Assembly (NCBI RefSeq): GCF_900185725.1
Contig: NZ_FYAU01000036.1
Span: forward strand, 310,001-374,000
DNA from: Stappia sp. TSB10P1A
GTDB lineage: Bacteria > Pseudomonadota > Alphaproteobacteria > Rhizobiales > Stappiaceae
Length of the DNA stretch: 64,000 nucleotides
Reading direction: 5' to 3'
A program made the translations under genes and the position numbers. Below, one piece after another: positions 1 through 64,000 of this stretch. The notes under the pieces are model-generated. The model saw only the letters and a list, made by a program, of their open reading frames with translations, had not been told where the DNA came from and did not search any database. Numbering within the stretch: the first letter of the stretch is position 1; each line of letters opens with the position of its first letter.

Positions 1-860
1 ACCAGCAGCAGCCCCCCGGCGAGAAGCGGCAGCGCCTGACGCCAGATCACCGATGAGGGATAGGTCCGCATCCAGGTCACGGCGATTGCATCGGCGCCCC
101 TGCTGCGCCCGACCCGGATCCAGTCGGCATCGGCCGGCACGTCGGCTGCCGGGAGAATGGCGAAATCCTGCAGGCCGAGCTTGCGGCCGATCTCCGAAAG
201 GATCGGAGCGGACAGCGGCTTGAAGGTCAGCAGAATGTTGGCGTGGCCGTCAGGCAGCAGCGCGTCGTCGTCGGGCACGATGGCCTGGGCGACGATCATG
301 GTGAGTTGGCCGTCGACGGGACGGATATCCGACACGAAGAGCGGCTGGTGGGACCGCACCGGATTGTAAGCCACCCTGAAGCCGCCGCCGGCCGGCTGCC
401 GGTGCGTCTTGTAGGCGTCCCGCGCGAGCGCGACCAGGTCGGCGGCCAGTTCCACATACTTCACCGCCTCCGCCTCGGCGCGGACGTCTTCCTCGAAGAT
501 CAGCAGGCGAGGATTGCCGTCCGGCCCGACGATGACCGTGGTCTGGATGCCGAAATCCTCCCAGTGCCACTCGATGATCTCGTCGCGGACGAAGTCCCAG
601 TCGATATGCGCGATCAGCGCGCGCACCGCCTCATCCCAGTGGGAGATGCGTGCCTGATCGAACACCAAGATCTCGACCTGGCGGTCGATCTCGTTGCGCA
701 CCAGATGGCGCTCGTCCCCGGCGCGCACGTCGTCGGCAATGCGTCCGGCGCTGCCGAGCGTATGGGTGTTGGACAGCGCGAAGGCGATGACGACGGTCAC
801 GCAAAGGAGATAGACCGCAACCTTGAGGTTGCGTTTCCCCGTGTCCAGCCAGTGCGCCAT
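1..860 (-). CDS. CHASE4-domain membrane sensor, N-terminal part, cut by window edge
   Basis: Membrane-bound sensor whose periplasmic part resembles a CHASE4 domain. The minus strand stays open from an ATG at 858-860 to base 1. An N-terminal hydrophobic helix (residues about 9-29) precedes a roughly 220-residue extracytoplasmic region that contains the CHASE4-like segments SHWDEAVRALI and WHWEDFGIQTTVIVGPDG. A second hydrophobic stretch begins at the window edge, as expected for a domain bracketed by two membrane helices. In known families CHASE4 is usually followed by GGDEF/EAL or histidine-kinase modules; that part lies outside, so the output activity is unknown. An in-frame upstream ATG at 882-884 would add eight residues; the GGGA upstream of 860 favours the shorter form. 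It is divergent from the alcohol dehydrogenase gene. Confidence 0.75.
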   Translation of the reverse strand, partial: MAHWLDTGKRNLKVAVYLLCVTVVIAFALSNTHTLGSAGRIADDVRAGDERHLVRNEIDRQVEILVFDQARISHWDEAVRALIAHIDWDFVRDEIIEWHWEDFGIQTTVIVGPDGNPRLLIFEEDVRAEAEAVKYVELAADLVALARDAYKTHRQPAGGGFRVAYNPVRSHQPLFVSDIRPVDGQLTMIVAQAIVPDDDALLPDGHANILLTFKPLSAPILSEIGRKLGLQDFAILPAADVPADADWIRVGRSRGADAIAVTWMRTYPSSVIWRQALPLLAGGLLL

Positions 861-1056
861 TGATGGATTTCCCGTATTCTGCATGCGGCGACACTGGCAG
901 GAAGACTTGAATCTTCGGCTAACCGACGTGGTTCCCGCCTCGTTAACGGCATCGCAACTGCGTCGACGTTGGAGCTTGATCTCGCGCAACGCGGGTCCTG
1001 CCTTGCTGTTCCACAATGTCGCCCGGCTGGGAAGGAACACGGCAACGGGGAGTCCA

Positions 1057-2076
1057 ATGGGAAAGACGATGAAAGCCGCTGTGGTGCGCGCCTTCGGCGC
1101 GCCGCTCGACATTTGCGAGGTGACCAAACCGGAAGTGGCGCCCGGTAAGATCCTGGTGAAGATCGCCGCCAGCGGCGTCTGCCACACCGACCTGCACGCG
1201 GCCGAGGGCGACTGGCCGGTCAAGCCGCAGCCGCCCTTCATCCCGGGCCATGAGGGCGTCGGCACGGTCGCCGCCGTCGGGGCCGGCGTCACCAGCGTCA
1301 AGGAAGGCGACCGGGTCGGCGTGCCGTGGCTGCACACCGCCTGCGGCCATTGCCGACATTGCGTCGGCGGCTGGGAAACCCTGTGCTGCGACCAGCAGAA
1401 CACCGGCTACAGCGTCAATGGCGGCTTCGCCGACTATGTGCTCGCCGATCCGAACTATGTCGGCCACCTGCCGGACGGGCTCGCCTTCGCGCCGGCCGCT
1501 CCGGTGCTGTGCGCCGGCGTCACGGTCTACAAGGGGCTGAAGGAGACCGAGGCGAAGCCCGGCCAGACCGTCGTCATCGTCGGTATCGGCGGGCTCGGCC
1601 ACATGGCCGTGCAATATGCCAAGGCGATGGGAATGCATGTCATCGCCGTCGACATTTCCGAGGAGAAGCTGGCGCTGGCCCGCGCCCTCGGCGCCGACAT
1701 GGCGTTCAACGCGCTGACCGAGGATGCGGTCGCCGAAGTGCAGAAAGGCGGCGGCGCGGAAGGCGTGCTGGTGACGGCGGTGTCGCCGAAGTCGTTCAGC
1801 CAGGGCTTCGCCATGCTCGGGCGCGGCGGCACGATGAGCCTCGTCGGCCTGCCGCCCGGCGACTTCCCGCTGCCGATCTTCGACACCGTGCTGACGCGCA
1901 AGACGATCCGGGGCTCCATCGTCGGCACCCGCAACGATCTCTCCGAAGCGCTGGCCTTCGCCGCCGAAGGCAAGGTCGCCGCGCATTACTCCACGGATCG
2001 GCTGGAGAACGTCAACGCGATCTTCGACACGATGCGCGCCGGCAAGATCGACGGCCGCGTGGTGATGGAGATCTGA
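1057..2076 (+). CDS. adhP: Zinc-dependent alcohol dehydrogenase, AdhP type
   Basis: Cytosolic medium-chain NAD(P)-dependent alcohol dehydrogenase that oxidises primary alcohols to aldehydes. The 339-residue protein has the family layout: catalytic zinc ligands in GVCHTDLHA and GHEGVG near the N-terminus, the four-cysteine structural zinc lobe CGHCRHC...LCC around residues 92-106, then the Rossmann NAD fold GIGGLGHMAVQYAK near residue 170. Length matches AdhP/AdhA proteins of about 340 residues. The ATG at 1057 follows a GGGGAG ribosome site; an ATG four codons later is possible. It ends 9 bp from the convergent ATPase gene. The physiological substrate cannot be read from sequence. Confidence 0.93.
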   Translation: MGKTMKAAVVRAFGAPLDICEVTKPEVAPGKILVKIAASGVCHTDLHAAEGDWPVKPQPPFIPGHEGVGTVAAVGAGVTSVKEGDRVGVPWLHTACGHCRHCVGGWETLCCDQQNTGYSVNGGFADYVLADPNYVGHLPDGLAFAPAAPVLCAGVTVYKGLKETEAKPGQTVVIVGIGGLGHMAVQYAKAMGMHVIAVDISEEKLALARALGADMAFNALTEDAVAEVQKGGGAEGVLVTAVSPKSFSQGFAMLGRGGTMSLVGLPPGDFPLPIFDTVLTRKTIRGSIVGTRNDLSEALAFAAEGKVAAHYSTDRLENVNAIFDTMRAGKIDGRVVMEI

Positions 2077-2085
2077 GAAAGCCGC

Positions 2086-2631
2086 TCAGCCGCGCTCCAG
2101 CGCGGCGAGCACGAAGGCGGCGCGCTCGGCGACCGGGGCTTTCGGCAGCAGCCGGGTCTCGTAGCCGAGCGCGGGCAATTCGTTCGCCAGGCGCTCGTAT
2201 TCTTCGGTCGCGGCGTCAAACCCGTGCCGGCGCTCGGCATCGCCCGCGTGGATCTCCGGCCAGGGCGGCGCCAGAAACACCAGCGGGCGATAGCGGTAGC
2301 GGCGGGCGAGCGGTGCAAGCACCTTGCGCGCCGTCGCGACCTGGAAGGCCGAGGCGGCATCGATCACGCCGCGGTCGAAGAAGATCCAGCCCTCATCACC
2401 TCGCCGGCCATGCGCACCGCGCCAGTCGGCGACGGCCATGCGGATCGCCCGCCGGGCAAAGGCCGCAAGGTCGATCCAGGGCAGTGCGCTGCCCTCTCCC
2501 GCCAGTTCCTCGCGGACGATACGCCGGCCGGGTTCTTCCACCGTGCGGTGGCCGCGGCGGGCAAGCTCTTCGATCAATGTGGACTTGCCGCCGCCGGAAC
2601 AGCCGGTGACGAGCACGAAACGCTGATGCAT
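2086..2631 (-). CDS. AAA-family ATPase, NadR/Ttd14-like P-loop kinase fold
   Basis: Small P-loop protein of 181 residues. The Walker A motif TGCSGGGKSTL lies near residues 9-19 right after the first strand; WIFFDRGVIDAASAF near the middle supplies the acidic residue expected in a kinase-like Walker B/DR motif. This pattern matches the AAA_28 group of short predicted ATPases or nucleotide kinases, most of which have no assigned substrate. The ATG at 2631 puts the P-loop close to the N-terminus as in relatives; a longer form starting at 2667 is open but adds an unlikely basic leader. It lies downstream of paaE on the same strand and could be read through from the paa operon, but no role in phenylacetate breakdown is known. 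Confidence 0.8.
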   Translation of the reverse strand: MHQRFVLVTGCSGGGKSTLIEELARRGHRTVEEPGRRIVREELAGEGSALPWIDLAAFARRAIRMAVADWRGAHGRRGDEGWIFFDRGVIDAASAFQVATARKVLAPLARRYRYRPLVFLAPPWPEIHAGDAERRHGFDAATEEYERLANELPALGYETRLLPKAPVAERAAFVLAALERG

Positions 2632-2694
2632 GGGAAGGCTCTCTTGGGGGAAACGGGGGCGGCGCACCGCGCGCCCTGCCCCGCTCCCTGGAGC

Positions 2695-3774
2695 CTACAT
2701 CGCGTCGTAGTCGAGCACCACCGTGTCGGAGACCGGGCGCGACTGGCAGGTGAGGACGAAGCCGGCCTCGATCTCCCAGGGCTCGAGCGAATAGTTGACC
2801 GCCATGTCGACCTCGCCGGCCTCGACCTTGGCGCGGCAGGTGCAGCACATGCCGCCCTTGCAGGAATAGGGAACCTCGACGCCCGCGCGCATAGCGGCAT
2901 CGACGATGGTCTCGCCGGCGGCAACCGGAACCGTGACGCGGGCCCCGTCGATGATCAGTTCCGCGCGCGCCGCATGGGCGGTCTCGGCGGTCCTGTTCGC
3001 GGGCTTGGCCGCATGCGGCGCCGAGCCATCGGCCGGCGTGAAGAACTCGCGGTGGATGCGCTCGCCCGCCACGCCGAGACGGGCGAGCACGGCGCTCGCG
3101 GTCTCGATCATCTCGCCGGGACCGCAGAGGAAAACGCCGTCCGCCTCCGCCACCGGCAGCACATGGGTGAACAGGCGCTCCAGCTTTTCCGAGTCCAGCC
3201 GGCCGGAAAGGATCTCCACATCCTGGGTCTCGCGCGACAGCACATGGAACACGCCGAAGCGGGTCGGGAAGACGTCCTTCAGGTCCTCGATCTCTTCCTT
3301 GAAGATGATCGTCTGGGCGCTGCGGTTGCCGTAGAACAGGAAGAACTCGCTCTCGGGCTCGCGGGTCAGCACGGTGCGGATCATCGCCAGAACCGGCGTG
3401 ATGCCGGAGCCGGCGGCGACCGCGACGAGCTGGCGCGGGCCGCCCTGATGCGCCGGCAGGACGAAGCGGCCCGACGGGGTCATCACGTCGATCTCGTCGC
3501 CGGCCGCCACGTTCTCGTTGGCGAAGGCGGAAAAGACGCCGCCGTCGATCTTCTTCACCGCGACGCGCAGTTCCCCGTCATCCTCGCCGGCGCAGATCGA
3601 ATAGGACCGGCGCACCTCTTCGCCGCCGATCACCGCGCGCAGGGTGAGATACTGGCCTGCGGCGAAGCGATAGGCCTCGCGCAGGGTTTCCGGCACGTCG
3701 AAGGAAATCGACACAGCCTCAGGCGTCTCGCGCCTCACTTCGCGGACCTTCAGCGCATGAAATCTCGGCGACAT
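2695..3774 (-). CDS. paaE: Phenylacetyl-CoA 1,2-epoxidase reductase subunit PaaE
   Basis: Reductase of the PaaABCE monooxygenase, passing electrons from NADPH to the di-iron centre of PaaA. The 359-residue protein has an FAD-binding ferredoxin-reductase domain (RRSYSICA near residue 60), a nucleotide-binding half (AAGSGITPVLAMIRTVL near 120, FLCGPGEMI near 215) and a C-terminal plant-type [2Fe-2S] ferredoxin domain with YSCKGGMCCTCRAKV and a distal CQS cysteine. This order and length match known PaaE. The ATG at 3774 follows GGGAGAA. It is the last gene of paaABCDE, 74 bp after paaD. Confidence 0.96.
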   Translation of the reverse strand: MSPRFHALKVREVRRETPEAVSISFDVPETLREAYRFAAGQYLTLRAVIGGEEVRRSYSICAGEDDGELRVAVKKIDGGVFSAFANENVAAGDEIDVMTPSGRFVLPAHQGGPRQLVAVAAGSGITPVLAMIRTVLTREPESEFFLFYGNRSAQTIIFKEEIEDLKDVFPTRFGVFHVLSRETQDVEILSGRLDSEKLERLFTHVLPVAEADGVFLCGPGEMIETASAVLARLGVAGERIHREFFTPADGSAPHAAKPANRTAETAHAARAELIIDGARVTVPVAAGETIVDAAMRAGVEVPYSCKGGMCCTCRAKVEAGEVDMAVNYSLEPWEIEAGFVLTCQSRPVSDTVVLDYDAM

Positions 3775-3847
3775 GCGGTTCTCCCTCAAAAGCTTCCGGC
3801 GGCATCCGTGGCCTGCCGGACAAGACGCCAGCTCAGTGGCACTTGAA

Positions 3848-4360
3848 TCAGTGGCACTTGAAATAGTCGAACGGCTCGGCGCAGGAGCGGCAGCGCCACA
3901 GCGCCTTGCAGGCGGTGGAGCCGAACTCCGACACCTTCTCGGTGTCGTGCGAGCCGCAGCGCGGACAGGCGACCTCGTCGTCGCCGAACAGGGCGCGGCG
4001 CGAGGCCTTGCCGGCCGGCGGAGCGATGCCGTAGGCGCGCAGCTTCTCGCGCGCGTCCTCGCTCAGCCAGTCGGTGGTCCAGGCCGGCGACAGCACGGTG
4101 TTGACCCGCACCTTGCCGAAGCCTTCCGCCAACAGCGCGGTCTCGATGTCCATGGTGAAGACGGCCATCGCCGGGCAGCCGGTATAGGTCGGCGTGATGT
4201 CGACCTCGACTGTGCCGTCGGAGGCGATGCGCACGTCGCGCAGCACGCCGAGATCACCGATGGTCAGCACCGGGACTTCCGGGTCCGGCACCTGCGCGGC
4301 GACCTCGAAGGCACGCCGGCGGGCGCTCTCCCCCGCGATATCGTGCAGGCGCGAGCCCAT
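3848..4360 (-). CDS. paaD: Phenylacetate epoxidase assembly protein PaaD
   Basis: PaaD belongs to the MIP18/DUF59 family and is required for an active PaaABCE epoxidase, probably through Fe-S or di-iron assembly. The 170-residue protein has the N-terminal DUF59 part with VPDPEVPVLTIGDLG and TPTYTGCPAM, and a C-terminal zinc-finger-like segment with CPRCGSHDTEKVSEFG, a cysteine in ACKALWRC and a final CAEPFDYFKCH. Both halves are intact. The ATG at 4360 lies 5 bp after the paaC stop codon, so translation is probably coupled. A longer open frame upstream overlaps paaC and is not used. Confidence 0.95.
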   Translation of the reverse strand: MGSRLHDIAGESARRRAFEVAAQVPDPEVPVLTIGDLGVLRDVRIASDGTVEVDITPTYTGCPAMAVFTMDIETALLAEGFGKVRVNTVLSPAWTTDWLSEDAREKLRAYGIAPPAGKASRRALFGDDEVACPRCGSHDTEKVSEFGSTACKALWRCRSCAEPFDYFKCH

Positions 4361-4365
4361 CGCCG

Positions 4366-5133
4366 TCACCACCTCAGGCCCGGCCAGGCCCGCTGCATGT
4401 ACTGCATTTCGGACAGGAGATGGCCGAAGCTCTCCGAATGACGGCCCGAGCGGCCGCCGGTCTGGAACCAGCCGTCGGGCGGCAGGCGCAGCGTCGCCTC
4501 GTCCAGCACCTCGCGCAAGGTGGCGTGCCACTCATCGCGCAGGCTCGCCGGATCGACCGCGATGCCGGCGGCGGCCAGCCGCTCGACCACACCGTCGACC
4601 TCGAACAGCTCGCCCGTATAGGGCCACAGATGGTCGACGGCCGCCTGGGCGCGCTCATGGCTTTCGGTGGTGCCGTCGCCAAGGCGAATGGTCCACTCGG
4701 CGGAATGGCGCAGGTGATAGGCCGCTTCCTTCTCCGCCTTGGCGGCGATGGCGGCGAGGGTTTCGTCCTTCGAGGCCTTCAGCTCGCGCCACAGCGGCAG
4801 CATGAAGGCGGAGAAGAAGAACTGGCGCAGGATGGTCTCAGCGAAGTCGCCGTTCGGCTGCTCGACCAGCAGGCAGTTGTTGAACTGGCGCTCGGGACGC
4901 AGGAAGCAGAGCTGGTCCTCGTCGCGGCCCTCGCCTTCCACCTCGCCGGCATAAGTGTAGAGCGCGCGCGCCTGGCCGATATGGTCGAGCGCGATATTGG
5001 CGAGGCCGATATCCTCCTCCAGCGTCGGCGCATGGCCGCACCACTCGCCGAGGCGCTGGCCGAGAATGGCCGCATCGTCGGCAAGACGCAGGGTATAGGC
5101 GAAGAGATCGGCGGTCCGGTCGGTCGTGGTCAT
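4366..5133 (-). CDS. paaC: Phenylacetyl-CoA epoxidase structural subunit PaaC
   Basis: Structural partner of the catalytic subunit PaaA in the ring 1,2-epoxidase complex. The 255-residue helical protein has the ferritin-like core expected of PaaC, including EEDIGLANIALDHIGQAR near residue 40 and KEAAYHLRHSAEW near 135, and the C-terminal SEMQYMQRAWPGLRW. Length is typical. The ATG at 5133 lies 14 bp downstream of the paaB stop, behind a weak GGGAAC site; the much longer open frame upstream is paaB in another phase. It belongs to the paaABCDE transcript. Confidence 0.95.
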   Translation of the reverse strand: MTTTDRTADLFAYTLRLADDAAILGQRLGEWCGHAPTLEEDIGLANIALDHIGQARALYTYAGEVEGEGRDEDQLCFLRPERQFNNCLLVEQPNGDFAETILRQFFFSAFMLPLWRELKASKDETLAAIAAKAEKEAAYHLRHSAEWTIRLGDGTTESHERAQAAVDHLWPYTGELFEVDGVVERLAAAGIAVDPASLRDEWHATLREVLDEATLRLPPDGWFQTGGRSGRHSESFGHLLSEMQYMQRAWPGLRW

Positions 5134-5147
5134 GGTGCCGTTCCCGC

Positions 5148-5435
5148 TCACATGTTGCCGACTTCTTCGGGGATCTCGTAGAAGGTCGGATGCCGGTAGA
5201 TCTTCGAGGCGGTCGGCTCGAACATCACGTCCTTCTCGGACGGGTCGGACGCGACGATCGCCGAGGACGGCACCACCCAGATGGAGACGCCTTCGCCGCG
5301 GCGGGTGTAGACGTCGCGCGCGGCCTGCAGCGCCATCTCCTCGTCGGCCGCATGCACCGAGCCGCAATGGCGATGCGCCATGCCGGTGCGCGAACGGATG
5401 AAGACTTCCCAGAGCGGCGTGTTCTTCTCGGTCAT
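5148..5435 (-). CDS. paaB: Phenylacetyl-CoA epoxidase small subunit PaaB
   Basis: Small bridging subunit of PaaABCE. The 95-residue protein matches known PaaB throughout: PLWEVFIRSRTGMAHRHCGS at the N-terminus, then HAADEEMALQAARDVYTRR and IWVVPSS. The ATG at 5435 follows GAGGGAGA and gives the usual length of about 95 residues; upstream in-frame codons run into non-homologous sequence. It lies 107 bp after paaA and just before paaC. Confidence 0.95.
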   Translation of the reverse strand: MTEKNTPLWEVFIRSRTGMAHRHCGSVHAADEEMALQAARDVYTRRGEGVSIWVVPSSAIVASDPSEKDVMFEPTASKIYRHPTFYEIPEEVGNM

Positions 5436-5542
5436 GGTTCTCTCCCTCGGGCTCGCGGACGGGTGGCCGGCGCGAAGCCTCATGGTCCTGCGGAACGTCG
5501 TTGTGCTTTTTTGCCCGGCGCGTGCCCGCGCCGGGGTGTCGC

Positions 5543-6544
5543 TCACTCGGCGGCGATGCGGGCCGCCTCGCGGCGGTTGCGGCGCTTTTCGGCGTAGGCA
5601 AGGGCCGCCTCGCGCACCCAGGCGCCCTCGTCGAAGGCCTTGCGGCGGGCAGCCAAACGCTCGCGGTTGCACGGGCCGTTGCCGGCGACGACGCGGGCAA
5701 ACTCCTCCCAGTCGATCTCGCCATATTCCCAGTGGCCGGTGTCCTCGTTGAACTTCAGGTCCGGGTCGGGGAGCGTCAGGCCGAGATAATGCGCCTGCGG
5801 CACGGTCGCATCGACGAACTTCTGGCGCAGCTCGTCATTGGTGAAGCGCTTGATCTTCCAGGCCATCGACTGGGCGGAATGCTTGGAGTCTGTGTCGGAG
5901 GGGCCGAACATCATCAGCGACGGCCACCACCAGCGGTTCAGCGCGTCCTGCACCATCTCCTTCTGCTCTTCCGACGAGCGGCACATCTCCAGCAGCAGCT
6001 CGTAGCCCTGGCGCTGGTGGAAGCTCTCTTCCTTGCACACGCGGATCATGGCGCGCGAATAGGGGCCGAAGGAGCAGCGGCAGAGCGGGATCTGGTTCAT
6101 GATCGCCGCGCCGTCGACCAGCCAGCCGATGGCACCGATATCGGCCCAGGTCAGGGTCGGATAGTTGAAGATGGAGGAGTATTTCGCCTTGCTTGACAGA
6201 AGCTGCTCGGTCAGTTCCTCGCGGGACACGCCCAGCGTCTCGGCGGCGGAATAGAGATAGAGGCCGTGGCCGCCCTCGTCCTGCACCTTGGCGAGCAGTG
6301 CCGCCTTGCGCTTCAGGGTCGGGGCGCGGGTGATCCAGTTGCCCTCGGGCAGCATGCCGACGATCTCGGAATGGGCATGCTGGGAGATCTGGCGCACCAG
6401 GGTCTTGCGATAGGCCTCCGGCATCCAGTCGTTGGGCTCGATCTTCTCTTCCGCGTCGACGCGGGCCTGGAAGGCGGCGAGCAGCGCGGCGTCCTCGCTG
6501 CGCTCGTCGGACGCATCACGGGCGTTCAGGGCCTGGGTGTACAT
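5543..6544 (-). CDS. paaA: Phenylacetyl-CoA 1,2-epoxidase catalytic subunit PaaA
   Basis: Catalytic di-iron subunit that inserts oxygen into phenylacetyl-CoA to give the ring 1,2-epoxide. The 333-residue protein has the ferritin-like iron ligand segments [17 protein letters not shown] near residue 100 and [17 protein letters not shown] near 190, and strong PaaA landmarks WDIxA-type [14 protein letters not shown] and [11 protein letters not shown]. Length fits the family. The ATG at 6544 follows GAGGGG; an ATG 63 bp upstream would add a basic tail lying in the 5' leader. First gene of paaABCDE, read from the promoter at 6606-6635. Confidence 0.96.
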
Positions 6545-6605
6545 GCGATCAACCCCTCCTCGGTTGCCATGCGGGACGCGCCAGCCGCGCGCCTTATCTG
6601 CTCGC

Positions 6606-6635
6606 ATTATACGTGACGATATTTTTATATTTCAA
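6606..6635 (-). promoter_or_regulatory. Promoter of paaABCDE
   Basis: On the minus strand a -35 element TTGAAA (6630-6635) and a perfect -10 element TATAAT (6606-6611) are separated by 18 bp in a clearly AT-rich patch. The predicted transcript start near 6599 leaves a leader of about 55 nt before the paaA ATG. No other candidate of this quality lies between paaX and paaA. Confidence 0.75.
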
Positions 6636-6649
6636 GTATTTTTCGTCAC
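6613..6649. promoter_or_regulatory. Inverted repeat over the paaA promoter, probable PaaX operator
   Basis: Perfect 7-bp arms GTGACGA (6613-6619) and TCGTCAC (6643-6649) flank an AT-rich centre and cover the spacer and -35 region of the paaA promoter. PaaX of other bacteria is a repressor relieved by phenylacetyl-CoA, and paaX lies immediately beside this site, so it is the obvious candidate to bind. The assignment is inferred from position; I did not match it to a defined PaaX consensus. Confidence 0.6.
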
Positions 6650-6707
6650 ACATTAACATATGCCAAATCCGTTCTCGCAAGTGGCTGATTTTGCGGAACT
6701 CCCCGCC

Positions 6708-7673
6708 TCAGCCGGCAGAGAAGCGGCGAAGTTCCGAGGCCTCCGGCGGCGGCAGGGGGCCGTCCGGGCCGCGGGCATGGGCGGCGATCCAGGCCTCGGC
6801 CGGCTTGCGCAACGCGCCGTAGAGCCGGGCCGCCAGCCGGTTGGCGGCAAGACCCGGCCAGTCGGCGGGCAGCAGCGCGGGCGGCAGCATCGGATCGCGC
6901 AGGCTCAGCCGGCGATAGTCGTGGACGAGCAGGATGCGGCAGACCATCGCCGTCTCGGGCGACAGGCGCGCGTGCCCTGCACCGCCCTGCCCACTCTCCA
7001 GCGCCTCGGCCAGCGGCGCATAGCGCCGGCAGAAGGACTGGTAGCGGCCGGCCAGCGGGGCAAGATCGAAGGCGCGGGCGACGAGATCGGCATCGGAGCC
7101 GGCCAGCACGGAGGCCGCCAGCGTCACCGCGCCCTCCGCCGCCCCTTGCGGAAACTCGGGCCCGTCGAGCGGCGGGCTGGCCGGGGTGCCGAGCAGGATG
7201 CCGGGCGCCAGCAAGCCGTAGCCGGCCTTGCGGGCCGCCTCGCGCAGACCGTTGCGGCCCTCCGTTTCGGGCAGCACGACGAGCCGCAGCTCCGCCGCCC
7301 GCGCCTCGCCTCCTTCCGGCGCAAGCCGGTAGATGCGCTGCGAGGCCGGGGTGAAGGTCGCGCGCCCGGCCGCCGACAGGGCATAGAAGCTGAGCCGGCC
7401 CCGGCGCTCGCGCTCGACCCAGCCGTCGCGGGCAAGCCGCGAGAGCGCGGCGCGCACCGCCGCCGCATCGATGCGCATCAGCCCGAGCAGGTCCGACAGC
7501 GTGCCGGCCCAGACCTCGCCGCCGCGCGGGGCGACGACATCGCCGAAGATCGTGACGATCAGCGACCAGACGCGCAGCGGCTGGGTCTCGTGCAGCCGGT
7601 CCAGCAGCGCGCCGGCGAGCGCCTCGACCTCCGCCGGCGCGTTGCCGGCCTCAGCCGGCGGCGTGGTGGGCAT
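6708..7673 (-). CDS. paaX: Phenylacetate catabolism repressor PaaX
   Basis: Transcriptional repressor of phenylacetate genes, released by phenylacetyl-CoA in studied species. The 321-residue protein has an N-terminal winged-helix domain with WSLIVTIFGDVVAPRGGEVW near residue 35 and RIDAAAVRAALSRLARDGWV near 65, a central PaaX domain and the C-terminal PaaX_C region with LLVHDYRRLSLRDPMLPPAL. The ATG at 7673 lies inside the end of the upstream puuE gene, overlapping it by 23 bp, so the two are probably translated together. Length is at the upper end of the family. Downstream (163 bp) is the paaA promoter region. Confidence 0.92.
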   Translation of the reverse strand: MPTTPPAEAGNAPAEVEALAGALLDRLHETQPLRVWSLIVTIFGDVVAPRGGEVWAGTLSDLLGLMRIDAAAVRAALSRLARDGWVERERRGRLSFYALSAAGRATFTPASQRIYRLAPEGGEARAAELRLVVLPETEGRNGLREAARKAGYGLLAPGILLGTPASPPLDGPEFPQGAAEGAVTLAASVLAGSDADLVARAFDLAPLAGRYQSFCRRYAPLAEALESGQGGAGHARLSPETAMVCRILLVHDYRRLSLRDPMLPPALLPADWPGLAANRLAARLYGALRKPAEAWIAAHARGPDGPLPPPEASELRRFSAG

Positions 7674-8562
7674 GCCAGTGCCAGGCGATGTCGATGCGCC
7701 GGGTGACCCAGACCTTCTCGTGCGAGGCGACATAATCGAGGAAGCGGGCGAGCGCGGCAGCGCGCCCCGGACGGCCGACCAGGCGGCAATGCAGGCCGAT
7801 ATTCATCATCTTCGGCGCGCCGGCCTCGCCTTCCGCATAGAGCGTGTCGAACGTGTCCTTCAGATAGGTGAAGAACTGGTCGCCCGAGTTGAACCCCTGC
7901 GCGGTGGCGAAACGCATGTCGTTGGCATCGAGCGTGTAGGGAATGACGAGATGCGGGCCGGACGGGCCTTCCACCCAATAGGGCAGATCGTCGGCATAGC
8001 TGTCGGAATCATAGAGGAAGCCGCCCTCCTCCATCACGAGGTCGCGGGTGAATTCCGACGAGCGGCCGGTGTACCAGCCGAGCGGACGCGAGCCGGTGAC
8101 CTCCTCGTGGATGCGGATCGCCTCGGCCATGTGGCGCTTCTCATCTTCGCGCGAGAAATCCTTGTAGTCGATCCACTTCAGCCCGTGCGAGGCGATTTCC
8201 CACCCCGCCTCGTTCATGGCGGCGACCGCGTCCGGATTGCGCTGCAGGGCGGTGGCGACGCCATAGACGGTGACGGGCATGGAGCGCTCGGTGAACATCC
8301 GCCACAGGCGCCAGAAGCCGGCGCGCGAGCCGTATTCGTAGATGGACTCCATGTTCATGTGCCGCTGGCGGTGCCAGGGCGCGGCGCCGACGATCTCCGA
8401 CAGGAAGGCCTCGGAATAGCTGTCGCCGTGGAGGAGGCAGTTCTCGCCGCCCTCCTCGTAGTTGATGACGAACTGGACGGCGACGTTGGCGTCGTTCGGC
8501 CACTGCGGATTGGGCGTCTCGCGTCCGTAGCCGACGAGATCGCGCGGATAGGTGTCGCTCAT
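7651..8562 (-). CDS. puuE: Allantoinase PuuE, cofactor-free polysaccharide-deacetylase family
   Basis: PuuE hydrolyses allantoin to allantoate without a metal, in purine breakdown. The 303-residue protein shows the family signature RDLVGYGRETPNPQWPNDA near the N-terminus, FVINYEEGGENCLLHGD, SIYEYGSRAGFWRL, GWEIASHGLKWIDY and the C-terminal RIDIAWHWHAHH. The ATG at 8562 gives the usual length of about 300. No other ureide genes (uraD, allantoicase, xdh) lie in the window. Its 3' end overlaps paaX, an unexpected pairing. Confidence 0.92.
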   Translation of the reverse strand: MSDTYPRDLVGYGRETPNPQWPNDANVAVQFVINYEEGGENCLLHGDSYSEAFLSEIVGAAPWHRQRHMNMESIYEYGSRAGFWRLWRMFTERSMPVTVYGVATALQRNPDAVAAMNEAGWEIASHGLKWIDYKDFSREDEKRHMAEAIRIHEEVTGSRPLGWYTGRSSEFTRDLVMEEGGFLYDSDSYADDLPYWVEGPSGPHLVIPYTLDANDMRFATAQGFNSGDQFFTYLKDTFDTLYAEGEAGAPKMMNIGLHCRLVGRPGRAAALARFLDYVASHEKVWVTRRIDIAWHWHAHHAAG

Positions 8563-8656
8563 TGGGACCGTCCGTTGCACGAGGGGACCAGGCCCGAAGC
8601 GGGCTGCTCTAGGCCGGAGGAAACCCAAAAGCACGCGCCGATGCAAGGCTTTCGCG

Positions 8657-9049
8657 TCAGGAGCGGGGGCGGGCCGGCACGGATACGGGCACGGGCACCG
8701 GAGCGAGGGCCGGATCGAGCGCACCCTTGACGTCGAGGCGCATGCGGCGGCCGCTGTCGTCGCCCGGCTCGGAGGGCAGCGCCATGATCGCCGCGCCCAT
8801 GGCGGCCGAGCACAGGGTGATCATCAGGCCCGCCAGCAGCACCAGGATCGGCAGCCAGGGCTGGTCGGAGGCCAGGATCAGGCTGCGCAGCCCGCCCGTG
8901 TCGAGCCACAACAGCCCACCGAGCACGATGGCGGCGGCAAAGGCGCCGATCAGCCAGTTGATGGCCAGGAGCCGGAAGAAGGGCTGCGCCAGCAGGCGGG
9001 AGACGCCGCCGGGCCGCCGGGAAGGTTGCACGTCTTGCATGTCGGTCAT
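8657..9049 (-). CDS. Small inner-membrane protein of unknown function
   Basis: A 130-residue protein I do not recognise. After a short polar, arginine-rich N-terminus (MTDMQDVQPSRRPGG) there are two hydrophobic segments, about residues 28-48 (LLAINWLIGAFAAAIVLGGLL) and 65-85 (PWLPILVLLAGLMITL), followed by a polar tail ending in a Pro/Val/Arg-rich stretch. Two-helix proteins of this kind are common in Alphaproteobacteria without assigned function. The ATG at 9049 is chosen because it removes a basic leader. It lies upstream of puuE on the same strand, 94 bp away, and may share a transcript with puuE-paaX. Confidence 0.65.
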   Translation of the reverse strand: MTDMQDVQPSRRPGGVSRLLAQPFFRLLAINWLIGAFAAAIVLGGLLWLDTGGLRSLILASDQPWLPILVLLAGLMITLCSAAMGAAIMALPSEPGDDSGRRMRLDVKGALDPALAPVPVPVSVPARPRS

Positions 9050-9513
9050 GGATCCGCACTCTCGTTCGCGGCGTAAAGGCTGTCGGGCCATCGCTCCGGC
9101 CCCTTTGCAGGCCACCGTTCCCCGAAGATGGCGCAGACGCCCGGAATGTCCACGCGGTCGACTGCCGCAGGCAGGGCTGTGTCCCGCCTTTCAAGGTCAT
9201 CGGAAAAAGCTGCAGGCTACGAAAAATCCCTCACTGGCCGCTTGTGCCGCAGGGTCCGAAGCCTATATAAGGCGGAAGTATATCGATCCGATATATCCAT
9301 AATCAAGAATATACCGAACCGGCACTGTCCGCAGCCAGCAGGCGCCCCCATCGGGCGAAAAACGCAAGCACGGTCGGGACGGACAGGCCATGAGAACGGA
9401 AGGACGGATCGCACCGCAAGGACCGCGACCCGCGACGGCCGGACAACAAGATCGCCCGCTTTTCGGCAGGGCGACGGGCCGCCATTCCCGGCGAGGGTGG
9501 AAGGGACCTGAGT
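9050..9513. other. Intergenic region with promoter and dyad upstream of padR
   Basis: 464 bp without a convincing gene between the divergent small membrane protein and the PadR regulator. On the plus strand TTGTGC (9242-9247) and TATATA (9264-9269), 16 bp apart, form a plausible promoter, immediately followed by the dyad at 9279-9295. The remaining leader of about 230 nt before padR shows no clear structure that I can name. Confidence 0.5.
9279..9295. promoter_or_regulatory. Perfect dyad, probable PadR operator
   Basis: TATATCG-ATC-CGATATA is a perfect 7-bp inverted repeat with a 3-bp centre, located just downstream of the putative -10 TATATA at 9264-9269. PadR-family repressors typically bind AT-rich inverted repeats over their own promoter, so autoregulation of the padR-MFP-RND operon is the likely role. 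AT-rich sequence of this sort stands out in this GC-rich region. Confidence 0.6.
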
Positions 9514-10068
9514 ATGAGCGTCAGAACACTGTGCCTTGCAATCCTGAATTTCGGAGACGCCACCGGCTATGAGATCCGCAAGCTCTCGACCGAAGGCAAG
9601 TACAGCTACTTCGTCGACGCCAGTTTCGGCTCGATCTATCCCGCGCTGGCGCGGCTGGAGGCCGAAGGGCTCGTCACGGTGCGCGAGGAGGCCCAGAGCG
9701 GCAAGCCCTCGCGCAAGGTCTATTCGATCACCGAGGCCGGCCGCGCCGAGTTCATCCGCGACCTCAGCCAGCTGCCGGCGCCGGACATCTACCGCTCGCC
9801 GTTCCTGCTGGTCGCCATGTGCGCCGAAATGGTGGGGCCGGACGTCATCCGCAAGGCCATCGACGCGCGGCTGGAGCATATGCGTGGGGATCTGGCCAAG
9901 CTCGAAGCCATTGCCGGCGAGCCCTGCGACCACCGTCCGGCAGCCCGCTTCATCCTGGAATACGGGCGCAGTTGCATGACCGAGGACATCCGCTTCCTGG
10001 AAGCGAACCGACACCGACTTGAAGACATCGCACGCGGCCGCCCTGCCCTCCCCCAGGCGGCCGAGTGA
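9514..10068 (+). CDS. PadR-family transcriptional regulator
   Basis: DNA-binding repressor of the PadR family, 184 residues. The N-terminal winged helix contains LCLAILNFGDATGYEIRKL, FGSIYPALARLEAEGLVTV and KPSRKVYSITEAGRAEF, followed by a C-terminal helical dimerisation region (PadR_C/Vir_act_alpha type). It is the first gene of a three-gene operon with a membrane-fusion protein (25 bp downstream) and an RND transporter, so it most likely represses that pump and is relieved by a substrate of the pump. The dyad at 9279-9295 is its likely target. Confidence 0.9.
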   Translation: MSVRTLCLAILNFGDATGYEIRKLSTEGKYSYFVDASFGSIYPALARLEAEGLVTVREEAQSGKPSRKVYSITEAGRAEFIRDLSQLPAPDIYRSPFLLVAMCAEMVGPDVIRKAIDARLEHMRGDLAKLEAIAGEPCDHRPAARFILEYGRSCMTEDIRFLEANRHRLEDIARGRPALPQAAE

Positions 10069-10093
10069 CCGAAACCTCCCCGGAGATCACCGA

Positions 10094-11197
10094 ATGAAGA
10101 TCCGCTTCTCCTACGTTCTCGCGGTCGGCATCATCGCCGGCGTCGCGGGCTGGATGTGGACGGGCACCTTTGTCGCGGGCGGCCTCGCCGATTCGCCGAA
10201 TGCAACGCCGCCTCCCTCGCAGCGCGCGGAGGAAGCGGCGGCAAAGCCGTTCCGCGTCGCCGTGCGCGACATCGTCGCCGAACCGCGCCGTTCGGTCCTG
10301 GTGATCCGCGGCCGCACCGAGGCCGATGCCAAGGTCGAGGTTCGCGCCGAGACCAGCGGCCGGGTGTCCGAACGGCGGGTCCAGGAAGGGCAGCCGATCG
10401 CCAAGGACGACGTGCTTTGCGTGCTCGACAAGGGCGCGCGCGAGGCCAAGGTGCTGGAAGCCAAGGCGCTGCTTGCCCAGGCGGAGCTCGACCATACCGC
10501 CGCGACCCAGCTCAAGGAGAAGGGCTTCACCGCCCAGACCCGCGTTGCCGCGCTGCGCGCGGCGATGGACGCCGCCAGCGCCAAGCTGGAGGAGCAGGAG
10601 CTCGAGCTGGCCCGCACGATCATCAAGGCGCCGATTTCCGGCATTGTCGAGAGCCCGATGGTCAGTGTCGGCACGGTCCTCGCCATCGGCGGCATCTGCG
10701 CCACGATCATCGACGCCGACCCGATCCTGGCGATCGGCCAGGTGTCGGAGCGCGACGTGGGCAAGCTCGAGATCGGCCAGGAGGCAGAGGTGGAACTCGT
10801 CGCGGGCGGCACAGCCACCGGCAGGATCCGCTACATCGCGCCGGCCGCCGACTCGTCCACCCGCACCTTCCGTGTCGAGATCGTCATCGACAACAAGGAT
10901 GGCGCGATCCGCGACGGCATCACCGCGACAGCCAGGGTGCCGCTGCGCGAGGAACGCGCCCACCAGCTCAGCTCCGGCGTCCTGACGCTGAATGACGCCG
11001 GCACGCTCGGCATCCGCGCCGTCGACGAGGCCAACCGCGTGGTCTTCCACCCGGTGATCGTGCTCGGCGGCGACATCGACGGCCTGTGGGTCGGCGGCCT
11101 GCCCAAGCAGGTGCGGCTGATCGTGACCGGTCAGGACTACGTAACCGACGGCCAGGTGGTCGAACCGGTGACCAGCACGGCGGAGGCCACGCAATGA
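10094..11197 (+). CDS. Efflux RND transporter periplasmic adaptor (membrane-fusion protein)
   Basis: Periplasmic adaptor linking an RND inner-membrane pump to an outer-membrane channel. The 367-residue protein has an N-terminal membrane anchor (YVLAVGIIAGVAGWMW), a lipoyl-like barrel-sandwich (EVRAETSGRVSERRVQEGQP near 85), a helical hairpin (LEAKALLAQAELDHTAATQLKEK onward), the second lipoyl half (TIIKAPISGIVESPMVSVG) and a beta-barrel domain. The ATG at 10094 follows GGAG. Its TGA overlaps the ATG of the RND gene by 4 bp. No TolC-like gene lies nearby, so the outer-membrane partner must be encoded elsewhere. Confidence 0.92.
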   Translation: MKIRFSYVLAVGIIAGVAGWMWTGTFVAGGLADSPNATPPPSQRAEEAAAKPFRVAVRDIVAEPRRSVLVIRGRTEADAKVEVRAETSGRVSERRVQEGQPIAKDDVLCVLDKGAREAKVLEAKALLAQAELDHTAATQLKEKGFTAQTRVAALRAAMDAASAKLEEQELELARTIIKAPISGIVESPMVSVGTVLAIGGICATIIDADPILAIGQVSERDVGKLEIGQEAEVELVAGGTATGRIRYIAPAADSSTRTFRVEIVIDNKDGAIRDGITATARVPLREERAHQLSSGVLTLNDAGTLGIRAVDEANRVVFHPVIVLGGDIDGLWVGGLPKQVRLIVTGQDYVTDGQVVEPVTSTAEATQ

Positions 11198-14100
11198 TCT
11201 CGATGCTCGAGACTGTCCTGCGACGGCCGAAGACCGTCCTCACCCTGATGGTGGTGATGGTCGCGGCCGGCATCATGGCCTATATCGGCGTGCCGAAAGA
11301 GGCCGATCCGGACATCGACATCCCGGTGTTCTACGTGTCGATCACCCAGCAGGGCATTTCGCCCGGCGACGCGGAGCGTCTGATCGCCAGGCCGATGGAA
11401 ACCTCCCTGCGCGGCCTCGACGGGCTGAAGGAGATCACCACGATCTCCGGCGAAGGCCATGTCGGCGTCCTGCTGGAGTTCAACATCGACTTCGACAAGA
11501 CCAAGGCGCTCGCCGACGTGCGGGACAAGGTCGATCAGGCCAAGGCGGAACTGCCGTCGGAAGCCGACGAGCCGACCATCACCGAAACCAACTTCGCCTT
11601 GATGCCGACGATCTTCGTCACCCTGTCGGGCGACGTGCCGGAGCGCACGCTGTACCGGCACGCGCGGCGGCTGAAGAACGACATCGAGGCGATTCCGACC
11701 GTGCTGAAGGCGGACCTTTCCGGCCATCGGGAGGAACTGCTGGAAGTCATCATCGACAGCATGAAGCTGGAATCCTACCAGGTCACCCAGCAGGAACTGC
11801 TGACCTCGCTGGCGAACAACAACCAACTGGTGCCCGCCGGCTTCCTGGACAACGGCCAGGGCCGCTTCAACGTCAAGGTTCCGGGCCTCGTCGAGACCGC
11901 GGCCGACGTCTACACCCTGCCGATCAAGCAGAGCGGCGAAGGCGTCGTGACGCTCGGCGACATCGCCGAGATCCGCCGCACCTTCAAGGATCCGACCAGC
12001 TTCACCCGCGTCAACGGCCATCCGGCGATCTCCATCGACGTGGTCAAGCGCAAGGGCACCAACATCATCGAGAACAACGCGGCGGTGCGCGCGGTCGTGG
12101 CCTCGGTCACGAAGGACTGGCCGGAGACGATCCGGATCGACTTCATCCTCGACAAGTCGGAGGACATCTACGAAATCCTCGGCTCGCTGGAGGCCTCGAT
12201 CCTGACCGCCATCTTCCTGGTGATGGTGGTCATCATCTGGGCGCTCGGCATCAAGTCGGCGCTGCTCGTCGGCATCGCCATTCCCGCCTCCTTCATGGTC
12301 GGTTTCCTGATCCTGCAGTCGGTGGGCATGACGGTGAACACGATGGTGATGTTCGGCCTGGTGCTGACCGTCGGCATGCTGGTCGACGGCGCCATCGTCA
12401 TGGTCGAGTATGCCGACCGCAAGGTCGCCGAGGGCATGGAGGCGCAGGAGGCCTATATCCGCGCCTCGAAGCTGATGTTCTGGCCGATCGTGTCTTCGAC
12501 GGCGACGACGTTGGCCGCCTTCCTGCCGATGCTGCTGTGGCCCGGCGTTGCCGGCGAGTTCATGAGCTACCTGCCGATCATGGTGATCATCGTGCTCAGC
12601 GCCTCGCTGCTGACCGCGCTGGTCTTCCTTCCCGTCACCGGCGCGGCCATGTCCGGCGCCATCTCCTGGGTCGGCCGCAATGCCGAATGGGTGATGGCCT
12701 TGCTGGTCGGGGCGGTGGTCGCCGTGCTGCTCGCCCATCCGGCGACGGCAGGCCTGCTGCCCCTGCCCTCGATGCTGGTTCTGCCGGTCGCCGCCGGCGC
12801 GGGCCTTGCGGCGGGACTTGCCGCCTATCGCGGCCTGGCGCCGCTGATCCGGCTGTCGCGCCGCCGGGCCCGGCGGAACGCGGCGGAAGAGCAGCACATG
12901 GCCCGGCTGCTGTCGGCGGGCGAGAAGTTCGACCCGCGCAAGATCCGTGGCTTCACCGGCCTCTATGTCCGGATGCTGGGCTTCTGCGCCGGTCGGCCGA
13001 TCGGCAACGTGGTGACGCTGGTCGGTCTGGTGCTGCTGTCCGGCGGCATTCTGACCTACTTCATGGCCAACTCGCAGGGCGTCGAGTTCTTCGTCGAGGA
13101 GGAGCCGAACTCGGCCATCGTGCTGGTCTCGGCGCGCGGCAACTTCTCCGCCCGCGAGGCTCTGAACCTGGCGCTCGCCGTCGAGCGCGAGGTGATCGAC
13201 GTCAAGGGCATCAAGAACGCGGTGATGTCGGTGACCACCGGCAGCAGCAGCGGCGGCGGCATGATGGGCGTGCAGGACAAGCCCGCCGACGTGATCGCCC
13301 AGATCAACCTGGAGTTCTCCGACTATTGCTGCCGGCGGAACTGGAAGCAGATCTCCGCCGAAATCCGCGAGCGCACGGCGAGCCTGCCGGGCATCTTCGT
13401 GGAAACCCGCGAGATCGAGGGCGGCCCGCCGACGGGCAAGGACGTCCGCCTGCAGATCACCTCCACCAGCTACAACGACCTGACGGCGGCGGTGGCCAAG
13501 GTGCGCAGCCATGTCGACACGATGGAAAGCCTGCAGGACCGCGAGGACAGCCGCCCCCTGCCGGGCATCGAATGGCAGATCACCATCGACCGCGAGCAGG
13601 CGGGCCGGTTCCAGGCCGGCATCGGCTCGGTCGGCTCGATGGTGCAGCTCGTCACCAACGGCGTGTTGATCGGCAAGTATCGGCCGGACGATTCGGAAGA
13701 CGAGGTGGACATCCGCGTCCGCCTGCCGGAGACGGAGCGCACGCTCGACCGGTTCGATTCCCTGCGCCTGCAGACGCCGCTCGGCCAGGTGCCGCTGTCG
13801 AACTTCATCGACCGGGCGCCGCAGCAGAAGGTGACGACGATCACCCGCCGCGACGGGCTCTATGCGATGGACGTGAAGGCCAATGTGGTGATGACCGACA
13901 CGATCACCACCGCGGACGGCGTCACGCGGCCGCTGACCGCCAACGACAAGGTGGCGGAGTTGCAGGCCTGGCTCGACACCCAGCAATGGCCGGACAACGT
14001 CTTCTTCCGGTTCCGCGGCGCCGACGAGGACCAGAAGGAGTCCGGCGAGTTCCTGATGAAGGCGATGGTCGGTTCGCTGTTCCTGATGTTCATCATCCTG

Positions 14101-14793
14101 GTGACGCAGTTCAACAGCTTCTACCAGACGTTCCTGACGCTCTCGACGGTGATCATGTCGATCTTCGGCGTGTTGCTCGGCATGGCGCTGATGGGACAGA
14201 AGTTCTCGATCATCATGACGGGAACGGGCGTGGTGGCGCTGGCCGGCATCGTGGTGAACAACGCCATCGTGCTGATCGACACCTACAACCGCTTCCGCGA
14301 GGACGGGATCGAACCGGTGGAAGCCGTGCTGAAGACCTCGGCGCAGCGTATCCGGCCGGTGCTTCTGACCACCATCACCACCATCGCCGGCCTGGTGCCG
14401 ATGATGACCCAGTTGAACCTCGACTTCTTCAACCGGGTGGTCGCGCTTGGCTCGATCACGGCGGTGTGGTGGGTCCAGCTTTCGACGGCGGTGATCTTCG
14501 GTCTCGGCTTCGCCACCATCCTGACGCTGATCGTCATTCCGACCATGCTGGCGATGCCGACGGTATGGATGCGGATGTTCGCCTCCTGGCGGGGCGGAAA
14601 GACGGACGCCGCAACGGCCTCCGGCGCCCTCGAAGAAGAGGAGCGGGACGGGCCGCAGCAGCAGCCGGCAGCGCCCGTGGCACCGGCCTCCGCCGTCTTC
14701 GGTGCGCCGGGCTCGGCCACGGTGACCGCGATCGGCCCGCGCAAGGACGAGCGCAGGGCACCGCCCGACGGCCTGCCGCAAGCGGCCGAGTAA
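11194..14793 (+). CDS. Efflux RND transporter permease (AcrB/MexF superfamily)
   Basis: Proton-driven inner-membrane exporter of 1199 residues, somewhat longer than the usual 1020-1050. The RND layout is intact: TM1 at LTLMVVMVAAGIMAYIGV, a first periplasmic loop (porter domain), the TM2-6 block with VLTVGMLVDGAIVMVEYA carrying the conserved acidic residues of the proton relay, an extra hydrophobic stretch around residues 490-550 with a basic linker, TM7 near 615, a second loop and TM8-12 including GVVALAGIVVNNAIVLIDTYN. The Ala/Pro-rich C-terminal tail is polar. The insertion and tail account for the extra length. Its ATG overlaps the adaptor stop (ATGA). Substrate unknown. Confidence 0.93.
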   Translation: MISMLETVLRRPKTVLTLMVVMVAAGIMAYIGVPKEADPDIDIPVFYVSITQQGISPGDAERLIARPMETSLRGLDGLKEITTISGEGHVGVLLEFNIDFDKTKALADVRDKVDQAKAELPSEADEPTITETNFALMPTIFVTLSGDVPERTLYRHARRLKNDIEAIPTVLKADLSGHREELLEVIIDSMKLESYQVTQQELLTSLANNNQLVPAGFLDNGQGRFNVKVPGLVETAADVYTLPIKQSGEGVVTLGDIAEIRRTFKDPTSFTRVNGHPAISIDVVKRKGTNIIENNAAVRAVVASVTKDWPETIRIDFILDKSEDIYEILGSLEASILTAIFLVMVVIIWALGIKSALLVGIAIPASFMVGFLILQSVGMTVNTMVMFGLVLTVGMLVDGAIVMVEYADRKVAEGMEAQEAYIRASKLMFWPIVSSTATTLAAFLPMLLWPGVAGEFMSYLPIMVIIVLSASLLTALVFLPVTGAAMSGAISWVGRNAEWVMALLVGAVVAVLLAHPATAGLLPLPSMLVLPVAAGAGLAAGLAAYRGLAPLIRLSRRRARRNAAEEQHMARLLSAGEKFDPRKIRGFTGLYVRMLGFCAGRPIGNVVTLVGLVLLSGGILTYFMANSQGVEFFVEEEPNSAIVLVSARGNFSAREALNLALAVEREVIDVKGIKNAVMSVTTGSSSGGGMMGVQDKPADVIAQINLEFSDYCCRRNWKQISAEIRERTASLPGIFVETREIEGGPPTGKDVRLQITSTSYNDLTAAVAKVRSHVDTMESLQDREDSRPLPGIEWQITIDREQAGRFQAGIGSVGSMVQLVTNGVLIGKYRPDDSEDEVDIRVRLPETERTLDRFDSLRLQTPLGQVPLSNFIDRAPQQKVTTITRRDGLYAMDVKANVVMTDTITTADGVTRPLTANDKVAELQAWLDTQQWPDNVFFRFRGADEDQKESGEFLMKAMVGSLFLMFIILVTQFNSFYQTFLTLSTVIMSIFGVLLGMALMGQKFSIIMTGTGVVALAGIVVNNAIVLIDTYNRFREDGIEPVEAVLKTSAQRIRPVLLTTITTIAGLVPMMTQLNLDFFNRVVALGSITAVWWVQLSTAVIFGLGFATILTLIVIPTMLAMPTVWMRMFASWRGGKTDAATASGALEEEERDGPQQQPAAPVAPASAVFGAPGSATVTAIGPRKDERRAPPDGLPQAAE

Positions 14794-14802
14794 AGCCGGC
14801 AG

Positions 14803-14840
14803 AAAAAGAGCCCGCGGGACCCATCCCGCGGGCTCTTTTT
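14803..14840. terminator. Bidirectional rho-independent terminator
   Basis: A 17-bp perfect stem (AAAAAGAGCCCGCGGGA at 14803-14819 with its complement at 14824-14840) and a CCCA loop, ending in five T on the plus strand and the mirror-image T run on the minus strand. It lies 10 bp after the RND stop codon and 62 bp from the convergent LOG gene, so it can end both transcripts. Confidence 0.9.
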
Positions 14841-14902
14841 ATCGGGCAAAGCTCTATCGGGCAAAGCCAGTCCCTTGCAGGCACCGGCTCCGGCCCTTCC
14901 GG

Positions 14903-15544
14903 TCAGAGCCTCTCGAGATCGGCGACACCGGCCTCGGTGTCGTCCTTGCGCAGATCGGACGGCCGGCGCAGGGCGGGGAGGATCTCGGCGACGCTGTTCG
15001 CCACCCGGTAGTCGACCTCGAAGCCGGCGCGGATGAACCCCTCCGCCCGCATATGCGCCAGCATGTCGATGAGGGGGCGCCAGAAGCCGCCGATATCCGC
15101 CAGCACCACCGGCTTGCAATGCTGGCCGAGCTGCCCCCAGGTCAGCATCTCCACCACCTCTTCCAGCGTGCCGATGCCGCCGGGCAGCGCCACGAACCCG
15201 TCGGCGCGCTCGAACATGGTGCGCTTGCGCTCGTGCATGTCGCGCGTGACGATCAACTCGCTGACCGCCTGCATCATCACCTCGCGCTCCTCCAGGAAGC
15301 CGGGGATGACGCCGGTGACATGGCCGCCCGCCTCCAGCGCGGAGCGGGCGACCGCCCCCATCAGCCCGAGCGAGCCGCCGCCATAGACGAGGTTCAGCCT
15401 TTCGGCGGCAAGCGTGCGGCCAAGCTCCCGCGCCGCCGCCATATAATGGGGTTCGGTCCCCTCGCCGGTGCCGCAATAGACGCAAACGGAGGACAGGCGG
15501 CGGACCTCGGTCTCGCCGCAAGGTGTCGTATGATCCTGTTTCAT
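14903..15544 (-). CDS. LOG-family protein (cytokinin riboside 5'-monophosphate phosphoribohydrolase type)
   Basis: Predicted nucleotide 5'-monophosphate phosphoribohydrolase of the LOG (TIGR00730) family, which releases a base from its nucleoside monophosphate. The 213-residue protein carries the family motifs VYGGGSLGLMG near residue 55 and the catalytic PGGIGTLEEVVE near 120, with the conserved arginine of DMHERKRTMF before it. The ATG at 15544 gives the usual length. In bacteria the natural substrate is often plain AMP or unknown, so 'cytokinin' should not be read literally. It is monocistronic and shares the terminator at 14803-14840. Confidence 0.9.
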   Translation of the reverse strand: MKQDHTTPCGETEVRRLSSVCVYCGTGEGTEPHYMAAARELGRTLAAERLNLVYGGGSLGLMGAVARSALEAGGHVTGVIPGFLEEREVMMQAVSELIVTRDMHERKRTMFERADGFVALPGGIGTLEEVVEMLTWGQLGQHCKPVVLADIGGFWRPLIDMLAHMRAEGFIRAGFEVDYRVANSVAEILPALRRPSDLRKDDTEAGVADLERL

Positions 15545-15773
15545 GCCTTTAGATGTGCCGTCCCTGTCCCTCCGGGTCAAGCATGCAGCGTCCGGCGCGT
15601 GGCCGGAGGGGACCGACGCGAAAACGCTGCGAAACGGTGCAGATCAGAGGGCCGGCTTGCTTGCCGGCTGGCGCTTTAGCGTATAGTCATGCGGTGGAAT
15701 TCCGGGGCCTGCGGCACATATTATATCGTACCGGGAACCGCAGGGTGCGAATCGCGGGGAGCGCGGGGTCTTC

Positions 15774-17384
15774 ATGTCGCAGAAACTCATCATCCAGTTG
15801 CTTGTCTTGCTCGGCCTTGTCGGTGCCGGCGCGGTCGGCTACCACCTGTCGCAGAAGGACGACGGCACCGCCAGACAGACGGCGGAGGCGCCGGCGACCG
15901 GTGAGGCGGCGACACAGACCGCGGCAACCGAAGCCCCCGCCAAGACCGAAGGGCCGCAGGCGGCCGCAACGCCCCAGGACACCACCGATATCGGCGGCAA
16001 GACGGCGGATGAGCGGATCGCCGCACTTCCCTCGTTCGACCTGATGCGGGTCGAACCGGACGGCTCGGCCGTCGTTGCCGGCCGCTCCGAGGCCGGGGCG
16101 ATCGTCGCGCTGCTGGCGAACGGCCAGGTGGTCGGCAGGGGCATCGCCAATGCCGCCGGCGAATTCGCCATCGTGCTCGACGAGCCGCTGCCCCCCGGCG
16201 CCCATGCGGTGACGCTGGAGACCCGCGACGCCGACGGCAAGGTGCTCAACGAATCGAGCCAGTCGATGGCCGTTTCCGTACCGCAGGACCGGTCGACCGG
16301 CGAAGTGCTGGTCATGCTCAACGAGCCCGGCGCGCCGTCGCAGATCCTCCAGAAGCCGCAGCAGATCGCCGATGCCGGTGCTGCCGCGGGTCAGGCGCAG
16401 ACCGAACAGGCGACTTTGGACCAGGCGACGTCGGACCAGGCGGGCGAGGCTCCGTCCGCCGCGCAGGAGGTCGCCGCCGCCAGCGCAAGCGGGGCACCGG
16501 CCGACACCGGCAGTGATGCCGCCGCGCCGCAAGCCGCAACCGGCGGGGAGCGCGAACAGCCGTCGGCGGGGCAGGACGCCCCGGCGCAGGAGCAGCCCCG
16601 GACCGATGCTCCGGCACAGCCGCAGCTCGCGGACGCCTCCTCCGACACCGGAGCGACGACGACGGAAGCAGCCGGCACGGAAGCAGCCGGCACGGAGCAG
16701 ACCGCCGAAGCCCCTGCCACCGCCGAGCCCCCGGCAACGGCCGATCTTGCCACGGCTCCGGCTGGCGCCGATGCGCCTGCCGCCGGCGCCACGGCCGAGG
16801 CACCGGCCGGGACCGCGCCGACCGGCAGCGATGCCGCGCCGACCGTCACGGTCGAGGCCGTCGAAGCGGAAGGTTCGAAGGTCTTCGTCGCCGGTTCGGG
16901 CCAGCCCAACAGCACCGTGCGCGTCTATCTCGACAACCAGTTGGTCGGCGAGGCGAAGACGGACGCGCAGGGCCGCTGGCTGCTGGAAACCGAAGGCGAG
17001 GTCAACCCGGGCGAGGTGGCCGTGCGCGCCGACCAGGTAACGTCCGGCGACGGCGCGGTGGCCGCCCGTGCCGAGGTGACCTTCGAAAAGGCCGCCGACG
17101 AGGCCGTCATCCTGCGCCCGGTGGCGCTGTCGGGCGAGGCGGGCGCCGGCTCGGGCGCCAGCGGCGATGCCGGCACCCGGCAGATCCCCAGCGTCATCAT
17201 CCGCACCGGCGACAATCTGTGGACCATCTCGCAGCGCCGCTACGGCGCCGGCATCCGCTACACGACGATCTACCAGGCCAACAAGGACCAGATCCGCAAC
17301 CCAGACCTGATCTATCCGGGCCAGGTCTTCATGCTGCCGGAGGGTGATCGCAACTGGCCGGCCGAGCGCGCGACCGGCGGCTGA
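15774..17384 (+). CDS. Membrane-anchored LysM peptidoglycan-binding protein with Ig-like repeats
   Basis: Envelope protein of 536 residues. A single N-terminal membrane helix (LIIQLLVLLGLVGAGAVGY) is followed by an Ala/Thr/Pro-rich spacer, a beta-sandwich repeat around residues 85-165 (VEPDGSAVVAGRSEAGAIV), a long low-complexity linker of about 170 residues rich in Ala, Pro, Thr and Glu, a second beta-sandwich (VEAEGSKVFVAGSGQPNSTV) and a C-terminal LysM domain (RTGDNLWTISQRRYGAGIRY...NPDLIYPGQVFMLP). This architecture is widespread in Rhizobiales, where the LysM end binds peptidoglycan while the N-terminus sits in the inner membrane. Function is unassigned. Confidence 0.88.
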   Translation: MSQKLIIQLLVLLGLVGAGAVGYHLSQKDDGTARQTAEAPATGEAATQTAATEAPAKTEGPQAAATPQDTTDIGGKTADERIAALPSFDLMRVEPDGSAVVAGRSEAGAIVALLANGQVVGRGIANAAGEFAIVLDEPLPPGAHAVTLETRDADGKVLNESSQSMAVSVPQDRSTGEVLVMLNEPGAPSQILQKPQQIADAGAAAGQAQTEQATLDQATSDQAGEAPSAAQEVAAASASGAPADTGSDAAAPQAATGGEREQPSAGQDAPAQEQPRTDAPAQPQLADASSDTGATTTEAAGTEAAGTEQTAEAPATAEPPATADLATAPAGADAPAAGATAEAPAGTAPTGSDAAPTVTVEAVEAEGSKVFVAGSGQPNSTVRVYLDNQLVGEAKTDAQGRWLLETEGEVNPGEVAVRADQVTSGDGAVAARAEVTFEKAADEAVILRPVALSGEAGAGSGASGDAGTRQIPSVIIRTGDNLWTISQRRYGAGIRYTTIYQANKDQIRNPDLIYPGQVFMLPEGDRNWPAERATGG

Positions 17385-17417
17385 GGCCGACCGGACAGCG
17401 TGACGCCGCGCCGGCTC

Positions 17418-18020
17418 TCAGCCGGCGAGGCTGCGCGCGCCGTCGAGGATCAGGCGGGTGGCGATGCGGGCATAGTCGGAGCGGCTGACGGCACCGCCCT
17501 CGCGGAACCAGAGATAATGCCAGTTGACCATGCCGAAGAGGCTCATGGTCACCGGTTTCAGCAGCGCCGAGCCGGGTTCGGAGAGCTGCGGCACCGCCTG
17601 CGCCAGGGCGCCGGCGAAGAGCTGCACCAGGCGGCGCTCGCGCGCCTTCAGCTCCTCCTGCTGCTCGGCCGGCAGCCGCTTCATCTCGTTGATCTGGATC
17701 TTGTGCTCGGCATTGGCGTCGCGATAGGCGTCGAGCAGCGCCGAGACATAGCCGAGCAGCAGCTCCTCTCCGGTCATCTCCGGCGAACCGCCCTCCTCCA
17801 CCGCGGCGATCAGCTCGTCGAGATGATCGCGGATGATGTCGAAGAGCAGTGCGTCCTTGTTGGCGTAGTAGTGGTAGAGCAGCGCCTTGGAAACGCCGCA
17901 GCCGAGCGCGATCTGGTTCATCGAGGCGCGGTCGAACCCGTGTTCGGCAAAGAGCTCCGCCGAGGTCTTCAGGATCGCCTTGCGCTTGTCGTCATAGTCC
18001 TCGGCGCGCGGGCGTGCCAT
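17418..18020 (-). CDS. TetR-family regulator, candidate regulator of the second phenylacetate block
   Basis: TetR/AcrR repressor of 200 residues. The N-terminal helix-turn-helix is clear: RKAILKTSAELFAEHGFDRASMNQIALGCGVSKALLYHYYANKD, in family positions 12-56, followed by a helical ligand-binding domain. It lies 75 bp downstream of paaK on the same strand, hence probably in the paaG-paaI-paaK transcript. TetR regulators of phenylacetate genes (PaaR) exist in other bacteria and respond to phenylacetyl-CoA; that this is the equivalent is inferred from position, together with the TetR-like palindrome at 20935-20958. Confidence 0.88.
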   Translation of the reverse strand: MARPRAEDYDDKRKAILKTSAELFAEHGFDRASMNQIALGCGVSKALLYHYYANKDALLFDIIRDHLDELIAAVEEGGSPEMTGEELLLGYVSALLDAYRDANAEHKIQINEMKRLPAEQQEELKARERRLVQLFAGALAQAVPQLSEPGSALLKPVTMSLFGMVNWHYLWFREGGAVSRSDYARIATRLILDGARSLAG

Positions 18021-18095
18021 GTCGTCCAGTCCCCCGGTGGTCCGGTCGCGGAAGGTCCCGCGACCGCTGATCCTGTTGTTGCGGCCGCCGGCCTA

Positions 18096-19406
18096 TCAGG
18101 CCTTCGGCCGGTTGTCGATCACCCGCTTCGCCTTGCCCATGGACCGTTCCAGCACGCCTGGATCGGAGACGGCGATACGGGTGCTGATCCCGATGACGTT
18201 CTTGATATGCGTTCTCAGCTCGGCCGCGGAGGCGGCGCGCTGCGCATCGTCGGCATGGGTGGGAAGCGCCTCGACATGGACGGTCATTTCGTCCATCCGG
18301 CCCGAGCGTGTCAATTCCACCTGGTAGTGCGGGGCAAGTCCCTCGACCCGCAGCAACTGCTCCTCGATCTGGGTCGGGAAGACGTTGACGCCGCGCAGGA
18401 TCATCATGTCGTCCGAGCGCCCCGTCACCTTCTCCATCCGCCGCATCGAGCGGGCCGTGCCCGGCAGCAGGCGCGTCAGGTCGCGGGTGCGGTAGCGGAT
18501 GACCGGCATCGCCTCCTTGGTCAGCGAGGTGAAGACGAGTTCGCCCATCTCGCCGTCGGGGAGCACCTCGCCGGTCACCGGGTCGATGATCTCGGGATAG
18601 AAGTGGTCTTCCCAGATATGCAGGCCATCCTTGGTCTCGACGCATTCGTTGGCAACGCCCGGCCCCATCACCTCCGACAGGCCGTAAATGTCGACCGCAT
18701 GCATGTCGAACGCCGTTTCGATCTCCTGGCGCATGGCATTGGTCCAGGGCTCGGCACCGAAGACGCCGACCTTGAGCGAGGTTTCGCGCGGGTCGATGCC
18801 GCGCGCGCGGTACTCGTCGAGGATCGCCAGCATGTAGGACGGCGTCACCATGATGACGTCGGGGCGGAAGTCCTCGATCAAGGACACCTGGCGCTCGGTC
18901 ATGCCGCCGGAGATCGGCACGACGGTCATGCCCAGTTCCTCGGCGCCGTAATGGGCGCCGAGACCGCCGGTGAACAGGCCGTAGCCATAGGCGACATGGC
19001 AGATCATGCCCGGCCGGGCGCCGGCGGCGCGCAGCGAGCGGGCCATCACCGTCGCCCAGGTCTTGATGTCGTTGCGGGTGTAGCCGACGACGGTGGGCTT
19101 GCCCGTCGTGCCGGAGGAGGCATGGACACGCGCCACCTGCTCGCGCGGCACGGCATACATGCCGAAGGGATAGTTGTCGCGCAGGGTCTGCTTGTGGGTG
19201 AAGGGGAACCTGCCGAGGTCCGCCAGCGTCTTCAGGTCGTCCGGATGGACACCGGCCTCGTCGAAGCTCTTGCGGTAATGGGCAACGTTCTCATAGGCGT
19301 GACGCAGCGACCACCTGAGCCGGTCGAGCTGCAGGGCCGCGATCTCGTCGCGCGACGCGGTTTCGATAGGGTCGAGATCGCCCGGCTTCGGCGCCAGATC
19401 GAACAT
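18096..19406 (-). CDS. paaK: Phenylacetate-CoA ligase PaaK
   Basis: Activates phenylacetate with ATP and CoA to phenylacetyl-CoA, the first step of the pathway. The 436-residue adenylating enzyme has the P-loop-like ASSGTTGKPTVVGYTRND near residue 95, YGYGLFTGGLGAHYGAEE, IYGLSEVMGPGVANEC near 240, the YRTRDLTRLLPGTA hinge and the C-terminal domain with RGVNVFPTQIEEQLLR. Two ATG codons are possible: the one at 19406 sits about 9 bp behind GGGGAGG, the one at 19415 directly abuts it, so 19406 is preferred. It is 90 bp downstream of paaI. Confidence 0.96.
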   Translation of the reverse strand: MFDLAPKPGDLDPIETASRDEIAALQLDRLRWSLRHAYENVAHYRKSFDEAGVHPDDLKTLADLGRFPFTHKQTLRDNYPFGMYAVPREQVARVHASSGTTGKPTVVGYTRNDIKTWATVMARSLRAAGARPGMICHVAYGYGLFTGGLGAHYGAEELGMTVVPISGGMTERQVSLIEDFRPDVIMVTPSYMLAILDEYRARGIDPRETSLKVGVFGAEPWTNAMRQEIETAFDMHAVDIYGLSEVMGPGVANECVETKDGLHIWEDHFYPEIIDPVTGEVLPDGEMGELVFTSLTKEAMPVIRYRTRDLTRLLPGTARSMRRMEKVTGRSDDMMILRGVNVFPTQIEEQLLRVEGLAPHYQVELTRSGRMDEMTVHVEALPTHADDAQRAASAAELRTHIKNVIGISTRIAVSDPGVLERSMGKAKRVIDNRPKA

Positions 19407-19496
19407 GCGTGTCATCCTCCCCGGATTGTCCTGTGCCGTCGCGGGGCTCCGCCGCGCGCGGCCAATACTCTTGTTGAAAGCCGTCGCCCCCGCCGG

Positions 19497-19961
19497 TCAC
19501 CCGGTCGGCAGATGGGTGCCCTTGATGGTGCGGGAATTGCCGCGAAACTCGGCGAGCACCTCGCCCGCCGCATTGGTCACGGTGACATCGGTGATGCCCG
19601 AGCGCCCCTCGCGCCAGCGCTCGACGGCCGCCGCGACGAGCCGCTCGCCGAGCCGTCCGGGCCGCAGGAAGCTGACCGCGCAATGGCTCGCCACGGTGTT
19701 CTGGTTGTGGCTGTTGCAGGCAAAGGCGAAGGCCGAATCCGCCAGCGTGAAGATGTAGCCGCCGTGGCAGATGCCGTGGCCGTTGACCATCGTCTCGGTG
19801 ACCGTCATGGCGATGACCGCGCGGCCCGGCCCGACCTCGAGGATCTCCATGCCAAGCCCCTGGCTCGCCTTGTCGCCGGCCCACATGGCATCGGCGCAGG
19901 CGCGCGCGAGCTCCTCCGGGCTCATGCTGCTCGCCGGTCGTGCGGCTTGCGTGTCGGTCAT
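19497..19961 (-). CDS. paaI: Hydroxyphenylacetyl-CoA thioesterase PaaI
   Basis: Hotdog-fold thioesterase that releases CoA from dead-end phenylacetate-pathway intermediates. The 154-residue protein has the PaaI core: GPGRAVIAMTVTETMVNGHG, then HGGYIFTLADSAFAFACNSH, with the catalytic Asn/His/Asp-Ser region GHGICHGGYIFTLADS near residue 65, and a C-terminal strand block. Starts at 19967 (overlapping the paaG stop as ATGA, but only 1 bp from GGGGAGG) and 19961 (7 bp from it) are both possible. It is coupled to paaG upstream. Confidence 0.93.
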   Translation of the reverse strand: MTDTQAARPASSMSPEELARACADAMWAGDKASQGLGMEILEVGPGRAVIAMTVTETMVNGHGICHGGYIFTLADSAFAFACNSHNQNTVASHCAVSFLRPGRLGERLVAAAVERWREGRSGITDVTVTNAAGEVLAEFRGNSRTIKGTHLPTG

Positions 19962-19963
19962 GG

Positions 19964-20833
19964 TCATGCCTCCCCGTCCGTATCCGCGTCCGGGCCCGCG
20001 CCCTTTGGCGGGCGGCCGGTGAAGACAGGCGCACGCTTGGCCATGAAGGCGGCAACGCCTTCCGCGTAGTCCGGCGAGCGTCCGGCCAGCCCCTGCAGGT
20101 CGCGCTCCAGGTCGAGCTGGGTGTCCAGATCATTGCCGAAGGAGGCTTCCAGCGCCTGCTTGACGAGGCCGAGGCCGAAGGTCGGCGCAGCGGCGAGTTC
20201 TCCGGCAAGCCGGCGCGCCTCGCCCATCAGTTCGCCATCCGGCAGGGCCTTCCAGATCATGCCCCAGTCCTCCGCCTGGCGGGCGGAAACCGGGGTGGCG
20301 AGCAGCGCCAGCGCCTTGGCGCGGGCAAGGCCGACCAGGCGCGGCAGCGTCCAGGTGCCGCCGGAATCGGGCACGAGGCCGATCTTCGAGAAGGCCTGGA
20401 TGAACTTGGCGCTCTCGCCGGCCAGAACGATGTCGCAGGCCAGCGCGATATTGGCACCGGCACCGGCGGCAACGCCGTTGACGGCGCAGACGACCGGCTT
20501 CGGCAGCGCCTTCAGCCGGCGCAGCAAGGGGTTGTAATTCGCCTCGATGGTGCGGGTGAGGTCCGGCGGCGCATCGCCCGGCGCGGTGACGCGGTCGCTG
20601 AGGTCCTGGCCGGCGCAGAAGCCGCGCCCGGCGCCGGTCAGCAGCACGCAGCGGATGTCGGCATCGCTCTCGGCAACGTCCATCGCCTCGCGCAGCGCGG
20701 CATGCATCGCCTCGTTGAAGGAATTCAGCTTGTCCGGCCGGTTCAGGGTGACGACGAGGACGCCGCCCTCGCGCTCGACCAGAACGGGCGCGGGCTCCGC
20801 CCCGCCGTGAGCCGCAGAAGTCTCGGTTTGCAT
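19964..20833 (-). CDS. paaG: Ring 1,2-epoxyphenylacetyl-CoA isomerase PaaG
   Basis: Crotonase-family isomerase converting the ring epoxide to oxepin-CoA. The 289-residue protein has the oxyanion-hole segments GAGRGFCAGQDLSDR near residue 70 and CAVNGVAAGAGANIALACDI near 120, then FSKIGLVPDSGGTWTLPRLVG and QPTFGLGL-like APTFGLGLVKQALEAS, LDTQLDLERDLQGLAGRSPDY. These are the segments that separate PaaG from the hydratase PaaF. The ATG at 20833 follows GGAGGG; the open frame further upstream is regulatory sequence. It heads the paaG-paaI-paaK-tetR arm. Confidence 0.93.
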   Translation of the reverse strand: MQTETSAAHGGAEPAPVLVEREGGVLVVTLNRPDKLNSFNEAMHAALREAMDVAESDADIRCVLLTGAGRGFCAGQDLSDRVTAPGDAPPDLTRTIEANYNPLLRRLKALPKPVVCAVNGVAAGAGANIALACDIVLAGESAKFIQAFSKIGLVPDSGGTWTLPRLVGLARAKALALLATPVSARQAEDWGMIWKALPDGELMGEARRLAGELAAAPTFGLGLVKQALEASFGNDLDTQLDLERDLQGLAGRSPDYAEGVAAFMAKRAPVFTGRPPKGAGPDADTDGEA

Positions 20834-21172
20834 GCGCCCTCCCGTTGCGCCGGTGCCGCCACCGCGACGTGGTTCCACCCTCAAGGTGCCCTCCCCCGTC
20901 GTGACGCGTACCGGTCGCCCTCGTGATTTTTCACTTGACTGACCAACCGGTCGGTCAATTATTATGATCGTCAATCGGGCGCTGTCAATCACGTCCGGAC
21001 CAACGAACCGACCCGCCCCCGTGGCATCGCGATCAGGCCGAAGTCTGGACGCGACCGGAGAGGCGGGCAAGACACAGGCGGCGCGCCCGCCGGGAGGACA
21101 ACGCCAGCGGAGCCCGCGAGACGGGCCCCTGTCGGCGTGCGCCCGGCCAGCGCGTCACGCAGGGAGACGGTC
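20834..21172. other. Divergent control region between paaG and paaN arms
   Basis: 339 bp between the two start codons with no convincing gene. It holds the TetR-type palindrome and overlapping divergent promoter elements at 20935-20965. The half nearer paaN (20970-21160) is GC-rich leader in which I see no further element. Confidence 0.6.
20935..20958. promoter_or_regulatory. TetR-type operator overlapping divergent promoters
   Basis: Palindrome with arms TTGAC-T-GACC and GGTC-G-GTCAA (one mismatch per arm) around AACC, of the ACCNACCGGTCGGT class commonly bound by TetR repressors. Its outer ends double as -35 hexamers: TTGACT (20935-20940) for the plus strand, with TATTAT at 20960-20965 as -10, and TTGACC (20953-20958 complement) for the minus strand. 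A repressor bound here would block both arms. Confidence 0.72.
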
Positions 21173-22834
21173 ATGGCCGCATTCTTCGACACGCACAAGG
21201 CGACCCTCGACACGGCGGTGGCGACGATCCATAGCCGTGGCTACTGGTCCGCCTATCCGGAGGTTCCCTCCGGCAAGATCTATGGCGAGAGCGCGAAGGA
21301 CGACGGCGAGGCCGCCTTCAAGGCCCTGCTCGGCAAGCCGTTCGAGCTGGACCAGCCGACGACGGGCGGGCGTGTCGGCCACGAAGTCAGCCCCTTCGGC
21401 CTCGATCTTGCCATCACCTATCCCGAGACCACGCCGGACATGGCCGTTGCCGCGGCGAAGGCCGCGATGGACGGCTGGGGCAAGGCGAGCGCGGAAGCGC
21501 GCGCCGGCGTCTGCCTGGAAATCCTGCAACGCATCAACCGGCAGAGCTTCCTCTTCGCCAATGCGGTGATGCACACCTCCGGCCAGGCCTTCATGATGGC
21601 GTTCCAGGCCGGCGGCCCGCATGCGCAGGACCGGGGGCTCGAGGCCATCGCCTATGCCTATGACGAGATGAGCCGCATTCCCGGCGCCGTGCGCTGGGAA
21701 AAGCCGCAAGGCCCGAAGGATCCGCTGGTGCTGGACAAGCAGTTCCGCATCGTGCCGCGCGGTCCGGCGCTGGTCATCGGCTGCGCCACCTTCCCGACCT
21801 GGAACAGCTATCCGGGCCTCTTCGCCAGCCTTGCGACCGGCAATCCGGTGATCGTCAAGCCGCATCCGGGCGCGATCCTGCCGCTGGCGCTGACCGTCAG
21901 GATCGGCCGCGAGGTGCTTGCCGAGGCCGGCTTCGATGCGAACGTGCTGCAGCTTGCCGCCGACACCGCCGACAAGCCGCTGACCAAGGAACTGGTCACC
22001 CATCCCGATGTCGCGATCATCGACTTCACCGGCTCGCCGGCCTTCGGCGCCTGGTTGCGCGAGAACGCCAGGGGCAAGCTGGTCTATACCGAGGAAGCCG
22101 GCGTCAACTCCATCGTCATCGCCGGCACGCCGTCGATGCGCGGCATGGCCGGCAACATCGCCTTCTCGCTGTCGCTCTATTCCGGGCAGATGTGCACCGC
22201 GCCGCAGAACATCTTCGTGCCGCGCAATGGCATCGACACCGACGAGGGTCACAAGAGCTTCGACGAGGTCGCCGGCGCCATCGCCACCGCCATCGACAAG
22301 CTGCTGGGCGATCCCCAGCGCGCGGCCGGCGTGCTCGGCGCGGTGCAGAGCGAGGCGACGCTGCAGCGCATCGCCGAGGCTCGCAAGCTCGGCAAGGTGC
22401 TGCGCGACAGCACCCCGGTCGAGGGCATGGACGGCGCCCGCTCGGCGACCCCGCTGGTGCTGGCGGTCGATGCGAAAGACGAGGCGGCCTATCTGGAGGA
22501 GCGGTTCGGGCCGATCAGCTTCGTGATCGCGACCGACAGCGCGGAGGAGGCGATTGCCCGTGCGGCGGGCTCCGCCAGGACGCGCGGCGCGATCACCGCA
22601 GCGCTCTATGCGACGGACGAGGCGGTGATCGACAAGGCGGCCGATGCCTTCGCCGAGGCCGGCGTGGCGCTGTCGGTCAACCTGACCGGCGGCATCTTCG
22701 TCAACCAGTCCGCCGCCTTCTCTGACTATCACGTCACCGGAGCGAACCCGGCCGGCAATGCCTGTCTGTGCGACAGCGCCTTCGTCGCCAACCGCTTCCG
22801 CGTGGCAGCCATGCGCCGCCCGGTCGCGGCGTAG
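21173..22834 (+). CDS. paaN: Phenylacetic acid degradation aldehyde dehydrogenase PaaN
   Basis: Aldehyde dehydrogenase family protein of the PaaN group that oxidises the ring-opened semialdehyde-CoA of the pathway. The 553-residue protein starts MAAFFDTHKATLDTAVATIHSRGYW, then shows an ALDH core: GPALVIGCATFPTWNSYPGL, FTGSPAFGAWLRENA, VYTEEAGVNS and a catalytic-cysteine segment SLYSGQMCTAPQNIFVPR near residue 340. It lacks the C-terminal MaoC hydratase domain of E. coli PaaZ (about 680 residues), so a separate hydratase is needed to open the oxepin ring. The ATG at 21173 follows GGGAGA. First gene of the arm leading to the ABC transporter. Confidence 0.92.
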   Translation: MAAFFDTHKATLDTAVATIHSRGYWSAYPEVPSGKIYGESAKDDGEAAFKALLGKPFELDQPTTGGRVGHEVSPFGLDLAITYPETTPDMAVAAAKAAMDGWGKASAEARAGVCLEILQRINRQSFLFANAVMHTSGQAFMMAFQAGGPHAQDRGLEAIAYAYDEMSRIPGAVRWEKPQGPKDPLVLDKQFRIVPRGPALVIGCATFPTWNSYPGLFASLATGNPVIVKPHPGAILPLALTVRIGREVLAEAGFDANVLQLAADTADKPLTKELVTHPDVAIIDFTGSPAFGAWLRENARGKLVYTEEAGVNSIVIAGTPSMRGMAGNIAFSLSLYSGQMCTAPQNIFVPRNGIDTDEGHKSFDEVAGAIATAIDKLLGDPQRAAGVLGAVQSEATLQRIAEARKLGKVLRDSTPVEGMDGARSATPLVLAVDAKDEAAYLEERFGPISFVIATDSAEEAIARAAGSARTRGAITAALYATDEAVIDKAADAFAEAGVALSVNLTGGIFVNQSAAFSDYHVTGANPAGNACLCDSAFVANRFRVAAMRRPVAA

Positions 22835-22932
22835 GAACGGACGGGCCGGGAGCGACGCACTCGCCCCCGACCCCTGCTTTCCGAACGGGAGACCGGAAAC
22901 AGACTGCACTGGACCTGTGGGAGGAAACAAGA

Positions 22933-24087
22933 ATGGCAGTTTTCGGAAAATGCATCCGTGGCGCGGCCCTGCTGGCCGGTGTCGCCATGGTCTGGGCCGC
23001 CCCTGCGGCGGCCGACACGATCAAGATCGGCGCGCCGCTGTCGGTCACGGGCCCCGCATCCTTCCTCGGCGATCCCGAGGCGAGGACGCTGCAGATGTAT
23101 GTGGAGAAGCTCAACGCCGAGGGCGGGGTCAACGGCAAGCAGCTCGAGCTGATCGTCTATGACGACAGCGCGGATGCCAACAAGGCGCGCACCTTCGCCA
23201 CCCGTCTGGTCGAGGACGACCAGGTCGTCGCCGTTGTCGGCGGCTCGACCACCGGCACGACGATGGCGATGATCCCGGTCTTCGAGGAAGCGGGCATCCC
23301 CTTCATCTCGCTGGCCGGCGCGGTCGTGATCATCGATCCGGTGAAGGAGTTCACCTTCAAGACCCCGCATACCGACCGCATGGCCTGCGAGAAGATTTTC
23401 GCCGACATGCAGACCCAGGGGATTGCCAGGATCGGCATGATCTCCGGCACCGGCGGCTTCGACAAGTCGATGCGCGAGCAGTGTCTTGAGGTGGTGGGCA
23501 ATTACGGCATCGAGATCGTCGCGGACGAGACCTATGGTCCGAGCGATTCCGACATGACGCCGCAGCTCACCAACATCAAGAACGCCGCCGGCCTGCAGGC
23601 GGTCGTCAATCCCGGCTTCGGCCAGGGGCCGGCGATCGTCACGCGCAACTACAAGCAGCTCGGCATCGACGTGCCGCTCTACCAGAGCCACGGCGTTGCC
23701 TCGAAGTCCTTCATCGACCTTGCCGGCGATGCCGCCGAGGGCGTGCGCCTGCCGGCTTCGGCGCTTCTGGTTGCCGAAAAGCTGCCGGATGACGACCCGC
23801 AGAAGGCCGTCGTCGTCGAATACAAGACGACCTACGAGGAAAAGACCGGCCAGCCGGTGTCGACCTTCGGCGGCCATGCCTATGACGGGCTGATGATCCT
23901 GGTCGAGGCGATGCAGCGCGCCGGCTCCGAGGACCCCAAGGCGATCCGCGACGAGATCGAGAAGACCTCGGGCTTCATGGGCACCGCCGGTGTCGTCAAC
24001 ATGTCGCCGGACGACCATATGGGCCTCGACCTCACCGCCTTCCGGATGCTGGAAATCCGCGGCGGCGACTGGACGCTGGTCGAGTAA
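22933..24087 (+). CDS. Branched-chain-type ABC transporter substrate-binding protein
   Basis: Periplasmic binding protein of the Liv/HAA family, 384 residues. A signal peptide (KCIRGAALLAGVAMVWAAPAAA-D) is followed by the family start TIKIGAPLSVTGPASFLGDPE, VNGKQLELIVYDDSADANKA and GGSTTGTTMAMIPVFEEAGIP. Relatives bind branched-chain amino acids, amides or aromatic acids. It follows paaN by 98 bp in the same direction, and the complete transporter comes next, so phenylacetate or another aromatic acid is a reasonable substrate guess. The ATG at 22933 lies behind GGGAGGAAACAAGA. Confidence 0.92.
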   Translation: MAVFGKCIRGAALLAGVAMVWAAPAAADTIKIGAPLSVTGPASFLGDPEARTLQMYVEKLNAEGGVNGKQLELIVYDDSADANKARTFATRLVEDDQVVAVVGGSTTGTTMAMIPVFEEAGIPFISLAGAVVIIDPVKEFTFKTPHTDRMACEKIFADMQTQGIARIGMISGTGGFDKSMREQCLEVVGNYGIEIVADETYGPSDSDMTPQLTNIKNAAGLQAVVNPGFGQGPAIVTRNYKQLGIDVPLYQSHGVASKSFIDLAGDAAEGVRLPASALLVAEKLPDDDPQKAVVVEYKTTYEEKTGQPVSTFGGHAYDGLMILVEAMQRAGSEDPKAIRDEIEKTSGFMGTAGVVNMSPDDHMGLDLTAFRMLEIRGGDWTLVE

Positions 24088-24214
24088 CGCGCAAGCGACT
24101 CTCCCGCCGCGCGCCCGGCGAGCTCCGGCGCGCGCGGCGGCTGCCCACTGCACCCGACATTGTAGGCCCCCGGCCCGGCCGCCGCGACGGCGCGGGCAAG
24201 CTGACGGCGGACCC

Positions 24215-25087
24215 ATGCCCGAGTTGCTGCAATTCTGTGTTTCCGGACTGACGGTCGGCGCGGTCTACGCGCTGGTCGCGCTCGGTTTCACCATCATCTA
24301 CAACGCCTCCGACGTGGTGAATTTCGCGCAAGGCGAATTCGTCATGATCGGCGGCATGACGACGGTCTTCGCCACCGCCGCCGGCGTGCCGCTGCCGCTG
24401 GCCGCGCTCGGTGCCGTGCTCGTCGCTATGGTCGTCGGCCTGCTGCTGCACCGGCTGGCGATCGAGCCGGCGCGCGGCGCCTCGCCGGTGACCTTGATCA
24501 TCATCACCATCGGCGCGTCGATTTTCCTGCGGGGCCTTGCCCAGGTGGTGTTCGACAAGCAGTTCCATTCGCTTCCCGCCTTTTCCGGCAACACGCCGAT
24601 CCGCTTCGGCGGCGCCGCGATCCTGCCCCAGAGCTTCTGGGTGCTCGGCGGCGCGGCGGTGATCGTCGCCGTGCTGTGGGCCTTCTTCAACCGCACGCTG
24701 ATCGGCAAGGCCGTGCTGGCGACGGCGGCGAATCGGCTCGCCGCCCGCCTCGTCGGCATCAACACCTCCTTCGTGATGGGCCTCTCCTTCGTCATGTCGG
24801 CGGCGATCGGCGCCGTCGCCGGCATCCTCGTCACCCCGATCACCCTGACCAGCTACGATGTCGGCATGCTGCTGGCGCTCAAGGGCTTTGCCGCGGCGAT
24901 GCTCGGCGGCATGGGCAATCCGCTCGGCGCGGTGGTCGGCGGGCTCGCCGTCGGCCTGCTGGAAGCCCTCGGCGCGGGCTATATCTCCTCCACCTACAAG
25001 GACGCGATCGCCTTCATCGTCATCCTGATCGTGCTCTTCGCCTTGCCGGGCGGCCTGTTCGGCAAGGCCAGCGTGGAGCGCGTGTGA
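24215..25087 (+). CDS. ABC transporter permease, LivH family
   Basis: Inner-membrane permease of a branched-chain-type importer, 290 residues with about eight hydrophobic segments. LivH landmarks include LTVGAVYALVALGFTIIYNAS at the N-terminus, VVNFAQGEFVMIGG and the cytoplasmic ATPase-contact loop around TAANRLAARLVGINTS, then LKGFAAAMLGGMGNPLGAVVGG. The ATG at 24215 has only a weak ribosome site (GGCGG). It pairs with the LivM-like permease, whose start codon overlaps its stop. Confidence 0.93.
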   Translation: MPELLQFCVSGLTVGAVYALVALGFTIIYNASDVVNFAQGEFVMIGGMTTVFATAAGVPLPLAALGAVLVAMVVGLLLHRLAIEPARGASPVTLIIITIGASIFLRGLAQVVFDKQFHSLPAFSGNTPIRFGGAAILPQSFWVLGGAAVIVAVLWAFFNRTLIGKAVLATAANRLAARLVGINTSFVMGLSFVMSAAIGAVAGILVTPITLTSYDVGMLLALKGFAAAMLGGMGNPLGAVVGGLAVGLLEALGAGYISSTYKDAIAFIVILIVLFALPGGLFGKASVERV

Positions 25088-26037
25088 CCATGGGCAGGCT
25101 CCTTTCCCACCGGCTCGCCGTGCCGCTCGTGATCGCGCTGCTGGTCGTCGCGCTCTCCTTCGCCATGCCCTCCAACTTCTATTACCGCGTCGCCGCGCTG
25201 GTCTGGATCTCGGCGCTCGCCGTCATCGGCCTCAACCTGCTGATGGGCTATGCCGGCCAGGTGAGCCTCGGTCATGCCGGTTTCTTCGGCATCGGCGCCT
25301 ATGCGGTGGCCGTGCTGCCGGCGCAATTCGGCTTGCATCCGCTGGTCGCGGCGCTCCTCGGCGCTTTTGCCACCGCCGCCCTCGCCTTCCTGGTCGGCCG
25401 GCCGATCCTGCGGCTCAAGGGCCACTATCTCGCCGTCGCCACCCTCGGCTTCGGCATCCTCATCGCCATGACGATTTCCAACGAGGCCTGGCTGACCGGC
25501 GGACCGGACGGCATGCCGGTGGAGCGGCTGACGCTGTTCGGCTGGCGGGTGCGCGGCGCCGACACCTGGTACTGGATCACCGGCGGCCTCCTGGTCATCG
25601 GCGCCTGGATCGCCTGCAACCTCGTCGCCAGCCCGACCGGCCGGGCGCTCAGGGCCCTGCACGATTCCGAGGTCGCCGCGCGCGTTGCCGGCATCGATGT
25701 CGCCCGCGCCAAGCTCACCGTCTTCGTCATCTCGGCGGTCTATGCCTCGGTCGCCGGCTCGACGCTGGCGCTGCTCAACGGCTTCGTGACGCCGGACAAG
25801 GCCAACTTCCTGCATTCCATCGAACTGGTGACCATGGTCGTGCTCGGCGGCATGGGCTCGGTCCTCGGCTCGCTGGCCGGCGCTGCGATCCTCGTCGTGC
25901 TGCCGCAGGTGCTGACCGGCTTCCACGACTACGAGCACATGATCCTCGGCCTGATCATGATGGTGATCATGATCGTGCTGCGCGCCGGCATCGTGCCGAG
26001 CCTTGCGGCGCTCTTCAAGGGGAGGTGGAAGAAGTGA
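25084..26037 (+). CDS. ABC transporter permease, LivM family
   Basis: Second membrane subunit, about 317 residues, with the LivM hallmarks LNLLMGYAGQVSLGHAGFFGIGAYA near residue 50, LKGHYLAVATLGFG, the loop ALHDSEVAARVAGIDVARAK that contacts the ATPase and VVLGGMGSVLGSLAGAA. A GTG at 25084 overlaps the LivH stop (GTGA) 5 bp behind GGAG; an in-frame ATG at 25090 is the alternative. The same GTGA arrangement recurs at the next junction, which supports the GTG start. Confidence 0.92.
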   Translation: MTMGRLLSHRLAVPLVIALLVVALSFAMPSNFYYRVAALVWISALAVIGLNLLMGYAGQVSLGHAGFFGIGAYAVAVLPAQFGLHPLVAALLGAFATAALAFLVGRPILRLKGHYLAVATLGFGILIAMTISNEAWLTGGPDGMPVERLTLFGWRVRGADTWYWITGGLLVIGAWIACNLVASPTGRALRALHDSEVAARVAGIDVARAKLTVFVISAVYASVAGSTLALLNGFVTPDKANFLHSIELVTMVVLGGMGSVLGSLAGAAILVVLPQVLTGFHDYEHMILGLIMMVIMIVLRAGIVPSLAALFKGRWKK

Positions 26038-26834
26038 CAGCGACGACGCCCCTCCTCGAGGTCAGCGAGATCGGCATCGCCTTCGGCGGCGTGCGCGCCG
26101 TCGACAATGTCAGCTTCTCGGCGCGCCCCGGCGAGGTGTTCTCGATCATCGGCCCGAACGGCGCCGGTAAGACCACGCTGTTCAACCTGGTCTCCGGCAT
26201 CTATCGGCCGAAGTCCGGCAGCGTGCGGCTGGCCGGCGAGCCGGTCACCGCGCTGGAGCCGAACCGGCTGGCGGAGCGCGGGTTGTCGCGCACCTTCCAG
26301 AACCTGCAGGTGTTCTTCCGCATGACCGCGCGGGAGAATGTGATGGTCGGCCGGCATCTGCGCGAACAGCGCGGCCTTCTCGCCCATCTGTTCGCCCTGC
26401 CCTCGACCGGCCGCCAGAACCGGGAGAGCGCGGCGGTCGCCGATGCCCTGCTGGAGCGCGTCGGCCTTGCCGCGCTGGCGGACATGCCGGCCGCGAACCT
26501 TCCCTATGGCGCGTTGAAGCGCCTGGAGATCGCCCGGGCGCTCGCCGCCGAACCGAAGGTGCTGCTGCTCGACGAGCCGGCGGCCGGCTGCAACCCGGTC
26601 GAGACCGAGGAGATCGAGAAGCTGATCCGCAAGATCGCCGACGACGGCGTCGCCGTGGTGCTGGTCGAGCACGACATGAAGCTGGTCATGCGCATCTCCG
26701 ACCGGATCCTGGTGCTCGACCAGGGCCGGATGCTGGCGGAGGGATCGGCGGCCGAGATCCGCTCCAATCCGAAGGTGATCGAGGCCTATCTTGGAACCCA
26801 CGGCACGCGGGAGGCCAACCTTGCACTCGACTGA
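26034..26834 (+). CDS. ABC transporter ATP-binding protein, LivG family
   Basis: Cytosolic ATPase of the importer, 266 residues. Walker A IGPNGAGKTTLFNLVSG near residue 38, Q-loop region SRTFQNLQVFFRMTARENV, signature segment NLPYGALKRLEIARALA (the LSGGQ position is replaced by LPYGA, as in LivG-type proteins), Walker B LLLDEPAAGCNPVE and switch histidine VLVEHDMKLV. The GTG at 26034 lies 8 bp behind GGGGAGG and overlaps the LivM stop; a GTG three codons upstream lacks spacing. Confidence 0.92.
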   Translation: MTATTPLLEVSEIGIAFGGVRAVDNVSFSARPGEVFSIIGPNGAGKTTLFNLVSGIYRPKSGSVRLAGEPVTALEPNRLAERGLSRTFQNLQVFFRMTARENVMVGRHLREQRGLLAHLFALPSTGRQNRESAAVADALLERVGLAALADMPAANLPYGALKRLEIARALAAEPKVLLLDEPAAGCNPVETEEIEKLIRKIADDGVAVVLVEHDMKLVMRISDRILVLDQGRMLAEGSAAEIRSNPKVIEAYLGTHGTREANLALD

Positions 26835-27543
26835 GCCGCTTCTGCGCGTCGAGGCGCTGCGCTCCGCCTATGGGCGGATCGAGGCGCTGCACGGCGTTTC
26901 CCTGAGCGTCGCCGCCGGCGAGATCGTCGCGCTGGTCGGCGGCAACGGCGCCGGCAAGACCACCCTCTTGCGCACCCTGTCCGGCGTGCAGCCGATGACC
27001 GGCGGCAGCCTCTCCTTCCAGGGGCGCGACATCTCCCGCGCCAGTCCGCATGCGCGGGTCGCGGCCGGCATCGCCCAGGTGCCGGAGGGCCGGCAGATCT
27101 TCGCCCCACTCGCCATCGAGGACAATCTCCGCCTCGGCGCCTATCTGCGCAAGGACGCGGAGATCGCCTCGGACCTGGAGCGGATCTACAGCCTCTTCCC
27201 GGTGCTGAAGGAGCGGCGGAGGAACCCGGCCGGCGGCCTGTCCGGCGGCCAGCAGCAGATGCTGGCGATCGGCCGCGCCCTGATGAGCCGGCCGACGCTG
27301 CTGCTGCTCGACGAGCCGTCGATGGGCCTGGCGCCGGTGCTGGTCGACCAGGTGTTCGAGATCATCCAGCGGCTGAACCGCGAGGACGGCGTCACCGTGT
27401 TCCTGGTGGAGCAGAACGCCTTTGCCGCGCTCTCCATCGCCACGCGCGGCTATGTCATCGAGACCGGCGAGATCGCCATCGAAGGCAAGGGCTCCGCGCT
27501 GCTGGCCGACGAGCGGGTGCGCGAGGCCTATCTCGGCGTCTGA
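26821..27543 (+). CDS. ABC transporter ATP-binding protein, LivF family
   Basis: Second ATPase of the importer, 240 residues: Walker A VGGNGAGKTTLLRTLSG, LivF-type QVPEGRQIFAPLAIEDNLRLG, signature GGLSGGQQQMLAIGRALMS, Walker B LLLDEPSMGLAPVL and switch FLVEQNA. The likely start is TTG at 26821, 6 bp behind GGGAGG and 14 bp inside livG; no ATG exists at a sensible place. It ends 12 bp before the convergent cytochrome c gene. Confidence 0.9.
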   Translation: MHSTEPLLRVEALRSAYGRIEALHGVSLSVAAGEIVALVGGNGAGKTTLLRTLSGVQPMTGGSLSFQGRDISRASPHARVAAGIAQVPEGRQIFAPLAIEDNLRLGAYLRKDAEIASDLERIYSLFPVLKERRRNPAGGLSGGQQQMLAIGRALMSRPTLLLLDEPSMGLAPVLVDQVFEIIQRLNREDGVTVFLVEQNAFAALSIATRGYVIETGEIAIEGKGSALLADERVREAYLGV

Positions 27544-27555
27544 CCCTATAGCCCT

Positions 27556-27975
27556 TCAGAAGATGCCGTTGGCCCGCTGCAACGTCCGCACATAGGCGAT
27601 GATCGCGGCGACGTCCTGCAGGCTCGCCTCGGGCACGGGCGGCATGTCGCCGAAGGTCCAGTGATGCTGGCGCACGCCCCGCGTTGCCGCCAGCACGAAC
27701 GCGCCGTCGGCGTGGTGTCCGGTCTCGTAGATGACATGGACCAGCGGCGGCCCGATGCCCTCGCGGCCGGCGGCGTTCTCGCCGTGACAGCTCGCGCAGA
27801 AGGCGTCATAGGCGCGCGCGCCCTCAGTGGCAAGGCCCGCGAGTTCCGGCACGGTGACCTCCACCATGGCGGACGCCTCTCCCCGATCCGGCACATCCTG
27901 TGGCCGCAGGATCACGACCGTCGCAAGCGCCAGCCCGGCAGCGCCGATCAGGACGAGGCCCGTTCGCGGGGTCAT
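27556..27975 (-). CDS. c-type cytochrome, single haem, membrane-anchored or exported
   Basis: A 139-residue class I cytochrome c. An N-terminal hydrophobic segment (GLVLIGAAGLALATVVIL) serves as anchor or signal; the haem site is C60-A-S-C63-H64 and the axial methionine is probably Met111 in FGDMPPVPE. The C-terminal helix DVAAIIAYVRTLQRANGIF is typical. Its ATG overlaps the stop codon of the cueR-like gene (ATGA), so copper-responsive expression is implied. Related short cytochromes occur next to copper genes in other Proteobacteria; the electron partner here is unknown. Confidence 0.88.
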   Translation of the reverse strand: MTPRTGLVLIGAAGLALATVVILRPQDVPDRGEASAMVEVTVPELAGLATEGARAYDAFCASCHGENAAGREGIGPPLVHVIYETGHHADGAFVLAATRGVRQHHWTFGDMPPVPEASLQDVAAIIAYVRTLQRANGIF

Positions 27976-28382
27976 CGATGCCCACCGCAGACAGCAGTGC
28001 CGCCGGCGAGATCCTCCAGGATCGGGCAGTCGGGCCGCGCATCGCCATGGCAGGAGTCGACCAGCCGGGTCAGCGTCGCCTTCATCGAGCGCAGTTCGGC
28101 GATCTTGCGGTCCACCTCGCCGATCTTTTCCATCGCCACGGCGCGGACATCGGCGCTGGCGCGGTGCTCGTCCTCGTAGAGCGACAGCAACATGCGGCAC
28201 TCCTCGATGGTGAAGCCGAGACTGCGCGCGCGCTGCAGGAACTGCAGGCGGTGGATGTCGGTCTCCGAATAGTCGCGATAGCCGTTGCCGGCCCGCGCCG
28301 GGTGGATCAGGTCGATCTCTTCGTAATAGCGGATCGTCTTGGGCGGCAGGCTGGCAAGGGCCGCGGCCTCTCCGATGTTCAT
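27972..28382 (-). CDS. cueR: CueR-type copper-responsive MerR regulator
   Basis: MerR-family activator of 136 residues. The N-terminal winged helix MNIGEAAALASLPPKTIRYYEEIDLI is followed by the long dimerisation helix and a C-terminal metal loop with Cys111 and Cys119 (SCHGDARPDCPIL), matching the two cysteines that bind Cu(I), Ag(I) or Au(I) in CueR. Its operator at 28451-28471 is the classic sequence. It heads a two-gene operon with a cytochrome c, whereas CueR usually controls a copper ATPase or oxidase; none is in the window. The ATG follows GGAGG. Confidence 0.93.
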   Translation of the reverse strand: MNIGEAAALASLPPKTIRYYEEIDLIHPARAGNGYRDYSETDIHRLQFLQRARSLGFTIEECRMLLSLYEDEHRASADVRAVAMEKIGEVDRKIAELRSMKATLTRLVDSCHGDARPDCPILEDLAGGTAVCGGHR

Positions 28383-28443
28383 GACGCGCCTCCGATCGAG
28401 CGGGCGAGCGCGCAGCCGGCCCGCCAGTCAACGTTTGGACGTC

Positions 28444-28474
28444 ATCATGCACCTTCCAGCAGGTGGAAGGTCAA
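28444..28474 (-). promoter_or_regulatory. CueR operator within a 19-bp-spacer promoter
   Basis: The minus strand has -35 TTGACC (28469-28474) and -10 CATGAT (28444-28449) 19 bp apart, the over-long spacing used by MerR activators. Inside lies the palindrome ACCTTCCA-GCAGG-TGGAAGGT (28451-28471), matching the published CueR consensus. It drives cueR and the cytochrome c. Confidence 0.9.
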
Positions 28475-28649
28475 GCGCGGGCGACTCCTCACGCCAGCAA
28501 GGGCGAGGCCGAAAGGAGGGCTTCCCGACACTTAGACGGAAGAGCCGGCATATCGCCGGAAACGGCTCGGCTTCCGACGCGATGCGTTCTCACATCCGGA
28601 CAAAGGCTCTCCTATCCTGGAGCGACAACACCCAGAGGAGATTGCCTTC

Positions 28650-29780
28650 ATGACTGTCTGGCCGGTGCTCATCGTCGGTGCGGGAAAGATTGGCCGCACC
28701 ATCGCCGCCCTGCTCGCCGCAACGGGCGACTACCGTGTGACCATTGCCGACCGGGACGCCGCCGCGCTCGCTGCCGCCCGGCGGCCGGATGTCGCCACCG
28801 TCGAGGTCGACGTCGCCGACGAGGACGCGCTGGTAGAGGCGCTTGCCGGCCACCGCGCCGTGCTGTCGGCCGCCCCGTTCTTTCTGACCCAGACCATCGC
28901 CCGCGCCGCCAAGCGCGCCGGCGCGCATTATCTCGACCTCACCGAGGATGTCGCCTCGACCAAGACCGTCAAGGCGCTGGCCGAGGGCGCGCACACGGCC
29001 TTCGCGCCGCAATGCGGCCTGGCGCCGGGCTTCGTCTCCATCGCCGCGCATGACCTTGCCGGCCGCTTCGACGCGCTGGAGAACCTCACCTTGCGGGTCG
29101 GCGCCCTGCCGCGCTACCCGACCAATGCGCTGAAATACAATCTCACCTGGTCGACCGACGGCTTGATCAACGAATACTGCAACCCTTGCGAGGCGGTGCT
29201 GGACGGCGAACGGGCGCTGCTGCAGCCGCTGGAGGGCTACGAGACCTTCTCGCTCGACGGCGTCGACTACGAGGCGTTCAACACGTCGGGCGGCCTCGGC
29301 TCGCTGGCCGAGACGCTGGAAGGTCGCGTGCGCAACCTGCGCTACCTGACCGTGCGCTATCCCGGCCACCGCGACATCATGCGGCTGCTGCTCACCGATC
29401 TCGGCCTGAAGGACCGGCGCGACCTGATGCGCGACGTGCTGGAAACCGCCGTGCCGATCACCCGCCAGGACGTGGTGCTGGTGTTCATCACTGCCTCCGG
29501 CCGGCGCGGCGACCAGCGCGAGCAGATGTCGGCGGTCTACCGGGTCACCGCGCAGGAAGTGGCCGGCGAGATCTGGAGCGCCATCCAGATCACCACCGCC
29601 TCGGGCATCTGCGCGACGCTGGACATGCTGCGCGACGGCACGCTGCCGGGACGCGGCTTCGTCAAGCAGGAGGCGATCCCGCTCGCCGCTTTCCTCGCCA
29701 ACCGCTTCGGCCGCGCCTATGGCCAGGACGGCGGTGCCTTGCGCCCGATCGCGACGCGGGAACGCCTCGCCGCCGCGTGA
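28650..29780 (+). CDS. Saccharopine dehydrogenase-like NAD(P)-dependent oxidoreductase
   Basis: Cytosolic dehydrogenase of the Lys9/saccharopine dehydrogenase superfamily, 376 residues. The N-terminal Rossmann fold has [36 protein letters not shown] and [19 protein letters not shown]; the second domain includes [31 protein letters not shown] and a substrate region with GLINEYCNP. Relatives include saccharopine dehydrogenases and lysine 6-dehydrogenase; the substrate cannot be chosen from sequence. The ATG follows AGAGGAG. It is monocistronic with a terminator downstream. Confidence 0.85.
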
Positions 29781-29811
29781 GCTGCCGCGCTTTTCTTGAA
29801 AAACTGTTTCT

Positions 29812-29838
29812 GGCGGTGCCTGGCACCGCCATTTTTTT
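29812..29838 (+). terminator. Rho-independent terminator
   Basis: GGCGGTGC-CTG-GCACCGCC followed by A and seven T, 32 bp after the stop codon of the saccharopine dehydrogenase-like gene. Confidence 0.9.
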
Positions 29839-29961
29839 AACTCATATCAATAGAATATCTGAAAACCGCCCCGGTTCCGGCGCGATTTGCCGGTAGTCAA
29901 GAGGTCATCGCGATCAAGCCATGGCGCGGAGCCAAAGCCGCGCCCGGAGAATGCCAAGTCC

Positions 29962-32157
29962 ATGTTCGAAACGCTCACCCTGCTGATCCTGATCGCCGCC
30001 GGGCTCGTCGCCCTTTCGGTGTTCACGTCCTTGGTGAGCTTTCGGATCGGCGCGCCGTTGCTGCTGGTCTTCCTGCTGGTGGGCCTTGCCGCCGGCGAGG
30101 ACGGGCCGGGCGGCATCGCCTTCTCCGACACACGGGCCGCCTATTTCATCGGCTCCATCGCCCTCACCTTCATCCTGTTCGACAGCGGGTTCCGCACCCG
30201 GCTGGCGACCTTCCGCCTGGCGGCGGCTCCCGCGGTGGCGCTGGCGACGATCGGCGTCGCCCTGACGGCCGGCGTCGTCGGCGCGGCGGCGCATTACCTG
30301 TTCGGATGGGCCTGGACGGACGGCCTGCTGCTCGGCGCCATCGTCGGCTCGACCGACGCGGCGGCGGTGTTCTTCCTGCTGCGGGTCGGCGGGGTGAACC
30401 TGCGCGAGATGATCTCCGCGACGCTGGAAGTCGAATCCGGCTCGAACGACCCGATGGCGATCTTCCTCACGGTGACCCTGATCGGCATGATCACCGCCGG
30501 CTCGATGGAAGCGGATGCGGCGGCCGGTGCCGAACTGATCCTGGAGTTCGTCCGCCAGATGGGCCTCGGCCTGCTGCTGGGCCTTTCCGGCGGCTATGCC
30601 ATCGTGCAGATCGTCAACCGCCTCAAGCTGGAGGCCGCGCTCTACCCGATCCTGGTGCTGGCACTGGCGCTGGTCCTGATGGCGGTGACCACGCTGGCCG
30701 GCGGCAGCGGCTTCCTGGCGGTCTATGTCGCCGGCATCCTGTGCGGCAATGTCCGCATGCGTCAGCAGCCCTCGCTGAAGAAGTTCCAGGGCGGCACCAC
30801 CTGGCTCAGCCAGATCGGCATGTTCGTCACGCTCGGCCTTTTGGCCTCGCCCTCGCAGTTCGGCGAGGTGGCGCTGGAGGGCTTCGGCCTTGCCGCCGTG
30901 CTGATCTTCCTTGCCCGGCCCTTCGCGGTCTGGCTGTGCCTGATGCCCTTCGGCTTTTCCCGCGGCGAGATCGCCTTCGTCTCCTGGGTGGGCCTGCGCG
31001 GCGCGGTGTCGATCCTGCTCGCCATCCTGCCGCTGATCGCCGGCCTGCCGAATGCGCAGGAGATCTTCAACGTCACCTTCCTGATCGTGCTGACCTCCTT
31101 GGTGCTGCAGGGCTGGACGATCCGCCCGATGGCGCGCTGGCTGAAGCTGACCGTGCCGCCGCGGATGGGGCCGGTCGACCGGATCGAGCTGGAATTGCCC
31201 GGCGGGCAGGACCACGAACTGGTCGGCTATACCGTGCATCCCGCCAGCCCGGTGGCGCGGGGCGAGCGCATCCCCCGCTGGGCAAGGCCGGTGCTGATCC
31301 TGCGCGAGGGGCGCAGCATCCGCCTGCAGAAGGCCGGCAAGCCGCAGCCCGGCGACCGGCTCTATATCCTCGCCAGTCCGCGCCAGGTGCCGGTGCTCGA
31401 CACGCTGTTCGCCGCCGTGACGCAGGAGGAGAACGATCCGGCGCTGTTCGGCGACTTCGACCTCGATCCCGACACGCAACTGGCGGAACTGGGCGCGCTC
31501 TACGGCTTCCATGTGCACAAGGCGGACGCGGAGATGACCCTGCGCGCCTTCATGAAGCGCGAGCTTGGTGACGATGTCGAGCCGGCCGACCGCGTCGCCT
31601 ATGGCGATATCGACCTCGTCGTGCGCGCCATCGACAGCGACCACGTCATCACTGCCGTCGGCCTTGCCGTCGAGCATATCGACCCGGTCGAGCCCACCCT
31701 GCCCTTCTTCTTCTCCCGCGAGGACTTTTCGAGGGTCGGCCGCCGGCTTGCCAACCGGGTCAAACGCCGCCGTGCCCGTGCCAAGGTGATGGCGCGGCGC
31801 CGACAAGCCTATGACAGGACGGAGGACGCGGCACAGACAGAGGCGGCCGCGGCCACCGCATCGACGGCGGCCGCCTCCCCCGACGCCGAGCCCTCCCGGA
31901 TGTCCGAAGAGGCGCCCCGAGAGGCGGGCTCGAGTGCACCCGGGCCGGCGGGCCAGGCACAGGCCAAGGCCCCGCCTGTCAAGGGCAAGGCCACGACGGG
32001 CCAGACCACGACGGGCGAGACGACGACGGGCGAGAGCGACGACGACGCGGAGGACGAGCAGGCACAGGAGTGGCGTGCCGACGCAGCTCGAGACGCCCGC
32101 GAGGGGGACGAGGAGACGCCCTGCATTGCAGCGGCAAGCCACGGCTCCACCGGCTGA
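29962..32157 (+). CDS. nhaP2: Potassium/proton antiporter CvrA/NhaP2 type
   Basis: Inner-membrane CPA1 antiporter exchanging K+ (or Na+) for H+. The 731-residue protein begins with about 12 helices (to about residue 400), including GSTDAAAVFFLLR and ESGSNDPMAIFLTV with the acidic ion-binding residues. A cytoplasmic RCK_C/TrkA_C domain follows (ELPGGQDHELVGYTVHPASP near 415), then a CorC/HlyC-like domain (LGALYGFHVHKADAEM). Family members are about 570-600 residues; the extra 110 are a hydrophilic Ala/Thr/Glu tail with short TTG repeats (KATTGQTTTGETTTGES). The ATG at 29962 is chosen over an upstream one that lies outside the conserved start. Confidence 0.9.
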   Translation: MFETLTLLILIAAGLVALSVFTSLVSFRIGAPLLLVFLLVGLAAGEDGPGGIAFSDTRAAYFIGSIALTFILFDSGFRTRLATFRLAAAPAVALATIGVALTAGVVGAAAHYLFGWAWTDGLLLGAIVGSTDAAAVFFLLRVGGVNLREMISATLEVESGSNDPMAIFLTVTLIGMITAGSMEADAAAGAELILEFVRQMGLGLLLGLSGGYAIVQIVNRLKLEAALYPILVLALALVLMAVTTLAGGSGFLAVYVAGILCGNVRMRQQPSLKKFQGGTTWLSQIGMFVTLGLLASPSQFGEVALEGFGLAAVLIFLARPFAVWLCLMPFGFSRGEIAFVSWVGLRGAVSILLAILPLIAGLPNAQEIFNVTFLIVLTSLVLQGWTIRPMARWLKLTVPPRMGPVDRIELELPGGQDHELVGYTVHPASPVARGERIPRWARPVLILREGRSIRLQKAGKPQPGDRLYILASPRQVPVLDTLFAAVTQEENDPALFGDFDLDPDTQLAELGALYGFHVHKADAEMTLRAFMKRELGDDVEPADRVAYGDIDLVVRAIDSDHVITAVGLAVEHIDPVEPTLPFFFSREDFSRVGRRLANRVKRRRARAKVMARRRQAYDRTEDAAQTEAAAATASTAAASPDAEPSRMSEEAPREAGSSAPGPAGQAQAKAPPVKGKATTGQTTTGETTTGESDDDAEDEQAQEWRADAARDAREGDEETPCIAAASHGSTG

Positions 32158-32178
32158 CGGCGGCCCGCGCGGGCATGC

Positions 32179-33168
32179 CTATTCGCTCTTGCCGAAGCGC
32201 GCCCGCAGGCTCTCGCAAGGGTCGCCGCGCTGCTGGCGCGGCGTGAACCAGAGATAGTCGTAAGGCGGCGGAGCCTCCGCCGAGCCGCCGGCATAAAGGG
32301 CGGGCTCCGTCCTGTCCTCCACCACCTCGACGAAGCCGACCGCAACGCTCGCTGCATCCGGCTCCCGCCACTCCAGATAGCGCGGGACGCCGAGGTCCTT
32401 GCGGACATGGCCGGAGCCGGCGATCAGCACCGCCACCTCCCCAGCCCCCGAGATCCCTCCCGAAATCATCGCGTCGGCCAGCGTCGCATCGCGCAGCCGC
32501 TGCACGGCGACGAGCGGGGTCAGCGCCTCGCGCGGCATCAGCGCGCAATGCCCGTCGAACAGGGTGTCGAGCAGCACCGCATCGGCCGCCTCGCCCAGCG
32601 GCTCGGCAAGGCGCAGCGCGGCGATCCGCTCCGCGCCCAGCACCTCCGCCCCTTCGGCGGCGACCTTGCGGCGTTCCTCGCGCGGCGTGTCGCCGGCAAC
32701 AATCGGCAGATCCCGCTCGACGGCGACCTCGATCACCGGCCGGTAGATCGCATAATCCGGCCAGCCCGACTGAGCCCAGCCGAGCGCCGCGCCGAAGCCC
32801 TCCGCCGTCGCCTGCCCGCCGCCGAGATAGGCATCGACATCGCCCTGGCGGTCACGGGCCAGCATCTCCAGCACCACGGCGGGCCTGCGCCCTGCCTCGC
32901 TCGCCGCAGCCAGCAGATGCGCCTGCAGCGCGTGATGATCGGGATTGTCGTGAATTTCGCCCAGCAGCACGAAGCGGGCGCCGGCCACCGCCGTTTCCAC
33001 CTCGGCCGGCTCGACGAAGGCGGCCCTGGCGACCGACCAGATGCGCCCGGCAAGCGGGTGGTCCGCGCCGTCAGTGAGGCTGAAGGCGGGAGGCTCCCCC
33101 GCCTGCGCCACGGCGGCGGACGGGAGCAGCAGCAGGGCGGCGGCAAGCCGCAGGAAAGCAAGGCGCAT
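32179..33168 (-). CDS. ChaN-family (haem-binding uptake, Tiki-like) secreted protein
   Basis: Exported protein of 329 residues. A signal peptide (LAFLRLAAALLLLPSAAVAQA) is followed by the ChaN core: FVLLGEIHDNPDHHALQAHLL near residue 65, VVLEMLARDRQGDVDAYLGG, GWPDYAIYRPVIEVA and LIAGSGHVRKDLGVPRYL near the end. ChaN of Campylobacter binds haem; the fold is shared with the Tiki/TraB protease-like superfamily, in which the GE..H and GHVR residues are conserved. The haem role here is by family only. It converges with the antiporter gene. Confidence 0.87.
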   Translation of the reverse strand: MRLAFLRLAAALLLLPSAAVAQAGEPPAFSLTDGADHPLAGRIWSVARAAFVEPAEVETAVAGARFVLLGEIHDNPDHHALQAHLLAAASEAGRRPAVVLEMLARDRQGDVDAYLGGGQATAEGFGAALGWAQSGWPDYAIYRPVIEVAVERDLPIVAGDTPREERRKVAAEGAEVLGAERIAALRLAEPLGEAADAVLLDTLFDGHCALMPREALTPLVAVQRLRDATLADAMISGGISGAGEVAVLIAGSGHVRKDLGVPRYLEWREPDAASVAVGFVEVVEDRTEPALYAGGSAEAPPPYDYLWFTPRQQRGDPCESLRARFGKSE

Positions 33169-33265
33169 GTCCGCCAGCCTCTATCGTCGACAGGGGGTCA
33201 CCCGGTCACATGGGACGGCGGCCGGGAATGGAAAGGGCTCGGCCGCCGGCACGAGAGGGTGCGTA

Positions 33266-34459
<1,194 letters not shown>

Positions 34460-34872
34460 TCAACCGACTCCCGAGCCCCCGACCGGCGCAGCCTAGCTGC
34501 GATGTCCATCTTGCGTAAAGGGAAACGTCAAATATCGTCATTTTTTACAGTATCCCGAACCTGACCGGCGGAGCCGATATTGACCTTCCCCCAGGCCGAG
34601 CTGCAGGCTCCATCCCCGGGCGGACTGAAAACCGCTATTTAAATCAGCGATCTGATCTTGAAGGGGGCATGAACTTCGCTACAGTCTCGACAGCACCCTC
34701 GGCAGGTCCTCGCACCCGAAAGAGCTCTAGCCTTCCCGTCTCCGGCATCTTCATCGCAATGGCGAGCTTGATCGCCCCGCCGGTTGCGGCAGGGCGACTG
34801 CGGGGACGACGGGGGAAAGGCACCGGGATCGCGACAGGACCGAGGCTGAAGCATGGACGGGAACAGGGCAGC
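34460..34872. other. Intergenic region between thiolase and lipoyl/trypsin-like fusion gene
   Basis: 413 bp between divergent genes. An AT-rich patch at about 34515-34555 probably holds the thiolase promoter, and a TATTTAAAT palindromic core lies near 34636-34644 on the side of the plus-strand gene. I cannot assign exact promoter elements. An open frame on the plus strand continues upstream of 34873 but looks non-coding. Confidence 0.4.
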
Positions 34873-36579
34873 ATGACGGACAGTCTGAAGCAGGTGTTCA
34901 GCCCGCGCGATCCGGCGCTGTTCCCGATCACGGTCGGCGAGGTGCGGGTCGCCCCGGGCGCACAGGTGGCGCCCGATACCGTGCTGATGACGCTGCGCAC
35001 CTCGGACGGCAAGACGCTGGCCATGCGCTCGCCGGTGCCCGGCCGCGTGGTGCTGATCGCCGCCGGGCCGGGCGATGTGCTCGCCAGCCCGCGGCCGCTC
35101 GTCTCCATTGCCGAAACCCTGCCGGCGGCCGACGCCCCGTCCGCAGCGCCAGCCGGCGACAGCCCCGCAGAGGCCGAAGCCGCGGCGCCGCCGGCAAGGC
35201 CCCTCGCCGAAGACGCGCCCTCCGCCACCGGCCCACAAGCGCCGCCCTCGGGGTCAACCTCCACCAATGCCGGAAGGATCGCCATGATCGCAGCCGCCGC
35301 CCTCGTCGTTGCCGTCGCCGTCTTCGCCGTTCTGCCCGGTGCCGAGGAGCCGCCGCGGACCGCCGCACCGCCGACGTTATCGGCGTCTCCCGCATCGCCC
35401 CCCGCATCGTCTGCGGTGCCGCAACCGGCGGAAACCCTGCCCCGGGCAGCCGATGCCCCGCCGGTGCAGACAGGTCCGCTGTCGCGGGACGTGATGCTGG
35501 CGAGAAGCCTCGACGGCCGGGCGACGGGGCGCGCCGCCACCGGACGGATCCCGGGACAGGGCCTGCTGGCGGTCCAGCGGCATGGCAGCTTCGTCCAATG
35601 CCCCGCGATCCTCGTTTCCGACCGCCACGCGATCACCACGCGGCTGTGCCTCGATGTCCGCTCCACCAGCGACGTCACCGAAGGGGACAGCGCGATCACC
35701 TTCCGTTCGGCGCGTCCCTACGCGGAAGGCAGCATCGACAGCCGATCCTACTTCCATTTCTGGCAGACCGGCGTGACGGCCGTGCATGTCTGGCACGGCG
35801 AGGTGGAGGGCGGTTCGCCGGTCTCGCTCGCGCTGGTGGAACTGGCCGAAGCCGCGCCCAAGGCGCTCGGCCGGTCGGGACACTGGTCGATGACCTCGGC
35901 GAGCGCGCCGCCGCTTCTGGACCTGCGCTCCTATTCGGCGACACAGCCGCTGCCCGGCAATGCCGAGACGGTCGCCTGCCGCTACTGGCTGCACGAGCGG
36001 GCGACGCCGGAGGTCTCCCAGAACGGCATGCCGCTGACCGTCGACCCGAACTGTCCGGATGCACGGCCGCTGGTGGACGGTCCCTTCATGGCCCGCCATG
36101 CGGACGGCACGTCCTATTTCGCCGGCTTCTATTCGCGCGAGGGACGCTACAAGACGGAGAGCATCGTGGCGCTCGCCCTGTCGCGCGGCGACGAGGCGGT
36201 GATCGCCTCGGCGCGGAACGGCACGCTGCTGCCCGGCTCGGTCCGCCTGTTTCCGGCACAGGCGCAGCCGCCCCGGCCATCGCATCAGGTGCTGGTCTCG
36301 AATCCCTGCGACACGCCCACCCGTTTCGTCGCCATCTCAGCGGGCAAGAAGCGCAACACGGAAACGCGCGTGATCTATGAGGTCGATGCGAACACGGCCT
36401 CGAGTCTCGTGCTCAACCTGAAGCCGGACGACGACACCCTGTTCTTGAGCGAGACGACGATGCGTCCGGCACAAGGCCTCGTGCGCCACGATTTCGAGGG
36501 CGAGGTCTATTACGGGCTCGACTTCGACATCGCATCCCCGCTGCAGATGCTGCTGGTGACGGAGTGCAGGGCCGGCTGA
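34873..36579 (+). CDS. Predicted membrane protein: lipoyl-like domain, one TM helix, degenerate trypsin-like domain
   Basis: A 568-residue protein I do not recognise. Residues 15-82 resemble a biotinyl/lipoyl barrel-sandwich (VRVAPGAQVAPDTVLMTLRT, then DGKTLAMRSPVPGRVVLIAA) on the cytoplasmic side. After an Ala/Pro-rich linker comes one membrane helix (136-154, IAMIAAAALVVAVAVFAVL). The outer part (about 225-440) has the spacing of a chymotrypsin fold: CPAILVSDRHAITTRLC (Cys243/Cys259), SPVSLALVEL, Cys369 and Cys394, and VDGPFMARHADG. At the catalytic positions His is Leu258, Asp is Ser318 and no GDSGG exists, so it should be inactive as a protease. A further all-beta segment follows (470-568). 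The ATG at 34873 is chosen for the downstream lipoyl-like start. Confidence 0.75.
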   Translation: MTDSLKQVFSPRDPALFPITVGEVRVAPGAQVAPDTVLMTLRTSDGKTLAMRSPVPGRVVLIAAGPGDVLASPRPLVSIAETLPAADAPSAAPAGDSPAEAEAAAPPARPLAEDAPSATGPQAPPSGSTSTNAGRIAMIAAAALVVAVAVFAVLPGAEEPPRTAAPPTLSASPASPPASSAVPQPAETLPRAADAPPVQTGPLSRDVMLARSLDGRATGRAATGRIPGQGLLAVQRHGSFVQCPAILVSDRHAITTRLCLDVRSTSDVTEGDSAITFRSARPYAEGSIDSRSYFHFWQTGVTAVHVWHGEVEGGSPVSLALVELAEAAPKALGRSGHWSMTSASAPPLLDLRSYSATQPLPGNAETVACRYWLHERATPEVSQNGMPLTVDPNCPDARPLVDGPFMARHADGTSYFAGFYSREGRYKTESIVALALSRGDEAVIASARNGTLLPGSVRLFPAQAQPPRPSHQVLVSNPCDTPTRFVAISAGKKRNTETRVIYEVDANTASSLVLNLKPDDDTLFLSETTMRPAQGLVRHDFEGEVYYGLDFDIASPLQMLLVTECRAG

Positions 36580-36599
36580 GCCGCCCTTTCGGACGCACG

Positions 36600-36634
36600 A
36601 AAAACCCGCCCCGGTCAGGCCGGAGCGGGTTTTT
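36600..36634. terminator. Rho-independent terminator
   Basis: AAAAACCCGC (36600-36609) pairs with GCGGGTTTTT (36625-36634) with an inner CCGG/CCGG helix, 20 bp after the stop of the preceding gene. T runs on both strands make it usable for the convergent mmsA too. Confidence 0.85.
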
Positions 36635-36660
36635 CATTCTTGAAGAGGAGCAGCGCCCGA

Positions 36661-36780
36661 CCGGGTTGCGGTCCTGGCGCAGGCTGACGCCTGCTTACCC
36701 TCGACCGCGTTCGCCCGACCGGGGTTGGCGGTCTCGACGCAGGCTGGCGCCTGCTTACACTCGACCGCGTTCGCCCCTGC
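36661..36780. repeat. Two tandem 60-bp repeats with internal hairpins
   Basis: 36661-36720 and 36721-36780 are two diverged copies of one 60-bp unit; each contains the hairpin GCAGGC-TG(A/G)C-GCCTGC and the tail CTCGACCGCGTTCGCCC. Fragments of the unit (CGCCCGACCGGG) recur at 36654 and 36812, and a hairpin CCATCGCCCCA/TGGGGCGATGG lies at 36780-36802. The block fills the space between a terminator and the mmsA stop codon. Confidence 0.85.
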
Positions 36781-36825
36781 CATCGCCCCACTGGGGCGAT
36801 GGCTCGGGCTGCGCCCGACCGGGGC

Positions 36826-38325
36826 TCACTTCATCGTCGGAATGACGAACTCGGCGCCGTCCTTCAGGCCCGACGGCCAGCGCGAGGTCACCGTCTTGGT
36901 CCGCGTGTAGAAGCGGAACGCATCCGGGCCGTGCTGGTTGAGATCGCCGAAGCCGGACTTCTTCCAGCCGCCGAACGTGTGGTAGGCGAGCGGCACCGGG
37001 ATCGGCACGTTGATGCCGACCATGCCGATGTTGATGCGGCTGGCGAAGTCGCGGGCCGTGTCGCCGTCGCGGGTGAAGATCGCCGTGCCGTTGCCGTATT
37101 CGTGGCTCATCGGCAGTTCGAGCGCCTCGTCATAGTCCTTGGCGCGCACGACGGAGAGCACCGGGCCGAAGATCTCTTCCTTGTAGATCGCCATGTCCCT
37201 GGTGACGTGATCGAACAGGCAGCCGCCCATGAAGAAGCCGTTCTCGTAGCCCTGCATGGTGAAGTTGCGGCCGTCGACGGCGAGCGTCGCGCCTTCCTTC
37301 ACGCCCTGGTCGACCAGACCCTTGACGCGGGCCAGCGCCTGGGCGGTGACGAGCGGGCCGAAATCGACGTCGTTGCCGGCGGTGTAAGGCCCGATCTTCA
37401 GCGCCTCGACGCGCGGGATCAGGCGCTGCATCAGCGCGTTGGCGGCTTCCTCGCCGACCGGGACGGCCACCGAGATCGCCATGCAGCGCTCGCCGGCAGC
37501 ACCATAGCCGGCGCCGATCAGAGCGTCGGCCGCCTGGTCCATGTCGGCATCCGGCATGATGATCATGTGGTTCTTGGCGCCGCCGAAGCACTGCGCGCGC
37601 TTGCCGTTGGCGGTGGCACGCGAATAGACATAGGCGGCGATGGAGGTGGAGCCGACGAAGCCGACCGCCATGATGTCCGGATCGTCGAGCACGCCGTCGA
37701 CCGCTTCCTTGTCGCCGTTGACGACGTTGAGGATGCCGGCCGGCAGGCCCGCCTCGATCATCAGTTCGGCCAGCATGATCGGCACGGACGGATCGCGCTC
37801 CGACGGCTTCAGGATGAAGGCGTTGCCGGCGGCGATCGCCGGGCAGAACTTCCACATCGGGATCATCGCCGGGAAGTTGAACGGCGTGATGCCGGCGACG
37901 ACGCCGAGCGGCTGGCGCATGGAATACATGTCGATGCCCGGGCCGGCGCCTTCCGTGAACTCGCCCTTCAGCAGGTGCGGGGCGCCGATGCAGAACTCGG
38001 CGACCTCGAGACCGCGGATGACGTCGCCCTTGGCGTCCGGAATGGTCTTGCCGTGCTCGCGCGACAGCGCCTCGGCGAGCTTGTCCATGTCGCGGTGCAG
38101 CAGGTCGACGAACTTCATCAGCACGCGGGCGCGCTTCTGCGGGTTCTGGGCGGCCCAGGCCGGCTGGGCGGCGGCGGCATTCTCGACCGCGGCGCGCAGT
38201 TCGGCCTGCGAGGCGAGCGCCACCTTGGCCTGAACCTCGCCGGTGGCCGGATTGTAGACGTCGGCGAAGCGGCCCGAGGTGCCCTCGACATGCTTGCCGC
38301 CGATGAAATGTCCGATTGTCTTCAT
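36826..38325 (-). CDS. mmsA: CoA-acylating methylmalonate-semialdehyde dehydrogenase
   Basis: Converts methylmalonate semialdehyde (valine, thymine or inositol breakdown) to propionyl-CoA, or malonate semialdehyde to acetyl-CoA; the same enzyme is IolA in inositol catabolism. The 499-residue ALDH protein has MKTIGHFIGGKHVEG at the start, PLGVVAGITPFNFPAMIPMW, GFVGSTSIAAYVYSRA and the catalytic Cys around residue 285 in GAAGERCMAISVAV. The ATG at 38325 follows GGGAGAA. It is divergent from a LysR gene that probably regulates it. Confidence 0.95.
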   Translation of the reverse strand: MKTIGHFIGGKHVEGTSGRFADVYNPATGEVQAKVALASQAELRAAVENAAAAQPAWAAQNPQKRARVLMKFVDLLHRDMDKLAEALSREHGKTIPDAKGDVIRGLEVAEFCIGAPHLLKGEFTEGAGPGIDMYSMRQPLGVVAGITPFNFPAMIPMWKFCPAIAAGNAFILKPSERDPSVPIMLAELMIEAGLPAGILNVVNGDKEAVDGVLDDPDIMAVGFVGSTSIAAYVYSRATANGKRAQCFGGAKNHMIIMPDADMDQAADALIGAGYGAAGERCMAISVAVPVGEEAANALMQRLIPRVEALKIGPYTAGNDVDFGPLVTAQALARVKGLVDQGVKEGATLAVDGRNFTMQGYENGFFMGGCLFDHVTRDMAIYKEEIFGPVLSVVRAKDYDEALELPMSHEYGNGTAIFTRDGDTARDFASRINIGMVGINVPIPVPLAYHTFGGWKKSGFGDLNQHGPDAFRFYTRTKTVTSRWPSGLKDGAEFVIPTMK

Positions 38326-38430
38326 GGGTCGTTTCTCCCTTTTGACGCAGCCCGCACAGTGGAGCGCGCACCTTTTCGCGGCCAGATGCCACGTTCGAGG
38401 CTGCCCCTGTCATGCCTTCGTTTTTTGTTG

Positions 38431-38464
38431 CGCACAATAGGCGGAAAGCCGCATCCGTTGTGCG
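38431..38464. promoter_or_regulatory. Inverted repeat between mmsA and LysR gene
   Basis: CGCACAA (38431-38437) and TTGTGCG (38458-38464) are perfect 7-bp arms 20 bp apart, with an inner GCGG-AAAG-CCGC dyad. The site lies just upstream of a TATAGT -10 candidate (38470-38475) for the LysR gene and about 100 bp from the mmsA start. LysR proteins commonly bind such spaced dyads between divergent genes. Confidence 0.55.
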
Positions 38465-38527
38465 AATTTTATAGTCATGCTAGCGCTGATCCGGGCTTTG
38501 CCCCCCGCAGCCTGCCGGAGAGCGCGC

Positions 38528-39409
38528 ATGAACTGGGACGATACACGCATTTTCCTCGCCGTGGCGCGCAGCGGCCAGTTGCTCGCCGCCGCAAGGGCGC
38601 TCGGCGTCAATCATGCGACCGTCGCCCGCCGCCTCGGCGCGCTGGAGGAGGATCTCGGCGTCAAGCTGGTCGACCGGCGCACCACCGGTTCGGCGCTGAC
38701 GACGGCGGGCGAGCGGTTCCTCGCCACCGCCGAGCGGATCGAGGCGGAGATGCTGGAGGCCCGCGCCGAGATCGGCGATGCGGATGTCGCCGTCTCCGGC
38801 ACGGTGCGGATCGGCGCGCCGGACGGCTTCGGTGTCGCCTTCCTCGCCCCCCGCCTCGGCACCCTGACCGAGCGCCATCCTTCGCTGACGCTGCAGCTCG
38901 TTCCCGTTCCCCGCGCGGTCTCGCTGTCGCGGCGCGAGGCGGACATCGCCATCACCGTCGAGCGGCCGGACCATGGCCGGCTGGTGGCCCGCAAGCTGGT
39001 CGACTACACGCTCGGGCTTTATGCCTCGCGCGACTATCTCGCCCGCGCCGGCACGCCGCAGACCGCCGCGGAGCTCAAGTCGCATGCGCTGGTCGGCTAT
39101 GTGGAGGATCTCGTCTATTCCGGCGCCCTCGCCTATGCCGAGGAGATCGACCGCGCCTTCCAGCCGCGTTTCGAGATCGCCTCCGCGCTCGGCCAGACCG
39201 AGGCGGTGCGCTCTGGTGCCGGCATCGGCATCCTGCATGCCTTCATCGCCCGCACCGATCCCGAGCTGGTGCGGGTGCTGCCCGAGCGCACCATTGCCCG
39301 CAGCTACTGGCTGGTGCTGCATGAAAGCGTGCGGGACCTCGGCCGGGTGCGGGTGGTCGCCGATTTCATCTCCGAAGCGGTGGCGAGCGAGCGCGGCATC
39401 TTCTCCTGA
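38528..39409 (+). CDS. LysR-family transcriptional regulator
   Basis: LysR regulator of 293 residues. The N-terminal helix-turn-helix MNWDDTRIFLAVARSGQLLAAARALGVNHATVARRLGALEEDLGVKLVDRR is canonical, followed by the two-lobed effector domain. The ATG at 38528 (GGAGAGCGCGC upstream) places the HTH at the right distance from the N-terminus. Divergent orientation from mmsA suggests that it controls mmsA; the effector is unknown. Confidence 0.9.
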   Translation: MNWDDTRIFLAVARSGQLLAAARALGVNHATVARRLGALEEDLGVKLVDRRTTGSALTTAGERFLATAERIEAEMLEARAEIGDADVAVSGTVRIGAPDGFGVAFLAPRLGTLTERHPSLTLQLVPVPRAVSLSRREADIAITVERPDHGRLVARKLVDYTLGLYASRDYLARAGTPQTAAELKSHALVGYVEDLVYSGALAYAEEIDRAFQPRFEIASALGQTEAVRSGAGIGILHAFIARTDPELVRVLPERTIARSYWLVLHESVRDLGRVRVVADFISEAVASERGIFS

Positions 39410-39416
39410 GCCCGCC

Positions 39417-40277
39417 TCAGGCGTGGCGACGGGCGCCGACGACACAGGCCACGACGAAGACGGTGACGGCGATCATCGACGGGGCGACCGGCTCGCCGAG
39501 CAGCAGGCCGGCCAGCAGCAGGCCGAAGAACGGCTGCAACAGTTGCAACTGGCCGACACCGGCAATGCCGCCGAGCGCCAGCCCGCGATACCAGAAGAAG
39601 AAGCCGACCAGCATCGAGAAGACCGAGACATAGGCAAGGCCGGCCCAGGCGGGCATGGCGATGCCGGCCAGCGTCTGCGGCTGGACGGCGAGCCCCAGCG
39701 CGGCCATCGGCGGCAGCGAGAAGACCAGCGCCCAGCAGATCACCTGCCAGCCGCCGAGACGGCGCGCCAGCCTTGCGCCTTCCGCATAGCCGAAGCCGCA
39801 GACGAGGATCGCGGCGAGCATCAAGAGATCGCCGACCAGCGAGACCTCGCCATTGCCTTGCAACGCGAAAAGGGCGACGGCCAGCGCGCCGGCGCCGGAA
39901 AAGGCCCAGAACAGCGGGCGCGGGCGCTCGCCGCCGCGCAACACGCCGAAGATCGCCGTCGCCAGCGGCAGCAACCCGATGAAGACGATGGAATGGGCCG
40001 CAGTGACATGCTCCAGCGCCATCGCGGTCAGCAGCGGAAAGCCGACGACGACGCCGAGCGCCACCAGCACCAGCGGCAGCACGTCGCCCGCCGCCGGGCG
40101 CTTCTGGCGCAGGACGAGCAGGATCGCAGCCGCCAGCAGCGCCGCCAGCACCGCGCGCGCCGAAGTGAGAAACAACGGGCTGAAGCCGCCGACCGCGACA
40201 CGGGTCGCCGGCAGCGAGCCGCTGAAGATCAGAACGCCGAGAAGGCCATTGCCCCAGGCGGCGAGAGGTGAGTGCAT
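39417..40277 (-). CDS. EamA-family (DMT) transporter
   Basis: Inner-membrane transporter of about 286 residues with ten hydrophobic helices in two EamA repeats, for example GNGLLGVLIFSGSLPATRVAV at the start, SIVFIGLLPLATAIFGVL in the middle and QPFFGLLLAGLLLGEPVAPSM near the end. Family members export amino acids or other metabolites; the substrate is unknown. The ATG at 40277 follows AGGAG with 8-bp spacing; upstream ATGs at 40295 and 40304 lack it. It is divergent from a MocR-type regulator, 110 bp away. Confidence 0.9.
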   Translation of the reverse strand: MHSPLAAWGNGLLGVLIFSGSLPATRVAVGGFSPLFLTSARAVLAALLAAAILLVLRQKRPAAGDVLPLVLVALGVVVGFPLLTAMALEHVTAAHSIVFIGLLPLATAIFGVLRGGERPRPLFWAFSGAGALAVALFALQGNGEVSLVGDLLMLAAILVCGFGYAEGARLARRLGGWQVICWALVFSLPPMAALGLAVQPQTLAGIAMPAWAGLAYVSVFSMLVGFFFWYRGLALGGIAGVGQLQLLQPFFGLLLAGLLLGEPVAPSMIAVTVFVVACVVGARRHA

Positions 40278-40333
40278 GCCGTTGCTCCTGTCCATCACCC
40301 GCAAGCTGTGGCGCGGAAGCGCTGGCGGAGACA

Positions 40334-40367
40334 GGTACAGACCAGTACAATCACTCGAAACTGTACC
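40334..40367. promoter_or_regulatory. Operator-like inverted repeat between EamA transporter and MocR regulator
   Basis: GGTACAG (40334-40340) and CTGTACC (40361-40367) are perfect inverted arms. Related halves ACCAGTACA and TACCAGTTCA give partial direct repeats. A TACAAT -10 candidate (40346-40351) for the regulator and TTGAAC/TTGTAC elements for the transporter on the opposite strand lie within it. MocR-type regulators typically bind such sites between themselves and a divergent target. Confidence 0.6.
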
Positions 40368-40386
40368 AGTTCAACAAACCATACAG

Positions 40387-41808
40387 ATGGGCGACAGGAT
40401 GAGCCGCGGCACACGCACGCAAACCGTGATGGCAACGATCCGCCGGCGGATCGAGACGCGGGCGCTGGCGCCGGGCGAGCGGCTGCCGTCGATCCGCGGG
40501 CTCGCCGCCTCCCTGCAGGTCTCGCCGTCGACCGTCGTCGAGGCCTATGACCGGCTGGCGGCCGACGGGCTGATCACAGCCAGGCGTGGCTCCGGCTTCT
40601 TCGTGCTGGGCACGCCGCCGCCCTTGCAGGTCGCCACGGCGGGAGCAAAGCTCGACCGCGCCATCGATCCGTTCTGGATCTCGCGGCAGGCGCTGGATGC
40701 CGATCCCGCCGCGCCCAAGCCCGGCTGCGGCTGGATGCCGGCCGACTGGATGCCGACGGACGCGCTGCGGCGGGCCTTGCGCGCCTTGTCGCGGGTGGAG
40801 GCGGCAACGCTCGCCGACTATGGCAGCGCGCAGGGTCAGGGCGAGCTGCGCCGGCTGATCGCCCGCGATCTTGCCGAACAGGGGCTGGAGGTGCCGCCCG
40901 ACCGCATCCTCTTGGCCGGTTCGGGGACCCAAGCCATGGACCTGATCTGCCGGCTGCTGCTGCGGCCCGGCGACACGGTGCTGGTCGACGATCCCTGCTA
41001 TTTCAACTTCCAGGCCCTGCTGCGGGCGCATCAGGTGCGGATCATCAGTGTTCCCTATACGCCGCAGGGACCGGACACGGAGCAGTTCGCGCAGGTGCTC
41101 GCGAGCGCCAGGCCCCGCCTCTACCTGACCAACTCCGCCCTGCACAACCCGACCGGCGCGACCATCTCCGCGCCCGTGGCACACCGCCTGCTGGTGCTGG
41201 CCGCCCAGCACGACCTCACCATCATCGAGGACGACATCTTCGCCGCCTTCGAGCCGGAGCCCTCCCCCCGCCTTGCCGCGCTCGACGGGCTGGAGCGGGT
41301 GATCCGCATCGGCAGCTTTTCCAAGACCCTGTCGGCCTCGGCCCGCTGCGGCTATATCGCCGCCCGGCCCGACTGGATCTCGGCGCTGATCGATCTGCAG
41401 GTGGCGACGAATTTCGGCGGGCCGAGCCCGATGGCGGCCGAGCTGCTGCGCGTCGTCCTTGCCGATGGCGGCTATCGCAAGCATGTCGCCGCCCTGCGCG
41501 GACGCCTCGCCAAGGCGCGGCGGCAGGCAGCCCTGCGGCTCGGCGCGCTCGGCATCACGCCGTGGCTGGAGCCGCGCGGCGGCTTCTACCTGTGGTGCCG
41601 GCTGCCGGAAGAGCTGGACGCGGCCGATGTCGCCCGCGCGGCGCTGAAGCAGGGCATTGTGCTGGCGCCGGGCAACGCCTTCAGCGCGGCGCAGACGCTA
41701 CCTGCCTTCATGCGCTTCAATGTCAGCCAGATGGGCGGGCCGCAGGTCGATGCGGTGCTCGCCGAAGCGCTGTCCGAGGCCCGCGAGATCCGCGCGCAGG
41801 CCAACTGA
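40387..41808 (+). CDS. MocR/PdxR-type PLP-dependent transcriptional regulator
   Basis: GntR-family winged helix fused to an aminotransferase-like effector domain, 473 residues. The N-terminus has VMATIRRRIETRALAPGERLPSIRGLAASLQVSPSTVVEAYDRL, the C-terminal part the fold-type I PLP core: GSGTQAMDLICRLLLRPGD, NPTGATISAPVAHRLL, IIEDDIFAAFEPE and the Schiff-base lysine in RIGSFSKTLSASARCGYI. The transporter it faces is its likely target. ATGs at 40387 and 40399 are both possible; neither has a strong ribosome site. Its TGA abuts the stop of the convergent gene (TGATCA). Confidence 0.9.
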   Translation: MGDRMSRGTRTQTVMATIRRRIETRALAPGERLPSIRGLAASLQVSPSTVVEAYDRLAADGLITARRGSGFFVLGTPPPLQVATAGAKLDRAIDPFWISRQALDADPAAPKPGCGWMPADWMPTDALRRALRALSRVEAATLADYGSAQGQGELRRLIARDLAEQGLEVPPDRILLAGSGTQAMDLICRLLLRPGDTVLVDDPCYFNFQALLRAHQVRIISVPYTPQGPDTEQFAQVLASARPRLYLTNSALHNPTGATISAPVAHRLLVLAAQHDLTIIEDDIFAAFEPEPSPRLAALDGLERVIRIGSFSKTLSASARCGYIAARPDWISALIDLQVATNFGGPSPMAAELLRVVLADGGYRKHVAALRGRLAKARRQAALRLGALGITPWLEPRGGFYLWCRLPEELDAADVARAALKQGIVLAPGNAFSAAQTLPAFMRFNVSQMGGPQVDAVLAEALSEAREIRAQAN

Positions 41809-42936
41809 TCAGCCAACCTCCTCCCAGCCGCCGCTTGCGAAGGACCGGGCCGCGGCATGGACCGTGCGCTCGATCTCGATGCCCTCCTCGAAGGTGACGA
41901 GGCTCGCCGGCTCGCCCCGGATCAGGCGGATCAGCTCGCGGCATTCGATCACCTTGAGATCGTTGAAGCCGAGGCCGTGGCCCGGCGCCGGCACGAAGCT
42001 GCCATAGGGCGGATGCGCGGGGCCGGCGAGAATGCGGGTGAAGCCCTGCCGGGCGGGATCGCCGGTCGCGCGATAGAGCTCGATCTCGTTCATCCGCTCC
42101 TGGTCGTAGAGGATCGAGCCTTGCGAGCCGAAGACCTGCAGCGCGATGCGGCCCTTGCGGCCCCAGGCCGAGCGGTTGACCAAGAGGCTCGCCTGCAAGC
42201 CGCCGGAAAAGCGCAGCAGGACGTTGGCCATGTCGTGGGTTTCCACCGCGCGGCGGCCGCCCTCGGCCAGCGGCCGCGTGGCATAGGGTTTCGCCATGTC
42301 GCAGAACACCCGCTCGGCCTTGCCGAACAGCCGGTAGGCCAGCGACAGCGGATGCACGGCGAAATCGTCGAGCGCGCCGTAGCCGGAACTCGCCTCGCTC
42401 TTCCAGAAGAAAGCCTGCTCCGGGTCGGCCATGAAGTCCTCGTCCATCTCGGCGCGCAACTGGATGGGCTCACCGATGGCGCCGTCGCCGATCATCCGGG
42501 CGATCTCGCGAAAGGCCGGGTTCTGGATGTAGTTGTAGCCGAGCACGGCGATGCGCCCGCTGCCGCGCGCCGCCGCCAGCATCGCTTGCGCATCGGCAAG
42601 CGCGGGCGCCATCGGCTTTTCGCACCACACATGCTTGCCGGCCTGCAGCGCGGCGATCGCCATTTCCGGATGAAAGGCATTCGGCGTCGTGATCGACACC
42701 ACATCGACGGCCGGATCGCTCACCAGCGCCCGCCAGTCGGACGTTGCGCGGGCAAAGCCGAAGGCCGAGGCGCGCTGGCGGGCGAGATCCTCGCTGACCT
42801 CGGCCAGCATTTCCAGCCTCGGGCGGGCGACATCGCCGAAGACGGCGCGCACCGCATTCCAGGCCAGCGCGTGGCACTTGCCCATATAGCCGGTGCCGAT
42901 GAGACCGACGCCAAGCGAACGGTCGGGACTGGTCAT
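41809..42936 (-). CDS. Gfo/Idh/MocA-family oxidoreductase
   Basis: NAD(P)-dependent sugar or polyol dehydrogenase of 375 residues. An N-terminal Rossmann fold (GVGLIGTGYMGKCHALAWNAV) and the family EKP motif (AGKHVWCEKPMAPALADAQ) near residue 95 are followed by the C-terminal alpha/beta domain with YGALDDFAVHPLSLAYRL, whose Asp/His pair is catalytic in relatives. Such genes often sit in inositol or sugar clusters; it is divergent from iolG, 163 bp away, across an IolR-like site, so a role in inositol or a related polyol is plausible. The ATG at 42936 has GGGAGG only 2 bp upstream. Confidence 0.88.
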   Translation of the reverse strand: MTSPDRSLGVGLIGTGYMGKCHALAWNAVRAVFGDVARPRLEMLAEVSEDLARQRASAFGFARATSDWRALVSDPAVDVVSITTPNAFHPEMAIAALQAGKHVWCEKPMAPALADAQAMLAAARGSGRIAVLGYNYIQNPAFREIARMIGDGAIGEPIQLRAEMDEDFMADPEQAFFWKSEASSGYGALDDFAVHPLSLAYRLFGKAERVFCDMAKPYATRPLAEGGRRAVETHDMANVLLRFSGGLQASLLVNRSAWGRKGRIALQVFGSQGSILYDQERMNEIELYRATGDPARQGFTRILAGPAHPPYGSFVPAPGHGLGFNDLKVIECRELIRLIRGEPASLVTFEEGIEIERTVHAAARSFASGGWEEVG

Positions 42937-43028
42937 CGCATCGCCTCCCTGCGACAGCGTCGCACCTGCGGGACGGCAAAAACCGGTGCGTAACGCCCGG
43001 ATCTCACCCGCCACCGGCCTGCGCGATC

Positions 43029-43057
43029 TTGCATCAATGAAACGCAAATTCTATGAT
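43029..43057 (+). promoter_or_regulatory. Promoter of iolG
   Basis: TTGCAT (43029-43034) and TATGAT (43052-43057) are separated by 17 bp. The predicted start near 43064 leaves a leader of about 36 nt and places the repressor-type palindrome at 43069-43082 immediately downstream. Confidence 0.7.
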
Positions 43058-43068
43058 CGCGTCAATAT

Positions 43069-43082
43069 GGAATAAATATTCC
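43069..43082. promoter_or_regulatory. IolR-type operator GGAA-N6-TTCC
   Basis: GGAATA-AA-TATTCC fits the GGAA-N6-TTCC motif described for IolR, the RpiR-type repressor of inositol genes in rhizobia. It lies just downstream of the iolG promoter, a position that would block transcription. No iolR gene is in the window. Confidence 0.7.
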
Positions 43083-43099
43083 CTGAAAGGAGGGGAGCC

Positions 43100-44098
43100 T
43101 TGCTGTCAGTAGCAGTCATCGGCGCGGGGCGGATCGGCCAGATCCATGCCGCCAATCTGGCCGCGCGCGCGGCGCAGACCAACGACGTCCGGCTCGCCGG
43201 CATCTGCGATGCGATGGAGGTCGCCGCCGCGACCCTTGCAACGCGCCTCGGCGCGCCGGTGATCTCGCTGGACGAGGCGCTGGAGGGCAAAGGCTCGAAC
43301 GCGGTGCTGATCGCCTCGCCGACCGACACGCACGCGGATTTCATCGAGCGCGCAGCAAAGGCCGGCAAGGCGATCTTCTGCGAAAAGCCGGTGGACATGT
43401 CGGCGCAGCGCATCGAAGGCGTGCTTGCGGTGGTGGAGGCGGCCGGCGTGCCGCTGTTCATCGGCTTCAACCGCCGCTTCGACCCGAATTTCGCCTCGCT
43501 GCGCGCCCGCATCGCGGAAGGGCGGATCGGCGAGGTCGAGCTGGTGACGATCCTCTCGCGCGACCCCTCCCCGCCGCCGGTCTCCTATATCGAGCGCTCG
43601 GGCGGCCTGTTCCGCGACATGATGATCCACGACTTCGACATGGCGCGCTTCCTGCTTGGTGACGAGCCGGTGGAGGTCCACGCGGTCGGCTCCGCCCTCG
43701 TCGACCCTGAGATCGGCAAGGCCGGCGATGTCGACACCGCCGCGGTGCTGCTGAAGACCGCGCGCGGCAGGATCTGCCAGATCTCCAACTCGCGCCGCGC
43801 CACCTATGGCTACGACCAGCGGGTGGAGGTGCACGGCTCGCTCGGCCTGCTGCGCGCCGGCAATCAGCACGAGACCACCGTGGAACTGGCGACCGCGTCG
43901 GGCTTCACCGCCGACCCGGTGCAGAACTTCTTCCTGGAGCGCTACGCCCAGGCCTACCGGCTGCAGCTTTCCGCCTTCATCGACTGCGCGCGCGGCACCA
44001 CCGCCCCCTCGCCGAGCGGGCATGACGGGCTGATGGCACAGCGGCTCGCCGATGCGGCAACGCTCTCCGCACAAAGCGGCCAGCCGGTCCGGCTGTAA
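43100..44098 (+). CDS. iolG: Inositol 2-dehydrogenase IolG
   Basis: NAD-dependent oxidation of myo-inositol to 2-keto-myo-inositol. The 332-residue Gfo/Idh/MocA protein has the Rossmann start VAVIGAGRIGQIHAANLA, GKAIFCEKPVDMS (catalytic-side EKP) near residue 95, FNRRFDPNFASLRARI and the catalytic MIHDFDMARFLLGDEP around 175. These segments are typical of IolG rather than generic members, and the IolR-like operator supports it. The start is TTG at 43100, 5-6 bp behind AAGGAGGGG; no ATG fits. A hairpin follows the stop codon. Confidence 0.88.
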   Translation: MLSVAVIGAGRIGQIHAANLAARAAQTNDVRLAGICDAMEVAAATLATRLGAPVISLDEALEGKGSNAVLIASPTDTHADFIERAAKAGKAIFCEKPVDMSAQRIEGVLAVVEAAGVPLFIGFNRRFDPNFASLRARIAEGRIGEVELVTILSRDPSPPPVSYIERSGGLFRDMMIHDFDMARFLLGDEPVEVHAVGSALVDPEIGKAGDVDTAAVLLKTARGRICQISNSRRATYGYDQRVEVHGSLGLLRAGNQHETTVELATASGFTADPVQNFFLERYAQAYRLQLSAFIDCARGTTAPSPSGHDGLMAQRLADAATLSAQSGQPVRL

Positions 44099-44110
44099 GG
44101 GGGGGCCTCC

Positions 44111-44138
44111 AGAGGCCGGCTGCTTTGCGCCGGCCTCT
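44111..44138 (+). terminator. Stem-loop after iolG
   Basis: AGAGGCCGGC (44111-44120) pairs perfectly with GCCGGCCTCT (44129-44138) around an 8-nt loop, 13 bp after the iolG stop. There is no strong T run, so termination may be Rho-assisted or the stem may be part of the adjoining repeat. Confidence 0.5.
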
Positions 44139-44673
44139 CCTCTTGCGTCTTCCCGGGCGAGCATCGCGAGACCCGGGACCGGAGAGCCACGGCGATCGTG
44201 GCAACGGCCGGAAGGACAAAACAGGCGGCGATGCGTCCTCGCCGCCGCTCTGGCAGCCAATGGGCACCGGGTCGCGGCTTCGCCTTGCCCGGTGTGACGG
44301 CCGAGGGGATGCGAGGCACTGCCTCCCTCTCCGAGGTCATCGCGGCCGCAGGCGAAGCCGGAGCGCCGGGATCCAGAGGCACCCTCGGCCGGCATGAGGT
44401 GCTCCGTCCTCTCCTCTTGCGTCTTCCCGGGCGAGCATCGCGAGACCCGGGACCGGAGAGCCACGGCGATCGTGGCAACGGCCGGAAGGACAAAACAGGC
44501 GGCGATGCGTCCTCACCGCCGCTCTGGCAGCCAATAGGCCCCGGGTCGCGGCTGCGCCTTGCCCGGGGTGACGGCCGAGGGGATGCGAGGCACTGCCTCC
44601 CTCTCCGAGGTCATCCCGGCCGCAGGCGAAGCCGGAGAGCCGGGATCCAGAGGCACCCTCGGCCGGCATGAGG
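44134..44673. repeat. Tandem pair of 274-bp mosaic palindromic repeat units
   Basis: 44134-44407 and 44408-44673 are nearly identical (few substitutions). Each unit contains three hairpins: TCCCGGG...CCCGGGA, ACCGGG...CCCGGT and ATCCCGGC...GCCGGGAT. Such intergenic mosaic elements are common in alphaproteobacterial genomes and are non-coding. Confidence 0.9.
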
Positions 44674-44719
44674 CGTCGTTGGTCGTGCGATCCTGCGAAG
44701 TGTCCTTGATGGGAAGCGC

Positions 44720-45085
44720 GGCGTACCAACGCCGCCGCTCTGGCAGCCAATGGGCACCGGGTCGCGCTCCGCTTGCCCGGGGTGACGGCCGAGAGGATGT
44801 GAGGCACCGCCTCCTCCTCGGACGTCAATCCCGGCCGGACCGAGGAGCCACGGCGCTGCCTCCTCCTCGGCGGTCATCCCGGCCGCGCGCAGCGCAGAGC
44901 CGGGATCCATTGGCACCCTCAACGGATATTTGTCGCACATGCCTCTCCCCGCGTCTTCCCGGACGAGGCCGAAGGCCGACGATCCGGGACCGGAGAGCCA
45001 CGAACGTTCGTGGGAACGGCCGGGCGCGCACCCCATAGGCCCTCGGCTCTCCGGTCCCGGGTCGCGCTTCGCTTGCCCGGGAAGA
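44720..45085. repeat. Shuffled and inverted fragments of the mosaic repeat
   Basis: Pieces of the 274-bp unit recur out of order: the ACCGGG/CCCGG module near 44755, the GCCGGGATCC module near 44900, the CGGGACCGGAGAGCCACG module near 44985 and an inverted copy (CTCTCCGGTCCCGGGTCGCG) near 45050. Boundaries are approximate. Confidence 0.75.
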
Positions 45086-45086
45086 C

Positions 45087-45134
45087 GCCGGGCAGGTCCA
45101 TCGCCGGGCAGGTCCATCGCCGGCCAGGCCGATC
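45087..45134. repeat. 16-bp unit repeated three times
   Basis: GCCGGGCAGGTCCATC occurs at 45087-45102 and 45103-45118, with a diverged third copy at 45119-45134. Confidence 0.85.
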
Positions 45135-45474
45135 GCCCGACATGTCGCGCCATCCGGCCAATTTGGTCCACCGTCTCAATTTCAGCCGATTTCGAGAGCG
45201 ATTTTTGCAAAATCCGTCTCGAAATTTGCGCGAGCAATCCGGCTAAAATAACCTAACCATTTCAATGATATAAATCGAAAATTCCGAGCGCCGGCGCAAA
45301 ATTTCGAGACACCGCTCTCAATCTCGTTTCGCCGCTTATCCCCCGCCGCCGGTGACGCCTATCCCCGTTTTGCGGTCCGCCGCCGGACTGCGCCAAGCCC
45401 CCGCCGCCGGAGCCTGCTCGCCTCGACCCAGGCAGTCCCGCCGCGCGTTCGCACCGCCCCGGCAACGACAAACG

Positions 45475-45515
45475 AAAGGGGCGGAGCGACGTTCCGGTCG
45501 CTCCGCCCCTTCTTC
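45475..45515 (-). terminator. Stem-loop downstream of ileS
   Basis: A 15-bp perfect stem (AAGGGGCGGAGCGAC at 45476-45490 with 45497-45511) and a six-base loop, 30 bp after the ileS stop codon; the minus-strand side continues TCGTTTG, a weak T tract. Confidence 0.75.
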
Positions 45516-45540
45516 ATTTGCAGTCCCGGCGTCCCCGCGA

Positions 45541-48500
45541 TCAGGCGTCCGCCTTGACGATCTCGATGGCGATCTCGCTGCCGCCGACCTCATGCTCGGC
45601 GCGGAAGGCGCCGTCCAGCGCGCCGCCGATGGTCAGCTCCAGCGCCAGCGTGTCCTGGGCGATGCGGGCGCGGTGCTCCTCCACCGCCTGGACCAGCGCC
45701 TCCGGCAGCACCAGGTTGAGGCGGATGCGGTCGGTCACCTGCAGGCCACCGTCCTTGCGGGTCTGCTGGATAAGGCGGACCACGTCGCGGGCATAACCCT
45801 CGCGCTCCAGCTCCGGATAGATCCGCGTGTCCATCACCACCACGCCGCGGCTGGCATCGAAGAGGCCGGTGTCCGACCCTTCCGGCGCCATGACCCGCAT
45901 GGTGTAGTCTTCGGGCGGCAGTTCGACGCCGGCCAGTTCGACGATGCCGTCGGGCCGCAGCGTCCAGTTGCCGGTCTTGGAGGCGGTCATCACCTCCTTC
46001 ATCTTCTGGCCGAGGCGCTTGCCGATCTGCGGCTTGACCACCAGGCTGTGCTCGCCGACCGACAGCGGGTCGGCCTCCAGCACCAGCTCCTTGACGTTGA
46101 CCTCGTCGGCGATGAGCTGCGAATAGGGGCGCAGATCCTCGATGTCCGCATGGGCGACGGTCAGCGTCTTCAGCGGCAGGCGGGCGCGCAGGCGCTTGGC
46201 CTCGCGCAGCGACATCACCGAGTTGCAGACGTCGCGGATAAGGTCCATCCGCCGCACGAGGTCCGGATCGCTCGGCATCCTGGCCGCCTCCGGCCAGTCG
46301 GCCAGATGCACGGACAATTCGCCCGTCAGGCCCTTGTAGATGCGCTCGGTGACGAAGGGCATCATCGGCGCCAGCACGCGCATCAGGTGCGTCAGCACCG
46401 TGTAGAGCGTGTCGAGCGCGTCGCGCTTGTCGTCGTTGAGATCCTCGCCCCAGAAGCGCGACCGCGAACGGCGGATGTACCAGTTGTTGAGCGCGTCGAT
46501 ATAGCCCGGCACATGCGAATAGGCGGCGGGGATATCATAGGCGTCGAGCGAGCCCTCGATCTGCTCGATCAGCTCGCGGGTCTTGGCGAGGATATAGCGG
46601 TCCAAGAGGCCCTTCTGGTCGAAACGGACCTGTGCCTGGTACTGGTCGGCATTGGCGTAGAGCGTGAAGAAGTAATAGGCGCTCCAGATCGGGATGATCG
46701 CCTGGCGCAGCGCCTGGGCGATGCCGCGCCCGTCCTTGGCGACCGCCAGGTCGCCGCCGACCAGCAGCGGCGAGGACAGCATGTACCAGCGCAGCGCGTC
46801 GGCGCCATAGGTGTTGAAGACGCCGACCGGATCCGGATAGTTCTGCAGCCGCTTGGAGAGCTTCTGCTTGTTCTCGTCCAGCACCACGCCGTGGCAGACC
46901 GCATTGCGGAACGGCGCACGGTCGAAGATCGCCGTCGACAGGACCATCAGCGTGTAGAACCAGCCGCGGGTCTGGGCGACATATTCGACGATGAAGTCGG
47001 CCGGGAAGTTCCGCTCGAAATGCTCCTTGTTCTCAAACGGATAGTGCTGCTGGGCGAAGGGCATCGAGCCGGAATCGAACCACACGTCGAGCACTTCCGG
47101 CACGCGGCGCATCATCGCCTTGCCGGTCGGATCGTCCGGGTTCGGGCGGACCAGCTCGTCGATCATCGGCCGGTGCAGGTTGTCCACCTTGACGCCGAAG
47201 TCGCGCTCCAGCTCCTCCAGAGAGCCGTAGACGTCCATGCGCGGATGGTTCGGGTCGTCGCTCACCCAGACCGGGATCGGGCAGCCCCAGAAGCGGTTGC
47301 GCGAGATGTTCCAGTCGCGGGCATTCTCCAGCCACTTGCCGAACTGGCCGTCACGCACATGCGCGGGGATCCAGTCGATCTGCTGGTTGAGCTCGACCAT
47401 CCGGTCCTTGAACTGCGAGACGGCGACATACCAGGCGTCGATCGCCTTGTAGATCAGCGGCGTGTCAGTGCGCCAGCAGTGGGGATAGTCGTGCAGATAG
47501 GTCTCGTGGCGATAGACGGTATCGCCGCGCGCCTTGAGGTCGCGGATGATGTCCTTGTTCGCCTCGATGACGTTCTGGCCGGCATAGTCGGCGACCTCGG
47601 CGGTGAAGTTGCCGGCCTCGTCGACAGGCACGACCAGCGGGATGCCGCGGTCGCGGGCGAGCTCGAAGTCGTCCTCGCCGAAGCCCGGCGCGATATGCAC
47701 GCAGCCCGTGCCGTCGCCGGCCTCGACGAAAGCGGCGGCAAGCACGGCGAAGGCGTTCTCCGTGCCCTTGAAATAGGGGAAAAGCGGCTCGTAGGCGGTG
47801 CCGGCCAGCTCCGCGCCCTTGAGCGTACCGACCGTCTGCCACTCGCCGAACTCACGCTCGTAGCGCTCCAGCGCCGCCTCGGCGAGGATCACCCGCACGC
47901 CGTCCTTTTCCAGGATCGCATAGGCGAGATCCGGCGACACGGCCAGCGCCAGGTTCGACGGCAGGGTCCAGGGCGTCGTCGTCCAGGCGAGCAGGCGCGT
48001 CGGCACGGCGGCGAAGCGCTCGCCCTTGAGCAGGAAGCCGACGGTCAGCGCCGGGTCCTGGCGCTCGCGATAGGAGTTGTCGAGGCGCGTCTCGAAGTTC
48101 GACAGCGGCGTCTGCACGGCCCAGGAATAGGGCACGACGCGGTAGCCGCGATAGACCAGCCCCTTGTCCCAGAGCTGCTTGAAGCCCCAGATCACGCTCT
48201 CCATGAAGGAGAGGTTCATGGTCTTGTAATCGTTCTCGAAATCGACCCAGCGCCCCTGCCGCTCGACATAGTAGCGCCACTCGTTGGTGAAGCGCATGAC
48301 CGAGACCGAGCAGTGCTCGTTGAACTTGCCGATGCCGTAGTCGAGGATCTCGTTGCGGCCCGAGATGCCGAGTTCCTTCTCCGAGGTCAGCTCCGCCGGC
48401 AGGCCGTGGCAGTCCCAGCCGAACCGCCGCTCGACGCAGTCGCCGCGCATGGTGCGGTAGCGCGGGATCAGGTCCTTGACGAAGCCGGTGGCCAGGTGCC

Positions 48501-48678
48501 CGTAATGCGGCAAGCCGTTGGCGAAGGGAGGGCCGTCATAGAAGATGTATTCGCCCGCCCCGTCCTGGTTGCGGCGGCTCTCCACCGAAATCTCGAAAAT
48601 CCGGTTTTCCTGCCAGAACTTGAGGATGTCTTCCTCGAGCTTGGGAAAATTGGGATTCGGATCGATGGCTTCGTACAT
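45541..48678 (-). CDS. ileS: Isoleucyl-tRNA synthetase, type 2 (eukaryotic-like)
   Basis: Charges tRNA-Ile with isoleucine. The 1045-residue class I synthetase has the HIGH motif as HYGH in DGPPFANGLPHYGHLATG near residue 60, the editing domain, WFYTLMVLSTA, and KMSKS as KLSKR in NKQKLSKRLQNYPDPVG near residue 608, followed by the anticodon-binding region and an extended C-terminus without the zinc-finger cysteines of E. coli-type IleRS. These features and the length match IleRS2, the form in eukaryotes, some bacteria and mupirocin-resistant MupA. The ATG at 48678 is chosen as homologous start. If a type 1 gene exists, it is elsewhere. Confidence 0.93.
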   Translation of the reverse strand: MYEAIDPNPNFPKLEEDILKFWQENRIFEISVESRRNQDGAGEYIFYDGPPFANGLPHYGHLATGFVKDLIPRYRTMRGDCVERRFGWDCHGLPAELTSEKELGISGRNEILDYGIGKFNEHCSVSVMRFTNEWRYYVERQGRWVDFENDYKTMNLSFMESVIWGFKQLWDKGLVYRGYRVVPYSWAVQTPLSNFETRLDNSYRERQDPALTVGFLLKGERFAAVPTRLLAWTTTPWTLPSNLALAVSPDLAYAILEKDGVRVILAEAALERYEREFGEWQTVGTLKGAELAGTAYEPLFPYFKGTENAFAVLAAAFVEAGDGTGCVHIAPGFGEDDFELARDRGIPLVVPVDEAGNFTAEVADYAGQNVIEANKDIIRDLKARGDTVYRHETYLHDYPHCWRTDTPLIYKAIDAWYVAVSQFKDRMVELNQQIDWIPAHVRDGQFGKWLENARDWNISRNRFWGCPIPVWVSDDPNHPRMDVYGSLEELERDFGVKVDNLHRPMIDELVRPNPDDPTGKAMMRRVPEVLDVWFDSGSMPFAQQHYPFENKEHFERNFPADFIVEYVAQTRGWFYTLMVLSTAIFDRAPFRNAVCHGVVLDENKQKLSKRLQNYPDPVGVFNTYGADALRWYMLSSPLLVGGDLAVAKDGRGIAQALRQAIIPIWSAYYFFTLYANADQYQAQVRFDQKGLLDRYILAKTRELIEQIEGSLDAYDIPAAYSHVPGYIDALNNWYIRRSRSRFWGEDLNDDKRDALDTLYTVLTHLMRVLAPMMPFVTERIYKGLTGELSVHLADWPEAARMPSDPDLVRRMDLIRDVCNSVMSLREAKRLRARLPLKTLTVAHADIEDLRPYSQLIADEVNVKELVLEADPLSVGEHSLVVKPQIGKRLGQKMKEVMTASKTGNWTLRPDGIVELAGVELPPEDYTMRVMAPEGSDTGLFDASRGVVVMDTRIYPELEREGYARDVVRLIQQTRKDGGLQVTDRIRLNLVLPEALVQAVEEHRARIAQDTLALELTIGGALDGAFRAEHEVGGSEIAIEIVKADA

Positions 48679-48821
48679 CACAGATGTCCCGTTCTGATTT
48701 GGTCGCCGGGCGGGGAACCGCGGAGCCGCCCGCAACATGTCGTTGCGTGGGTTAGCCGACCGGCGGGGAAAATACAATCGTCACGGCCGGCATGGCGGGC
48801 ATGCCGGCGTCTGGCAGTGCC

Positions 48822-50147
48822 TCAGGCGCGCGTCACTTTCGGCTCGCTTGCCGGATAGCGGCCGCGCGTGTCGACCACCAGCTTCGCCCTGTCGAGGATC
48901 ATCGCGTAGTCGAAGGCGTCGTGATCGGTGGCGATGACGACGGCATCCTGGCGCGCGATGGTCTCGGCATCCACCTCGACGGACGCGAAGGCATGGCCGC
49001 TTTCCAGCGAGAGCTGCGGCACGAAGGGGTCGGCATAGGTGAGCTCCCCTCCCCGCGCGACGATCCGCTCCATCACCATCAGGCTCGGCGACTCGCGGAT
49101 GTCGTCGATGTTCTTCTTGAAGGCGGCGCCGAGCACCAGCACCCTGGCGCCGTTGAGCGCCTTGCGGTGGCCGTTCAGCGCGTCCATCAGCTTCTCGACG
49201 ATGAAGTCCGGCATGTAGCGGTTGATCTCGCCGGCAAGCTCGATGAAGCGGGTGTGCAGGCCGTATTCGCGCGCCTTCCAGGTCAGATAGAACGGATCGA
49301 CCGGGATGCAGTGGCCGCCGACGCCGGGGCCGGGATAGAAGGCGGTGAAGCCGAAGGGCTTGGTGGCGGCGGCGCGGATGACCTCGAAGATGTCGATGCC
49401 CATGCGGTCGGCGAGCGTCTTCATCTCGTTGACGAGGCCGATATTGACCGCCCGGTGGATGTTCTCCAGCAGCTTGGTCATCTCGGCAACGCGGGTCGAG
49501 GAGACCGGCACCAACTGGTCGACGGCCGAGCCATAGAGCGCCTCGGCCGCGGCCAGGCAGGCGGGGGTGACGCCGCTCACCACCTTGGGGATTTCGCGGA
49601 TGCCATAGCGGGCATTGCCGGGGTCCTCGCGCTCAGGCGAGTAGACGACGAAGACGTCCTTGCCCACCACCAGATCCTCGCGCGCCATGGCCGGCAGCAT
49701 GTCGTCCTCGGTGGTGCCGGGGTAAGTGGTCGATTCCAGCGCGACGACCTGGCCGGGCCGCAGATGCGGGCGGATGGCGCGGGCGGCATCGAGGATATAG
49801 CCGATGTCCGGATCGTGGAAGCGGCCGAGCGGCGTCGGCACGCAGATGATCAGCGCGTCGCACTCGGCCGCGCGCGCGAAGTCCGTCGTCGCCTCGAAGG
49901 GGCCGGCGAACCGCACCTCCTCGCGCCGGTTGCCGACATAGCGGGGAAAGCCGCGATCCGCGTTGAGCCTTGCGATCTTGGCCGGATCGACGTCGAAGCC
50001 GACGATGGGGTGGCCGATCTGCGAAAAGCGCAAGGCGAGCGGCAGGCCGACATAGCCGAGGCCGATGACGCCGATGACGGCGGAGCGGTCGGCAAGGCGG
50101 GCGCACAGGCTGGCAAGGGCGTCGGAAGGGGCGGTGTCCGCGGCCAT
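48822..50147 (-). CDS. Nucleotide-sugar (UDP-sugar 6-) dehydrogenase, WbpA/TviB type
   Basis: NAD-dependent four-electron oxidation of a UDP-sugar to the uronate, for surface polysaccharide. The 441-residue protein has the Rossmann start VIGVIGLGYVGLPLALRF, TTYPGTTEDDMLP, the catalytic Cys in PGPGVGGHCIPVDPFYL near residue 265, and the C-terminal domain with LGAAFKKNIDDIRESPS. The GGHCIPVDP signature is that of UDP-GlcNAc/ManNAc dehydrogenases as much as of UDP-glucose ones, so the substrate is open. The ATG at 50147 gives the usual N-terminus. Confidence 0.9.
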   Translation of the reverse strand: MAADTAPSDALASLCARLADRSAVIGVIGLGYVGLPLALRFSQIGHPIVGFDVDPAKIARLNADRGFPRYVGNRREEVRFAGPFEATTDFARAAECDALIICVPTPLGRFHDPDIGYILDAARAIRPHLRPGQVVALESTTYPGTTEDDMLPAMAREDLVVGKDVFVVYSPEREDPGNARYGIREIPKVVSGVTPACLAAAEALYGSAVDQLVPVSSTRVAEMTKLLENIHRAVNIGLVNEMKTLADRMGIDIFEVIRAAATKPFGFTAFYPGPGVGGHCIPVDPFYLTWKAREYGLHTRFIELAGEINRYMPDFIVEKLMDALNGHRKALNGARVLVLGAAFKKNIDDIRESPSLMVMERIVARGGELTYADPFVPQLSLESGHAFASVEVDAETIARQDAVVIATDHDAFDYAMILDRAKLVVDTRGRYPASEPKVTRA

Positions 50148-50290
50148 GATCGGATCTCGGTCGGTTCGATGAAAGAGAAACGGCATGCGGAGGAGGGTCC
50201 GCATGCCGTTTCGTGTGGCACAGGCGCCGCAGCGCGGCAAGCCCCGGCGACGAGAGTTCTCCTCCGCCGGGCGCTCGCCCTACCCCTCGG

Positions 50291-52912
50291 TCACACGAAG
50301 CTGAAGTCGCTGGCCGAGACGAGCGCGTGATCGAAATTCTGCAGGATGATCGTGTTGGAACCGAAGGTCAGGTGCGTGTCCGCCCCCACATCCGTCACCG
50401 TCACTTGCGAAAAATTCGTCACCCCGAGGCCGATCCGGATCGTGTCAATCCCCGCCTCGAAATCGGTGATCGTGTCGATATCCCCGGCCGACAGGAAGAC
50501 GAAGGTGTCGGCACCGGCACCGCCGGTCAGAATGTCGTTGCCCTGGGCACCGTCAAGCCAGTTATTGCCGGAATTGCCACGGATCACGTTCGCCTGCATG
50601 TTGCCGATGCCCGACAGGTTCGCTGTCCCCGTCAGCGTCAGGTTCTCGAGGTGGTGGCTGTGGCGCCAAAGCTCGAACGAGACCGAGCTGATCACCGTGT
50701 CGATGCCCTCGCCCGCAAGCTCAATGATCGTGTCGCCGACATTGTCCACCACATAGGTGTCATTGCCCGCACCGCCGATCATCGTGTCGGCGCCCTGTGC
50801 CCCATCGATCCAGTTGTTGCCGGAATTGCCCCGGATCACATTGTTCTGAATGTTGCCGATGCCCGACAGGTTCGCTGTCCCCGTCAGCGTCAGGTTCTCA
50901 AGGTGGTGGCTGTGGCGCCAAAGCTCGAACGAGATCGAGCTGATCACCGTGTCGATGCCCTCGCCCGCAAGCTCAATGATCGTGTCGCCGACATTGTCCA
51001 CCACATAGGTGTCATTGCCCGCACCGCCGATCATCGTGTCGGCGCCCTGCGCTCCGTCGATCCAGTTGTTGCCGGAGTTGCCCCGGATCACATTGTTCTG
51101 AATGTTGCCGATGCCCGACAGGTTCGCTGTCCCCGTCAGCGTCAGGTTCTCCAGATGCTGGCTATGACGCCAAAGCTCGAACGAGATCGAGCTGATCACC
51201 GTGTCGATGCCCTCGCCCGCGAGTTCAATGATCGTGTCGCCGACATTGTCGACGATATAGGTGTCATTGCCCGCCCCGCCGATCATCGTGTCGGCGCCCT
51301 GCGCCCCGTCGATCCAGTTGTTGCCGGAATTGCCCCGGATGACGTTCGCCTGCATGTTGCCGGTCGCAAACAGGTTCGCTGTCCCCGTCAGCGTCAGGTT
51401 CTCAAGATGCTGGCTGTGACGCCAAAGCTCGAACGAGATCGAGCTGATCACCGTGTCGACGCCCTCGCCCGCGAGTTCAGTGATCGTGTCGCCGACATTG
51501 TCCACGTAATACGTATCGTTGCCCGCGCCGCCGATCATCGTGTCCGCGCCCGCACCGCCATTCAGAACATTGTTGGCGCTGTTGCCGATCAGCGTGTCAT
51601 TGCCGGATCCGCCGACCGCGTTCTCGATGATGGTGCCGCGAGCGATGGAGAGATTGCCGATCAGGCCGGCGACATTCGAATAATGCTCGGGGCGAAGATC
51701 GATGAGCTGGTTGGCGCTCTCTCCGCTGAAGTTGATCGTGTCGATGCCGCCATTGTCATAGATGGTCATGGCGACGTTGTTACCGAAACTGACGAAGTTA
51801 TCGATGTAGCCACCGGCGGTGGACGCATTGCCATAAGTCGTATTGCCGGTGCGGATATTGGCTGGCGTTCCGTAGAGATTCTGGATCGCGATGATGTCCG
51901 CAATCATCGGCGTGATGATATAGGCCCGGCTTGCGTCGATATACGTATTCTCAAGCTGGTCGAAATACGACATGACCGTCGCCTGCCAGGAATCGTTCCT
52001 GTAGTGATTGTCGATGCCGTAGGTGGCATTGCTGTTGTAGTTGCCGGCATGACCGAGCCCCAGCGCATGACCGATCTCGTGGATGTAGGTCTGGAAGGAA
52101 TAGCTGTCGATCGTCGTGCCGGAGTTCGCCAGCCATGCTGTCGAGACGTTCACGAAGGACGAGAGAATGCGACTGCCGCTGGTTGTCGAAGTATTGTAGG
52201 CGCCGCTGTCGTTGTCGTCGAAGGTGATGTGCGCCGAACCGGTGATGAAGCTGAAGTTGATGCCGGTCACGTTGGTCCAGGCGGCCAGGGCCTGGGTCGC
52301 AAGAAACTGCCCTTCGGTCGTAAGCCCGGTGATGTTGACGGTCAGCGTGCCGCCGGCCGACACGTCGAAGGACCGCTGCGAGCGTCCCGTCGAGTTCCAG
52401 TAGCCATCCGTCAGTTGCGCGGCGATCTGGTCGTTGGTGAAGACCGGCATCGGCGGAGCCGCCGCGATCGACATCGTATAGGCGCCCGTCGAAGAATTGT
52501 TCCACGCGCCGGCGCTCAGATAGTAGTACCCGCTCGCCGACGCGGTGAAGGAGAGTGCGGAGTTCGTTCCCACGCCGCCATCGTCATTGAAGGCGACCTG
52601 GGTACCGGCCGAATTGTGGACGCGCAGATAGGCATCGAGAGAGCTGCCGCTCGCCGCATTGAGAGCGATGTTGTAGGTCTGCCCCGCCTCCAGCGCGACA
52701 CGCACCCAGTCGAGGTCGCCGTTGAAGGCAATGGTTCCGTTGAAACTGTCGCCGACATTGATCGTGTAGGAGGTGGAGGTGTTGGCGACGGCGTCGGCCC
52801 CTTCCGTGATCACCGCGAAGTCGGCGCCGGGAGAGAATGTCTCGTCGCAGCTATAGCCGGCAACAACGGGAACTTCAGGATCCCGATAGGTCATCGCACA
52901 GAGATCGCACAT
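50291..52912 (-). CDS. Serralysin-like RTX metalloprotease with pre-peptidase domain
   Basis: Secreted zinc metalloprotease of 873 residues. Order: a PPC-like beta-sandwich (about 45-148, GDSFNGTIAFNGDLDWVRVAL), a serralysin M10 catalytic domain (about 155-345) with zinc site HEIGHALGLGH (278-288) and Met-turn VMSYFD (313-318), a C-terminal M10 region, then calcium-binding RTX beta-roll from about 432 with GGAGNDT nonapeptides, ending in the DFSFV-type tail used by type I exporters. There is no Sec signal, as expected. Residues 456-791 are four 84-residue repeats. No T1SS genes are nearby. The ATG at 52912 is uncertain; an ATG at 52894 is possible. Confidence 0.92.
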   Translation of the reverse strand: MCDLCAMTYRDPEVPVVAGYSCDETFSPGADFAVITEGADAVANTSTSYTINVGDSFNGTIAFNGDLDWVRVALEAGQTYNIALNAASGSSLDAYLRVHNSAGTQVAFNDDGGVGTNSALSFTASASGYYYLSAGAWNNSSTGAYTMSIAAAPPMPVFTNDQIAAQLTDGYWNSTGRSQRSFDVSAGGTLTVNITGLTTEGQFLATQALAAWTNVTGINFSFITGSAHITFDDNDSGAYNTSTTSGSRILSSFVNVSTAWLANSGTTIDSYSFQTYIHEIGHALGLGHAGNYNSNATYGIDNHYRNDSWQATVMSYFDQLENTYIDASRAYIITPMIADIIAIQNLYGTPANIRTGNTTYGNASTAGGYIDNFVSFGNNVAMTIYDNGGIDTINFSGESANQLIDLRPEHYSNVAGLIGNLSIARGTIIENAVGGSGNDTLIGNSANNVLNGGAGADTMIGGAGNDTYYVDNVGDTITELAGEGVDTVISSISFELWRHSQHLENLTLTGTANLFATGNMQANVIRGNSGNNWIDGAQGADTMIGGAGNDTYIVDNVGDTIIELAGEGIDTVISSISFELWRHSQHLENLTLTGTANLSGIGNIQNNVIRGNSGNNWIDGAQGADTMIGGAGNDTYVVDNVGDTIIELAGEGIDTVISSISFELWRHSHHLENLTLTGTANLSGIGNIQNNVIRGNSGNNWIDGAQGADTMIGGAGNDTYVVDNVGDTIIELAGEGIDTVISSVSFELWRHSHHLENLTLTGTANLSGIGNMQANVIRGNSGNNWLDGAQGNDILTGGAGADTFVFLSAGDIDTITDFEAGIDTIRIGLGVTNFSQVTVTDVGADTHLTFGSNTIILQNFDHALVSASDFSFV
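50540..51547. repeat. Four tandem 252-bp coding repeats in the RTX gene
   Basis: Each copy encodes 84 residues (ADTMIGGAGNDTY... to ...GNNWIDGAQG) starting at residues 456, 540, 624 and 708. Copies 2-4 are nearly identical at the DNA level, copy 1 and the distal edge are more diverged, which suggests recent duplication or conversion. Confidence 0.9.
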
Positions 52913-52977
52913 GTTCTTTCACCCTCTCGGCCCTTACCGGGGCTCCAAATCCATACGAATCGGATACTCGCTCAATA

Positions 52978-53322
52978 TCAATCTTTAAGGAAGCTGTCCG
53001 CCAACACCCGCCCGAAAGGCCCCGCGTCGGAGAGCCGGACCTGCCTGTCATTGACGGAGAATTCGATCACCGGCCCGGTGGTGGCGACCGCCTCCCCATC
53101 CTTCCGCCAGGACAGCCGCGCCATCACGAACGTGTCGGCGGATCGCACCCATTCCACGGCCACACGCAGCCCCCCAGCGCCGGCCGCCTGGTCCGAGACC
53201 CGGACCCCGGCCCCCGTCATCTCCCGCAACCGTTCCGCCAGGCCGTCACACGCCTGCCGGCGCCAGACATCCTCATCGGCGGCACACGCAACGACGATTT
53301 CCTCAACACCTGGTCCGCACAC
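52978..53322 (-). CDS. Small hypothetical protein upstream of the RTX protease
   Basis: A 114-residue protein I do not recognise. It begins VCGPGVEEIVVACAADEDVW (GTG start; TAG lies upstream in frame, so no ATG is available) and has an alternating helix/strand pattern with EWVRSADTFVMARLSWRKDG and VIEFSVNDRQVRLSDAGPFG, ending DSFLKD. The amphipathic strands and normal amino-acid balance make it more credible than the other frames here. It precedes the protease on the same strand by 65 bp and could belong to its operon. Alternative: chance ORF. Confidence 0.5.
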   Translation of the reverse strand: MCGPGVEEIVVACAADEDVWRRQACDGLAERLREMTGAGVRVSDQAAGAGGLRVAVEWVRSADTFVMARLSWRKDGEAVATTGPVIEFSVNDRQVRLSDAGPFGRVLADSFLKD

Positions 53323-53540
53323 CGGAACACCTGCTTCTTCGTTGGCCCCGGCCGCTCGAGGGCGGCCGCGCTCCTATTGTCCGACAGAACAGCAAGATCC
53401 GGAAACCGGCAAGTCTGCCGAGGTCGATGTCCAACCCGCCACCTGCATCGCTTACTCCCGCAAGCACCCTGCTCCGGCTTCTCCTTGCGGCACTCTCCAC
53501 CAGCTTCGTGAAACTTCCGTGATATCGCGCCGACGGCCGC

Positions 53541-54719
53541 TCAGCCGCAGACCCGGTTGAGCTCGGCGATGGCGCAGACGAGATGGTAGAGGGAACTCGC
53601 CGGTGCCGGTTCCTCGATGAAACGCCCGTCCGCGGCAAGGCGGTCGCGCCAGAGACCGCGCGGCTGGACATCGAGATAGCGCTCGACGGCAGCAGCGGCG
53701 GCGACGGCGGCGGCAGCGGCCTCGCGCTCACGCGCAGCGTCGCCGGCCTCGCGCGCCTCTTCCATCATCACCAGCGACGCCTTCAGCCATTCCGTCTGCG
53801 ACCACAGCCGCGCGACCGGCTCGCGCGGGGTGAGGTCGTCGCCGATCTCCAGCATGACGACGCCGCGATCGGGACAGATGCCGTGCCTGGTCCCGGCGGC
53901 ATACAGCCGCGCGGCAGCCGCGAGCGCATCCTCCCGGCCGGCGCGGCGGCCCCATGTGGTCAGCAGCCAGCACCATTCGAAGAGGTGCCCCGGATCGACC
54001 TTGTGTCCGGCCTCGCCCGCAGCCGGCGACCAGTCGCCGTCGAAATACTCGCGCAGCACGCCGAGGTCGGGATCGATGAAGCGGTGCAGGGCAAGGTCGG
54101 CGATAGAGCGGGCCATCTCGCCCCAGCGCGGGCTGCCCGACAGATGCGCCCAGGCGAGCGCCGCCTCGAACAGGTGCATGTTCGGGTTGGCCCGCAGCGG
54201 CAGGCGGCGGGGAACGTCTTCCTCGAACCCTCCGTCCGGGTGGCCGAGCGTCTCGACCAGCAGATCGCGCAGCCGCCGGGCATCCGCGACGACCTGCTCG
54301 CGCAGGCCGGCAACGGCCCCGGCGATGCTGGCATAGGCGAACAGGGCAAAGGCCTGGTCATAAAGGTCGAAGGGGCGCGACCCGTCCGCTGTCCTCGGCC
54401 GCAGGCTGCCATCGGCCTGGAGGAAATCCTCGTGGAACGCGGCGAGCCCCCGGCGCGCGATATCCGCCGCCGGCCCCGGCCAGCCGAGCCGCGCCCCCTC
54501 GATAAAGGAATAGATCTGCCGGGGCGGGACGCGCGGACGCGCCGGTGCAGACGAGGGCTGCGCCGTCTCCAGCGTCAGGCTTTCGGCGAAGCGCCCACTC
54601 GCCTCGTCGTAGCCGGCTCTCGCCCAGAGCGGCAGGGCGTCGCGCACGAGCCAGTTCTTCAGCCGCTCGCGAACCACCATCAGTTCGGAGGCAGGATCCT
54701 CGGACCGTGTCGCGCGCAC
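53541..54719 (-). CDS. AGE-family (N-acylglucosamine 2-epimerase-like) isomerase
   Basis: Alpha/alpha-barrel sugar isomerase of about 392 residues. Family landmarks include RVPPRQIYSFIEGARLGWPG, FDLYDQAFALFAYASI, LRANPNMHLFEAALAWAHLSG, VDPGHLFEWCWLLTTW and ARLWSQTEWLKASLVMMEE; conserved His residues in ANPNMHLFEA and DPGHLFEW are the expected catalytic site. Members interconvert mannose/fructose, cellobiose, or GlcNAc/ManNAc; the position beside manB and manC favours mannose. GTG at 54719 follows AGGAGGAGGCG; ATG at 54680 is possible. It starts 37 bp after the manB stop. Confidence 0.85.
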   Translation of the reverse strand: MRATRSEDPASELMVVRERLKNWLVRDALPLWARAGYDEASGRFAESLTLETAQPSSAPARPRVPPRQIYSFIEGARLGWPGPAADIARRGLAAFHEDFLQADGSLRPRTADGSRPFDLYDQAFALFAYASIAGAVAGLREQVVADARRLRDLLVETLGHPDGGFEEDVPRRLPLRANPNMHLFEAALAWAHLSGSPRWGEMARSIADLALHRFIDPDLGVLREYFDGDWSPAAGEAGHKVDPGHLFEWCWLLTTWGRRAGREDALAAAARLYAAGTRHGICPDRGVVMLEIGDDLTPREPVARLWSQTEWLKASLVMMEEAREAGDAAREREAAAAAVAAAAAVERYLDVQPRGLWRDRLAADGRFIEEPAPASSLYHLVCAIAELNRVCG

Positions 54720-54756
54720 CACCGCCTCCTCCTTCCAAAAGACCGCCGACGCCGCG

Positions 54757-56253
54757 TCAGAGCGTCTGGTTGTAGTCGCCGACTTCCGGATTCTCCCGCA
54801 ACACCGCGTCGACCGCCTTGAACATGGCGTGCAGCCGCTCCTCGGAGACCGGGCTTTCCACCACGACGACGAGTTCCGGCTTGTTGGACGAGGCGCGCAC
54901 AAGGCCCCAGGTGCCGTCCTCGGCGACGACGCGAATGCCGTTGACGGTGACGAGATCGGCAATGCCGTGGCCGGCAATCGTCTCGCCGCGCTCCTTCATC
55001 GCCGTGAAGCGCGCCACCACCCGCTCGACGACCTCGTATTTGATCTCGTCGGCGCAGTGCGGCGACATGGTCGGCGAGCCCCAGGTGCGCGGCAGCGCGC
55101 GGCGCAGATCCGCCATCGACCGGTCCGGGTTGCGATCCAGCATGTCGAGGATGGCGATGGCCGAGACGAGACCGTCGTCGTAGCCACGGCCGATCGGCGC
55201 GTTGAAGAAATAATGGCCGGACTTCTCGAAGCCGACCAGCGCGTCCAACTGGTTGACGCGGCGCTTGATATAGGAATGGCCGGTCTTCCAGTAATCGGTC
55301 ACCGCGCCGTTCTGCTGCAGCACCGGATCGGTGGCGAAGAGGCCCGTCGACTTGACGTCGACGACGAAGCGGCAGCCGGGATGCAGCGCCGACAGATCGC
55401 GCGCGAGCATCACGCCGACCTTGTCGGCAAAGATCTCCTCGCCCTCGTTGTCGACGACGCCGCAGCGGTCGCCGTCGCCGTCGAAGCCGAGCCCCACCTC
55501 GGCGCCGCTCTCCAGCACCTTGTCGCGGAGCGCATGAAGCATCTTCATGTCCTCCGGATTGGGGTTGTAGCGCGGGAAGGTGTGGTCGAGTTCGCAGTCG
55601 AGCGGGATGACGTCGGCGCCCAGCGCCTCAAGGACACGCGGCGCGAAGGCGCCGGCCGTGCCGTTGCCGCAGGCGGCGACGACCTTGATGGGACGGGAGA
55701 GGCGCGGCCGGTGGGTCAGGTCTGCGATATACTGCTCGGGGAAGTTCTCGACGAAGCGGTAGCTGCCGGAGCCTTCGCGGAAACTCGCGGTCAGGACGAT
55801 CTCCTTCAGTCGCCCCATCTCGTCCGGGCCGAAGGTCATCGGGCGCTCGATGCCCATCTTGACGCCGGTCCAGCCATTGTCGTTGTGCGAGGCGGTGACC
55901 ATGGCGACCGCCGGCACGTCGAGGGCGAACTGCGCGAAATAGGCCATCGGCGACAGGGCAAGGCCGATGTCGTGGACGCGCACGCCGCCGGCCATCAGGC
56001 CGGTGACCAGCGCCATCTTGATCGAGGCGGAATAGCCGCGGAAATCATGGCCGACGACGATGTCGGGGCGCACGCCGCGCTCGTGCATTAGGGTCGCAAT
56101 GCCCATGCCGAGGGCCTGCATCCCCATGAGGTTGATTTCCTTCTCGAAAAGCCAGCGGGCATCGTATTCGCGGAAACCGGTGGCCTTCACCATAGGCCGG
56201 GACTCGTAGGCATAGGTGTTCGGCTTCAGTTCGGCGACGGGCACTGGCAACAT
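54757..56253 (-). CDS. manB: Phosphomannomutase/phosphoglucomutase
   Basis: Interconverts hexose 6- and 1-phosphates to feed GDP-mannose and UDP-sugar synthesis. The 498-residue enzyme has the phosphoserine loop TASHNDNGWTG near residue 119, the metal-binding DGDGDRCGV near residue 255 and the sugar/phosphate segments GFEKSGHYFFN and VRASSNKPEL. The order and length match AlgC/ManB. It forms a cluster with the AGE epimerase (downstream) and manC (upstream on the same strand, 60 bp from it). Confidence 0.94.
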   Translation of the reverse strand: MLPVPVAELKPNTYAYESRPMVKATGFREYDARWLFEKEINLMGMQALGMGIATLMHERGVRPDIVVGHDFRGYSASIKMALVTGLMAGGVRVHDIGLALSPMAYFAQFALDVPAVAMVTASHNDNGWTGVKMGIERPMTFGPDEMGRLKEIVLTASFREGSGSYRFVENFPEQYIADLTHRPRLSRPIKVVAACGNGTAGAFAPRVLEALGADVIPLDCELDHTFPRYNPNPEDMKMLHALRDKVLESGAEVGLGFDGDGDRCGVVDNEGEEIFADKVGVMLARDLSALHPGCRFVVDVKSTGLFATDPVLQQNGAVTDYWKTGHSYIKRRVNQLDALVGFEKSGHYFFNAPIGRGYDDGLVSAIAILDMLDRNPDRSMADLRRALPRTWGSPTMSPHCADEIKYEVVERVVARFTAMKERGETIAGHGIADLVTVNGIRVVAEDGTWGLVRASSNKPELVVVVESPVSEERLHAMFKAVDAVLRENPEVGDYNQTL

Positions 56254-56313
56254 GTGTCTTCCTCAGGATCTGATGCGGGGCGGCATAGGCGGGACTGGAC
56301 GGCGAACCCGGAC

Positions 56314-57732
56314 CTACTCCGGCGAAAGGGGCGCTCCCGCCTCGTCGTAACGGATAATGTCGTCGTCGCCTATATAGGCGCCCGACTGGATTTCTATGAC
56401 ACGCGCCGGCACCCGGCCCGGATTGGCGAGGCGATGGCGGGCGCCGACCGGAACGTAAGCCGACTGGTTCTCGGTCATCAACCGTGTCTCGCCGTCGATC
56501 TCGACCGCGAGCGTGCCGGAGACCACCACCCAGTGCTCGGCCCGGTTGACATGGCTTTGCCGGGACATGCTCTCGCCCGGCTTGATCTCGATTTCCTGCA
56601 CCTGGAAGCGGCCGCCGACGGCGATCTCCTCACGCCAGCCCCAGGGCCGGTACAGGCGGCGATGCTCGCGCGTCTCGCGGCGCCCTTCCGCCTGCAACCC
56701 TTCGACCACGGTCTTGACGTCCTGGGCATGGGCCTTGTCGGCGACGAGGACGGCGTCCTTGGTCGCAACCACCATGACGTGGTCGAGACCGATCACCGAG
56801 ACCAGCGCGCCGTCGCTGACGACGAGATTGTCCCGTGCCTTCACGAAACGCGCCTCGCCCAGAACGCTGTTGCCGTCATCGGATTTCTCGAAAGCTTCCC
56901 ATACCGCAGACCAGGAACCCAGATCGCTCCAGCCCGGTTCCATCGGCACACAGGAAATCCGCTCCGACTTCTCCATGATCGCATAGTCGATGGAGATGTT
57001 CGGCACCTTGGAGAACAGCCCCGCATCGAGGCGCAGGAAGTCGAGGTCGCGGGTCGCCGCGCCCAGCGCCTCGCGCACCCGGTCAAGGACCTCGGGCGCG
57101 TGGCGCGCAAACTCCTCCAGCATGGCGCGGGCGGAGAACAGGAAGATGCCGGCATTCCACACATAGGTGCCGGCTTCCAGAAACGCTCGGGCGCGCTCCA
57201 GATCCGGCTTCTCGACAAAGGCCTCGACGGCACACGGCCCCTCGCCCGCCTCCGCCAGGCGGATATAGCCATAGCCGGTGTTGGGCTCGGACGGCTTGAT
57301 GCCGAAGGTGACGATGCGCCCGGCCCTTGCGGCCGGAAGCGCGCGCTCGACGGCGGCGGCGAAGGCGTCCGTATCGCGCAGCAGATGGTCGGAGGGCGCC
57401 AGTAGCACCAGCGCGTCCGGGTCGCGCGCCTGCGCCAACAGCGCGGCGATGGCGGCGGGGGCCGCCGTATTGCGGCCGACCGGCTCCAGCACGATGGCAG
57501 CCTCATCGGCGGGGGCGCGGGCCTCGGCCATCTGCTCGCCGACAAGGAAGCGGTGCTCGGAATTGGCGATGACGATGGGGGCGGCGAAGGCAGGGCCGGC
57601 GAAGCGCTTCAGCGTCTTCTGGAACAGGCTCTCGCCATCGAAGATCGGAAGGAACTGCTTGGGACGGGCGGAGCGCGACAGCGGCCAGAGCCGAGAACCG
57701 GAGCCACCGGACAGGATGCAGGGAATGATCAC
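56314..57732 (-). CDS. manC: Mannose-1-phosphate guanylyltransferase / mannose-6-phosphate isomerase
   Basis: Bifunctional enzyme making GDP-mannose. The 472-residue protein has the pyrophosphorylase start ILSGGSGSRLWPLSRSARPKQF, FVEKPDLERARAFLEAGTYVWNAG and the C-terminal cupin isomerase region with RPWGWREEIAVGGRFQ and EHWVVVSGTLAVEIDGE. The start is GTG at 57732 with a poor ribosome site; no better one exists. It heads the manC-manB-epimerase cluster. Confidence 0.94.
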   Translation of the reverse strand: MIIPCILSGGSGSRLWPLSRSARPKQFLPIFDGESLFQKTLKRFAGPAFAAPIVIANSEHRFLVGEQMAEARAPADEAAIVLEPVGRNTAAPAAIAALLAQARDPDALVLLAPSDHLLRDTDAFAAAVERALPAARAGRIVTFGIKPSEPNTGYGYIRLAEAGEGPCAVEAFVEKPDLERARAFLEAGTYVWNAGIFLFSARAMLEEFARHAPEVLDRVREALGAATRDLDFLRLDAGLFSKVPNISIDYAIMEKSERISCVPMEPGWSDLGSWSAVWEAFEKSDDGNSVLGEARFVKARDNLVVSDGALVSVIGLDHVMVVATKDAVLVADKAHAQDVKTVVEGLQAEGRRETREHRRLYRPWGWREEIAVGGRFQVQEIEIKPGESMSRQSHVNRAEHWVVVSGTLAVEIDGETRLMTENQSAYVPVGARHRLANPGRVPARVIEIQSGAYIGDDDIIRYDEAGAPLSPE

Positions 57733-57862
57733 GCGAGGTCTTTCGTCGCCAGGGTCTGCCGCACCGTGCGGAGGAGGTTCCCCTCTTTTGCCAAATCCCG
57801 GACTGACAGGAGGTTAACCCGAAACCCCAAGGCTGCGAAACAGCCGAGACGCCGCCCGCAGC

Positions 57863-58438
57863 TCACATGTCCGGACCGGCCGGTTGCCAGGGCCGCGCCT
57901 CAGCCGGTCCCAGCCGCAGCAGGTCGACGGCCCGCGCGGCGATCTCGGCCACCGCGTCGGCCAGCGAGTCGGGCTGCAGATAGAAGGCCGGCACCGGCGG
58001 CAGGATGATGGCGCCGGCCTCGGTCGCCAGCACCATGTTGCGCAGGTGCACGAGCGACAGCGGTGCCTCCCGCGCCAGCAGCACCAAGGGCCGGCGCTCC
58101 TTGAGCTGGACGGAGGCGGCGCGCGTCAGCAGGTTGTCGTCGAGACCATGGGCGATGGCGCTGAGCGAGCGCATCGAACACGGCGCGACGACCATGCCGG
58201 CAACCGGACAGGAGCCGGAGGCGATCTGCGCCCCGACATCGCCAATGGCATGCTCGCGCGCGGCCAGGGCGGACAGCTCCGCCCGCGCGGCAAGACCGTC
58301 CTCCAACGCAAACGTCCGCTCTCCCCCGGCGCTGACCACGAGATCGATCGACGCGCCCCGCCGGGCGAGATCGCGGGCGCAGGCGAGCGCCAGCATTGCC
58401 CCGGACGCGCCGGAGACGCCGAGGACCACGCGGGTCAT
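57863..58438 (-). CDS. ubiX: UbiX-family flavin prenyltransferase
   Basis: Makes prenylated FMN, the cofactor of UbiD decarboxylases. The 191-residue protein has the flavoprotein start VVLGVSGASGAMLALAC, VVSAGGERTFALE, GMVVAPCSMRSLSAIAHGL and AREAPLSLVHLRNMVLATEAGA with PVPAFYLQP, all UbiX hallmarks. Its ATG overlaps the ubiD stop (ATGA), so the pair is coupled, and both depend on the FNR-box promoter. Confidence 0.95.
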   Translation of the reverse strand: MTRVVLGVSGASGAMLALACARDLARRGASIDLVVSAGGERTFALEDGLAARAELSALAAREHAIGDVGAQIASGSCPVAGMVVAPCSMRSLSAIAHGLDDNLLTRAASVQLKERRPLVLLAREAPLSLVHLRNMVLATEAGAIILPPVPAFYLQPDSLADAVAEIAARAVDLLRLGPAEARPWQPAGPDM

Positions 58439-59928
58439 GCCAGCCCCTCCGCCTTCAGGATGCGCTCGGCCGCGCTCTCCGCCTCCGGCGACAGGCGCAT
58501 CACCTCGCCGAAGGCGCGGGCCGTCTCGGACCCGATCTTCACCGTCGCGTCGAGGCCGATCTTGCCGGCAAGCCCTTCCAGCGGCGAGGCGAAGTCGAGA
58601 TAGTCCATCGGCGTGCGGTCGAGTTGCATCGTGTCGCGCGCCGGGTCGTAGCGGGTCGCCAGCGCCCAGGCGATGTCGTCCCAGTTGCGCGGGTCGATGT
58701 CGGCGTCGACCACCACGATCATCTTGGTATAGCTGAACTGCGGCAGCAGGCCCCACAGGGCGAGCATCACCCGGCGCGCCTGACCGGGATAGCGCTTGTC
58801 GATCGCGATCACCGCGATCCGATAGGAGCAGGCGGCGGGCGGCAGCCACAGGTCCACCACTTCCGGGATCTGCTGGCGGATGACGGGAAGCGCGAGATCG
58901 TTGAACACCTCGCCGATGATCGAGGGCTCGTCCGGCGGCCGGCCGGTCCAGGTGGAGAGGTAGAGCGGATCGCGGCGATGGGTGATCGCGCTCACCCGCA
59001 TCACCGGGAAGGGCTCGACCGAGTTGTAATAGCCGGTGTGATCGCCGAACGGGCCCTCCGGCGCCGTCTCGCCCGGATGCACCCAACCCTCCACCACGAT
59101 CTCGGCGCTCGAGGGAACCAGCATCGGCACGGAGACGGCCGGCGCGAGCGAGGTGCGCGCCCCGCGCAGGACGCCGGAAAAGGCAATCTCCGACACGGTT
59201 TCCGGCAGCGGCAGGGCGGCCGCCAGCAGCGTTGCCGGATCGGCGCCAAGGGCGATGGCGACGGGCATCGGCTCGCCCTGGCGCTGCCAGCTTCGATGAT
59301 GGGCAGCGCCGCCCCGGTGCGGCAGCCAGCGCAGGATCAGGCGGTCCTTTGCCAGCACCTGCGTCCGGTAGATGCCGGCATTGTAGCGCCCGCTGTCACT
59401 CGCCTGCGACCCCGCGTCGCGGGTCAGCACCACCGGCCATGTCATCAACGGACCTGCATCTCCCGGCCAGCAGGTCTGCACCGGCAGGCGCGAAAGGTCG
59501 GGCTCGCTCATCCGCTCTTCCTGCGAGACGCCCTCGCCCACCACCCTGACACGGGCGCGCAGCGCTGCCGCCATCTGCGGCCAGCGCGACAGCGCATCAC
59601 TGATGCCTTGCGGGGGCACCGGCGCACGCAGAGCCGCGAGAAACTCTCCAAGCTCGGCGATATCGGCCGGCTCGATGCCAAGGCCGGCCGCGACGCGGCG
59701 CCGGGTGCCGAAGAGATTGGCGACGAGCGGGATGGCGGACACCGAGCCGTCCGCCGAGACCGGCCGGTCGAATCGCAGGACCGGGCCACCCGCCAGCAGC
59801 ACCTTGCGATGGATCGCGGTGACCTCCTCGACGAGCGACACCGGATGGCCGAGGGTGTGCAACTCGCCGGCCGCGTCGCACCAGCGAAGGAAGCTGCGAA
59901 GGTCCGGAAAGGCTGGCAGACGGCGCAT
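58435..59928 (-). CDS. ubiD: UbiD-family decarboxylase
   Basis: Prenyl-FMN-dependent decarboxylase acting on 4-hydroxy-3-polyprenylbenzoate in ubiquinone synthesis. The 497-residue protein has the UbiD core: FRWCDAAGEL at the start, RTQVLAKDRLILRWLPHRGG, FGDHTGYYNSVEPFPV, and LGxR-type YTKMIVVVDADIDPRNWDDI with a conserved E in the GPFG segment. The ATG at 59928 follows ACAGGAGC. It is the first gene of the leftward arm from the FNR box. That it acts in ubiquinone rather than another aromatic pathway is inferred from its neighbours. Confidence 0.93.
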   Translation of the reverse strand: MRRLPAFPDLRSFLRWCDAAGELHTLGHPVSLVEEVTAIHRKVLLAGGPVLRFDRPVSADGSVSAIPLVANLFGTRRRVAAGLGIEPADIAELGEFLAALRAPVPPQGISDALSRWPQMAAALRARVRVVGEGVSQEERMSEPDLSRLPVQTCWPGDAGPLMTWPVVLTRDAGSQASDSGRYNAGIYRTQVLAKDRLILRWLPHRGGAAHHRSWQRQGEPMPVAIALGADPATLLAAALPLPETVSEIAFSGVLRGARTSLAPAVSVPMLVPSSAEIVVEGWVHPGETAPEGPFGDHTGYYNSVEPFPVMRVSAITHRRDPLYLSTWTGRPPDEPSIIGEVFNDLALPVIRQQIPEVVDLWLPPAACSYRIAVIAIDKRYPGQARRVMLALWGLLPQFSYTKMIVVVDADIDPRNWDDIAWALATRYDPARDTMQLDRTPMDYLDFASPLEGLAGKIGLDATVKIGSETARAFGEVMRLSPEAESAAERILKAEGLA

Positions 59929-59953
59929 GGCGGCTCCTGTTGCAACCGGTGAG

Positions 59954-59959
59954 CCATAG
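59954..59959 (-). promoter_or_regulatory. -10 candidate of ubiD, minus strand
   Basis: CTATGG on the minus strand lies about 31 bp from the centre of the FNR box at 59987.5, putting the predicted start near 59946 and the box at about -41.5, the class II activator position. Confidence 0.55.
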
Positions 59960-59980
59960 CAAAGCCGATCGACCGCGAAG

Positions 59981-59994
59981 TTGATACGGATCAA
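59981..59994. promoter_or_regulatory. Perfect FNR/Anr box in the divergent ubi control region
   Basis: TTGAT-ACGG-ATCAA matches the FNR/Anr/FixK-type consensus with no mismatch. It lies midway between ubiD and ubiT. A TCTATG element at 60015-60020 on the plus strand and CTATGG at 59954-59959 on the minus strand are equidistant, so one box is placed at about -41.5 for both promoters. Confidence 0.88.
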
Positions 59995-60056
59995 CAACGG
60001 CGCCAGGTCGCGCTTCTATGGTGCGGGCAGTCCGCCACGCCTGCCGGGAGCGCCAC

Positions 60057-60611
60057 ATGCCCGAAGCCCTCGCCCCTTTGCCGGAACATCGCGCGATCCC
60101 GCGCATGCCTGCGCTGCTTGCGCTCGGCGTCCGGCTGGCCCCCTATCCTCCCGGCGACATGCTGCTGACGCGGCTCGCCCGCAAGATCCTCGCCCGCAAT
60201 CCGGGGGTTCTCGAGCGCCTCGGGTCCTATCGCCGGTCGCGGTTCGTGCTCACCGCCAGCGATGTGCCCGTCTCCTTCCTGCTCGACCTGACGCGCGATC
60301 TGCCCGCGGTCAGCCTGCACCGCGACCCGCCGGCCGGCGATGCCCGGATCTCCGGCTCGCTTGCGGTGCTGATCGGCCTCGTTCACGGGGTCTGGGACGG
60401 CGACGCCCTGTTCTTCTCGCGCGATCTCACGGTGGAGGGCGACACCTCGGCCGTGCTGGCGCTGCGCAACGCCATCGACGACGCGGAACTCGATCTCGGC
60501 CAGGAACTGGCGACGTTCGCCGGCCCGCTGTCCGGGCTGGCCCGGCGGCTGATCGAGGGAGTCGAGCGGACCACCGGCGTGCCGCTGACGCGGTCGGGAG
60601 CGGTGCGATGA
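60057..60611 (+). CDS. ubiT: Oxygen-independent ubiquinone synthesis accessory protein UbiT
   Basis: SCP2-type lipid-carrier protein needed, with UbiU and UbiV, for ubiquinone made without O2. The 184-residue protein has an N-terminal helical part and an SCP2 domain (LTASDVPVSFLLDLTRDLPAVSL, ISGSLAVLIGLVHGVWDGDALFFSRDLTVEGDT) with the usual C-terminal helix. The ATG at 60057 follows GGGAG. Its stop overlaps the ubiU ATG at 60608. First gene of the rightward arm from the FNR box. Confidence 0.9.
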   Translation: MPEALAPLPEHRAIPRMPALLALGVRLAPYPPGDMLLTRLARKILARNPGVLERLGSYRRSRFVLTASDVPVSFLLDLTRDLPAVSLHRDPPAGDARISGSLAVLIGLVHGVWDGDALFFSRDLTVEGDTSAVLALRNAIDDAELDLGQELATFAGPLSGLARRLIEGVERTTGVPLTRSGAVR

Positions 60612-61588
60612 TGGAGCTCGTCTGCCCGGCCGGGACACCGGCCTCGCTGCGCGCGGCTGTCGATGCCGGCGCCCACGCCATCTATTGCGGCTTCGCCGAC
60701 GACACCAATGCCCGCAACTTTCCCGGCCTCAATTTCTCGCGCCGCGAAATGGCCGAGGGCATCGCCTATGCCCATGCGCGCGGCGCCAAGGTGCTGATCG
60801 CCATCAACACCTTCCCGCGCGCCGGCGAGATGGAGCTGTGGCACCGGGCGGTGAGCGATGCGGCAACGCTCGGCGCCGATGCGGCGATCCTCGCCGATCT
60901 CGGGCTGATCGCCCATGCGGCCGAGCGCCATCCTTCGCTGCGCCGGCATCTCTCGGTGCAGGCGGCGGCCGCCAATCCGGATGTCATCAACTTCTATGCC
61001 AGCGCCTTCGACGTGAAGCGCGTGGTGCTGCCGCGGGTGCTCAGCGTCGAGGAGATCGCCACCATCAATCGCGACATCGACGTGGAGACCGAGGTCTTCG
61101 TGTTCGGCGGGCTCTGCGTCATGGCGGAGGGGCGGTGCTCGCTGTCCTCCTACATCTCCGGCAAGTCGCCGAACATGAACGGCGTCTGCTCGCCGGCAAG
61201 CCACGTGTCCTATGTGGAGGAGGGCGGGGATCTGGCCGCGCGCCTTGGCGGCTACACCATCCACCGCACCCCGGCGCAGGCGCCCGCTCCCTATCCCACC
61301 CTGTGCAAGGGCTGCTTCAAGGTCGGCGCGCGCACCGGCTATGTGTTCGAGGATCCGGCGAGCCTGGACGCCTCGCAGCTCCTGCCCGCCCTGTCCCGCG
61401 CCGGCGTCACCGCCTTGAAGATCGAGGGCCGCCAGCGCTCGCGCGCCTATGTCGCGCAGGTGGTGCGCAACTTCCGCCAGGCGGTCGAGGCGCTCGCCGA
61501 GGGCCGCGAGGTGCCCGTCGGAGCGCTGGCCCGGCTGACCGAGGGACAGGCGGCGACGGCCGGGGCCTACAACAAGATCTGGAGATGA
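60608..61588 (+). CDS. ubiU: Oxygen-independent hydroxylase subunit UbiU (peptidase U32 family)
   Basis: With UbiV it hydroxylates ubiquinone precursors in place of the O2-using flavoenzymes; both bind a 4Fe-4S cluster. The 326-residue protein starts MMELVCPAGTPASLRAAVDAG, then YCGFADDTNARNFPGLNFS and the cluster ligands at C170, C177, C194 and C233 (numbering from 60608), which become 169/176/193/232 from the second ATG at 60611, the numbering of E. coli UbiU, so 60611 may be the true start. The C-terminal KIEGRQRSRAYVAQVVRNFR is also conserved. Confidence 0.93.
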   Translation: MMELVCPAGTPASLRAAVDAGAHAIYCGFADDTNARNFPGLNFSRREMAEGIAYAHARGAKVLIAINTFPRAGEMELWHRAVSDAATLGADAAILADLGLIAHAAERHPSLRRHLSVQAAAANPDVINFYASAFDVKRVVLPRVLSVEEIATINRDIDVETEVFVFGGLCVMAEGRCSLSSYISGKSPNMNGVCSPASHVSYVEEGGDLAARLGGYTIHRTPAQAPAPYPTLCKGCFKVGARTGYVFEDPASLDASQLLPALSRAGVTALKIEGRQRSRAYVAQVVRNFRQAVEALAEGREVPVGALARLTEGQAATAGAYNKIWR

Positions 61589-61592
61589 AGGC

Positions 61593-62519
61593 ATGCAACT
61601 GACCGTCGGCCCGATCCAGGGCTTCTGGGACGCGGGCCTGTGGAGCGCGTTCTACGAGCGTCTCGCGGAAACGCCCGGCATCTCCCGCGTGGTCCTCGGC
61701 GAGCTTGTCTGCTCGAAGCGGCTGCCCTTCTACCAGACGCGGCTGCCGGACGCGGTGGCGCAGTTGCTCGCCGGCGGCAAGGACGTGGCGTTGACCAGCC
61801 TCGCCCTCATCACGCCGCTGAAGCGGGAGCGGCGCATGGCGGCCGAACTCGCCGCGATGGAGCTGGAAGTCGAGGTCAACGACCTCACCATGCTGGCCTA
61901 TCTGCCGGAGGGCGCCCGCTTCTCGGTCGGCCCCTTGGTGAATGTTTACAATGAGGGCACGCTGGCGGTGCTCCAGCGGCGCGGCGCGGTCGGCGTCTGC
62001 CTGCCGCCGGAACTCTCGGCCGCCTCGGTGCAGCGGATCTGCGCCGCCACCGACATGCCCGTCGAGGTCTGGGGCTGGGGGCGCCTGCCGCTCGCCATCT
62101 CCGGACGCTGCTACCATGCCCGCTATCACGACCGGGCCAAGGACCAGTGCCAGTTCGTCTGCGCCGAGGACCCGGACGGGCTGGCCGTCGACACGCTCGA
62201 CGATCAGCAGTTCCTGGCGATCAACGGCTTGCAGACCCTGTCCGGCCAATGCGCCAACATGGCCCACCACCTGCCGTCCCTGCGCCAGGCAGGCGTCGCC
62301 AGTCTGCGCCTGTCGCCGCAGACCACCGGCTTCTTCGAGGTCATCGACCTGTTCGCGGATCTGACGTCGGGCCGGATCGATGCGGAGGAGTTCTGCGCCA
62401 AGGCGCTGCCGCATGCGCCGGGCGGCGCCTTTTGCGACGGCTTTCTCGACGGGCCGACCGGCGTCGCCTGGTCGGGCGCGAGGGGCGAGGTCAGGACGCA
62501 GCCGGCCGGAACGCCTTGA
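61593..62519 (+). CDS. ubiV: Oxygen-independent hydroxylase subunit UbiV (peptidase U32 family)
   Basis: Partner of UbiU, 308 residues. The Fe-S ligands are at C40 (VVLGELVCSKRLPFYQTRLP), C173, C186 and C190 (SGRCYHARYHDRAKDQCQFVC); the spacing of the last three equals that of E. coli UbiV C180/C193/C197. The ATG at 61593 lies 4 bp after the ubiU stop. Its 3' end overlaps the convergent mog gene by 29 bp. Confidence 0.93.
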   Translation: MQLTVGPIQGFWDAGLWSAFYERLAETPGISRVVLGELVCSKRLPFYQTRLPDAVAQLLAGGKDVALTSLALITPLKRERRMAAELAAMELEVEVNDLTMLAYLPEGARFSVGPLVNVYNEGTLAVLQRRGAVGVCLPPELSAASVQRICAATDMPVEVWGWGRLPLAISGRCYHARYHDRAKDQCQFVCAEDPDGLAVDTLDDQQFLAINGLQTLSGQCANMAHHLPSLRQAGVASLRLSPQTTGFFEVIDLFADLTSGRIDAEEFCAKALPHAPGGAFCDGFLDGPTGVAWSGARGEVRTQPAGTP

Positions 62520-63018
62520 GGCGGGCCGGATCGGTGTCGATGCGCGCCGCACCGATCAGATCGAGGCAATAGGGCACGGCGGCGAAGACCGCATTGAGCG
62601 ACGTAGCGATGCTCGCCGGCTTGCCCGGCAGGGTGATGATGAGGCTTGCCCCCCGCACCGCCGCCTCCTGGCGCGACAGGATCGCCGTCGGCACCTCGGC
62701 AAGGTTCGCCCGCCGCATCGCCTCGCCGAAGCCGGGCAGAAAGCGCGTCGCGACCTGCGCCAGAGCCTCGGGCGTCTCGTCGCGCGGCGCCGGTCCGGTG
62801 CCGCCGGTGACCAGCAGCAGGTCGCAGCCCTCCACATCGCACAGGTGACGCATCGCACCGGCGACGCTGTCGGCGCCGTCGGGAACGATGCGGGTGACGA
62901 ACTCCCAGTCGCCGACAAGGTGCTGCCGCAGCCAGTCGAGCGCCGCCGGCCCGCTGCGATCTTCATAGATGCCGGCGCTGGCGCGGTCCGAAACGGTGAG
63001 AATGCCGATGCGTGCCAT
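62491..63018 (-). CDS. mog: Molybdopterin adenylyltransferase Mog/MoaB
   Basis: Adenylates molybdopterin before molybdenum insertion. The 175-residue protein starts MARIGILTVSDRASAGIYEDRSG and has the family motif LLLVTGGTGPAPRDETPEAL near residue 75 and a C-terminal ITLPGKPASIATSLNAV, which is the conserved LPGxP region. It lies downstream of norF on the same strand. It points to molybdoenzyme use, such as nitrate reductase, near this locus. Confidence 0.93.
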   Translation of the reverse strand: MARIGILTVSDRASAGIYEDRSGPAALDWLRQHLVGDWEFVTRIVPDGADSVAGAMRHLCDVEGCDLLLVTGGTGPAPRDETPEALAQVATRFLPGFGEAMRRANLAEVPTAILSRQEAAVRGASLIITLPGKPASIATSLNAVFAAVPYCLDLIGAARIDTDPARLKAFRPAAS

Positions 63019-63090
63019 TTGGTGTGACCTGCCTGTCATGGGACCTTGCTTGAGGAGAATGCCGTCAAGGACGGGTGCGGGAAAGGGCGA

Positions 63091-63345
63091 TCAGCCGATG
63101 AGATGGGCCGTCGTGAACACGGCACCGATGGTGCCGCCCAGCGCGGCAACGAGAGCGATGAGGCCGTAGCGCCAACCGGCCGGCGCCTCGCGCAGGCCGA
63201 GAAACTCGGTCAGCACGATCCACGCCTTGGCGATGGTCAGGGTGAGGATCGCCCAGACGAGTAGGGGCGCTGGTCCGCCCGAAACCTCGAGCGAGACGAC
63301 GGCGAGCAGCGCCAGGGCAACGGCGGCAAGATGCAGGCGGGCCAT
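63091..63345 (-). CDS. norF: NorF-like small membrane protein
   Basis: An 84-residue protein with three hydrophobic helices (LHLAAVALALLAVVSLEVSG, PLLVWAILTLTIAKAWIVL, RYGLIALVAALGGTIGAVF), resembling cytochrome c oxidase subunit IV-type NorF, which accompanies nitric oxide reductase. Its ATG lies 5 bp after the norE stop, so they are co-transcribed. Assignment rests on this linkage and topology, because the family is weakly conserved. Confidence 0.72.
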   Translation of the reverse strand: MARLHLAAVALALLAVVSLEVSGGPAPLLVWAILTLTIAKAWIVLTEFLGLREAPAGWRYGLIALVAALGGTIGAVFTTAHLIG

Positions 63346-63350
63346 CAGGA

Positions 63351-63923
63351 TCACCCGATCAGGTAGACGACGGGGAAGACCAGGATCCACACCAGGTCGA
63401 CCATGTGCCAGAAGGCGGTGCCGGTCTCCAGGTTCTCCAGGCTGTTGCGCCAGGCGACCACGGCCAGCAGCACGATACCGGCGACCACATGCAGCGCATG
63501 GAAGCCGGTGACGAGATAGTAGAGTTCGAAGAAGGTGCCGCTGTCCGGGCCGTGGCCGGCCTTGAGCTTGGCGGCGTATTCGATCCCCTTCACCACGAGA
63601 AACGCCGCCCCGAGCGCCATTGCCGCGACGAGTTGCGGGCGGCCCGAGCCGTTGCTCCTGCGCCGCTGCACGGCCAGTGCCGCGCACCAGCCGCTGGCGA
63701 TCAGCACCAAGGTGTTGAGCCCGCCGAGCCGCACGTCCAGCACGGCCTGTCCCGCGGCGAACTCCACCGGGTTCAGCATCCGCGCCACCGAGAACCCGAC
63801 CAGCAGGGCGCCGAAGACGGCGAGTTCCCCGAGGATCAGGATCCACATCATCGGATTGCCGGGCAGTCCGTCGAGCGGCCCCCATCCCTCGTCGGGCGTC
63901 TCGCCCGCAACGTCGTCATGCAT
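63351..63923 (-). CDS. norE: NorE-like cytochrome c oxidase subunit III family protein
   Basis: A 190-residue membrane protein with five helices and the subunit III-type segments MMWILILGELAVFGALLVGF, LVVKGIEYAAKLKAGHGPD, GTFFELYYLVTGFHALHVVAGIVLL and FWHMVDLVWILVFPVVYL, typical of NorE. NorE/NorF promote assembly or activity of the cNOR nitric oxide reductase. The ATG at 63923 follows AGGAGG. Other nor genes would lie beyond the right edge. Aerobic oxidase subunit III is the alternative, but length favours NorE. Confidence 0.85.
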   Translation of the reverse strand: MHDDVAGETPDEGWGPLDGLPGNPMMWILILGELAVFGALLVGFSVARMLNPVEFAAGQAVLDVRLGGLNTLVLIASGWCAALAVQRRRSNGSGRPQLVAAMALGAAFLVVKGIEYAAKLKAGHGPDSGTFFELYYLVTGFHALHVVAGIVLLAVVAWRNSLENLETGTAFWHMVDLVWILVFPVVYLIG

Positions 63924-63959
63924 GCTCGCGCCTCCTGTTGGCGCGACCCTATCAGCCGC

Positions 63960-64000
63960 CCGCGGCGCGAAGTTTGAGCCGCCGCAAACTCGCGCCGCGG
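63960..64000. other. Long inverted repeat at the right edge, upstream of norE
   Basis: CCGCGGCGCGAAGTTTG (63960-63976) and CAAACTCGCGCCGCGG (63985-64000) form a 16-17 bp hairpin with one bulged A and an 8-nt loop. There is no T run. It could be an operator, an RNA structure or a terminator for a gene to the right; it is 37 bp upstream of the norE ATG. Confidence 0.6.

Follow-up and report, generated by a model that had tools for sequence, protein, structure and literature searches.

A single FNR/FixK-type box with mirror spacing to two predicted divergent promoters of the ubiDX and ubiTUV operons in Stappia

In Stappia sp. TSB10P1A, the operons ubiD-ubiX and ubiT-ubiU-ubiV are divergently oriented, and the 128-bp gap between ubiD and ubiT contains one palindrome, the box TTGATACGGATCAA. 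We consider it likely that two divergent promoters share this box as their only class II activator site, its reader most likely being a FixK2-like protein. The assignment of one class II site to the two operons is well supported. The window, i.e. the whole stretch of 64 kb that was analysed, contains the following features, given with window positions.

59981-59994, no strand: FNR/FixK-type box TTGATACGGATCAA, common to both promoters (direct sequence match, counts in the genome and the window, boxes in relatives)
60017-60022, plus strand: TATGGT, predicted -10 element for ubiTUV at a distance of 22 bp from the box, with a predicted +1 at 60029
59958-59953, minus strand: TATGGC, predicted -10 element for ubiDX at a distance of 22 bp from the box, with a predicted +1 at 59946
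59928-58435, minus strand: ubiD, prenyl-4-hydroxybenzoate decarboxylase (UbiD family), subfamily cut-off passed
58438-57863, minus strand: ubiX, flavin prenyltransferase (UbiX family), subfamily cut-off passed
60057-60611, plus strand: ubiT, SCP2-domain accessory factor, NCBIfam equivalog NF047962 over cut-off
60608-61588, plus strand: ubiU, anaerobic hydroxylation, U32 family, NCBIfam equivalog NF047963 over cut-off
61593-62519, plus strand: ubiV, anaerobic hydroxylation, U32 family, NCBIfam equivalog NF047965 over cut-off

The box and the two predicted promoters

The box was found where an earlier note on this DNA had placed it, i.e. at 59981-59994 between ubiD-ubiX and ubiT-ubiU-ubiV, and the genes were confirmed by profile models. 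The genes ubiT, ubiU and ubiV, which together mark the O2-independent ubiquinone pathway, are all present. UbiD stays under the cut-off of the E. coli-type equivalog (520 vs 788 bits). A molybdopterin adenylyltransferase gene (62491-63039, minus strand; NCBIfam equivalog over cut-off) lies between ubiV and nor-type genes.

The box is a palindrome of the form TTGAT-N4-ATCAA, the type found at class II CRP/FNR-activated promoters, and both of its half-sites are TTGAT. It is the sole match to TTGA-N6-TCAA in the window; when one mismatch to TTGAT-N4-ATCAA was allowed, three window matches were found vs 0.35 in shuffles. The perfect motif occurs at two places in the 5.13-Mb genome, i.e. at the box and at L001, and the values expected from the base composition of the window are 0.24 per genome and 0.003 per window. 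When L001 was examined as a potential further target, it proved to lie within an open reading frame of 571 aa. The degenerate motif TTGAY-N4-RTCAA has 20 places in the genome. Among the 16 that were read, a TA at 22 bp on both sides is present only at the window box, while five have it on one side (L095, L098, L099, L102, L105) and ten on neither.

The distance from the edge of the box to the predicted -10 element is exactly 22 bp on each strand. The +1 positions 60029 and 59946 are inferred, because they were derived from the usual convention that the -10 element spans -12 to -7. Relative to these predicted (unmapped) starts, the centre of the box is at -41.5 for both ubiT-ubiU-ubiV and ubiD-ubiX, overlapping the -35 region as in class II promoters, and this placement is conserved in relatives (see below). 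A lone intergenic box flanked by a predicted -10 element on either side is the layout of a bidirectional single site. The earlier note had proposed a single dimer at about -41.5 for both promoters, in agreement with the exact 22/22 bp spacing to the predicted elements. It had also named the near-identical -10 candidates CTATGG and TCTATG about 30 bp away; elements were indeed found on both sides, but their best frame is shifted by one base on the left and by two bases on the right.

The predicted leaders have lengths of 28 nt on the ubiT side and 18 nt on the ubiD side, and the purine-rich tracts CGGGAG and AGGAG precede the respective start codons. A UbiT start at 60018 was rejected, being upstream of the predicted transcription start at 60029. 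A sigma-70 scan of 59900-60100 found no -35/-10 promoter, and a promoter of this kind was set aside; activator-dependent promoters are expected to give no such match.

Conservation of the mirror spacing in relatives

Loci for comparison were collected by a UbiU search of 297 genomes of the order and from the best 80 matches listed in named species (mostly Rhodobacterales). After the removal of four repeated loci, 157 loci with a region upstream of ubiT were left, 152 of them with distinct flanks. A box was called, blind to the -10 elements, at 9/10 or more agreement with the degenerate consensus TTGAY-N4-RTCAA, and a locus was counted as divergent when a divergent ubiD was present within 1 kb. 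A box was called in 113 of the 152 distinct ubiT loci, and 85 of the 152 have both a box and a divergent ubiD.

Conservation of the box and its spacing in relatives had been named in the earlier note as a way to check its reading, and both are indeed kept in many of them. Of the 85 divergent box loci, 66 have a TA at offset 22 on the right and 62 have one on the left; in 60 loci both are present. For any other offset from 10 to 35 the value is at most 4 of 85 on either side, and the background of TA in these flanks is 1.26%. Since the spacers of the 60 symmetric loci have mean identities of only 31% (right) and 37% (left), the distance has been kept but the letters have not. When one representative was taken per group under 60% flank identity, both sides were kept in 49 of 71. 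The left hexamer, TATGGC in the window and TAAGGC in L114, L115 and L116, is the weaker of the two. Deviations from the layout were also seen: in 25 of the 85 divergent box loci the TA at 22 is missing from one or both sides, and another 16 divergent loci do not reach the 9/10 threshold for a box. A contig end cuts the ubiT region in at least three (L041, L044, L070) of the 39 distinct loci in which no box was called.

Of the 28 box loci without a divergent ubiD, 16 retain the TA at 22 on the right; on the left it was seen in 3 of the 27 loci that could be scored, the left flank of L131 being absent. The three exceptions with a left element are L107, L108 and L143, and the ubiD of L143 may be cut off, because the contig of this locus starts only 742 bp ahead of ubiU. 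A natural control exists in the same family, i.e. locus L117 of genome G116, which has kept ubiTUV, the box and TATGGT at 22 bp; its left hexamer is TTGCTG, and the search found no UbiD match in this genome.

The left element thus tracks divergent ubiD (62/85 divergent vs 3/27 non-divergent box loci) and is missing from most loci in which ubiD is not divergent. This argues against the alternative that activation from the box is limited to ubiTUV, with an incidental or weak TATGGC on the left and another promoter for ubiDX. We regard this alternative as improbable, even though agreement with TATAAT is poorer for the left hexamer (3/6 for TATGGC vs 4/6 for TATGGT), and a site at ubiD in Rhodobacter capsulatus was reported together with no differential ubiD expression by RNA-seq (PMC4634722). 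In R. sphaeroides, the ubiD operon RSP0467-8 is marked as activated from the FnrL site that it shares with the ubiTUV-type operon (PMC2908626), which also speaks against a site that serves one side.

The symmetric layout is unevenly distributed. In the tree set, it is found in 55 of the 68 divergent loci from the named, mostly Rhodobacterales, species vs 5 of 32 from the order-wide genomes, and three of these five belong to the genus of the window. The tree was calculated from 149 UbiU proteins; from the 152 loci, L044, L070 and L110, which are cut by contig ends, were left out. The symmetric layout is mostly confined to one large clade, with 16 label changes, and the genus of the window groups with Rhodobacterales and two Hoeflea MAGs in one large clade, so that the locus may have been inherited from a common ancestor or transferred. 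We draw no dated origin from this tree, because the method was quick and many forks are open.

Other motifs recur upstream of ubiT elsewhere in the order. Members of several other families (L029, L032, L034-L037, L062, L063, L065, L066, L068) have a different palindrome-like motif, mostly TTGAGCTAGATCAA or TTGAGCTATGACAA, and in L062, L063, L065 and L066 TAAGCT is located at 22 bp from it. In family f44 (L046, L049, L051-L053), ubiT is preceded by ATGAT-N4-ATCAA, from which GAGAAT or GACAAT is 22 bp away, and the fetched stretch contains no divergent ubiD.

The probable regulator

The earlier note had proposed that an FNR/Anr-type protein switches both operons. One symmetric and conserved site and the co-occurrence of UbiD with UbiU (see below) are in line with a common switch, but an FNR with N-terminal cysteines was not found, and the best candidate is FixK2-like. 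Seven proteins in the genome of the window match HTH_Crp_2 over cut-off, three of which (L007-L009) look GntR-like by eye. None of the other four reaches the cut-off of the FnrL and Fnr models; the FnrL model gave no match over cut-off in 14 control genomes either and has no positive control. The translations of these four proteins contain no FNR-type N-terminal cysteine motif, i.e. no regulator with the N-terminal cysteines of an iron-sulfur FNR was detected in this genome.

The best solved-structure match of one of the four, L004, is FixK2 (4i2o), and the recognition helices are near-identical (DYLGLTIETVSRV in L004 vs DYLGLTLETVSRA in FixK2). Its gene adjoins genes for a FixL-like PAS kinase, which has solved-structure matches to FixL, and for a FixJ-like regulator, as well as hemN-like and ccoNOP genes; this is the arrangement of a FixLJ-FixK2 cascade, with FixL and FixJ beside the FixK2-like protein. 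The FixK2-like and the FixJ-like protein are both below the NCBIfam equivalog cut-offs, the latter with 212.7 bits in the FixJ model (cut-off 255). A FixK-like protein is present in 11 of 11 searched genomes of the genus, and the initial part of its predicted sequence is free of cysteine in all of them; two genomes of the genus have a cysteine codon upstream of its likely start. Judged from these sequences, the activator in Stappia is probably FixK2-like and under the control of FixLJ. We infer that the window site is of the FixK type, because no cysteine FNR was found, L004 is FixK2-like, and the nor-type genes have a box with other half-sites.

These nor-type genes are the basis of a competing assignment, in which the protein L003 reads the site and the signal is nitric oxide, not oxygen. 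Judged by eye, L003 looks NnrR/Dnr-like. The locus lies beside nor-type genes, with a norE-like gene in the window and NorB-, NorQ- and NorD-like genes past its end. However, NnrR prefers TTGCG half-sites, and both halves of the window box are TTGAT. A different box, TTGCGCTGGAGCAA, with the halves TTGCG and TTGCT, is located upstream of the nor-type genes, 22 bp before TAGCTC, and this difference led us to set an NnrR/Dnr site aside; because the nor-type genes have their own box, the half-sites may be what distinguishes the targets of the two regulators. The recognition helix of L003 contains His where FixK2 and L004 have Glu (TTLHTVSR vs TLETVSR and TIETVSR). In R. sphaeroides, RSP0465 and RSP0466 were computationally assigned to a DNR regulon, but this species is without DNR and uses FnrL (PMC2908626). 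On balance, reading by L003 is quite unlikely.

The perfect motif TTGCG-N4-CGCAA has five places in the genome vs two for the reversed control, which is no clear enrichment. The TTGCGCTGGAGCAA box itself, with TAGCTC exactly 22 bp further on (L119:12016-12057, just past the end of the window), is perhaps an NnrR class II promoter, and the norE-like gene at 63351-63923 of the window is near it.

A chance match without function, to which the position of the second perfect genome box within an open reading frame could point, was set aside as extremely improbable, given the rarity of the motif (0.003 perfect boxes expected per window) and the conservation of the box and both spacings across diverged spacers.

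Anaerobic ubiquinone synthesis and comparison with known systems

For a FixK2-like reader of a common class II site, the following sequence of events is proposed. When oxygen falls, a dimer of the CRP/FNR family would bind the box. Being at -41.5 either way, it could bring RNA polymerase to ubiT-ubiU-ubiV on the right or to ubiD-ubiX on the left. The cell would thus make the decarboxylase and the proteins of oxygen-independent hydroxylation together. The dimer would most likely be the FixK2-like protein encoded beside the FixL- and FixJ-like genes in Stappia, and FnrL in R. sphaeroides. In this scheme, FixK as the reader, the positions at which transcription starts and the response to oxygen are all predictions for Stappia. 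It is conceivable, but on the unlikely side, that the mirror geometry itself was selected: the dimer would present identical class II surfaces to two RNA polymerases, and a single binding event would lead to transcription of the operons in turn or at a constant ratio, matching UbiD-UbiX to UbiU-UbiV. The locus offers a small natural setting in which to ask whether a single activator dimer can serve two polymerases at once.

The co-occurrence of the two enzyme groups was estimated for the 297 genomes of the order, with thresholds of E below 1e-100 for UbiD and below 1e-40 for UbiU. A high-scoring UbiD is encoded in 55 of the 297 genomes, and all 55 also encode UbiU. None of the 219 genomes without UbiU has a high-scoring UbiD in this quick search, in which misses are possible, and 23 genomes have UbiU without a high-scoring UbiD. 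The association has a Fisher p of about 1e-41, uncorrected for relatedness. Because high-scoring UbiD occurs only alongside UbiU, the results suggest an anaerobic role of the UbiD-UbiX enzyme pair in this order. The shared site suggests that UbiD-UbiX in these bacteria is part of the oxygen-free ubiquinone pathway and not a constitutive pair. In R. capsulatus, ubiDX and ubiUV deletion strains grow aerobically, not anaerobically, and the aerobic decarboxylation is performed by UbiN (PMC10626278). Joint switching of decarboxylation and hydroxylation fits both the co-occurrence and these deletions. The co-occurrence is also in line with Hyphomicrobium, in which ubiXDTUV is co-regulated with denitrification (PMC12423496).

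The closest known case is R. sphaeroides, in which, like in Stappia, one site (TTGATgtagGTCAA in the table of PMC2908626) lies between ubiTUV-type and ubiD operons. This site, between RSP0466-4 and RSP0467-8, is bound by FnrL, and both operons are marked as activated (PMC2908626); both are also listed as CrpK targets (PMC4263372). The regulator differs, being FnrL, with CrpK also listed, in R. sphaeroides and probably FixK2-like in Stappia. If this is confirmed, the site has been kept across lineages while its reader has changed. The main text of PMC2908626 does not contain "41.5", and no discussion of a symmetric placement at -41.5 was found in this paper. FNR motifs upstream of ubiTUV have been described across Pseudomonadota (PMC11707229), the main text of that paper containing no ubiD and, as far as found, no mirror spacing. 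The ubiT box of Sphingopyxis is at -40.5 from the transcription start (PMC7713065).

Single sites for two divergent promoters are known from other systems. In Dinoroseobacter shibae, FnrL/Dnr sites at nirS/nosR2 and hemA3/dnrE resemble that of Stappia in that one site near -41.5 serves two divergent promoters, but the distances are unequal, 39.5 and 41.5, and the genes are those of denitrification and heme synthesis (PMC5398030). For nirS/nosR2, lacZ fusions were made in both directions and the box was mutated in the nirS direction; both genes are controlled mainly by DnrD (PMC5398030). In E. coli, Fnr likewise activates anaerobic ubiquinone genes from the divergent ubiT/ubiUV intergenic region; in contrast to Stappia, two separate Fnr sites, F1 and F2, act independently, and the region has no ubiD (PMC10470549). 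A model system with a single site and divergent promoters (El-Robh and Busby 2002, as cited in PMC3105977) also has one dimer for two promoters, although the dimer is CRP and not FNR/FixK, and 11 natural single-site cases in E. coli have been listed (PMC3105977).

We found no description of an equal 22/22 spacing in the open-licence literature, which was covered in part. The mechanism is thus of a known kind, i.e. a single class II CRP/FNR-type site with two divergent promoters, and the corresponding site has already been seen in R. sphaeroides. As far as we could find, three aspects are new: the exact mirror geometry, which is conserved and in some loci lost on one side; FixK as the likely reader in Stappia; and, in the sampled genomes of the order, the occurrence of UbiD strictly together with UbiU.
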